A stretch of 39,232 nucleotides of DNA from Chloroflexaceae bacterium (lineage in GTDB: Bacteria > Chloroflexota > Chloroflexia > Chloroflexales > Chloroflexaceae), in contig JAAURD010000019.1 of assembly GCA_012034075.1 (NCBI GenBank), forward strand, positions 1-39,232, written 5' to 3'. The notes under the pieces are model-generated. The model did not search any database, was not told the DNA's origin, and was given only the letters and a program-made list of their open reading frames with translations. Below are positions 1-39,232 of this stretch, one piece after another. The position numbers were made by a program, and so were the translations under genes. Positions within the stretch are counted from its first letter, which is position 1; each line of letters opens with the position of its first letter.

Positions 1-508
1 CATGTGCCTCTGCCCGTCGCCAACATCTACCGCATGCGCGGCGAACCATCACCAGAGCAGGCCGCCGACGAATATGAGGCCGCCCTGCGCCAGATCATGG
101 AGGACCAACTCGCCGAATCCGAGCAGGCCGCCAGCTTTGATCTGGTGCTGCTGGGCATGGGCGCAGATGGACACATCGCCTCCCTCTTTCCCGGTAGCGC
201 GGCGCTGCACGAAACCGAGCGTTGGGTGGTTGCCAACCAGGTCCCCGGCCTCAACACATGGCGTATCACCCTGACACCGCCGATTATCAACCGTTGCAGC
301 AGTCGTCGTCTTTCTGGTCATGGGCCGCAGCAAAGCAGCAACACTGAAGCAGGTGCTGCACGGCCCCTATCAGCCAGCGCAACTGCCAGCCCAGCTGATT
401 CAGCCAGTGGGTGGCTTGCTCGTCTGGATGCTCGACCAAGAGGCTGCGGCTGAGCTTGACCCGACCGATGCGCGCTATACCTTCACCTCGATAGCAAGCC
501 AGAAATAA
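1..508 (+). CDS. pgl: 6-phosphogluconolactonase, 5'-partial and frameshifted
   Basis: Hydrolyses 6-phosphogluconolactone to 6-phosphogluconate in the oxidative pentose phosphate pathway (cytosolic). The reading frame is open from base 1, so the N-terminus lies outside the window. Family motifs seen: LLGMGADGHIASLFPG, then RWVVANQVPGLNTWRITLTP, the substrate-binding strand and loop of the Pgl/SOL/glucosamine-6-P deaminase fold. The frame breaks near base 290. Reading resumes one frame over as VVVFLVMGRSKAATLKQVL followed by GPYQPAQLPAQLI, the expected Pgl C-terminus, ending with TAA at 506-508. A single base change restores one continuous protein, so this is probably a sequencing indel. The downstream tal-pgi and gnd genes fit a pentose-phosphate cluster. 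Confidence 0.85.
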
Positions 509-520
509 GGAGCGATAGCG

Positions 521-917
521 ATGATTGAGGAGTATACAACGATCTGGTCCAAGCGTAACCGCTGGATATGTTCGGTAAATCAGACCTCGATAATGCCCAA
601 AACTACGCCGAAACTGAACCAGACAGCACAAACCAGGGGCAGCACAGCGTGGGCCTATGTGTTGGCCGATGCCGGCAATGGTCTGCCAGATGGTATACTG
701 ATAGGCAGCAGTCGCGAGGTTCATCGTTGGATCGATGTCGATGAACACCGCAAAGCCGGAGGCATCTAAGAGACGAGTGGTCAGTCTACCATCGATACAC
801 GTGTTTGAGGAACAGGATGGAACAACTGTGCATTGGCACTGCTCAACGAGCTTCAACGCACGTTTGAGTAAAATCCCGCACGGTTCGTGGCTACGGCCAA
901 AGCGCAAAGAGCAATGA
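521..917 (+). pseudogene. Probable transketolase relic (C-terminal segment)
   Basis: No intact gene occupies the 428 bases between pgl and tal-pgi. Within it, about bases 650-815 encode two adjoining pieces in different frames that read like the transketolase C-terminal region. The first is AYVLADAGNGLPDGILIG followed by an EVH motif, about 40 residues in one frame. The second is RRVVSLPSIHVFEEQ in another frame. Removing one T from the taag near base 767 joins them. In transketolases the same order appears as AYVLAD...PD.ILI.(T)GSEVH...A.GI..RVVSLPS...F. The catalytic N-terminal and middle domains and the end of the C-terminal domain are absent, so this is a remnant, not a functional enzyme. 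A transketolase would be expected next to tal, which supports the reading. The match is from memory of family motifs only. Confidence 0.45.
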
Positions 918-936
918 ACAGAGAAAAGAGGAATGT

Positions 937-3711
937 ATGACCAGGATTCATGAAGTGCAGCAAGCAGGACAGGCTATCTGGTATGACAGTATCCGCCGTG
1001 CGTTGCTGGATTATGGCGAATTGCAGCGCCTGATCGATGCCGGCGTGAGTGGAGTTACATCCAACCCGACCATCTTTGAACGGGCTATGTTCGGCAGCAC
1101 CGATTATGATACCGAATTACGAAATTCTGATAAGAGTATTACACCAACGGATATCTACGAACAGTTGTTCATCAGCGACATCCAGCGGACCGCCGACCTG
1201 TTGCGCCCAGTCTATGAGCGCACCAGCGGCAACGATGGGTACGTAAGCCTGGAAGTCAGCCCCGACCTGGCCCACAACACCCAGGGCACCGTAGCCGAGG
1301 CCCGACGCCTCTATGACGCGGTCGGCCGTCCCAACGTGATGATCAAAATACCGGCCACCGCGGCAGGTATCGATGCGATTGCGCAGACCATCGCCGCCGG
1401 TATCCCAGTCAATGCCACACTGATTTTTTCGGTGGCGCAGTATGAGCCGGTTGCCAACGCCTATATGCAGGGCTTAGAAGGACTGGCGGCACAGGGCGGC
1501 GACCTGAACCAGATCGCCTCGGTTGCCTCGTTTGCTATCAGCCGCATCGATACCGCCGTAGACCGACTGTTGCAACAGCAGAGGCAGAACGACCTGCAGG
1601 GCAAGATCGCCATAGCCCAGGCAAAGGTGGCCTATGCGCGTTTTCAAGAGCTACTGCAGAGCGAACGCTGGCAACAGCTGGCGGCTCAGGGCGGGCGCGT
1701 GCAGCGCTTGCTATGGACCAGCACCGGCTGCAAAAACCCGCACTATGCCGATACGCTTTATGTCGATGCGCTGATCGACAGCGATACCGTCAATACCCTG
1801 CCACCGGTCACGCTAGGGGCATTTGAACTGCGCGGCAGTGTCGCTCCAACGCTCACCAGTGGTCTGGCCGAAGCACAGCAGCAATTGGCGGCCCTGGCAA
1901 ACAGTGGCATTGATCTGATGGCCATCACCGAGCAGTTGCAGCGGGATGAGGTCAATGTCTTGGCCGAGTCCTTTGCGGCGCTGCTCACCGGCATTGCCCA
2001 GAAGCGTGAGCGCCTGCTCGCCAATAAGCGCTCCTACCACGGCAGTCTGGGCCAGTATCAGCAGCAGGTCGATAGTGTGCTGGCCAACCTGCGGGATGAA
2101 GCAATTATCCGACGCATCTGGGCACATGAGCACACCGTATGGAAGCCCGAACCCACCGAAATCACCAACCGGCTGGGCTGGCTGCACATGCCCGACATGA
2201 TGCCCGAAGCCCTGCCCGAAATCCACGCGCTGGTCGAAGAAGTGCGTGCGGCGAGCTATACCCACGCGCTGCTGCTGGGCATGGGCGGTTCCAGCCTGGC
2301 CCCCGAAGTCTTTCGGCTCACCTTTGGCGTAAAGCCCGGCTACCTCGATCTAGCAGTCCTCGATAGCACCGATCCGGGCACGGTCTTGAGCTATGCCGAT
2401 CAGCTCGATCTTGCCCGCACGCTCTTTATTGTCTCCACCAAATCCGGCGGCACCGTCGAGACCTTTTCCTTCTTCAAGTACTTTTACAACCGCGTCGCCG
2501 AAACGCTCGGCGCCGATCAGGCCGGCGCGCATTTTGTCGCCATCACCGACCCTGGTAGCGGTCTGGTCGATACCGCTCGCACCTACAACTTCCGCAAACC
2601 TTTCTCAATGACCCGACCATTGGCGGTCGTTTCTCCGCACTGTCGCTCTTTGGCCTCGTACCCGCCGCCCTCATCGGCGTAGATGTTGCCCAATTCCTCA
2701 AACGAACCCAGGTGATGGCCGAGAACTGCGCCGCAGCCAACTGCCCGGCTGGCGGCAATAACGCCGGCGCCTGGTTGGGCGTGGTGATGGGCGAACTAGC
2801 CCTGGCCGGGCGGGATAAAGTGACTATGCTGATCTCACCGCCGCTGGCGTCGTTTGCCACCTGGGCCGAACAGCTCATCGCCGAAAGCACCGGCAAAGAG
2901 GGCAAGGGCCTTTTGCCGGTGGCCGATGAAGTTCCGTGCGATCTCTCAGTCTACGGCGCAGATCGCCTGTTTGTCTATCTGCGCCTGGAGGGTGACACCA
3001 CCTACGACAGCAACGCCGAGCTTGAGCCAGGCCGGGCATCCCGTGGTCTGGCTGCATATGCGTGATGTGTACGATCTGGGCAGTGAATTGTTCCGCTGGG
3101 AGATGGCAACCGCAATAGCCAGCCGCAGTTTGCAGATCAACCCATTTGATCAGCCCGACGTCGAGTCAGCCAAAGTGCTGGCCCGCCAGATGGTCGCCGC
3201 CTATAAGAGCGAGGGCCAGCTACCCGCGTTGACGCCCGCGCTCAGCAGCGATGGTATCACAGTCTACGGCGAGGTAACCGCCAACAGCCCCGCCGAAGCA
3301 CTCAAGCGCTTTGCAAGCCTGGCCCAGCCGGGTGATTATGTAGCAATCCAGGCCTATGTCCAGCCCACCGCCGCCATCACCGAAGCCTTGCAGCAAATGC
3401 GTCTGGCCTTGCGCAATGAGTTGCACGTCGCAACCACAGTGGGCTTTGGCCCACGCTTTTTGCACTCCACCGGGCAGCTACACAAGGGTGATCGCGGCAA
3501 CGGTCTCTTTATTCAGATTACGGCAGACAATGCCCGTGATGCCGACATCCCCGATGAAGCGGGCGCACCGGATTCGTCGATGACCTTCGGTGTGCTCGAA
3601 GCAGCGCAATCCATGGGCGACCGCCAGGCCCTGCTCGACAACCAGCGGCGCATTATTCGCTTCCACCTGCCCGCCGATGTCATCGCCGGCTTGCAGCAAT
3701 TGCAGGGGTAA
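937..3711 (+). CDS. Bifunctional transaldolase / glucose-6-phosphate isomerase, two frameshifts
   Basis: One polypeptide of about 925 residues. The N-terminal half is transaldolase: TSNPTIFE at 41-48 and the Schiff-base lysine in VMIKIPAT at K137. The C-terminal half is phosphoglucose isomerase: LLLGMGGSSLAPEVF near 445 and STKSGGTVET near 500. Together they would link the non-oxidative pentose phosphate pathway with glycolysis at fructose-6-phosphate. This fusion is known in Chloroflexota and some other bacteria. The start ATG at 937 follows an AGAGGAA-like ribosome site. The frame breaks twice. Near 2598, cgcaaacc probably should be cgcaaaacc, restoring RKTFLNDPTIGGRFSALSLF. Near 3017, removing one T from cttgag restores AELSQAGHPVVWLHMRDVYD. 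Both breaks fall in conserved PGI sequence, and the downstream frames remain well conserved, so indel errors are likelier than decay. Confidence 0.9.
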
Positions 3712-3791
3712 CGTATCGGTAGCACGTATGGAGCGCGGATGCCCCAACCGCATGCCGTCAGAATGCACCTGCGCTTCCGCATGGTCACATC

Positions 3792-3833
3792 CTGGTATGT
3801 AGAGGCGCAGTGTGCTTCGCCCCTACATACCAG
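3792..3833. repeat. Near-perfect 16-bp inverted repeat (hairpin) after tal-pgi
   Basis: Left arm CTGGTATGTAGAGGCG (3792-3807) pairs with right arm CGCCCCTACATACCAG (3818-3833), with a single mismatch and a 10-base loop. It sits about 80 bases past the tal-pgi stop and about 70 bases before the restriction-modification genes. It could be a terminator or a dispersed palindromic repeat. There is no T-run after the right arm, which argues against a simple intrinsic terminator. Confidence 0.7.
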
Positions 3834-3910
3834 CTAAGTGGGAGAAGGGCCGGGTATGAGGGATAGCATAAGCCAGAGGCTTCAGCCCCAGGCGGAAAGG
3901 ACAATGAGCA

Positions 3911-5239
3911 TTGAAACAACAACCGAGCAACAGCGTTATCAACAAATTGTCTCTCGCAGACAAAGCAGCCCATAATTGGTACCGCTTCGTCCTATCCTTT
4001 CCACCACACCTCGTGCGTGCGTATCTGGAACGGTTTCAGGTCACCACGGAACAGCGCGTGCTTGACCCATTTTGCGGTACCGGCACCACTATTGTTGAGT
4101 GTAAAAAGCTCGGCATCGCCAGCATCGGCATTGAAGCCAGTGCTCTGGCCCATTTTGCCGCGAGCGTCAAAATCGATTGGCTGCCCAATCCCGAACTGCT
4201 CTTGCAGGCTGCGCAACAGATCGAGACACATGTTCTTGCTCTATTCGCGCAGCAAGGCATTGAGGATGACCCGCTGTTTCGCACCGAGCGCCAAAACAAC
4301 GATACAGTATCGACCAGTCTGCGGACGCTCGATGCGGAGACAGCAGCATTGCTCTTAAAAAACGCGATCAGTCCCTTGCCATTGCATAAGGTATTGACCT
4401 TACATGATTGCCTACAGCATCACAAAGGTAAACCATATTATCGCCATCAGTTGCTGGCGCTAGCAAATGCGCTAAAATGTTCGATCAGTAATTTGCATTT
4501 CGGGCCGGAGGTCGGTGTCGGAGTAGTCAAGGATGATGCACCAGTGGTTGCGGCATGGCTTGACGAGGTGTATCGGATGACGGCTGATCTGCGGCAACTG
4601 GCAGATAGGCACGCTATACCGGCGACGATCCACCATGCCGATGCACGCGACCTCTCATCGTTTATCGCGCCACAATCAATTGACGCGGTGATCACCTCAC
4701 CGCCGTACCCGAATGAAAAAGATTACACGCGGATCACCCGATTGGAAGCGGTTTTGCTTGGTTTTATCACCAGTAAAGCCGATTTGCAGGGCTTGAAGCG
4801 CAGTCTCATCCGTTCTAATACGCGTGGTGTGTATAAAGATGATGACGACGATCGCTGGGTTGAACCGTACCCCGAAATTGTGCGGATTGCCGAAGAGATA
4901 GAGACACGGCGTATAGCTATGGGCAAAACTTCCGGATTTGAGCGTCTCTATGGCAGAGTCACAAAGCTGTATTTTGGTGGCATGATCCGACATCTTGCCA
5001 GCCTCCGCACGGTGTTGCGACCAGGGGCGCAGCTTGGCTATGTGGTTGGCGATCAGGCATCGTATCTGCGGGTCATGATCCGAACAGGGCAGATTCTGGC
5101 CGCAATTGCTGAATCACTGGGGTACGAGGTGGTCAATATTGATCTGTTTCGGACACGCCTGTCTACCGCAACCAAAGCACAACTCCGTGAAGAGGTAGTT
5201 CATTTGCGCTGGCATGGTAATTCAAAGGGCCTGAAATAG
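3911..5239 (+). CDS. DNA methyltransferase of a type II-like restriction-modification pair
   Basis: An amino-methyltransferase (N6-adenine or N4-cytosine) using S-adenosylmethionine. The SAM-binding motif I, DPFCGTGTT, is at about residues 52-60. The catalytic motif IV, TSPPY, followed by PNEKDYTR, is at about 262-274. Motif I precedes IV, as in alpha/gamma-type enzymes. About 442 residues from the TTG at 3911. An ATG at 3904 with a GGAAAGG site upstream opens another frame (MSIETTTEQQRYQQIVSRR) that stops at 3973. Joining it to the main frame near 3950 would give a natural N-terminus, so the true start may be 3904 with an indel. The partner nuclease gene begins 26 bases downstream. Target sequence unknown. 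The pair's base composition looks more AT-rich by eye than its flanks. Confidence 0.85.
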   Translation: MKQQPSNSVINKLSLADKAAHNWYRFVLSFPPHLVRAYLERFQVTTEQRVLDPFCGTGTTIVECKKLGIASIGIEASALAHFAASVKIDWLPNPELLLQAAQQIETHVLALFAQQGIEDDPLFRTERQNNDTVSTSLRTLDAETAALLLKNAISPLPLHKVLTLHDCLQHHKGKPYYRHQLLALANALKCSISNLHFGPEVGVGVVKDDAPVVAAWLDEVYRMTADLRQLADRHAIPATIHHADARDLSSFIAPQSIDAVITSPPYPNEKDYTRITRLEAVLLGFITSKADLQGLKRSLIRSNTRGVYKDDDDDRWVEPYPEIVRIAEEIETRRIAMGKTSGFERLYGRVTKLYFGGMIRHLASLRTVLRPGAQLGYVVGDQASYLRVMIRTGQILAAIAESLGYEVVNIDLFRTRLSTATKAQLREEVVHLRWHGNSKGLK

Positions 5240-5265
5240 CCGTATTTTCCCTGGAGCAATAACGC

Positions 5266-6054
5266 GTGAGCACAAGTTACAGCCAGATTATTGAGCGTCT
5301 TTTCTTCAATAGCTACACAGAAGGTGCGCGTGAAGTTCAATTTGAGCGCAGCGATATTGAGCGTGCTGCCGCTGATCTGGGTATTCCGTTGCCCAAGAAT
5401 CTAGGTGATGTTGTTTACAGTTTCCGTTATCGTGCAACGTTGCCGGAGAGTATCCGCGCGAAAGCTCCAGAAGGAGAAATCTGGATCATCCGTCCTGCGG
5501 GTCGTGCTCTGTACAAGTTTGTCGCTATTCCGGATCACCCACTCACTCCGAATGTCATATTAGCACAAAAGAAGATATCAGATGCAACACGTGGCATTGT
5601 CGTTCGGTATTCATTGAATGATGAACAGGCACTCCTGGTAAAGATTCGTTATAATCGATTGATCGACATTTTTACTGGCATAACCTGCTATTCTTTGCAA
5701 AATCATCTGCGCACCACCGTGGTTGAAATGGGACAGGTGGAAACTGACGAGGTGTACGTCGGTATTGATCGTCGTGGGGTACAATATGTTTTGCCAATAC
5801 AAGCAAAGCGAAAAACCGATAAACTGAATATTGTTCAGATAGAGCAAGACTTCGCAGTGTGTACACAGAAATTCCCCGATTTGCTGTGCCGAGCCATTGC
5901 AGCACAGTTTATCGACGACAACACAATTGTCCTCTTTGGTTTTGAACAGAATGAAGACGGTGTATCCCGTACTGATGAGAAGCATTACCGGCTTGTTGGA
6001 CCCGATGAAGTGACCGTAGATGATCTACGAGCTTATCGTGACCGATTGAACTGA
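5266..6054 (+). CDS. Putative restriction endonuclease, PD-(D/E)xK-like
   Basis: 262 residues starting at GTG 5266 behind CTGGAG, directly after the methyltransferase and in the same orientation, so probably co-transcribed. The middle of the protein contains VETDEVYVGID (about 158-168) and, eleven residues later, LPIQAKRK (about 177-184). D168 followed by Q179-x-K181 resembles the D...(D/E/Q)xK metal-binding core of restriction nucleases, with Q in place of E. The segment YNRLIDIFTG followed by CYSLQNHLRT is a conserved-looking block before the core. The pairing with the methylase makes cleavage of unmethylated foreign DNA the likely role. Recognition site and cofactor behaviour cannot be read from the sequence. 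No controller (C) protein gene was seen. Confidence 0.7.
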   Translation: MSTSYSQIIERLFFNSYTEGAREVQFERSDIERAAADLGIPLPKNLGDVVYSFRYRATLPESIRAKAPEGEIWIIRPAGRALYKFVAIPDHPLTPNVILAQKKISDATRGIVVRYSLNDEQALLVKIRYNRLIDIFTGITCYSLQNHLRTTVVEMGQVETDEVYVGIDRRGVQYVLPIQAKRKTDKLNIVQIEQDFAVCTQKFPDLLCRAIAAQFIDDNTIVLFGFEQNEDGVSRTDEKHYRLVGPDEVTVDDLRAYRDRLN

Positions 6055-6086
6055 ATCTGTACAGGTATTCAGAGAGGAAGCAGCAC

Positions 6087-7000
6087 ATGCAACTGGGAAT
6101 GATTGGTCTGGGCAAAATGGGCGCCAATATGACAATACGCCTGCTTCAGGGTGGGCATAAACTGGTAGTGTATGACCGCAACGAGGCAGCAATCGCACAG
6201 GCACAGGCAGTCGGCGCAGTCGCCGCAAGCTCGCTCGCGGATCTGGTGAGCAAGCTCGCCGCACCCCGCCATGTGTGGGTCATGGTACCCGCCGGTGCAC
6301 GACCGAAGAGACCATAACGACACTGGGTGAACAGCTTTCGCCAGATGATGTTATCATTGATGGCGGCAACAGCCACTACAAAGAGACCGTGCGCCTGGCC
6401 GAAAAGCTCCAGGCGCAGCAGCTACATCTCGTCGATGTCGGCACCAGCGGCGGTGTCTGGGGCCTCACCGAAGGCTATAGCCTGATGATTGGCGGCGAGC
6501 CAGCGTGCATTGAGCGTTTGCGACCGATCTTCGAGACGTTGGCGCCAGCAGCCGATCAGGGCTGGGGCCATGTCGGCCCGAACGGCGCCGGCCACTTTGT
6601 CAAAATGGTGCATAATGGCATTGAGTATGGCTTGATGCAAGCCTATGCCGAAGGCTTTGAGCTGATGCAGCGCAAAGACGAGTTTGGCCTGGATCTGGTG
6701 CAGATTGCCGAGATCTGGCGCAGCGGCAGCGTCGTGCGTTCGTGGTTGCTCGACCTGACCGCCAGAGCCTTGCATGAGAATCCATCGTTAGAAGGGATTG
6801 CGGCCTATGTGACTGACTCCGGCGAAGGGCGTTGGACCGTCCAGGAGGCAGTGGAACTGGCCGTAGCGATTCCGGTGATCAGCCTGGCACTGCAAAATCG
6901 CTTTCGTTCACGCACCGAAGACCCCTTCGGCGACCGTCTGCTAGCGGCAATGCGCAACAAGTTTGGCGGCCATGCCATCCCAGAGAAGCGCTCATTGTGA
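6087..7000 (+). CDS. gnd: 6-phosphogluconate dehydrogenase (decarboxylating), short type, frameshifted
   Basis: Oxidises 6-phosphogluconate to ribulose-5-phosphate and CO2 with reduction of NAD(P). The N-terminal dinucleotide-binding motif GLGKMGANM is at residues 7-15. The substrate segments are DGGNSHYK, VDVGTSGGVWGLTEGYS and GPNGAGHFVKMVHNGIEYG, with the catalytic lysine in HFVK. About 304 residues, matching the short class rather than the roughly 470-residue class. The ATG at 6087 follows AGAGAGGAAG. The frame breaks near 6300: VMVPAGA is followed by a shifted TEETITTLGEQL. One missing base explains it, and the remainder is intact to TGA at 6998-7000. It belongs with pgl and tal-pgi functionally but is separated from them by the restriction-modification pair. 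Confidence 0.9.
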
Positions 7001-7048
7001 CAACCGCTTCGGGGCTGTTTGGATACCAGCGCATAGATGAAATGGGGC

Positions 7049-7075
7049 GGAGCGGCGGGGGTTGGCCGCCGCTCC
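7049..7075. terminator. Perfect 10-bp GC-rich hairpin between gnd and tRNA-Val
   Basis: GGAGCGGCGG (7049-7058) and CCGCCGCTCC (7066-7075) form a perfect stem with a 7-base loop. It lies between two converging units, gnd (plus) and tRNA-Val (minus), so it may end transcription from both sides. No run of T follows on either strand, so termination by this hairpin alone is an inference. Confidence 0.5.
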
Positions 7076-7097
7076 TGGGGGTTCGGGCGTAAGATTA

Positions 7098-7174
7098 TGG
7101 TGGGCGATACTGGATTCGAACCAGTGACCTCCACGATGTCAACGTGGCGCTCTAACCAACTGAGCTAATCGCCC
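7098..7174 (-). tRNA. tRNA-Val(GAC), CCA end encoded
   Basis: Reading the minus strand gives a complete 77-base cloverleaf. The acceptor GGGCGAT pairs with ATCGCCC. The D-arm is GCTC...GAGC. The anticodon stem is CCACG/CGTGG with loop TTGACAT, giving anticodon GAC at plus positions 7138-7140. The T-arm is ACTGG-TTCGAAT-CCAGT, followed by discriminator A and a genomically encoded CCA. Anticodon GAC reads valine codons GUC/GUU. No intron or mismatch in the stems. Confidence 0.97.
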
Positions 7175-7186
7175 GCTGATTAGGTT

Positions 7187-7215
7187 ATTGTAGCACAGAT
7201 TGTGATCATCGTCAA
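7187..7215 (-). promoter_or_regulatory. Promoter for tRNA-Val, overlapping the cca ribosome site
   Basis: On the minus strand a TTGACG -35 box (plus 7210-7215) is separated by exactly 17 bases from a TACAAT -10 box (plus 7187-7192), placed 12 bases before the mature tRNA 5' end. The -35 box shares bases with the AAGGAG ribosome site (7214-7219) of the divergent cca gene. Confidence 0.75.
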
Positions 7216-7224
7216 GGAGTACTG

Positions 7225-8577
7225 ATGTTCGTAGAACAGACGCAGCATCTCACTGGTGCCCTATCTCAAGCGGTACAACATCTGCTGGCACAGGTTGCCG
7301 CCGTTGCAGCCCAACACCAGCTACCGGTCTGGCTCGTAGGCGGGGTCGTCCGCGATCTGCTGCTGGGCTTGCCCATCGACCGCGACCTTGATCTGGCGGT
7401 CGAAGGTGACGCCATTGCCCTGGCCGGTCAGCTGTTGCAGCTGTCTGGGGCGCATCTGGTCGCCAGCCACCCGCCCTTTGGCACCGCCACGCTCCAGCTG
7501 CCCCATCCAGACGATGATGGCATGCTCACGCTGGACCTGGCTCGTACCCGTGTGGAGACCTATGCTCATGTCGGGGCATTGCCCACGGTAGCCCCGGCAA
7601 GCATGCAAGCAGACCTGGCACGCCGTGATTTCAGTATCAATGCGATGGCTTGTCGGTTGCAAGCGGCCCGAACCGCTGCGGGTGACTGGGCTTTACAGCC
7701 GGCAACGTTGCTCGATCCCTTCAACGGTCGGGCTGATTTGCAGGCGAGTGTATTGCAAGTACTGCATAAGCGCAGTTTCGCCGATGACCCGACGCGCATC
7801 CTGCGTGGTGTCCGTCTGGCTGCACGTCTGGGTTTGCGCTTTGCGAATAAGAGCGCGGTGTTGCTGCAACAAGCATTGCAAGATGGGATGTTGGGCGCTG
7901 TCAGTCCAGAGCGGCTACGCACGGAACTGTATCTGGCGCTGAGCGAGCCGGCGCCCGAACGTGTGTTGGAACAAGCCGATAGGCTGGACCTGACGCCGCA
8001 TCTGCTCGCGGGTGTGCGTTGGAGCGATGTGCTGGCAGCACGCTGTCTACGTGTGCGAACAGAGCCAGATCTCCTGGTAGCGTGTCTGGACAGGTCGGAG
8101 CACACATTGGCCTTGCTCTATGCCGGGCTGATCACGTATGATCTGCCAGCGCAGGAGCGGCGGTGGCTGGTGCAACACTATCGGCTGGCAAATGATTGTG
8201 CCAGCCTGTTTGAAGACATTATCAGGGTGCAGGGCTACCGGGAGCAACTCGCGCAGCCGGGGTTGGCAAATAGCACGCTTGATGCGATACTACGGCCTGT
8301 CAACAGTGTTGCCCTCGGTGTGGTACACTATGCAGAGTCACAATCTGTTGGCACAACGATTGCGCATTACCTTGGTGAACTTCGCCAGCTGAACCCAATC
8401 CTTGATGGACATGCATTGCAGCAACTTGGTGTCGCGCCCGGCCCGCAACTGGGCGCACTCTTGCGTGGTTTGCGGGCAGCGCGATTAGATGGTCTGGTCG
8501 TGAGCCGAACGGATGAAGAGACCTGGGTCTCTGAGCAGGTGCACGCGAACAACAGCACACTGCCAGAGCAAGCATAA
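7225..8577 (+). CDS. cca: tRNA nucleotidyltransferase / poly(A) polymerase family protein (class II CCA-adding type)
   Basis: 450 residues. The nucleotidyltransferase head carries LVGGVVRDLLLG (about 37-48) and the metal-binding DRDLDLAVEG (52-61). The RRDFSINAMA motif near 134-143 and the DPTRILRGVRLAARLGLRF block near 190-210 define the class II tRNA nucleotidyltransferase/PcnB superfamily. Expected role: adding or repairing the 3' CCA of tRNAs in the cytosol. A poly(A) polymerase role or a split A-adding/CC-adding role, as in some phyla, cannot be excluded from sequence alone. Starts at ATG 7225 with a strong AAGGAG six bases upstream. The neighbouring tRNA-Val already encodes CCA, so repair would be the job for that tRNA. 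The downstream M42 peptidase gene is 19 bases away. Confidence 0.88.
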   Translation: MFVEQTQHLTGALSQAVQHLLAQVAAVAAQHQLPVWLVGGVVRDLLLGLPIDRDLDLAVEGDAIALAGQLLQLSGAHLVASHPPFGTATLQLPHPDDDGMLTLDLARTRVETYAHVGALPTVAPASMQADLARRDFSINAMACRLQAARTAAGDWALQPATLLDPFNGRADLQASVLQVLHKRSFADDPTRILRGVRLAARLGLRFANKSAVLLQQALQDGMLGAVSPERLRTELYLALSEPAPERVLEQADRLDLTPHLLAGVRWSDVLAARCLRVRTEPDLLVACLDRSEHTLALLYAGLITYDLPAQERRWLVQHYRLANDCASLFEDIIRVQGYREQLAQPGLANSTLDAILRPVNSVALGVVHYAESQSVGTTIAHYLGELRQLNPILDGHALQQLGVAPGPQLGALLRGLRAARLDGLVVSRTDEETWVSEQVHANNSTLPEQA

Positions 8578-8596
8578 AAGAGAAAGAAAGACGTCT

Positions 8597-9685
8597 ATGG
8601 ACTTGATGAAGATGATGCAAGAATTGACCGAAGCGCCTGGTGTGCCCGGTCAAGAGGGCGTAGTTCGGCGCATTATGCAGCGCTATCTCGAACCTCTGGG
8701 TGAGATCGTGACCGATAATCTGGGCAGTATTGCCTGTCGCAAAGTGGGCAGCGTGAGCGACGGGCCCGTGATTATGATGGCCGGCCATATGGATGAAATT
8801 GGCTTTATGGTGACACGCATTACCGAGCAGGGGTTTCTCAAATTTCAAACGCTGGGGGGCTGGCTCGAACATGTGATGCTGGCCCAACGCGTGCAGGTGT
8901 ATGGCCGCCATGGACCAGTTATCGGTGTGATTGGTTCCAAACCACCCCATGTGTTAGAACCAGAAGATCGCAAAAAGCTGGTACAACGCAAAGAGATGTT
9001 TATCGATATCGGCGCTTCCTCAGCTGAAGAGGTCGAATCCTGGGGCATCCAGCCGAGTGATCCAATTGTGCCGGTCTGTCCCTTCACCGTCATGCGCAAC
9101 GAGAAGCTGCTGATGGCCAAAGCCTGGGATAACCGGTTTGGTTGTGCACTAGTTTTGGCGGTATTGGAGCGGATCAAAGAGGAAGATCATCCCAATGTGG
9201 TATATGGCGTAGGCCATGTGCAAGAAGAGGTTGGCCTGCGTGGCGCCACCACCATGAGCAATCTGATCGGCCCGGACATTGGTTTCGCCTTTGATACTGG
9301 CATTGCTGGTGATATGCCTGGTGTTGATCCTGACCGAGCACGGGGGGTATTGGGCAAAGGGCCGGATATTATTCTGTATGATGCCAGTATGATCCCACAT
9401 CGGGGCTTGCGCAATCTGGTCATTGATACCGCCAAAGAGCATGATATCCCGGTCCAGATTGACTGTATCAGTGCTGGTGGCACCGATGCAGGGCGCATTC
9501 ATCTCTCCGGGCATGGCGTACCGTCACTGACAATGGGTATTCCGGTGCGCTATATTCATACCCATGCCAGCATCCTCAATATCGATGATTTTCACCATGC
9601 CGTGGAGTTAGTCGTTCAGGTGCTGAAACGCCTGGATGCCGAAACGGTGCAAAAGCTCAAGGAGAGCCTGGCACCTGAGGCGTGA
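8597..9685 (+). CDS. M42 family metallopeptidase (glutamyl aminopeptidase type)
   Basis: 362 residues from ATG 8597. It shows the two-metal aminopeptidase signature of the M42 family. AGHMDEIGF (H64, D66) is followed by AKAWDNRFGCALVL, with a bridging Asp near 179, then the general-base VQEEVGLRG near 209, the FDTG Asp, and the final histidine in VRYIHTHAS. A PDZ-like insert domain typical of tetrahedral aminopeptidases lies between the first and second motifs. Likely a cytosolic dodecameric aminopeptidase trimming peptides. Older annotations call such proteins endoglucanase or cellulase M. The 19-base gap after cca suggests co-transcription. The only odd feature is the repeat array that follows the stop codon. 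Confidence 0.9.
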   Translation: MDLMKMMQELTEAPGVPGQEGVVRRIMQRYLEPLGEIVTDNLGSIACRKVGSVSDGPVIMMAGHMDEIGFMVTRITEQGFLKFQTLGGWLEHVMLAQRVQVYGRHGPVIGVIGSKPPHVLEPEDRKKLVQRKEMFIDIGASSAEEVESWGIQPSDPIVPVCPFTVMRNEKLLMAKAWDNRFGCALVLAVLERIKEEDHPNVVYGVGHVQEEVGLRGATTMSNLIGPDIGFAFDTGIAGDMPGVDPDRARGVLGKGPDIILYDASMIPHRGLRNLVIDTAKEHDIPVQIDCISAGGTDAGRIHLSGHGVPSLTMGIPVRYIHTHASILNIDDFHHAVELVVQVLKRLDAETVQKLKESLAPEA

Positions 9686-9710
9686 TGATTCTGAGGCGAA
9701 CATCATACGA

Positions 9711-9838
9711 GCGGTAAAGCGGTAAAGCGGTAGAGCGGTAAAGCGGTAAAGCGGTAGAGCGGTAAAGCGGTAGAGCGTTGGAGCGGTAAAGCGGTAGAGC
9801 ATTGGAACGTTGGAGCGGTAGAGCGGTAGAGCATTGGA
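9711..9838. repeat. 16-unit array of an 8-bp tandem repeat
   Basis: Exactly 16 contiguous 8-base units fill 9711-9838: GCGGTAAA (6 copies), GCGGTAGA (6), GCATTGGA (2), GCGTTGGA (1) and ACGTTGGA (1). The unit length is not a multiple of three and every frame is interrupted or low-complexity, so it is non-coding. It lies 25 bases past the M42 stop and 86 bases before the phosphofructokinase start. Confidence 0.95.
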
Positions 9839-9873
9839 GCGCAATGGGCGCTCAGATCGCTTTGCGCTTTGGG

Positions 9874-9906
9874 CTTCAACGCTTCAACGCTGAGATCGCT
9901 TCAACG
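9874..9906. repeat. Three copies of 8-bp CTTCAACG, opposite in sense to the upstream array
   Basis: CTTCAACG occurs at 9874-9881, 9882-9889 and 9899-9906. Its reverse complement CGTTGAAG differs by one base from the CGTTGGAG that runs across units of the neighbouring array. The two blocks could therefore pair in a transcript just upstream of the phosphofructokinase ribosome site. Confidence 0.8.
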
Positions 9907-9924
9907 CTTCCAGAAGGAGAACGT

Positions 9925-12173
9925 ATGACGACCCATCAGAGGCGACGTCTGGGAGTGTTAACCAGCGGTGGCGATGCGCCAGGGATGAACCCGGCGGTGC
10001 GTGCGGTGGTGCGTACCGGGTTGTATCGGGGCATGGATGTCTTTGCGATCTATGAAGGCTTGCAGGGGATGGTTGAAGGGGGCGACCTGATTCGGCAAAT
10101 GAGCTGGGGTGATGTTGGTGGGATTCTCGCCAAAGGTGGGACGATCATCGGAACGGCGCGTTCAGCCGCATTTCGTACACGCGAAGGTCGCTTGCGAGCA
10201 GCGCGGAATCTGCTGGAGCATGAGATTGATAGCCTGGTCGTGATAGGCGGCGATGGTAGCCTGACCGGGACCAATATTTTTCGCCAAGAGTGGACAGGAC
10301 TGCTAGAAGAGTTGGTGGAGCGGGGTGAGATTGACCGAGAGAGCGCTTCACGCCACCCATCGTTGTCGATTGTGGGTCTGGTTGGTTCTATTGATAATGA
10401 TATGTTTGGCACCGATATGACCATCGGCGCTGATACCGCCTTGCACCGCATCACCGAAGCTATCGACGCCATTAGCAGCACCGCCTCGAGCCATCAACGC
10501 TCGTTTGTTGTGGAGGTAATGGGTCGCAACTGCGGATATCTAGCATTAATGAGCGGTATTGCAACTGGAGCAGACTGGGTCTTTATCCCGGAATACCCAC
10601 CTGATGTGGATAACTGGGAAGATGTCATGTGCGAAGTATTGCTTCGTGGACGGGAAGTTGGACGTCGTGACAGTATTGTGATTGTCGCTGAAGGTGCTCG
10701 TGATCGCAATGGTAACCCAATTCGGAGCGATTCTATCAAGACCTTGCTTGAAGAGCGCCTGGGCGAAGATACGCGGGTTACGATTCTGGGCCATGTGCAG
10801 CGTGGTGGCTCGCCCAGTGCATTCGACCGCAATATGAGCTCGCTGCTGGGCTATGCCGCCGTCGAGGAGCTTTTGAATCCCCAGCCGGGAAGCGATTCGC
10901 AGCTGATTGGCATGCGCAACAATCGGGTGACACGGTCGCCTTTGATGTATTGTGTGGAACAGACCCATGCCGTCGCCGAGGCCATTGCCAACAAAGATTA
11001 TGAACGGGCAATGGACCTGCGGGGCAGCAGTTTTCGCGAGTCGTTTCAGATTATGCGCACGCTGGTACGTTCATTACCGCACGATCCGGTACCAGGCCAG
11101 AGACGTATGCGGCTAGCAGTGATGCATGCGGGGGCATTGGCGCCAGGAATGAACACTGCTGCCCGTGCAGCGGTACGCATTGGGTTGGACCAGGGCCATG
11201 TGATGTTGGGCGTGCGCAATGGGTTTGTGGGCCTGATTGAAGGCGATATGTATGAACCCGGCTGGATGGGCGTCAGTGGGTGGGCAGCACAGGGTGGCGC
11301 CGAATTGGGCACCAACCGCAAAATCCCTTCGGGGAGTGATCTCTATGCGATTGCCCGCACGATTGAGTCACAGCAGATTGATGGCCTGCTGATGATAGGT
11401 GGCTGGCATGGGTATCAATCGGTCTACCGTCTGTTTTGTGAACGCCCCAACTTTCCCAGTTTCAATATCCCGATTGTCTGTTTACCCACCACCATCAATA
11501 ATGATCTGCCGGGATCCGATTTAAGCATTGGCGCCGATACCGCTCTGAACTCTATTATAGATGCAGTCGATAAAATCAAACAATCGGCAGTCGCAACACG
11601 GCGCTGTTTTGTGGTAGAGGTGATGGGCCGATATTGTGGGTATCTGGCGCTCATGGCTGGGCTGGCAACCGGCGCAGAACGGGTGTATATCCATGAAGAG
11701 GGTGTCACCTACGTGATATGCTGGATGATCTGGAGAACCTGAAGTATGGGTTTGAGCATAGCAAGCGGCTAGGCTTGATTATCCGCAACGAGAATGTGAA
11801 CCCGATCTACACTATTTCGTTTATGTGTGCGCTTTTAGAGGAAGAGAGCAATGATCTGTTTGAAGTGAGACAGGCTATTCTGGGGCATTTGCAGCAGGGT
11901 GGTCATCCCACCCCGTTTGATCGGATTATGGCGACACGTATGGCAAAACATTGTGTGGATTATCTCATACAGGAGTCTGATCGGGGTACCAACGGGGCAT
12001 CATTTATCGGCCTGAAAGATGGGCATACCGAATTTTTCAGCCTGGAAGACTATCCCCGCATGATGGACCAGCAGTATGAGCGGGCCAAGTCTCCATGGTG
12101 GATGAGTATGAACGATATTGTGAAGGTTTTTGCGCTGGCAGAGCCGTCGCTATCAATTGTAAAAGAACAATAA
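9925..12173 (+). CDS. Two-domain ATP-dependent 6-phosphofructokinase, animal-like, frameshifted
   Basis: Phosphorylates fructose-6-phosphate in glycolysis. About 749 residues, twice the usual bacterial size, with two PFK domains in tandem. The N-half has TSGGDAPGMN, GGDGS (about 108-112), GSIDNDMFGTDMTIGADTAL (about 154-173) and EVMGRNCGYLAL, all catalytic residues present. The C-half begins near 395 with LAVMHAGALAPGMN. It has GGWHG where GGDGS is expected and TTINND where TIDND is expected, so the ATP/Mg Asp and catalytic-base Asp are lost. This mirrors animal PFK-1, whose C-half is regulatory. ATG 9925 follows AGAAGGAGA. The frame breaks near 11710: cacctacg probably should be caccctacg, restoring GVTLRDMLDDLENLKYGF. 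It ends with a WWMSMNDIVK tail also reminiscent of animal PFK. Confidence 0.92.
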
Positions 12174-12183
12174 TCTGGGTACA

Positions 12184-12214
12184 GTGACTGTCGTTCGGCT
12201 AGAATGGCAGTCAC
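12184..12214. terminator. Hairpin between converging pfk and LPG-synthase-like gene
   Basis: GTGACTGTC (12184-12192) and GGCAGTCAC (12206-12214) form a 9-base stem with one T/G wobble and a 13-base loop. It lies 10 bases after the pfk stop and overlaps the stop codon of the converging minus-strand gene. A shared terminator is plausible, although no T-run follows. Confidence 0.45.
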
Positions 12215-13209
12215 CGTGCTGGCTCTTCCAGTGAAGCCGTTTCAGCCGGTAGCTGTCGGGCGATTTTATCGAGCGGATACCAGAATGAGACGATAAAGCC
12301 CACGATAATATGTTCGAGGGTAATCAGCAGGAAGAGCGCTGAGACGCCAAGTGCCTGCTCCTGACTGTAGAAGTAGGGTGGCGCGGTGAGCACCGCGATA
12401 AGCAGGGCATCGCGTACGCCCACGCCGGCAATCGAGATGGGCAGGATTTGCAAGATGGCGATCAGAGCCGAAACACCGATGACGAGCGACAGTGGTACAT
12501 GCACATCCAGCGCGATAAAGAGCAGCCAGAGTCGCCAGAAGGTAAAGAAAGCCGAAATAAGCGAGGCTGTACCCACAAGCAGTACCAGACGCGGATGCAG
12601 GGTGAGCGAACTGATCTGACTGTTCCAGCGCTGGAGCGATTGCTGCAAGCGGGCCGGGACGATACGTGGCAGTACCGTGGTGAGCAGCCATTGACGCGGG
12701 CCACGCACCGCCATCAGCACGGTGAGCAGGGTCAACCCCAGCCCCATGCCGGCGACAAGCACGGTTTGGAGGGCTGGATGGGGCAAGAGCTGCCCCAATG
12801 CCAGAATCCCCAGCGTGGCAAAAGCCGCCATCACCAACAGGTCACAGAGGCGGTCCAGCATCACACTGAGCAGACCAGGGGCGAGCGGGTGGCCGTGATC
12901 ACGCAGGTACCAGGCTTTAGCCAGGTCACCGGCCTGACCAGGGGTGACCGAGCCAAGGAAGATGCCCACCGTGTACAGACCCAGCAGGGTTCGCAGCGGC
13001 ATCCGGATCTCCAGGTCATGGAGCAAAAGTTGCCAGCGCCACGATTTGATCAGCAAAAATGGCGGCATGAGCAGCAGCGAGAGCAGAATAGGCCATGGGT
13101 CCGCGTTGCGCAAAATGATCCACAGCTGCTCAATATCGCTGTTGACGAGAAACAGGATCAGCAGCAGCGGCCCGATCAGTCGTAAGAGCCAGGGAAGCCA
13201 GGTACGCAT
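12211..13209 (-). CDS. LPG-synthase-TM family integral membrane protein (copy 1)
   Basis: 332 residues, ATG at 13209, with about eight hydrophobic segments along its length. It has family-like blocks KSWRWQLLL (about 54-62), GSVTPGQAGDLAKAWYLRDH (about 90-109) and GVGVRDALLI (about 260-269). This matches the flippase/lysylphosphatidylglycerol-synthase transmembrane family (UPF0104/PF03706), without the soluble aminoacyl-transfer domain, so it is not a complete MprF. It starts 6 bases after the stop of the GT2 glycosyltransferase. In archaeal AglD the same kind of membrane domain is fused to a GT2 domain, so a role in moving or presenting a polyprenyl-phosphate sugar is a reasonable inference. 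Substrate unknown. Confidence 0.82.
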   Translation of the reverse strand: MRTWLPWLLRLIGPLLLILFLVNSDIEQLWIILRNADPWPILLSLLLMPPFLLIKSWRWQLLLHDLEIRMPLRTLLGLYTVGIFLGSVTPGQAGDLAKAWYLRDHGHPLAPGLLSVMLDRLCDLLVMAAFATLGILALGQLLPHPALQTVLVAGMGLGLTLLTVLMAVRGPRQWLLTTVLPRIVPARLQQSLQRWNSQISSLTLHPRLVLLVGTASLISAFFTFWRLWLLFIALDVHVPLSLVIGVSALIAILQILPISIAGVGVRDALLIAVLTAPPYFYSQEQALGVSALFLLITLEHIIVGFIVSFWYPLDKIARQLPAETASLEEPAR

Positions 13210-13215
13210 GGTTCG

Positions 13216-14192
13216 TTACATTTCCTGGTGGTGCTGAACTGCGGCAAGCTGACGCCGGAGCGCGGCGAGTTGCTCAGCCAGCAGGCCAAACATAAAGACG
13301 ATAATACTGCCAACAAACAGAATGACCGCCGAATTGGGAATATGGAAGCGTGATGGGTCGGTCACAAAAAAGCTAATGAGAAACGAAATCAGCGCCAGCA
13401 AGAGCATCATCACCGAGACCGGAAAGAAGACCCGTAGCGGGGCAAACAGGGCGATCATGCGTAGAATAATCAGCCCAAACTTGATGCCATTGCGCAGCAC
13501 TTTCTGGCCGCTGCGGCGCCCTGTCGCTCACGGGCAATAATCGGCACAAAGCCGACACAGTAGCCGGCCTGGGCTAGCGCCAGCGTGCTGGTGGTGGGGT
13601 ACGAGTAGCTGTTGGGCAGCAAGTGCAAAAATTCAAGAATGACCGTGCGACGCATGGCGCGGTAGCCACTGGTCAGATCATGAACGGGCATCTCAACCAG
13701 ATAACTGCCCAGCCGATCAAGCGCACTGTTGCCAAAACGACGGGCACGCGTTCCGCCTTTGGTCGCACTCGTACGTGCACCGACGACCATATCATAACCT
13801 TCATTGAGCATACCTAGAATATCGGGAATATAAATCGGATCCATCTGTCCGTCCGCATCCATCAGAAGCACCACGTCACCAGTGGCATAGCGCAGGCCGG
13901 TTTTGACCGCAGCACCATTGCCGCGGTTGGTGGCATGGCTTACCACGCGGGCACCGGCGGCGGTCGCCTGTGCCGCCGTATCATCGCTAGAGGAGTCGTT
14001 GACGACCAGGATTTCGGCATCCGGGAGGTAGGTGCGGATTGTCTGAATGACCTGGGCAATGCCATGGGCTTCGTTGTAGGCGGGGAGAACCACACTCACG
14101 CGAAAAGAGCAGACGACTGGCTCAACCGTACTGGTGTCGGGTTGGGTATGCGTTCCTACGCCGCGGTTGGATGCTGCTCCTGGTATCGTCAC
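13216..14192 (-). CDS. GT2 glycosyltransferase, polyprenyl-phosphate sugar synthase-like, frameshifted
   Basis: Starts at GTG 14192 with AAGGAG six bases upstream, the site overlapping the stop of the preceding gene. The N-terminal GT-A fold shows VSVVLPAYNE (33-42), ILVVNDSSSDDT and the nucleotide-sugar/metal motif LLMDADGQMDP, then HDLTSGYRAMRR, as in dolichol-phosphate mannose synthases and GtrB/ArnC-type enzymes. Near 13517 the frame shifts (RERQG, then shifted SGQKVLRNGIKFGLIIL). The second frame supplies two C-terminal membrane helices ending at TAA 13216. Combined length is about 325 residues. It probably transfers a hexose from a nucleotide sugar to a polyprenyl phosphate at the inner face of the membrane. 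The C-terminal 94-residue stretch is not a separate gene. Confidence 0.85.
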
Positions 14193-14202
14193 GGTTTGCT
14201 CC

Positions 14203-16460
14203 TTATGTTTCGATCTGTACGGCGTTGATCATGAGACTGAGCGGACGGGTATCAACGCTGTCAGGTGTAACGTGCGCCGGTATGAAAATGGGCGCGTTGA
14301 GGCCCAGTTCGAGACGTTGCTGGCCGGCCAGCGATGCGGGTATGGGGAAACGGTAGGTGCGCCACTGGCCGCTGCTCACGGGCAGAGTCAGGTGCGTGCC
14401 AACCATGGCGGCCGGTTGGGCCGGGTTTGTGTTGGCTGCATCGGCACGTATCGTAAGCTGTAACGGCGTCGGTTCGGGTGTGCCGCCGGCCATGCGCAGG
14501 GTGAGCACGCTGCCAGTTTGCAGCGGCTCAGGCAAAGGCAACACCAGCCGTCCCTGGCCCTGCAGCCAGCGGTAGGTGACGCGATGGTTTTCGGCCAGAT
14601 CAACCGCCTCACCTGGGGAGAAGCCCTGAATATAGCCGAGGTCGAGGCCATTACCGAGCACCAGGCTGCTGGTCGGCGGGGGGCGGAGCCATTGCAATGC
14701 CAGCGCCTGCACATCTTCACTGGCACGCTCTTCGGCCGAGTTGAAGTAGGTCGCGCCAGTTCGGTCTTCTGCTGGCGGCGAGCAATATCACCACGGGCCA
14801 GCGCAATGCGCTGGGAGTCACGGTTGCCCATCAGCTCCTGGGCAGCATCATACTGTTGCTGGGCAATCAATGCAAAGGCCAGCTCAGCACGCTGATCGAC
14901 CAGACCGTTGTGCGTTTGCATTGCCTGTTCGAGTTCGGCCCTGGCACGGTCATAATCGTCAGCAGCAAACGCCTGGGCCGCCGCCGCACGATGCATCTCG
15001 GCAGTCGCGGTGCGCTGAATCAGCTCAGGATAGTTGCGATAGCTCAAGCTCAAGCCAAGAAACGCAGCCGTCATCAGCAGTGCCAGCAGACCATGCCAGC
15101 GTTGTTGCCAGAGGGTACGCAGCATGGTCATCGGATTGCTGAGCCACCATGCGCCGTAGAGGATAAGTATCAACCAGACTGGCAGCAGATAGCGCGGCTC
15201 GATATGCATAATCATCATCGCCACGATGGTATAGAGCAACCAGCAGAGCGCTAGCCAGCGAAAGGCGCCTTCCCGTCGACCGATGGGGGCTGCCAGTGCG
15301 GCTAAACCAGTAGCGGTAAAAGCGAACCAGATGAGATCACCGGCGACGCCCAGCGGCCAGGTCGCTTGCAGTGGGCGACCGTAGTAGCTTCGTTTGGTCG
15401 CCATATCCTCCAAAAACTGCGCTTTCCAGATATGCTGAAAGTGGAACCAGGCGTTGCGCCAGAGCAGCTGCCAGAAGCCAACCGGGTCGGCCTGAAACAT
15501 GCGCATGGTGTCGTTGACCGCAAAGACCTGACGTTCACCCTGGGGCATGGTTTTGAGTATCTCAACGCCCTTTTCCGGGTACTTCTCCACATGCAGCCAG
15601 AGATTGACCGGGCCGATGGTATCAACCAGGATGATCTTCTCATAGACCAGATAGTTGCGGATAGTCCATGGAACGACCATGAGCGCACAGGCAACCAGCA
15701 CGATTGCCATGGCCCGCAGGGGGATGTACGAACGCCAGCGCTCTACCAGCGATAGCGCTGGTGCCGCTGCTGATGTGTCGAGGCTACGACGGTAGCGCCG
15801 CTCTTCAAGCACCAGCCAGAGCAACACAAAGGGGGCGCCATAGAGCGTGGGTGAGCGGGCAAGGGCGCCCAGGCCCAGGGCCAGACCTGAGCCAGCCAGC
15901 AGGTACCAGCGACGCGAGTCGCGCCACCAGATCAGCAGCCAGAGGTGCAGCACCAGGAAAAAGAAGAACGTTGGTTCGCTAAAGAGATGCACAGGCAATT
16001 CCACCAGGGGGTACCAGACGGCCGTAATCGCTGCGGCGATGAGGCCAGCCCGTGGTTGGAAGAGCCGCCGGGCCAGATCATAGACCATGGGAATGGTCAG
16101 CACAATCATCACCGTTTGAGCCACACGAATAAGCCAGATACCATCGATATTGCCCAGAATAATACTGATACGGATCATCAGTGCAAAGAGAAAGACGTGC
16201 AGTGGTGGACGAATGAGCCAGAAATCATCGATGTATGCACCAGTGGTAGCAAATCGCAATGCTCGCTGATAATAGTCGCCATCGTCGGCGGGGGAGAACT
16301 GCGGCTGCAGCTGATTGACGCTGGCAAACCAGATGCGCAAAGCCGCTCCTGCGAGCATGAGCAACAGCACCGTGGCTGCGATGAACCAGCGTTGGCGACG
16401 TTCAGACCCTGGCGTCATAGCTTCTTCGGTCAGTCGGTGTGAGAGATCGTGTGTTTGCAT
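14203..16460 (-). CDS. GT39/ArnT-like membrane glycosyltransferase, frameshifted
   Basis: Multi-pass GT-C type protein of about 750 residues. After the first helix (FIAATVLLLMLAGAALRIWF) comes the acidic loop SPADDGDYYQRALRF, then RPPLHVFLFALMIR, features of PMT/ArnT-like enzymes that use polyprenyl-phosphate sugars on the outer membrane face. About ten further helices follow. A soluble C-terminal part has TPR-like helices (AAAAQAFAADDYDRARAELE) and a beta-rich segment ending ...SLMINAVQIET. The frame breaks near 14747: one missing base restores ARAYFNSAEERASEDVQALA. Start uncertain: in-frame ATGs at 16526, 16460 and 16418. A TATACT box lies at plus 16468-16473. The GT2 gene follows after 10 bases. 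Confidence 0.8.
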
Positions 16461-16577
16461 AGGGAGCAGTATACCATGGGTCTGGTGTACATCAGATAAG
16501 GGTGACGCGATTGTTTCGCTTCTCATACCAAATGGCGTTCATCGATAAAAGAGAGTCTGATTCCGTATCAGACGGGG

Positions 16578-16640
16578 GCGCGAACAGCCACGGCGGTGGG
16601 GACGCGAGGCGCGAACAGCGTAGGTGCGGCTTGCAACGCG
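16578..16640. repeat. GC-rich intergenic block with direct repeats
   Basis: The 11-mer GCGCGAACAGC occurs at 16578-16588 and 16609-16619, separated by a G-rich spacer. The second copy runs into GTAGGTGCGGCTTGCAACGCG (16620-16640). Nearly the same 21-mer recurs at 39177-39197. Both lie between genes, suggesting a dispersed genomic repeat family. Confidence 0.6.
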
Positions 16641-16728
16641 GCACGCGAGGCGGCAACGAGGCGCTCCGTGTCTTAATCGAAGCGCATACCAGTGATCACC
16701 TGAATTTGGTATCATGGATGTTTGGACG

Positions 16729-17901
16729 TTATGCACTGATACGCAAGAGAATCTGCTCCAGTTCAGCGCAATGGCGTTGCCACGAGTAGTGCGCTACCAC
16801 CCGTTCACGAGCTTGTTGTCCCATCTGCATAGCAGCAACCGGGTTTTCCAGCAGCCGGGCAATGGCGGTTGCAAGGTTGCGGTGGTCACCTTCGTGGAAG
16901 AGCGTTCCCTCTTGCCCATCACGAATAATGGTGTTGAGTGGCGGCAGGTCGGCCGTGACAACGGGCAAACTGGCGGCCATATATTCAAAGACTTTGAGTG
17001 GCGACCAGAAAAAGCCAGCAGCGCCCAGCGCGGGATGGGCGGCGGTGCGAAAAGGCGCGACGCCGATGCTGGCGCGGTGGAGCCAGGCTGGCACCTCGGT
17101 GTAGGGCAGCATGCCGGTAAAATGAAACGCATCGGCACGAGGTGCGGCCAGCCGCTGTGCCTGATCGCGTTCGGGGCCATCACCCAAAAATACAAAACGA
17201 CAGGAGTACCCTTGATGCAACAGCAGCAGCGCGGCATGTACCAGGTCTCTGGCACCATGCCAGGCGCGGAATGAACCAGCGAAGATCACGATGGGCGGGT
17301 TATCTGTGTTCTGTGTGGTATGCTCGATGGGTTCAGGGCGGGCAAATGCCGTAACATCGGCGCCCCAGGGCAATTCGGTGATTTTGCTGCGGGGAACATC
17401 GGGCGGTATCGTGCTCTGCAACGGCGTGATAAGATGGCTGGCCCAGTGGCATTGTTGTACCGCCCAGCGACGCATGGGTTGGCCCAGCGCATCATCCAGA
17501 CGGCGTTTGAAGATGACCGGTGGATCGACGATCAGAGCGTTCACTTCGAGCAGGCTGGGGACGGCAGCACGATGGGCAGCCCAGATACCGGCACCGGCAA
17601 AGTTATAGTAGCGCTCCATCACCACGTCGGGCTGAATGGCCTGGAGCAGGCGCACAACCGGCCAGACCGTGAGCAGGGAAACGGCTCGCGGCAAATCGAG
17701 ATGATGCAGATGAAAGCCGTCGAGCCGTTGTGAGACGGGTCGTACCAGTGGCGCCAGGTGCAGGCGTGGCTGTTGGCTGGTCGCCACAAGATGCACGGTG
17801 TGACCACGCAGGGCAAGGCCACGGGCGACCTGGTGGGCATGGGTGGAGCCGCCCAGGCTGCCGGGTACGGGAATGCCACTGGCAAGGTACAGGATCCGCA
17901 T
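16729..17901 (-). CDS. GT4 family glycosyltransferase
   Basis: 390 residues from ATG 17901. GT-B fold retaining glycosyltransferase. The N-terminal Rossmann start is MRILYLASGIPVPGSLGGST, with the Gly-rich loop, then VARGLALRGHTVHLVAT. The C-terminal nucleotide-sugar domain has IVIFAGSFRAWHGARDLVHA, FVFLGDGPERD and the family EX7E region SPLKVFEYMAASLPVVT. Likely adds a sugar to an envelope polysaccharide or glycolipid at the cytosolic face; donor and acceptor cannot be read. It begins 3 bases after the stop of the HEAT-repeat gene, so the two are probably one transcript, although a functional link is not obvious. Confidence 0.9.
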   Translation of the reverse strand: MRILYLASGIPVPGSLGGSTHAHQVARGLALRGHTVHLVATSQQPRLHLAPLVRPVSQRLDGFHLHHLDLPRAVSLLTVWPVVRLLQAIQPDVVMERYYNFAGAGIWAAHRAAVPSLLEVNALIVDPPVIFKRRLDDALGQPMRRWAVQQCHWASHLITPLQSTIPPDVPRSKITELPWGADVTAFARPEPIEHTTQNTDNPPIVIFAGSFRAWHGARDLVHAALLLLHQGYSCRFVFLGDGPERDQAQRLAAPRADAFHFTGMLPYTEVPAWLHRASIGVAPFRTAAHPALGAAGFFWSPLKVFEYMAASLPVVTADLPPLNTIIRDGQEGTLFHEGDHRNLATAIARLLENPVAAMQMGQQARERVVAHYSWQRHCAELEQILLRISA

Positions 17902-17904
17902 AGA

Positions 17905-19623
17905 TCAGGAAGGAGTCAGGTCTTGCAGCGGAGCCAAGCGTTCCAAGGCGTCGGTAATGGCTTGGCGCACTTCGGCGTCAGGGTCTTCCAGGTGCGCCAT
18001 CAGCAAGCGCACGGCGCGTTGATCGCCCATCAGGCCAAGCGACTCAGCAGCGGTACGACGTACTCGTGCATCGATATCGTTCAGTACTTTGAGGAGTGGA
18101 TCGATGGTTCGGTCGTTGCCGACACGGCCCAAGGCCCAGGCAGCGGCTTCGCGTTCGGTGGGGTTGGGGCTGGTCAGGCTCTGCACAAATGCCTCCTGAT
18201 TCACATGTAATTTAACGAGAGCGCCAATGGCAGCTTCTCGTACCTGGGGTTGATCATCGTTGAGGCTGGACATGAGCGATTCGACCGCCTGATTGGCCTG
18301 AATTTGGCCCAAGGCCCAGGCAGCATGTTCGCGCACATGCGCATCTTCATTGGTAAGTGCTGCTATCAGTGGAGCGGTCGTACCCAGGCCAATTTGCACC
18401 AGGGCAGCGGCAGCAGCCTCACGAATCTCCTGATCCCAGTGTGCCAGGGTCTCAATCAGCGGTGGGATAGCACGTTCACCAATGGCAATGCACTGCGGCC
18501 AGTCGCCTTTAATAATCCAGTATCGTGCATTATCTTCGCTGCGATCAGCCGGTTGCCAACCGACACCCTCCAGTGCTTCGGCGGCACGCCAGCGCACATC
18601 CTGATCGTGATCGCGCAGGGCTTCTTGCAGCACCGGGATGGCGTCCGGGCCAATCTTCACCAGCGCACTGACGGCGGCTTTGCGTACCCCCCAATCGTTG
18701 TACCGGAGGGTTATGGCGAGGGATTCAATCGCAGATGGATGACCAATTTGACCGATAACACCAGCCACCGCTTTGCGGATTGACTCCGAGTCGTTTTGCA
18801 GCGATTCGTTTAAGCGCGGTAGAGCCGTTTCGCCAATTCGCACCAGCGCCCAGAACGCAGCCTGACGCGCATCGGTTCGGCGATCCACCAGCGCATTGAT
18901 CAACAGCGGCACAGCGGCCGGCCCAACATTGACCAGGGCCCAGAACGCAGCCTGACGCACTTCCGCTTCTCTATCGGTGAGGGCTGCGATGAGGGGTTCG
19001 GCTGCCGGTGCCCCAACGGCAACGCAGCGGTCCCACTGGCCTTTCATCATCCAGTAGACTGCTGCAATAGAGCTGTTGTCGGGCTGCCAGCCAATTTTCT
19101 CAAGCACTTCGGTGGCACCCTGACGCAACACCAGTGATTTGCCCTGGACTGCTTCAAACAGCGGTTCGATGAGTAACGTCTGGCGTTCCTCAGCATCCAT
19201 TCGTAAGCCCATCTGCACCAGCGCCCAGAAGGCGGCTTCCCATTCATTCTGGTCCCAGTAGCGCAGCACGGCAATGAGTGGCGGTGCGGCACGACCGTCG
19301 CCTATTTCGCCCAGGGCCCACGCCGCTGCTTTACAGACAATCTTTTCTTCATCTTTGAGAACGGCAATCAGTGGGTCTAATGCGCGAGGGTCACCAAGTT
19401 GGCCCAAGGCCCAGGCGGCATTTTCGCGCACACTCGGCGAATCGTGGTTGAGCGCATGAATAAGTGGCTCAACTGCCTGGGTATCACCAAGGTGACCCAG
19501 TGCTCGTGCTGCACTTTTACGAATGCGTTCATCTTTCTGATAGCTCAGAGCTTTTATTAAGCCTTTGGTATCACGGCGGGCGATTAGTCTGTCGATGTCG
19601 GGTGGGCCAAATAACCCCATCAT
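17905..19623 (-). CDS. HEAT-repeat (PBS-lyase-type) protein
   Basis: 572 residues made almost entirely of about 31-residue HEAT/EZ-HEAT units, for example [20 protein letters not shown] and [18 protein letters not shown]. Two special inserts break the solenoid at residues about 179-200 and about 357-380. Each has the pattern GWQP...YW(M/I)(M/I)KG.W..C followed by a restart of PLI.AL repeats, suggesting an internal duplication of about 178 residues. No signal peptide or membrane helix. HEAT solenoids are usually protein-binding scaffolds. The PBS-lyase name reflects repeat similarity only and is not evidence for a bilin lyase here. Start ATG 19623 follows GGAGAG; a second ATG follows directly at 19620. 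Confidence 0.88.
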
Positions 19624-19676
19624 AGCCTGTTCTCTCCTACGCCTATGGTAGACGTTGTGTTTCGATTCCGTTTTCT

Positions 19677-19682
19677 ATTATA
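19677..19682 (-). promoter_or_regulatory. Candidate -10 box upstream of the HEAT-repeat gene
   Basis: A consensus TATAAT on the minus strand lies 54 bases before the HEAT-repeat ATG. No convincing -35 box is present at 16-18 bases, so this is a weak call. Confidence 0.35.
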
Positions 19683-19763
19683 CTGATCTCAGGCTCCCCT
19701 CCAGTATCAAATCACCGGTGAAGGCTCTGACACCAGGCGGATCGGAGGCATATTGAGGGGGGG

Positions 19764-20819
19764 TTACGCTTTGGTTGAGAAATCACCCACCGTAGAATCG
19801 GATGATTCGGAATCGTTTGATTGGGGCGCAGGTGGCGGCTCATGCATCAGCCAGTAATAGCAGACGGTGGCTACAGGGATGAGTAACCAGAAGTTGAGCA
19901 GGCGAAAGATAATGGCGCCGGGCACGGCCATGGCGCCCAGACCCATTTGCGAAAGCACGGCAACCAGGGCAGTTTCGACGGTACCGCCACCGCCGGGCAA
20001 CACATTGAATGTACTGGTGACGAGGGCAACCCCAAAAGCCGTCATCATCACCGGAAACGTCGTTTCGATCTGCAGGCTATGGAAGACCATGAGCATGGCA
20101 AGGCTGTGGCCACAGAGTGCCAGCAGCTGAATAAGCACCAGCAAGGCGACATCACGGCGGCGCGAGGCAACCAGTTTACGACCATTTGACAGCTCATTGA
20201 CCAATCTCCGGGCCCATGAGTCATCCCAATCACGGCGAAACCAGTGAGCGACCAGGTTGTGGATGCTCACCAGCCAGTGGGTTAATTGCTCTTCGCGACG
20301 GGTAAGAATAAAAAAGACCCCACTGATCACAAAGAGCGCAACGAATGCAGCAAGCAGACTGGCGCCACCAGTTGCCAGTTGATGAGCGGTCATAAAGATC
20401 AGACTAAAGCCAAAGGTAATGAGCATGGCGCAGATATAGCTGATCATCTCGAGCGAGGCCACCAGGGTTGCCTGACCGGTAGGGACGCCACGCCGACTGA
20501 TAATGCTGGCAAAAAAGGCGTAGCTGCCGACACCACCGGCAGGCACGGACTGGCTGATGACAATAGCAACCAGTGTGGTGGCCCAGAGACGCATGATCCC
20601 CAGGCGATAGCCCAGCGATACCAGCACCACTTGCAAGACCTGGGAGGATATCAGGTAGCTCAGCAGAATCGTGATTAACGCAATTATCAGCCAGAGGGGA
20701 TCAGCATGACTGGCGGTTTCCAGAGCTTTGAATAGCTCCTCACGATTGAGAAAAGCGACCAGCAGAATGATCAGGCTGATGATTCCACTGATAATCAGAC
20801 GCCAGTGTTGACCGCGCAT
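19764..20819 (-). CDS. LPG-synthase-TM family integral membrane protein (copy 2)
   Basis: 351 residues, ATG 20819, mostly hydrophobic with about eight helices. Family-like features: SQSVPAGGVGSYAFFASIIS (about 88-107), the GG/SYAF block that marks YbhN/UPF0104 proteins, and NVLPGGGGTVETALVAVL (about 274-291). It is distinct in sequence from copies 1 and 3, so these are old paralogs rather than recent duplicates. A Ser/Asp-rich hydrophilic tail of about 25 residues ends the protein. The acylphosphatase gene lies 127 bases upstream, past a hairpin, so it may be transcribed alone. Function unknown; possibly lipid or glycolipid transport. Confidence 0.8.
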   Translation of the reverse strand: MRGQHWRLIISGIISLIILLVAFLNREELFKALETASHADPLWLIIALITILLSYLISSQVLQVVLVSLGYRLGIMRLWATTLVAIVISQSVPAGGVGSYAFFASIISRRGVPTGQATLVASLEMISYICAMLITFGFSLIFMTAHQLATGGASLLAAFVALFVISGVFFILTRREEQLTHWLVSIHNLVAHWFRRDWDDSWARRLVNELSNGRKLVASRRRDVALLVLIQLLALCGHSLAMLMVFHSLQIETTFPVMMTAFGVALVTSTFNVLPGGGGTVETALVAVLSQMGLGAMAVPGAIIFRLLNFWLLIPVATVCYYWLMHEPPPAPQSNDSESSDSTVGDFSTKA

Positions 20820-20914
20820 CGGTCTACCCTTTCCCTTGCCCGAAACCTGTTTCCTGGCATAGCTGCGGTGCCTGGTTCCTGATGGGCGATAAACATTGTT
20901 GGAGCTACACCGTC

Positions 20915-20935
20915 ACCATCACCCAATGTGATGGT
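20915..20935. terminator. Perfect 8-bp hairpin after acylphosphatase
   Basis: ACCATCAC (20915-20922) and GTGATGGT (20928-20935) form a perfect stem with a 5-base loop, 11 bases beyond the acylphosphatase stop on the minus strand. Without a T-run it is only a candidate terminator. Confidence 0.45.
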
Positions 20936-20946
20936 TGATCTCTCGC

Positions 20947-21225
20947 CTAATAGCGAATCATAAACTGACTTTCATTGCAGACTGGTTCAATCCAGGTGAC
21001 TTCGACATGATGTACCCGTGCGTTGGAGGGACCACTATAACACCAGGTGAGTAATCGATGGACTGCGGTGCGTGGCCCTTCAAACATGGCCTCAACCCGC
21101 CCATCGGGAAGATTTTGGACCCAACCAACGATACCAATGCGGCGTGCTTGTTCGCAGGTAGCTGCACGAAAGTTGACACCCTGGACATGTCCCGAAATAA
21201 CCACGTGAGTTCGTACACGTTCCAT
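20947..21225 (-). CDS. acyP: Acylphosphatase
   Basis: 92 residues, the normal size of the family. Hydrolyses carboxyl-phosphate bonds such as those in 1,3-bisphosphoglycerate or carbamoyl phosphate. The active site is clear: GHVQGVNFR with the phosphate-binding arginine at R20, and GWVQNLPDGRVEAMFEG with the catalytic asparagine at N38. ATG 21225 follows AAGGAGCAGG. The C-terminus HVEVTWIEP is the usual edge strand. Cytosolic. It stands alone between a methyltransferase and a membrane protein gene. Confidence 0.95.
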   Translation of the reverse strand: MERVRTHVVISGHVQGVNFRAATCEQARRIGIVGWVQNLPDGRVEAMFEGPRTAVHRLLTWCYSGPSNARVHHVEVTWIEPVCNESQFMIRY

Positions 21226-21299
21226 AACCTGCTCCTTATATCAATACATCATACCGTATAGCAATCAGATGCCTCACATGTGCAATATCCATGGGTATG

Positions 21300-22073
21300 C
21301 TAACCAATGTATGTGGTTTTGAGCAGGGTGATATAGTGCTGCCCACCTTTTGTGTTCGGGTAGCCATCCGGCACACGATAATATGACGATCCGGTAGCAA
21401 GAATGTTGAACCCATATGACCGGCACAGCTGTTTGACTCGTGAACGACGGATAGATAGACTGATATGGTTGACTGGACGGTCGGCTACAGCACGATACCC
21501 CTGCCAGGCATACAGGATCTGGTGTACTGGATGCAGCCGACTGAATTTGCCAAAATAGAGTTGGGCTATCCCGCCACAACGTAAACAACGTGCCACCTCG
21601 GCAATATAACGAACAAACAGATGGTAGGACGGCAGATGTTGGAGTACAATAAAGGAGTAGATAAAATCAACACTCTGCGATGCAACCGGAATGCTCGCTC
21701 CATCAGTCTGCATCAGGCGCACATTTTGTCGCCCTTGCGCCTGTAAAAAGGCTGTCACGGTCTCGTGTTCGGCATGAATATCAATCCCTATGACTTCGGC
21801 AAAGTACAGCGCGGCCGTATTGATAAGGCGACCGCCACCATAGCCAATTTCCAGCGCAATTTTTGCCTCAGGATTCGCAAAATGCGCACAGACTCTGGGT
21901 GTCAGTATGTGCGTTGTAAAATCCCAGGCACCCCGAATCATCGCCTGTGAAACATCGTTTGACGCTTCACGATTAAACCAGCGCTGGAATGCTTGCTCAC
22001 CCGCAGCACGAGCGTGACGAATAGCAACGATATATTTTTGCTGGTAGTCGATCAGGGACATACGTTGATACAC
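21300..22073 (-). CDS. Class I SAM-dependent methyltransferase
   Basis: 257 residues. The Rossmann SAM site is ALEIGYGGGRLINTAAL, followed by the acidic ribose-binding residue in VIGIDIH, then VRLMQTDGASIPVASQSVDF and IYSFIVLQHLPS, as in the methyltransferase type 11/25 families. The C-terminal part (about 175-257) is probably substrate-specific. Two methionines, residues 1 and 5, could start translation. The substrate cannot be inferred. Neighbours (acylphosphatase, rRNA-type methylase) do not share an obvious pathway. Codon and base composition look somewhat more AT-rich than the glycosyltransferase genes. Confidence 0.8.
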   Translation of the reverse strand: MYQRMSLIDYQQKYIVAIRHARAAGEQAFQRWFNREASNDVSQAMIRGAWDFTTHILTPRVCAHFANPEAKIALEIGYGGGRLINTAALYFAEVIGIDIHAEHETVTAFLQAQGRQNVRLMQTDGASIPVASQSVDFIYSFIVLQHLPSYHLFVRYIAEVARCLRCGGIAQLYFGKFSRLHPVHQILYAWQGYRAVADRPVNHISLSIRRSRVKQLCRSYGFNILATGSSYYRVPDGYPNTKGGQHYITLLKTTYIG

Positions 22074-22211
22074 AGGCTGTGCTGAATGGATGTATCATCA
22101 GGACAACCGCACGATGGTTGTACCCATTTTTCGTTCATGGGGTAAAGCCTTCTTTATCGTAGCACAGACTGCCCTATGCGTCAATATGAGCAAACACACC
22201 AGGCCGTATCA

Positions 22212-23000
22212 TTAAAGAGAATGATTCCTTTGCCGCTGACGTAAGGCTTCAAAGAGGATAATACTCCCCGCTACGGCGGCATTGAGCGACTCGGTTCGTC
22301 CAACTATCGGGATACTGATGGTTTCGTTGGCAAGGGCGATCCCCTCAGAGCTAATCCCCTGGGCCTCACTGCCTATCAGCAACGCAGCGTCATTGCACCA
22401 GTTAACATCATAATATGACTGTTCTGTCCGGATTTGGGTTGCGTACACATGCGCTAATGGTGCAACAATCTGGGCAATGGTTGACCAGTCCAGCCCGGTT
22501 TGCAATGGCAGCGAGAAGTGCGCCCCCATCGCCGAACGAGTCACTTTAGGGCTATAGCAGTCAGCAGTGCCCTGGCTACAGAGCACCTGCGCTACCCCGG
22601 CTGCTTCGGCCGAGCGTAAGAGCGTCCCAACATTACCGGGATCCTGCACCCCATCGAGAATCAAGATCAGACCAGGTGGTGCTTGCAGGTCTGGCCATGA
22701 TGCTACCGCGACCACACCCTGTGGGCTAACGGTAGCAGACGCAGCTGCAACCACATGCTCACGAGCAGCATAGGAGTGTGGTTGGTGCTGCAATTGGGAG
22801 CAGAGTTGCCGACCAGCAGCTGTGCTCACGAGTTGATCGGGAGCATAAAGCACCAGGTGAAGTGGCGTTACACGGTTCAATGCTTCGGCTACCAGTCGAA
22901 CACCTTCAAGCACAAAACGGCGCTCGCTCAGACGCTGGTGCTGCTGGGTGTTAAGCGAGCGCACATACTTTACATGTGGATTACTAGTACTGGTAATCAC
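22212..23000 (-). CDS. TrmH/SpoU family RNA 2'-O-methyltransferase
   Basis: 262 residues from GTG 23000. The N-terminal substrate-binding domain begins ITSTSNPHVKYVRSL and RRFVLEGVRLVAEAL. The C-terminal SPOUT knot carries the three motifs: LDGVQDPGNVGTLLRSAEA (motif 1), LLIGSEAQGIS (motif 2) and ISIPIVGRTESLNAAVAGSI (motif 3). It methylates ribose 2'-OH in rRNA or tRNA; the exact nucleotide is unknown. It follows rplT by 20 bases on the same strand, so it is probably the last gene of the infC-rpmI-rplT operon. No obvious ribosome site precedes the GTG, which suggests coupling to rplT. Confidence 0.9.
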   Translation of the reverse strand: MITSTSNPHVKYVRSLNTQQHQRLSERRFVLEGVRLVAEALNRVTPLHLVLYAPDQLVSTAAGRQLCSQLQHQPHSYAAREHVVAAASATVSPQGVVAVASWPDLQAPPGLILILDGVQDPGNVGTLLRSAEAAGVAQVLCSQGTADCYSPKVTRSAMGAHFSLPLQTGLDWSTIAQIVAPLAHVYATQIRTEQSYYDVNWCNDAALLIGSEAQGISSEGIALANETISIPIVGRTESLNAAVAGSIILFEALRQRQRNHSL

Positions 23001-23020
23001 TTAGTGAACTGGAATGTGGG

Positions 23021-23374
23021 CTATGAAACAGCCCGTGTTTGGGCTACCACGGCACTGAAGGCACGCGGGTCATGCACCGCAATATCAGCGAGCATTTTGC
23101 GGTCAATCTCAATACTTGCCTGTTTGAGCGCCTGTATTAGGCGGCTGTATGTGGTTCCGTTCATACGTGCGGCTGCGTTGATACGCTGAATCCACAACCG
23201 ACGAAATTCACGCTTGCGATTGCGGCGGTCACGGTACGCATACGACAGCGCGTGCAGCAGTGTCTCATTGGCACTACGAAAACGACGGCTGCGACTCCCG
23301 CGGTACCCGCGAGCCTGGCGTAACACTTTGTTGTGACTCTTGCGAGCAATTACGCCGCGTTTAATCCGAGTCAT
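23021..23374 (-). CDS. rplT: 50S ribosomal protein L20
   Basis: 117 residues, full length. It begins [20 protein letters not shown] and continues with [13 protein letters not shown], an extended basic N-terminus, then [15 protein letters not shown], all typical of L20. It binds 23S rRNA early in assembly and in many bacteria represses its own operon. It lies 60 bases after rpmI in the conserved order infC-rpmI-rplT. No separate L20-binding leader could be identified by eye. Confidence 0.98.
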
Positions 23375-23434
23375 AGGTCCTGATCACTCCTCTTGTCTTG
23401 ATAGTACTGTTTCGGGAATAGCATACAACGGTCT

Positions 23435-23635
23435 CTATTTCAGACCATAAGGCAATGCCACCTCAAGGTGATGGCGATTGGTTTCACTGGTTGGTAGCAT
23501 TTTACCATAGAGTCGACGAACACGTTTGTGTCGATTACGTTTCACGCCCCGACCCTGTTTGGCCTGCAACACATGGCCATTACCAGTAACTTTAAAGCGG
23601 CGCTTAGCGCCCTTATGTGTCTTCATCTTCGGCAT
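23435..23635 (-). CDS. rpmI: 50S ribosomal protein L35
   Basis: 66 residues. It begins MPKMKTHKGAKRRFKVTGNG and continues with KRNRHKRVRRL, the standard basic L35 sequence. ATG 23635 is 18 bases after the infC stop, with AAGGAAAG as ribosome site. Structural protein of the large ribosomal subunit. Confidence 0.98.
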   Translation of the reverse strand: MPKMKTHKGAKRRFKVTGNGHVLQAKQGRGVKRNRHKRVRRLYGKMLPTSETNRHHLEVALPYGLK

Positions 23636-23653
23636 TTCATTCTTTCCTTGTGT

Positions 23654-24547
23654 TTATCTTCTGGGTTTGCGTTGTGTTTTTTGTGCTTGCTGGCGTGTAT
23701 CTTGCGGCTGATTGAGTGTATCAGCAGGCTTGTCAGGCAGATCGACCTCATCCAGGTCATCATCGGCTTCGTCGTCGATATCATCATCGGCTTCGTCATC
23801 GAAGTCATCAATATCATGTGCTTCGAGATCGGTTTCATCAACTGTCATGATATCTTCATCTTCGATACTATCTGCTTCTGTATCATCGGATGCCTTAGAC
23901 GGAAGTGCTGCGGCCTCTTGTTGCGCAGAACGTTTGCCTTTGGTGTTCTGACCATCCGTCACCTGACGTGCCTGTTTGGACTGTTCCCGTTCGCGTCTGG
24001 TTTGTTCTTTATGTGATTGTTGGGCAGCCTTCAGCACTTTTGCATTGGGTGCAAGCACCAAAAAGAGGGCACGACTTTCCATCTGCGGTTTTTGCTCAAC
24101 AATAGCAATATCACGCAGTTGCTCAATAATCTGGTCGAGTTGATCACGCCCAATATCGGTGTGGGCCATCTCGCGCCCACGGAAGCGCAAGGTGAACTTC
24201 ACTTTATCGCCAGCCAGCAAAAAACGACGAGCGTGCCTGGCTTTGACTTCAAGATCATGATCATCGGTTTTGGGGCGCAGGCGCACTTCTTTTAGCTCAA
24301 TCTGCTTCTGATTTTTGCGTGCCTCGCGCTCCTTTTTGCTCTGCTCGTAGCGAAATTTACCATAGTCCATCAGGCGGCACACCGGTGGTGAGGCATTGGG
24401 CGCTACTTCCACCAGATCGAGGTCGCGCTCATCGGCCATGCGTAGGGCTTCACCAATTGAGACGATGCCCACCTGAGCACCATGCTCATCAATCAGCCGA
24501 ACTTCACGCGCTCGTACTCGCTGATTAATGCGAAAACGGTCTTTAAT
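23654..24547 (-). CDS. infC: Translation initiation factor IF-3 with acidic C-terminal tail, AUU start
   Basis: The IF-3 N-domain begins IKDRFRINQRVRAREVRLID and continues into VGIVSIGEALRMADERDLDLVEVAP. The basic linker RYEQSKKEREARKNQKQIEL and the C-domain IKLRP-like VRLRPKTDDHDLEVKARHAR and VKFTLRFRGREMAH follow. The frame extends back to an ATT at 24545-24547, seven bases after a perfect AAGGAG. ATT is the classic infC start codon, and the N-terminus aligns with other IF-3s only when it is used. A GTG start at 24472 would delete 25 conserved residues. After about residue 215 there is an unusual tail rich in Asp/Glu (DDFDDEADDDIDDEADDD) ending in a basic patch. Total 297 residues against about 170-180 in most bacteria. 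Confidence 0.95.
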   Translation of the reverse strand: MKDRFRINQRVRAREVRLIDEHGAQVGIVSIGEALRMADERDLDLVEVAPNASPPVCRLMDYGKFRYEQSKKEREARKNQKQIELKEVRLRPKTDDHDLEVKARHARRFLLAGDKVKFTLRFRGREMAHTDIGRDQLDQIIEQLRDIAIVEQKPQMESRALFLVLAPNAKVLKAAQQSHKEQTRREREQSKQARQVTDGQNTKGKRSAQQEAAALPSKASDDTEADSIEDEDIMTVDETDLEAHDIDDFDDEADDDIDDEADDDLDEVDLPDKPADTLNQPQDTRQQAQKTQRKPRR

Positions 24548-24554
24548 AAGGACA

Positions 24555-24560
24555 CTCCTT
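24555..24560 (-). promoter_or_regulatory. infC ribosome binding site that fixes the AUU start
   Basis: AAGGAG on the minus strand (plus CTCCTT 24555-24560), 7 bases before the ATT start. It is far too distant from the later in-frame GTG at 24472. Confidence 0.85.
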
Positions 24561-24579
24561 TGGTACAGTTATCCACCAT

Positions 24580-24601
24580 CGGGACTTGTTACAAGAAACC
24601 G
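24580..24601 (-). promoter_or_regulatory. Small hairpin in the infC leader
   Basis: In the roughly 65-base leader, CTTG-TAA-CAAG flanked by CGG/CCG can form a short interrupted stem-loop about 20 bases before the ribosome site. It may be structural only; no match to a known leader class was recognised. Confidence 0.3.
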
Positions 24602-24619
24602 AGGTCTTACTCTCTCTTT

Positions 24620-24648
24620 AGTATACCGTTGTCAAAGCGGTTCGTCAA
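24620..24648 (-). promoter_or_regulatory. Promoter of the infC operon
   Basis: TTGACG (plus 24643-24648), a 17-base spacer, then TATACT (plus 24620-24625) on the minus strand, about 70 bases before the infC start and 38 bases after the stop of the upstream oxidoreductase gene. Near-consensus for a housekeeping sigma factor; the -35 box is identical to that of the tRNA-Val promoter. Confidence 0.8.
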
Positions 24649-24685
24649 CTTTTTTCTGGTACTACCGTGATAATAGCCAAGATCG

Positions 24686-25975
24686 TCAGCGGTGTGATGC
24701 CAGGACTTCAGCAGCAACGCGCTGTCCGAGTTCAACCGCAAAGTTTGTGCCACGGTCCCATGGGTACACCTGACTCATACTGGCCCAGTACAGACCGGGC
24801 AGCGGTGTCGCCAATGGTGGAATGGCCTGGCTATGATTGAGACCAACAATGGGTTGTGCATAGGGGACGCGGTGCAGCCATGTTGCCCGAATCCAATCAG
24901 CTTGAAAGTGTGGGTTGAACTGCGGTAGTACCGCGATAAACTGTTCGACCAGTTGTTCCATGCTCATCTGAAACGCAGGATGATCGGCGGGGAGATAATC
25001 GCCACAGTAAATCAGATGATCGCCTCCGTAATGGCTTGGCTCAATAAAATTGGTATGCTCAACCAGTGCCAGAAAGGGAAACGTGCGTTTATCCATCCCT
25101 TGCATCCAGTAGAAATGCGGCGTGAGCTGGTGTTTCAGAGCAAGCACCAGCACGACAGCACCAAGCGAACGGAGTTGCAACAATCGATCAAGGTATGTCT
25201 CTGGGAGCTGTGGCGCCAGACGGGCCAGCAGACGCGGTGAACCAGTGGCAATAATGCGGTCGTAGTGTTGTTCACCGGCGGGACTCTGGAGGTGCCAGCC
25301 AGTCTGTTGGGCCTGGAGCTGATGAACTGGCGTCTGTAATCGCACACTGACGCCATGCTGTTCGACTGCTGCGACCAGTGCATCGACAAACCCCTGGAAA
25401 CCGCCGACAAAATAGCCGAGCTTGAATGAACGAGCACGGAAGCGTGCCCAGAGCCAGGCCATATTTACATCATAGGCATACGGGCCAAATTTGCCTTCGA
25501 GGAGTGGGCGAATAATCGAGCGATAACTGCCCGGTCCCATCCAGCGCAATGACCATTCGGCGGCGGTATGTCCTTCGAGACGTTGCCAATCGTTGTAGAC
25601 AAACTTGAGAAAGGCCACTACCAGACCAAAGCGCAGCCGTTCAAGTGGCGGTATCGCTGGGAATCGCAACACATTGGAAGGGCCATCAATCGGATAGAGC
25701 CGCCCTTGCCACCACTGGGCAGTCACCGGCTGACGAAAGAACAGCTGGTCCTGATAGCCTATCTGCGCCACCAATCCCCGAATAGCGGTGTCGGTCTCGA
25801 AGAGATGATGATAAAAGCGTTCGAGCGGCCATTCCCAGCGCTCATCACGGAAACCCGAAGCCAGGCCCCCCGCTTCGGGTGCAGCCTCATACACCGTTAC
25901 GGCATGACCGGCACGAGCCAAATCATAGGCAGCAGCAAGACCCGCAATACCGGCCCCAATAATAGCGATTTTCAC
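24686..25975 (-). CDS. FAD-dependent amine oxidase/UDP-galactopyranose mutase-like oxidoreductase
   Basis: 429 residues. The N-terminal FAD dinucleotide fold is IAIIGAGIAGLAAAYDLARA, then TVYEAAPEAGGLASGFRDER, the GG motif of the amine oxidase/protoporphyrinogen oxidase/UGM superfamily. ERFYHHLF near 52-59 and the C-terminal LPGLYWASMSQVYPWDRGTN close the FAD site. The substrate is not determinable; this subgroup often occurs with polysaccharide or lipid genes. Start GTG 25975 overlaps the TGA of the upstream membrane protein gene in GTGA, a sign of translational coupling. A substrate delivered by or for the LPG-TM protein is a possible but unproven link. Confidence 0.82.
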   Translation of the reverse strand: MKIAIIGAGIAGLAAAYDLARAGHAVTVYEAAPEAGGLASGFRDERWEWPLERFYHHLFETDTAIRGLVAQIGYQDQLFFRQPVTAQWWQGRLYPIDGPSNVLRFPAIPPLERLRFGLVVAFLKFVYNDWQRLEGHTAAEWSLRWMGPGSYRSIIRPLLEGKFGPYAYDVNMAWLWARFRARSFKLGYFVGGFQGFVDALVAAVEQHGVSVRLQTPVHQLQAQQTGWHLQSPAGEQHYDRIIATGSPRLLARLAPQLPETYLDRLLQLRSLGAVVLVLALKHQLTPHFYWMQGMDKRTFPFLALVEHTNFIEPSHYGGDHLIYCGDYLPADHPAFQMSMEQLVEQFIAVLPQFNPHFQADWIRATWLHRVPYAQPIVGLNHSQAIPPLATPLPGLYWASMSQVYPWDRGTNFAVELGQRVAAEVLASHR

Positions 25976-27057
25976 AGGGCTGTACTCCTGGCCGCATCGG
26001 TGGGTTCTGTTTCACCCTCATCCTGGCGACTGGGTATGCTCGTGGTTGCTGCTGGCTCGGTTTCTAGCGCATCAATATCGATTGCGGCAGCGCGTTCAAT
26101 ATCCTGCCAACTCAGGCTCTCACGCAGCATATAATAGGCCCCCAGCAAGGTAATGGGTAACCAGAGGGTGGCGTGCAAGACAATCACATAACTACTGGCA
26201 ATTGCCTGCCCCAATCCGGCACGGGTGAGGATAAAGATACCAGGTGCATCAAACACACCAATATGACCTGGTGTTGAGGGAATGGTCGTAAAGAGATTGA
26301 CCACAGCCGCCATGAGCATGAGCACCGGAAAGGGAATGTTGAGCGCAAAGGCATGCATCACGAACCAGTAGGTGCATGTTTCAACCAGCCAGATCAGACA
26401 GGACAGGCCAAAGATCAGCGCAATGGTTGACGGCTTGCGTAAGGCCATCAGGCCGGTAATAACATTATTGAGCATGCACTGAGCCGGTGAGCGCCAACGC
26501 TCTGGTACAAACCGATTGATCATCCAGCCAGAAAAGGAACTGAGTGTCTTTGGTTGGGCAACAATCGCCAGTATTACCAGCAGAACGACCCCAAAAGCCA
26601 TACTCAAGAAGAGCGCCAGACCAGTGAGTTCGGGTGGCAGTGGCGCAGAGGGAAGCGCAATACCGATAAAGAGCAACAGGGCCAGTCCATCAAACAGACG
26701 CTCTAATATGACCGTTGCCAGCGAGGCGCTCATGGCGATGCCTTCTTTGCGGCGCAGCACATAACTCCGCAGCAGTTCGCCAGCACGGGCCGGGTAAATA
26801 TTGTTGCCCATATAGCCAATGGTTACCAGGGGAAAGAGACGTTGAATCGACACCGGTCGAATAGGCTGCAACATCAATTGCCAGCGCCAGCTGCGGATCC
26901 ATGTAGCAACCCCATAGACACACACCGCTGGAATCAGCCAGCCATACTGCGCATTAGCCAGGTGGTGCAAAAACTCGTGCAGATTCAGGCCATAGAGTGC
27001 AATCGTGAGAAAGAACAGGCTGATGATCAGCCCCAACCAGAATTTCCAGTTACGCAA
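25972..27057 (-). CDS. LPG-synthase-TM family integral membrane protein (copy 3)
   Basis: 361 residues. Starts at TTG 27057, seven bases after AAGGAG; no ATG is available nearby in frame. Family blocks: RSWRWQLMLQPIRPVS (about 55-70), GYMGNNIYPARAGELLRSYV (about 79-98) and TTIPSTPGHIGVFDAPGIFI (about 258-277). About eight helices and an acidic, Thr-rich C-terminal tail of about 45 residues. This copy is closer to the glycosyltransferase-associated UPF0104 proteins than copy 2, judging by the NNIYPARAGE block. Its last codon overlaps the oxidoreductase start. Likely a lipid or glycolipid transporter; substrate unknown. Confidence 0.82.
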   Translation of the reverse strand: MRNWKFWLGLIISLFFLTIALYGLNLHEFLHHLANAQYGWLIPAVCVYGVATWIRSWRWQLMLQPIRPVSIQRLFPLVTIGYMGNNIYPARAGELLRSYVLRRKEGIAMSASLATVILERLFDGLALLLFIGIALPSAPLPPELTGLALFLSMAFGVVLLVILAIVAQPKTLSSFSGWMINRFVPERWRSPAQCMLNNVITGLMALRKPSTIALIFGLSCLIWLVETCTYWFVMHAFALNIPFPVLMLMAAVVNLFTTIPSTPGHIGVFDAPGIFILTRAGLGQAIASSYVIVLHATLWLPITLLGAYYMLRESLSWQDIERAAAIDIDALETEPAATTSIPSRQDEGETEPTDAARSTAL

Positions 27058-27185
27058 TCAGGCACTCCTTATGTATCGGCATCTTGTAGATAAGCTACTC
27101 ACCAGAACAAAAGTATCTGAAATTCGTCTTCTCTATCTGACTATGCTGCATCGGCGAAAGCACAGAGTGCCTCTCTTTACCCTCA

Positions 27186-30100
27186 TTAGAATGCTTCAAG
27201 GCTCTTGAGATGCTGGCTCATCTGATGCCTGTAGGCGGTCAGGGCCTGGTTCACCTGCTGATACTCCAGCGTTATTTGCTGGATTAAGGTTGCCATCTCG
27301 TCAAACTGGCCTGCCTGTGCCTGTTGCTCAAGTGCCTGACAGAGCGCAGCGAGAGTCTTGGCGCCGAGCTGAGCACTATTTGATTTGAGACTATGTACTG
27401 GCTGAATGACATCCTGAGGGGCATACTGGTCATATGCTGCTTGGATCGCGGCAAGATACCTGGGTGCCTGGTTCAGGTAAACGTTCATGATCTCTATCAC
27501 GAATGAACGGCTACCCAAGTCCTGCTCAAGTTGAAACAATGCATCCAGATGAACCGGTTTGGCCTTATCGGTTGGTGCAGCAGCAAACATCACGTCCCGG
27601 TCCGCCTGGACTCGTGGTGTATGGCTTGCCAATGGATGGCAACGGTACAATGCCTGGCTGAGTTCTTCCACATGGATCGGTTTGCTGACGTAATCATTCA
27701 TCCCAGCGGCCAGACAGCGTTCACGGTCACCTTGCATCGCATAGGCCGTCATCGCAATAATCGTGGGTTGACGGTCTGTTGGCAAGAGCTGGCGAATACG
27801 ACGTGTCGCTTCCAGTCCATTCATGTCCGGCATCTGCACATCCATTAACACCACATCATACGATTGGCGCTGCAATGCATCAAGAACTTCGAGTCCATTG
27901 GCTGCTACATCGGCACGATAGCCCATTCGTTCAAGCAGCTTGAGCGCCACTTTCTGATTCACCGTGCTATCTTCTGCCAACAAAATGTGCAGCGACGGTA
28001 CATCTTGGATATGGGTGATTTGACGCGATGATGGCTCCATCAAGTCGGGTTCGATAGGTGTGTTCGTAAAAAGACGAATAAGTAACTGGTACAGTTGTCC
28101 CGGTTTAATTGGCTTGGCAAGCAGTGCCGTGATCAGGGTGCGCACACTGCGTGACAGTTCATTGCGCAGATCAATGGATGTCCATAAAATAATCGGCAAC
28201 GCATCGATCCCATACATTGTGCGTATCTGCTTGACGAGCGTAATGCCATCACCATCAGGCATATGCATATCAATAATTGCCAGATCAAACGGACCTTCGT
28301 GCTCAAGCAGATCGAGTGCTTCTTGACACCGATCTGCCAATCGTGGCTGCATTTGCCACATACTAGTCTGATGCAACAAAATCTGGCGATTGGTTGCATT
28401 ATCATCAACTATCAGTACGCGTTTACCGGATAAATGTGGTTGATATGGTTGACGGTAGTCTGGTAGGTCGATGTTAACAGGCTCGGTGAGAATGGTAAAG
28501 AAGAATGTAGAACCAACACCGCTCGTGCTTTCTACCCACATATCACCCCCCATAATCCGGCTCAGGCGCTGACTAATGGCTAGGCCCAGACCAGTCCCGC
28601 CATAGTTGCGGCTCGTTGAGAGGTGCGCCTGACTAAACGATTTAAACAGCCGGTCTATCTTTTCGGCAGGAATACCCATACCCGTATCACGTACCGAAAA
28701 CGTCAATCGCTGCCGTGACTGCGAATCATGCAGCCGTTCATGGGTTGATTGTTCAGCAACCGCAAGGGGTTCACTCGATACAGTAATAACAACCTCGCCC
28801 ATTTCCGTAAACTTGACTGCGTTACTGAGCAAGTTCACCAGAATCTGACGCAAGCGCGTGACATCGCCTACAATGATTTCAGGGCATGCATCATCCAGCA
28901 CATAGGCCAGATCAATCGGTTTGCTTGTTGCATTGGGCGCCACCAGGTCAAGTGCCTCTTCAATACACTCACGTAGATCAAATGGCTGCTTTTCAAGCTC
29001 CATCTTATCAGCATCGATCTTGGAAAAATCGAGAATGTCGTTGATGATTGCCAGGAGTGTGTTGCCACTGGTGCGAATAATCTGGGCAAACTCGCGCTGA
29101 TCAACCGAAAGACTGGTATCAAGTAGTAATCCAGTCATGCCAATGATAGCATTCAAGGGCGTGCGAATCTCATGGCTCATATTCGCCAGAAATTCGGATT
29201 TTGTTCGTGTTGCTGCTTCGGCCTGGGTATGTGCATCCTGGAGCTCGAGTTCAACCAGTTTGCGATGGGTGATATTCTCATGCGAAACGACCACCCGCAC
29301 CGGCCCGCCACCAAGCATACGTGAGGCGCTACCAATAAACCAGCGTTTTTCGGTGGGCGAATGGCAGGGATATTCAATATCAAAATAGTCAATCTCACCG
29401 TTAATCACCGCCCGAATACCGTTGGCAAAGGGCCATGCCTCTTCGGAGCACTCCCCACTGGCATTGTCACAGACATCGAGATAATTTGTGCCCTCGGCTA
29501 TGTTCTGACTGATCGGTGGATTGGATTCAGCAAAGTCATTCCAGGCTTTATTCACCCCAATAATGGTACCATGCTCATCTAGTACCGCAATATGGGAGGG
29601 CAATGAGTCGAGAACCGCGCGGGTAAAACGTTCGGTCTCCTGACGACCCGGTTCAGCCTGTTTCCGTGGGGTCATATTTTCTAGAAACCCAGCACATAGA
29701 TTGGTTTCCCGACGTGATCTCGTACCATACTGATCGTCACATTCGCCCATATTATCGCCTTATAACGATCATAATAGCGCTGTTCAAGCCGGTATATCTG
29801 GCTATCGCTTGCACGCTGCTCTTGCTCAATCATCGTCCGGTACCAATTGGCATCATCCGGGTGGACAATATCTTGGAGCGTATACTGGCACAATGTTTCT
29901 TCGTCATACTGCATCATTGTGCAGAAGGCTTTATTGGCCTTGAGGATCTGTCCCTGCATATTGCTGATAAAAATGCCCAATGGCCCATCTTCAAACACCA
30001 GCCGGAAGTGCGTTTCCTTCTCGCGCAGCAGGTCTTCCATCTGTTTGCGATAGGTGATATCGCGAATCATCTTGATAAAACCACGCAGATAACCCTGATG

Positions 30101-30877
30101 ATCATACAGCGCATTTACCGTGATATCCGCCCAGAAAAGTGATTTATCGCGCCGCATGCGCCACTGTTCGGTCGAAAAACGGCTTTGACGGGCCACCGTC
30201 ACCAGATTCTGGGTGGCGCTATCCATCACCTGCATATCCGGTGGGTAAAAGAGCGAAACATGCTGACCAATAATCTCGTGGCTGCTATAGCCATAAATAC
30301 GTTCAGCACCAATATTCCAACTGGTAACGTAGCCACCCGGATCAAGCACCATAATCGCAAAATCCTGCACATTTTCCGACATCAACTGAACCAGTTCTTG
30401 ACCCTGCTGGGTAGTCTGGTTCGTTCGGAATGGAGCGCCAGGTGATTTTTTTTGCCGGTTTATCTGTTCGGCGAGATCACAAAGATCGATCAGTTGCAAC
30501 AAAGCGTGTTGCAACTCAACTATCTGATTCGTCACGGTCAGGGATTGCTGAATGATATGTTTTCGTACCAGGATGATCACTCGGCTGCGAAAGTCAAGCA
30601 TCCAGGGTGGTAGCGGTGATCGCTCTGGAAGCGATAGCCAGGGGGGAATCAATGCATCCATCCAGAGCACAAGACGTTGCTGATCGGCAGCGACAAACAG
30701 ATCGAACAATTGATTGAGGATAGTCCCAATATAGGATTGGAGCAATTCCGTTGAGGTAAAGGTGCAGAACGGATGTTGATCGACGAGATCATGAATGATA
30801 CTATCGGTCAAGGTTTGCTGCTGAGCGACCAGGAAGTGGTAATACGCACGTTGGTTGATGTCAATAGATGTTGCCAT
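27186..30877 (-). CDS. Hybrid sensor histidine kinase (PAS x3, HisKA, HATPase, REC x2, HPt), frameshifted
   Basis: About 1230 residues with no membrane helix, so a cytosolic sensor. Order: a helical N-terminal region of about 160 residues; three PAS domains ([59 protein letters not shown]); HisKA with [18 protein letters not shown]; HATPase with [16 protein letters not shown] and [13 protein letters not shown]1 (VLIVDDN...[11 protein letters not shown]); REC2 (ILLAEDS...[12 protein letters not shown]); and HPt with [13 protein letters not shown]. The frame breaks near 29690: YVLGF stop in one frame, [11 protein letters not shown] in the next. One missing base gives [13 protein letters not shown], the usual PAC-domain ending, so this is one gene. 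No output regulator gene is adjacent. Confidence 0.88.
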
Positions 30878-31094
30878 GGAGAACGCCTTTATGTGACTCT
30901 ACTGTTGAAAAGCCAAAATGATAACCAGTGATCACCAACGGTTGGCATACAGTGCATCACAGCGAGCCGATGGTTCAAACGAGCGTAACCGCAGATCACG
31001 TCTATCATATTCCAGTATAGCATACTCATAAACAAACATGGGCAACCGAGTAAAGCAAAGCAATGACAGGAAGGGTGAACAACCAGAGGCAGGT

Positions 31095-31532
31095 TTAAAT
31101 ATCCAGGCGATCAAGTGCCACATTCCACGCTTTCATTCTTTCAGCATCGCCACCGGTATCGGGATGATGTAAACGGGCAATGGCTTTGCGAATCACTCTG
31201 ACTTCTTCTTCCGTAACATCGTCAATGCCGAGCAAGTGACTGATATGCAAATACGTTTCAGACAACGATGGTTGGCGCATCGCACGTGCCTTCCACAGAT
31301 CACGTTCGGTCGTTAATGCTGTATTTTCACGCATCGTCTCGGTTAGCGTGGCAACCATCTTGGCATGGGCGCGTGAAGCCTCGGCCGCAGCAGCCTGGGC
31401 TTGCTTGAGCTGACGCATCAGTTTGCGGTTGAGCGCATTGGCTGCTTCCAACTCACTATATAGAATCCGGTGCTTATACTCAGTGGTATCATGTTCACTG
31501 GCTATCTGACATGGTTCATCCGATCTCAACAC
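31095..31532 (-). CDS. Small coiled-coil protein with a J-domain-like C-terminus
   Basis: 145 residues from GTG 31532. Residues about 20-85 are Ala/Glu/Lys/Arg-rich with heptad character (LEAANALNRKLMRQLKQAQA), a likely coiled coil. The C-terminus VRVIRKAIARLHHPDTGGDA followed by ERMKAWNVALDRL resembles helices II-III of a DnaJ J-domain with the essential HPD triad, here at the protein end instead of the N-terminus. It might recruit a DnaK-type chaperone. It follows no obvious operon partner; the histidine kinase starts 218 bases downstream. There is no zinc finger or client-binding domain, so it is not DnaJ itself. Confidence 0.7.
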   Translation of the reverse strand: MLRSDEPCQIASEHDTTEYKHRILYSELEAANALNRKLMRQLKQAQAAAAEASRAHAKMVATLTETMRENTALTTERDLWKARAMRQPSLSETYLHISHLLGIDDVTEEEVRVIRKAIARLHHPDTGGDAERMKAWNVALDRLDI

Positions 31533-31806
31533 AAAACCTCACTTAACCAACGCTATGCTCTGCTCCCAGTATCATGGTTCTGGTTGCTCCTCTGCTGATG
31601 TATCAGGCCTTTTGCTCTGACCATCATGCCTGACACGTACTCCATTCCGAATCTCTGCATATAGTATAACGCTTCCAGGCGAATTACGCTACCCCTTTTG
31701 CCAAACACACGAGATAGCATCGTTTAAGTCACGATACGTGGATGAATAGGGTTATTTCTGATGGTTTTTGACCAATACGAGCGAAAAAAACAAAAAATGC
31801 TGCCCA

Positions 31807-33390
31807 TTATGAGGTATGACGCCCCAATATCTGGCGTAACAACAGACGTTCTTCGCTCCCAAACGCGCCGAGCCACCAGAGCGCTATGCCATAGACGGGC
31901 AGAGCCACCAGGGCTGTGATGAACCAACCTGGGCTGGGCAGCAACACCATTGCAAGACCCATGATCGCTGATGCGAGTGCTGGACGCCAGGAGAGATGCA
32001 ACAACGGCGGCTGCAATCCTTCCCGGCGCAGCAGCGGCCAGAAGACCGCCAGCAACACCACTTCTGAGAGGATCGTAATGACACTGGCAGCATACAGCCC
32101 AAACAACGGAATAAAGAGTATATTAAGCGTTAGATTAACGAATGCCCCGATCAAAAACGCACGGGTAATCGCATGTTGCTGATTGATCGCAATCAGCACA
32201 TATTGCAACAACCCATTGACAAACGACAGCGGCAAAAACCAGGCCAGCAGTGCAAGCACTTCGGCCGAAATCGGCAGATAATCAGCCGCATGACGCCGCG
32301 CAAAAAAGCTGACGAGATCGGGAGCCAGAATACATATCCCCATGGCTATGGGAAAAGCCAGCAGTAACATCACTTTAAGCGTCTGGTTCTGGGTCTGCAC
32401 CAGCGCTGAACGTTCACCCGCTGCCCGCCGTGACAGCATGGGAAACAGCGCAAAGGTGATGACCGGTGGAACAATCAACGCGATCCGCAAAATTTGATAG
32501 GGCATGGCATACTGTTGCAAGAGCAGGTCGCCCTGACCACCCCCATACGCCTTGATCAAAAAGGTATCGAAGCGGAAAAAGACCATATTCAACAGATTGT
32601 TGAGCATTAACGGTAACGCTATGGGCAACAATGACCAGATCAAAGCGCTATTCCAGCAGAGAGAGGGTCGAAAAAAGCGCCGCAGCTGCAGCACAAAATA
32701 CATCAGCGCGGTGCAGGTCGAGACCGCAACCGCCGACCAGGCCAGGCCCACAATGCCAAACCCCAGCAGCAATAGACCAATGCGTACCATCATGCTGATG
32801 ACGGCGGTCATCATCTCGATCATTGCCGGCACTTCCATTTGTTCGGCCGCATGAAAGAGCGCCGTGACCGAACCGGAATAGGCTGCTGGTATCAGGGTGA
32901 GCAATAAAATCCAGATGACCTGTTGCCCCACCGGGCTAATCGCTTCGCCCATCTGCAACTGGGCCAGCAGCTGATAGTTGCCAATAAACGATGCAGCGAC
33001 CGGCACCGCTACCAGCACCAGCACCAGACGCAGCGCCAGCGTAGCCCCAAAGAGACGTGGGCCATTGTGTGGTTCACGGGCAACCTCACGGGTGAGCAGA
33101 ATACCCAGCCCAAACTCGGTGAATGTCCCTAGATACTGGGCGACCAGCAGGGCAGCCAGCGTATACGGGCCGATCTCAGCAGCCGGCAGCATGCTGTACA
33201 GCACCATCAGAAAGACAAATTCGAGGCCCAGCACCACAAAGCGGGTGATAAAGGGCACGGTGCTGTTTTTCAGCAGCCGCCGCGCCGTATTCTGCTGATC
33301 GTCACGGTAAAAACGGCGCCAGAGGAGGATTGCAACAAGGCTGCCCAGCAACACCACGCCAAGGATCAGCAGCAACATCGGGATGAGCAT
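31807..33390 (-). CDS. Polysaccharide flippase, Wzx/MOP superfamily
   Basis: 527 residues with about fourteen hydrophobic segments and the oligosaccharide flippase layout: STVPFITRFVVLGLEFVFLM near the first full helix, then EFGLGILLTREVAR and SVTALFHAAEQMEVPAMIEM. Such proteins move lipid-linked glycans across the membrane. Unusually, an extra N-terminal helix and basic stretch (LLWRRFYRDDQQ) come before the conserved core. ATG 33390 is 4 bases after the stop of the ComEC-like gene, so the two are co-transcribed. A T-rich tract follows shortly after the stop (minus strand, plus 31784-31797), perhaps part of a terminator. The neighbouring divergent genes also look envelope-directed. Confidence 0.85.
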   Translation of the reverse strand: MLIPMLLLILGVVLLGSLVAILLWRRFYRDDQQNTARRLLKNSTVPFITRFVVLGLEFVFLMVLYSMLPAAEIGPYTLAALLVAQYLGTFTEFGLGILLTREVAREPHNGPRLFGATLALRLVLVLVAVPVAASFIGNYQLLAQLQMGEAISPVGQQVIWILLLTLIPAAYSGSVTALFHAAEQMEVPAMIEMMTAVISMMVRIGLLLLGFGIVGLAWSAVAVSTCTALMYFVLQLRRFFRPSLCWNSALIWSLLPIALPLMLNNLLNMVFFRFDTFLIKAYGGGQGDLLLQQYAMPYQILRIALIVPPVITFALFPMLSRRAAGERSALVQTQNQTLKVMLLLAFPIAMGICILAPDLVSFFARRHAADYLPISAEVLALLAWFLPLSFVNGLLQYVLIAINQQHAITRAFLIGAFVNLTLNILFIPLFGLYAASVITILSEVVLLAVFWPLLRREGLQPPLLHLSWRPALASAIMGLAMVLLPSPGWFITALVALPVYGIALWWLGAFGSEERLLLRQILGRHTS

Positions 33391-33394
33391 AGGC

Positions 33395-34426
33395 TTACTG
33401 ACCGTGCCGTTCCGTGATCACCGTGAGATGCTGCCCATTGGTGATGCATTCAATGGTGCCGTGAAGCTCCGGGTGGTACAGGCCCGCCATACCTTGATGC
33501 ACAAAGGTCGCCCGTTCATACCATGTCATCAATACCGGATCGTCCATCTCATAGCTGTGGCTGAACAGAATCATGTGCGGTTGCCAGGCGGGCACCAGCG
33601 GGTCGAGTGGACGGCTCCAGGGATAGACCAGCGCCGTGATCGGTTCAGCCTGCGCCAGCAGTGCTTCATCGAGGGACGGGCCTGCCGCTTGGGCTAGCAC
33701 CATGCGGAACGTCCCATAGTCTAGCCGCAGCACCAGACCAGCAGTGTCACCATCGCCAGTTGCCAGCACTGTGAGCAACGCGCCATCGAGCGGTATCTGA
33801 CTGCCCGGCCAGAGCACCTGCACCGGCGTTTGTTGTTGTTGCAACAGGGCAAACCAGGCATCTTGCAATGCCTGATGGTACGACGACATGGAAGCGTGGC
33901 CACTGATCGGCGCCATCACGACCAACCCAACCTCATAATGTTCCAGCACGGCTACCTGTGCTGGCAACCGTTCCATATCACTCCGCGTCAAGATCATGAT
34001 GTCCAGGGTGCGTTGCCACGGCGACAGATAGTGTCCAAGTTGTAACACCAGATCAGATGGGTCGCTCCCACCATCAATCAACACCACGCGGCCGTCGGGT
34101 GTTTTCAGCAGCATCGCATCGCCACTGGTCTCCAGCAGCAACACATGCAACATGCCATCTGCGCGGGTTTGGTACCACATGACCACCAAGAAGAGGAGTA
34201 ACACCAGCACCAGCAGCCAGCGCCGTGAGCGTTGCTGCTTGTTGCCGCTTACAGGCTGTGCCTGATTATCGCTCAACCAGTCAATACCTTTTACATGATA
34301 CGCATCCGAATGAGCAAAACCCAGCAAATCGACCGAACACGATGGGCACCGAATGGAACCGTCACATACCCCGTTGCAATTGTTCGGTGTGTTTGCATAG
34401 CAACATACAGTATGGTATGCTATCAA
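33395..34426 (-). CDS. ComEC-derived metallo-beta-lactamase-fold protein lacking metal ligands
   Basis: Up to 343 residues. An N-terminal cytosolic segment with CPSC and FAHSDAYHVKGIDWL is followed by one membrane helix (RRWLLVLVLLLFLVVMWY), then an outside domain. The domain matches the ComEC C-terminal MBL unit: ETSGDAMLLKTPDGRVVLID, GGSDPSDLVLQLG, LDIMILTRSDMERLPAQ. Where active relatives have LTHxHxDH, this protein has LTRSDMER, so all histidines are gone. The later LTGDA-type Asp is replaced by LAQAA. It is therefore probably not a nuclease. The true start is unclear: the first 25 residues look unlike coding sequence. The flippase starts 4 bases after its stop, implying a shared role in envelope assembly. 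Confidence 0.7.
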   Translation of the reverse strand: MIAYHTVCCYANTPNNCNGVCDGSIRCPSCSVDLLGFAHSDAYHVKGIDWLSDNQAQPVSGNKQQRSRRWLLVLVLLLFLVVMWYQTRADGMLHVLLLETSGDAMLLKTPDGRVVLIDGGSDPSDLVLQLGHYLSPWQRTLDIMILTRSDMERLPAQVAVLEHYEVGLVVMAPISGHASMSSYHQALQDAWFALLQQQQTPVQVLWPGSQIPLDGALLTVLATGDGDTAGLVLRLDYGTFRMVLAQAAGPSLDEALLAQAEPITALVYPWSRPLDPLVPAWQPHMILFSHSYEMDDPVLMTWYERATFVHQGMAGLYHPELHGTIECITNGQHLTVITERHGQ

Positions 34427-34499
34427 CGAACTTTACGCAAGTTGTTGCCCAGATCAAGGGTGAGAATGGCAAAAACAAGTAGATAGTATGAGATAGACA

Positions 34500-36659
34500 G
34501 TGGGTGTGGTGGTCATCATGTTGACAGCAGTGTGCAGTGGATGTGCAACCTCTCAACCAGCACCAACGCCGGCCGCACAAATGCCTGAAATGATCATGCA
34601 AGGCACGGTACGAGATGCATATTCAACCCGGGTCGTTGAGAAAGCAACCGTGATGATTGGCTCAAACCAGATAGCAACCGACCAGCATGGCGTTTATACA
34701 ACCGATACATGGTCACCATCTGATGTCCTCAGGGTAACGGCTTCAGGGTATGCTCCTGTGACGATGACCCTGGCGCATGCGCTGCCATCCGTATCGCTAG
34801 AGCAGCCAATGACGGGCACCCTGGATAGTGATTTGCGCCCCAACACCCTCCAGGGACGGGTGCGCAAGCAGTACACCGGTCGGCCCATAGCCCAGGCGCA
34901 GATACTCACCCAATGCCACCCATCGGCGCAATCAGACCGCTTAGCAGATACAACGCATGTCAGTGCGACCTGGTCGCTGAGTGCTACGACTGATCTCAGC
35001 GGGACGTATACGGTGCAAACCATGCCGGCAACATGTCTGTTGATGATTCGTGCCGATGGCTACGCACCAGACAGAACTCGTCTGGATCAGACAACAACGT
35101 ATGATACCAGCCTACGCCCGAACGTACTCCGTGGGCGCATCACCGATGAGATCACCGGCAAGCCAGTTGTCGCAGCGCAGGTACAGGCGGGTGACAGCAG
35201 AGCACGTACCAACCAGCGGGGCCAGTATACGCTGAACGATGTACCCGCCAGTGCCAGGCAGCTTCAAGTCAAAGCCAGCGGATATCTGCCAACCAGTGAG
35301 CAGTTCACCCGCACCACGCGGCTCGATCTGACCCTTCAGCCAGACACAACCCACCTGGCACTGGTTGATGCTGCAACGGGTTCGCCCGTGGTCAATGCTG
35401 CGCTGGTTGCCACAACTCACCTGACCAGCACTGGCGTCGTTGTACAACGGCTGCGCAATCAGCGTGATGGCCGCGTGACGTTGCAGCCAACGACCCTGCC
35501 CGATCACGGCTATCTCCAGATAGTGGCCCCTGGGTATCGCAAAGCAGTCATCGACCTGACCAACGATGTGCTAACAGAGACCATTGCGTTGCAACCATTC
35601 TATGCCCGGTCGATCTATGCCAAAACCACCACCGCCAGCGATCCTGTCTGGTTAGCATCGATCTTTGAGCAGATTGAACAGACCGAATTGAATGCACTGG
35701 TGATCGACCTCAAATCAGATAACATCGAAGACCTGGGTCTGGTGTACTATCCATCACAGGCGCCGCTCGTCCAACAACTCGGTACGTTTACCCATACCAT
35801 GGACATCCGTGCCATTCTGGCCGAAGCCAGCGCACGTGATATCTCTACCATCGCTCGCATTCATGTCTTTGCCCACGACAACCTGCTGGCCGAAACCATG
35901 CCCCAATGGGCGATCCAGGATGCCCAGGGGTGTGAGCCGAACGAACACCGCCGTTGCAATGGCCCGATCTTTTATGCCGATTGGGATAGTGCCTGGCTCG
36001 ACCCCTGGAACCGGAACGTGTGGCAGTACAACATCCAGCTGGCGGTCGAAGCGGCCCTGCTTGGGTTTGATGAAATCCAGTTCGATTACATTCGCTTTCC
36101 AAGTGATGCTAGCAACCTGGAACATATGCGGCTGATGCAACCCATCGACTACGACAACCCGCAGCCGATGTATGACAATATCGTTACATTCATGCAAGAG
36201 GCCCATGAAGCTATCAACCAGGCCGGCGCATTCTTTTCGGTCGATGTGTTTGGCTATGCCGTCTGGCAGCCGCAGCCCCTGATTGGGCAACATGCCGGCC
36301 TGATGGCAGGACATGCCGACTACATCTATCCCATGGTCTATCCGTCCCACTTTTTGCCCCATCCCGAGCTTGGCATTGCACGTCCGGCGTCTCAACCCTA
36401 CGACATTATTGCCGAAAGCCTCAAGCGCGGGCATGAGGTAATCGGTCAGCGTTATGCTCGCATGCGCCCCTGGTTACAAGATTTCACCCTGCGCTGGGGT
36501 GCCGCCGAAAACCAGGTAGCGTATGGCCCGGCCGAAGTACGGGCACAGATTGATGCAACTGAGGAATCACCGTATGCTGTCGGTTGGGCCTTGTGGAACC
36601 CCGACAACGATTATACCTATGAGGCGCTCAAGTCCCATGAAAGTCATCATGCACCCTGA
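34500..36659 (+). CDS. Putative DUF4015 glycoside hydrolase with N-terminal carboxypeptidase-regulatory-like repeats
   Basis: 719 residues. A short hydrophobic start with VCSGC suggests a lipoprotein signal, but basic residues are missing. An out-of-frame ATG at 34466 (MAKTSR) hints that the true N-terminus may lie upstream with an indel. A TAG at 34494 blocks extension in frame. Residues about 30-370 contain four beta-sandwich-like repeats: MQGTVRDAYSTRVVEKA, LQGRVRKQYTGRPIAQA, LRGRITDEITGKPVVAA, LALVDAATGSPVVNAA. Residues about 370-700 match the DUF4015 (PF13200) TIM-barrel type: LNALVIDLKSDNIEDLGLVY, FDEIQFDYIRFPSD, SVDVFGYAVW, DYIYPMVYPSHF. Likely extracellular; substrate unknown. Overlaps the next gene by 23 bases. 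Confidence 0.85.
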   Translation: MGVVVIMLTAVCSGCATSQPAPTPAAQMPEMIMQGTVRDAYSTRVVEKATVMIGSNQIATDQHGVYTTDTWSPSDVLRVTASGYAPVTMTLAHALPSVSLEQPMTGTLDSDLRPNTLQGRVRKQYTGRPIAQAQILTQCHPSAQSDRLADTTHVSATWSLSATTDLSGTYTVQTMPATCLLMIRADGYAPDRTRLDQTTTYDTSLRPNVLRGRITDEITGKPVVAAQVQAGDSRARTNQRGQYTLNDVPASARQLQVKASGYLPTSEQFTRTTRLDLTLQPDTTHLALVDAATGSPVVNAALVATTHLTSTGVVVQRLRNQRDGRVTLQPTTLPDHGYLQIVAPGYRKAVIDLTNDVLTETIALQPFYARSIYAKTTTASDPVWLASIFEQIEQTELNALVIDLKSDNIEDLGLVYYPSQAPLVQQLGTFTHTMDIRAILAEASARDISTIARIHVFAHDNLLAETMPQWAIQDAQGCEPNEHRRCNGPIFYADWDSAWLDPWNRNVWQYNIQLAVEAALLGFDEIQFDYIRFPSDASNLEHMRLMQPIDYDNPQPMYDNIVTFMQEAHEAINQAGAFFSVDVFGYAVWQPQPLIGQHAGLMAGHADYIYPMVYPSHFLPHPELGIARPASQPYDIIAESLKRGHEVIGQRYARMRPWLQDFTLRWGAAENQVAYGPAEVRAQIDATEESPYAVGWALWNPDNDYTYEALKSHESHHAP

Positions 36660-39167
36660 TCATAAGCACCTTGTTCGCGGTTCTGGTATCGGTATGCTGT
36701 TTCTGCTGAGCTGGCTCGTCTGGTGGTTCGCCACACCTGCGGTGCATCCAGTAGCCCTGGCCCAGCAACCAACCATCCAGCAGGGTGCCATCACCCTGAC
36801 ATCGGCTCCCGATTGGCAGCGTGGCAGCACCAGTGGTCTGCTCATTACCAACAATGCTGGCGGCGAACTCCGCCTGGATGATCAACAGATTCAGGGCAGC
36901 TATCTCTCGGTGCCCTTTTCAACGACCTTTGCTATCAACGCGGCTGGCGCGATCTGGCAGGCTGATATTCCGCCCGATACATCGCTCTTACTCGAGCTGC
37001 GTGGACGTTCAAGCCCGCCGCCCGCGCTGGGCGAGCCGGATGAGCAGGCGGGTACACCCTTTGGCTGGAGCACCTGGCGTCCCCTGATTGCCGGCGATGC
37101 TCGTTCTGAGGCAGAGAGCGGCGCCTTTGCCACACCTTCGATCCTCGCCTTTCCGCCGGATACGCGTTATCTCCAACTTCGCGCTAGCTTCACCACTGAC
37201 ATCCCCCAGGCATCACCCGAGCTGCAAGCGGTGACGATCGCCTTTCTCAATACGCTGGCCGGCCACCCACATCGTTCGGCCTACCGCGTTCGCCCATCAC
37301 TGCCGGGCCAGATACGCTGACCCACCGTCCCATGCAAGTTCTGCGCTCCACCTGGAGCGGCGCGATTGCAGCAGCGATGGTACAACATGATCGACCCAGG
37401 GGCATTCTGTTGCACCAGCTTGATGTGCCCATTGGCATGACCGATACGTTACCGTTTTTGCGTGCGCTTACGGCCTATCAGACCGATGTGCTGGGCTGGG
37501 ATGATCTGGCCTACCACTACATTATTGATGAGACCGGTATGCTCTACGAGGGCCGGCTGGGTGGGCCAACCTCCACCGTCACCCGTCTGGCTGGTGGTGG
37601 CACTGCCGTGCATATCGCCCTGATTGGCAACCTCGAACAGCCCCCCACCGAAGCGGCCCAGGAGACTCTGGTGCAGTTGCTCGCTTGGCTCGGTCAGGCC
37701 TACAACATTCCGCCCACCGGCAGCCATACCATTGTGCTGGATGAGCAACTGCTGCCACGTGACAACATCGCCAATCATAACGATGTCGCTGTAGAAGCAC
37801 CCGACCCGGGCGAACCCATGCGCAGCCTGTTGCCATCCTTCCGTAGCCGCGCCGATGAGGCCACCGTGCGCTCACGCTGGTACTTTGCCGAAGGCAATGT
37901 GGCTGCCTACAATCAGCGTGTTGCCCTGTTTAATCCGGGTCAGCAAGCTGCCACCGTGCGCATTCTGCTGCAACCAGGCGATGCAACCGGCCCGTTCACC
38001 AAAACAGTGGCCCTGCCAGCCGCTACCCGTTCTGATGTGTTGTTCAACACGCTTCTCACCGGCACGACCAGTCTGCCATCGGTAATTGAGGCGAGTACAC
38101 CGATTATCGTGGAGCGCGTGTTGGAAGTGCCCAGTGACGCATCCGCCAATCCCGGCATCACTGAACTTTCACGCGTCTGGTACTTTGCCGAAGGCTCAAC
38201 CGCCGATACCTTCCAGACCTATCTGGCGCTCTTCAATCCTCACGATACACCAGTTGAGGCAACCGTTACCTACATGAAAGGCGATGGCATTCAAGCGGAA
38301 CAGCAAGTAGGTCTGCCACCCGGTCAGCGCGTCGTCATCACGGTCCGCGATGTCCTCCCCGATGTTGGCTTTGGCGCACGGGTTGTCGCCAACCAGCCCA
38401 TCGCTGCCGAACGGACCATGCGCTTTGGTAGCGACCTCACTGGCCTGCACACCAGCGCCGGCATTGGGCAGCTCTCACGCCGCTGGTATTTCGCCGAGGG
38501 CACCACCGAAGATCCATTCCAAATGCGCCTGCTGTTGCTCAATCCTAATCGCCAACCGGCCAACGCCACGGTCAACTTTATGACCCCGGATGGCACATCG
38601 TTGACGCGGCGCTATATCATCCCACCAACCACGCGGCTCGTCATCGATGTCAACGAGGTGGTACCTACGCTGGGCGTTGCTACCGAAATCGAGACCGACC
38701 GACCGATTGCCGCCGAACGCGCACTCTACTTTATTCCCGAAGGCGACCAGTTGCCCGAACCCGATCCCGGTAGCGTCTTGACCGATACAGCAACGCTGCC
38801 ACCAGCCAGCAATATCCCGCTCGTTGGTACCGCCAGCCCAGGCATGATCACCCCGGCCTTTACCTGGCACTTTGCCGAAGGGCGTACTATCAATGGGCTG
38901 CAATTTTTGCTGCTGGGCAATCCCAGCCCGAACCAGGCACTGGTCCAGGTCGATTTTTTCTTGTTTGATGGCAGCGTCCAGACCCAGGAGTTGGTGATGC
39001 CCGCCCGCTCCCGCTACACCATCGCCGTCCATGATATCTACCCTGGGCAGGCCACGGTGGCAACCACAGTACGCTCAACTCAGCCCATCGTCGCCGAACG
39101 CTCACTCTTCCCCCGTGGTGCCGAGCGCAATGGCATTACCACCACGCCGGGCGTGCCGGGAGATTGA
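36637..39167 (+). CDS. Amidase/PGRP-like exported protein with four WYFAEG repeats, frameshifted
   Basis: About 840 residues from ATG 36637. After a signal helix (GMLFLLSWLVWWFATPAVHP, AxA-like site ALAQ) comes a beta-rich N-terminal domain. The frame breaks near 37265: IAFLNTLAG in one frame, PRSPITAGPDTLTHRPMQVL in the next. Then follows an Amidase_2/PGRP-like domain: ILLHQLD, GWDDLAYHYIIDETGMLYEG, HIALIGNLEQPP, and a late ANHNDV where HRDV is usual. It may cleave or only bind peptidoglycan, since the HHT motif is reduced to LHQ. The C-terminal half has four repeats starting W(Y/H)FAEG at 37878, 38178, 38484 and 38865, each ending PI(I/A/V)(V/A)ER. These resemble DUF5719-type repeats. It starts inside the DUF4015 gene end, so the pair is co-transcribed. 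Confidence 0.8.
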
Positions 39168-39176
39168 TCCCTACGT

Positions 39177-39197
39177 GTAGGCGCGGCTTGCAACCGC
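39177..39197. repeat. Second copy of the GTAGG(T/C)GCGGCTTGCAAC element
   Basis: GTAGGCGCGGCTTGCAACCGC, 10 bases after the amidase stop, matches 16620-16640 in all but about three positions. The short end of the window (39198-39232) is C-rich and shows no gene. Confidence 0.6.
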
Positions 39198-39232
39198 AGG
39201 CTCTCACCCCCGGCCCCTCGAAACCCCTCACC

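Follow-up and report, generated by a model that had tools for sequence, protein, structure and literature searches.

We conclude with high confidence that the gene studied here, psi-MBL, encodes a detached and catalytically dead C-terminal domain (CTD) of ComEC, a metallo-beta-lactamase (MBL) fold that now stands as a gene of its own. It lies in the window, by which we mean the whole 39,232-nucleotide stretch of Chloroflexaceae DNA that was analyzed. Since a family profile search finds it in 77 of the 82 genomes of the window's order, and since dN/dS is 0.13–0.40 across twelve close pairs of copies, psi-MBL is an old, conserved core gene and not a decaying relic or a local accident. The five genomes of the order without it are MAGs that are 80–86% complete; the named records that carry it include Chloroflexus, Oscillochloris, Kouleothrix, and other Chloroflexales. 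Its origin and its loss of catalysis are well supported. For its function we infer, as most likely, a non-catalytic extracytoplasmic role in envelope glycan export, and we regard the full account, a severed and dead ComEC CTD serving in such a role, as evenly poised between right and wrong.

The reading frame is stop-free and open along its entire length. We consider the TTG at 34276 a likelier start than 34426, because the initial ~50 codons are unconserved and low in GC (0.47 versus 0.59), relatives begin immediately ahead of the helix, and a purine-rich AAAAGG lies upstream of the TTG. Read from there, the protein consists of a short basic N-terminus, one hydrophobic transmembrane helix, and then the MBL domain, in agreement with the single-helix tether described in an earlier reading made from the sequence alone (hereafter the sequence-only reading). 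The charge is +4 before the helix and −2 after it, a positive-inside bias that is clear in the window protein and weak across the family, and the topology is probably N-in/C-out with an extracytoplasmic domain. The motifs read LIDGG, LTRSDMER, GLVLRLDYGTFRMVL, and YPW where GHH is expected (Table 1).

Table 1. Coordinates in the window of psi-MBL, its motifs, and the adjoining flippase gene
Feature	Position	Strand	Remark
psi-MBL, single-helix-anchored, catalytically dead ComEC C-terminal domain	33395..34276	-	293 aa from TTG 34276
psi-MBL as listed open reading frame	33395-34426	-	reaches 34426
Transmembrane signal anchor of psi-MBL	34169..34219	-	aligns to last helix of full-length ComEC
LIDGG, MBL motif I	34067..34081	-	retained, structural
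LTRSDMER	33968..33991	-	former THxHxDH metal motif
A247	33686..33688	-	position of bridging aspartate D700 (LTGD motif)
PW	33617..33622	-	at site of HH of GHHGS in catalytic relatives; remaining loop deleted
MOP-superfamily (Wzx-like) polysaccharide flippase	31807..33390	-	Pfam Polysacc_synt and MurJ-like

Scans of the window protein against Pfam and NCBIfam returned no family match, and against the MBL family Lactamase_B (PF00753) no score rose above the gathering cut-off; psi-MBL is thus an unannotated core gene family of filamentous anoxygenic phototrophs, which annotation pipelines overlook or could mislabel as related to competence. A search of the genome contigs with the window protein as a single sequence likewise gave no match, and an alignment-based search did. 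Among solved structures, the single sequence matches ComEC by phmmer (30bt, E = 2.5e-8; the ComEC CTD 9ic4, E = 2.2e-6), and a family profile built from 50 homologs and run against the PDB with hmmsearch matches ComEC at E = 5.8e-24 and 2.6e-22, spanning the whole domain. The AlphaFold2 model (mean pLDDT 89.9, pTM 0.87) finds its best solved-structure match in the nuclease domain of Moorella glycerini ComEC (9ic4; E = 1.7e-17, TM 0.69/0.74); the INTS9-INTS11 complex (8r22) matches the fold weakly. With LIDGG and other fold residues retained in the dead family, the earlier assignment to a ComEC-type MBL domain with a preserved fold stands. What psi-MBL has in common with the ComEC CTD (the C-terminus of TIGR00361; 9ic4 and 30bt) is therefore the MBL alpha-beta/beta-alpha fold, the whole-domain profile, and the preceding last helix. 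Unlike the CTD of ComEC/Rec2 proteins, it is not fused behind an OB fold and a Competence domain but is a separate gene, away from comEC and adjoining a flippase.

The ComEC proteins of these bacteria are truncated in a complementary fashion. In the order, and almost throughout the class, the ComEC channel gene (PF03772) spans only ~450–600 aa. Full-length ComECs from Anaerolineae, Caldilineaceae, and Dehalococcoidia run to about 800–870 aa and include a catalytic MBL. Five channel-only ComECs that were checked contain the OB fold and the Competence domain, with the MBL absent, and seven that were aligned end exactly before the linker, last helix, and MBL. The window protein begins with the helix at which they end. 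In addition, the motifs PDGRLHV, LIDGGSDP, and PFWQR, along with the preceding helix, are common to psi-MBL and the CTD of L098, a full-length ComEC from Anaerolineae; the stand-alone catalytic MBLs of the class lack these motifs. Because of the complementary truncation and the shared motifs, the best reading of psi-MBL is as the cut-off C-terminal end of ComEC itself, comprising its last helix and the MBL. In the window genome the channel-only ComEC sits on a different contig. We suggest that in an ancestor of the class Chloroflexia the last transmembrane helix and the external MBL domain split off as a gene of their own and the domain was stripped of its metal site, while ComEC was left as an OB-fold and channel protein. 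On the tree, whose root is not known, a branch with support 99/99 parts all stand-alone dead copies from all catalytic ones, and the copies of psi-MBL group largely by host family; a single loss of the metal site is the simple reading and is not proven.

Gain and loss of ComEC domains have been documented before (Pubmed Central PMC6299819), and another report puts bacterial ComECs without a C-terminal nuclease domain at nearly half, calling the handling of the second strand open (PMC8579336). In Chloroflexia the CTD has not simply been lost: across a whole order, selection has maintained a dead copy of it as a separate gene. A search of the open-access literature turned up no account of a conserved gene family made up of detached, dead ComEC CTDs.

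Other ComEC-type proteins of the class fall outside this family. Stand-alone catalytic MBLs occur in two clades (L166, L167, L172–L174, and L180; L069, L070, L175, and L176). Like psi-MBL they are detached ComEC-like MBL domains; unlike psi-MBL they keep HPHADH or HPDQDH, GD, and GHHGS, lack PFWQR, and stand apart from it on the tree. They are candidates for the second-strand nuclease where ComEC is channel-only. Two full-length ComECs (L151 and L152) in G072, a MAG of the order that is 72% complete and whose relatives all have channel-only ComECs, were considered as in-order exceptions and rejected: their CTDs are catalytic (HDDADH) and give no match to the family profile, and their contigs in G072 are probably contamination. 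In a further member of the class (G127; L161:2386-4545 and L179:1-1359), a ComEC channel is fused to an MBL-like domain without HxHxDH or GHHGS. We rejected this protein as a missing link between the fused and split states; its long branch falls within the catalytic CTDs, a position that makes independent decay the probable explanation.

The metal site was numbered on M. glycerini ComEC and aligned catalytic relatives. In the M. glycerini protein, H598, D600, D602, H603, and D700 are proven by mutation, with D600A alone lowering activity only ~5-fold (PMC12455585). According to the sequence-only reading, every metal ligand had been lost; this holds for five of the six positions and fails at the second position of HxHxDH, which is still an aspartate (D150). 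As that reading described, LTHxHxDH has become LTRSDMER and the LTGDA aspartate is gone. In the alignments H598 is replaced by R148, D600 is kept as D150, D602 and H603 are replaced by E152 and R153, and A247 occupies the place of D700; the HHGS loop with H725/S728 is deleted, PW269-270 remaining there. One of the six positions of the ComEC nuclease set (HxH/DxDH, bridging Asp, HHGS) is therefore kept, and, relative to the ComEC CTD, both the motif III and the HHGS loops are shortened. The loss is a property of the family: no more than two of the six ligands are kept in any of 53 aligned distinct homologs, D602 and D700 are lost in all 53, and the HHGS loop has been lost by deletion in 52. Since none of these homologs has an intact HxHxDH motif, the ligand loss is not a sequencing error, and the observation that would have refuted the sequence-only reading, homologs that all retain the motif, was looked for and not made. 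Three residues that are absent or different in catalytic relatives are near-invariant in the dead family (P269, 98%; W270, 98%; R305, 96%), and W270, R305, and Y164 are conserved replacements at the former ligand site. Judged by its residues, psi-MBL should be unable to hydrolyze a substrate by the MBL mechanism. With the fold kept, the catalytic residues lost, and purifying selection in force, the pseudoenzyme proposed at the outset remains the best reading.

Inactive MBL-fold proteins are documented elsewhere. INTS9 and CPSF100 are MBL pseudoenzyme subunits in which the fold was kept structurally after catalysis was lost; both are beta-CASP proteins of the eukaryotic cytosol or nucleus and have an active paralog as partner, whereas psi-MBL is membrane-tethered and has no known active partner.

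The adjacency to a polysaccharide flippase, also noted in the sequence-only reading, proved to be conserved. The flippase gene begins with the ATG at 33390, 4 nt past the psi-MBL stop, and co-transcription of the two genes is very likely. The flippase lies directly downstream of psi-MBL at nearly all loci of family f1 and in part of f4, as would be expected of an operon containing a flippase accessory; this neighborhood recurs across nearly all Chloroflexaceae genera sampled, and in Chloroflexus the two genes overlap by −4 (ATGA). This flippase is distinct from the two MurJ-like genes of the genome, which lie elsewhere. The neighbors of psi-MBL vary in f2, f3, f6, and part of f4, where the flippase gene is found at another place in the genome. 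Gene order therefore does not make the link obligatory, nor is it universal, many members of the order having psi-MBL apart from the flippase. Because a flippase ortholog is present in every genome checked, including those in which it is non-adjacent, the phylogenetic profile is without power and co-occurrence cannot test the partnership; operon neighborhood alone does not show interaction.

We suspect that the detached domain, which its helix probably anchors at the outer surface of the cytoplasmic membrane, came to serve envelope assembly as a binding or scaffold subunit without catalysis. In Chloroflexaceae, psi-MBL may act with the flippase of its operon, either docking on the flippase or holding its glycan-lipid product, and the contact could be made by the remodeled former active site, which is predicted to be lined with W, R, and H. 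A diverged sister clade (f13 and f10) of stand-alone MBL-like proteins without metal motifs (L065, L066, L067, L171, L177, and L178) has its genes immediately downstream of a PASTA-domain Ser/Thr kinase gene at 6 loci; the sequences have diverged far, and the branch that groups them with the Chloroflexales copies has support of 94/66. A more sweeping version, in which ComEC was split class-wide, the channel being kept and the severed nuclease becoming a new extracytoplasmic pseudoenzyme and an obligatory accessory of the lipid-linked glycan flippase in Chloroflexales or of the PASTA kinase in the sister lineage, would tie a former DNA-processing module to envelope biogenesis; it is tentative, and we lean against it.

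The main rival holds that the dead CTD is still part of DNA uptake, partnering the channel-only ComEC in trans: it would guide DNA or keep hold of the entering strand, and a different nuclease would remove the second one. Psi-MBL is, after all, by descent the missing piece of ComEC, last helix included, and the genomes encode both a channel-only ComEC and ComEA-type helix-hairpin-helix proteins. The Streptococcus pneumoniae ComEC CTD also has changed metal ligands, and a role as a DNA guide has been suggested for it (PMC8579336, PMC5031224). That domain, unlike psi-MBL, is still fused to its channel, and EndA does the nicking; according to PMC8579336 its substitutions are only conservative, and we found no loop deletions reported for it. 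The fused, degenerate CTD of G127 (L161) is a further point in favor of a retained uptake role. Against it, none of the psi-MBL copies examined adjoins com genes (comEC or comEA), and families f5, f9, and most of f14 have a channel-only ComEC with no detectable psi-MBL. The window domain is also acidic (net −17, pI 4.8; the family median pI is 7), a weak point, since catalytic CTDs are acidic too; we accordingly set net charge aside as an uninformative sign of DNA binding. On balance we think continued service in uptake unlikely. In either case psi-MBL offers a concrete gene with which to ask whether a CTD contributes to uptake other than as a nuclease or has been recruited to the cell envelope.

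It is also conceivable that the protein does no scaffolding and is a sensor of a soluble ligand, the former active site binding a glycan, a lipid-linked intermediate, or a nucleotide and the protein reporting the state of the envelope to a partner, the flippase here and the PASTA kinase in the sister clade. PASTA domains are sensors of muropeptides and lipid II, and in the sister clade the gene directly follows a kinase that has them; moreover, the lost ligands were replaced by the conserved W270, R305, and Y164, and not by random residues. Given how weakly the very diverged sister clade is joined to the Chloroflexales copies, we consider a sensor improbable.

That psi-MBL is a working enzyme, with a re-modeled metal site or a metal-free chemistry, seems very improbable. 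D150 is kept, aspartate occurs at that position in 34 of the 53 copies, and E152 is a conservative change; but in other copies the D150 position is occupied by V, A, L, S, or G, the loss of D602, D700, and the HHGS loop is family-wide, and no alternative conserved set of His, Asp, Glu, or Cys occurs at the former metal site among the 53 copies. A pseudogene, frameshift, or assembly error, which might be suspected in a fragmented MAG of 369 contigs with other frame-split genes in the window, is already refuted by the same loss in 53 independent homologs, complete single-contig genomes included, and by dN/dS well below 1.

The frame-split genes appear to be those for a transaldolase/GPI-like protein, a phosphofructokinase, and a PMT-type glycosyltransferase (937-3711, 9802-12173, and 14203-16526, respectively), and they are probably MAG indel errors or pseudogenes. 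Between the transaldolase gene and that for 6-phosphogluconate dehydrogenase, at 3911-6054, a DNA methylase (N6_N4_Mtase) is followed by a 262-aa open reading frame without a Pfam match, possibly forming a restriction-modification pair. Finally, three LPG_synthase_TM-like membrane proteins are encoded within 15 kb among glycosyltransferases (12211-13209, 19764-20819, and 25972-27057), two of them recognized by a Pfam match and the first by sequence likeness.
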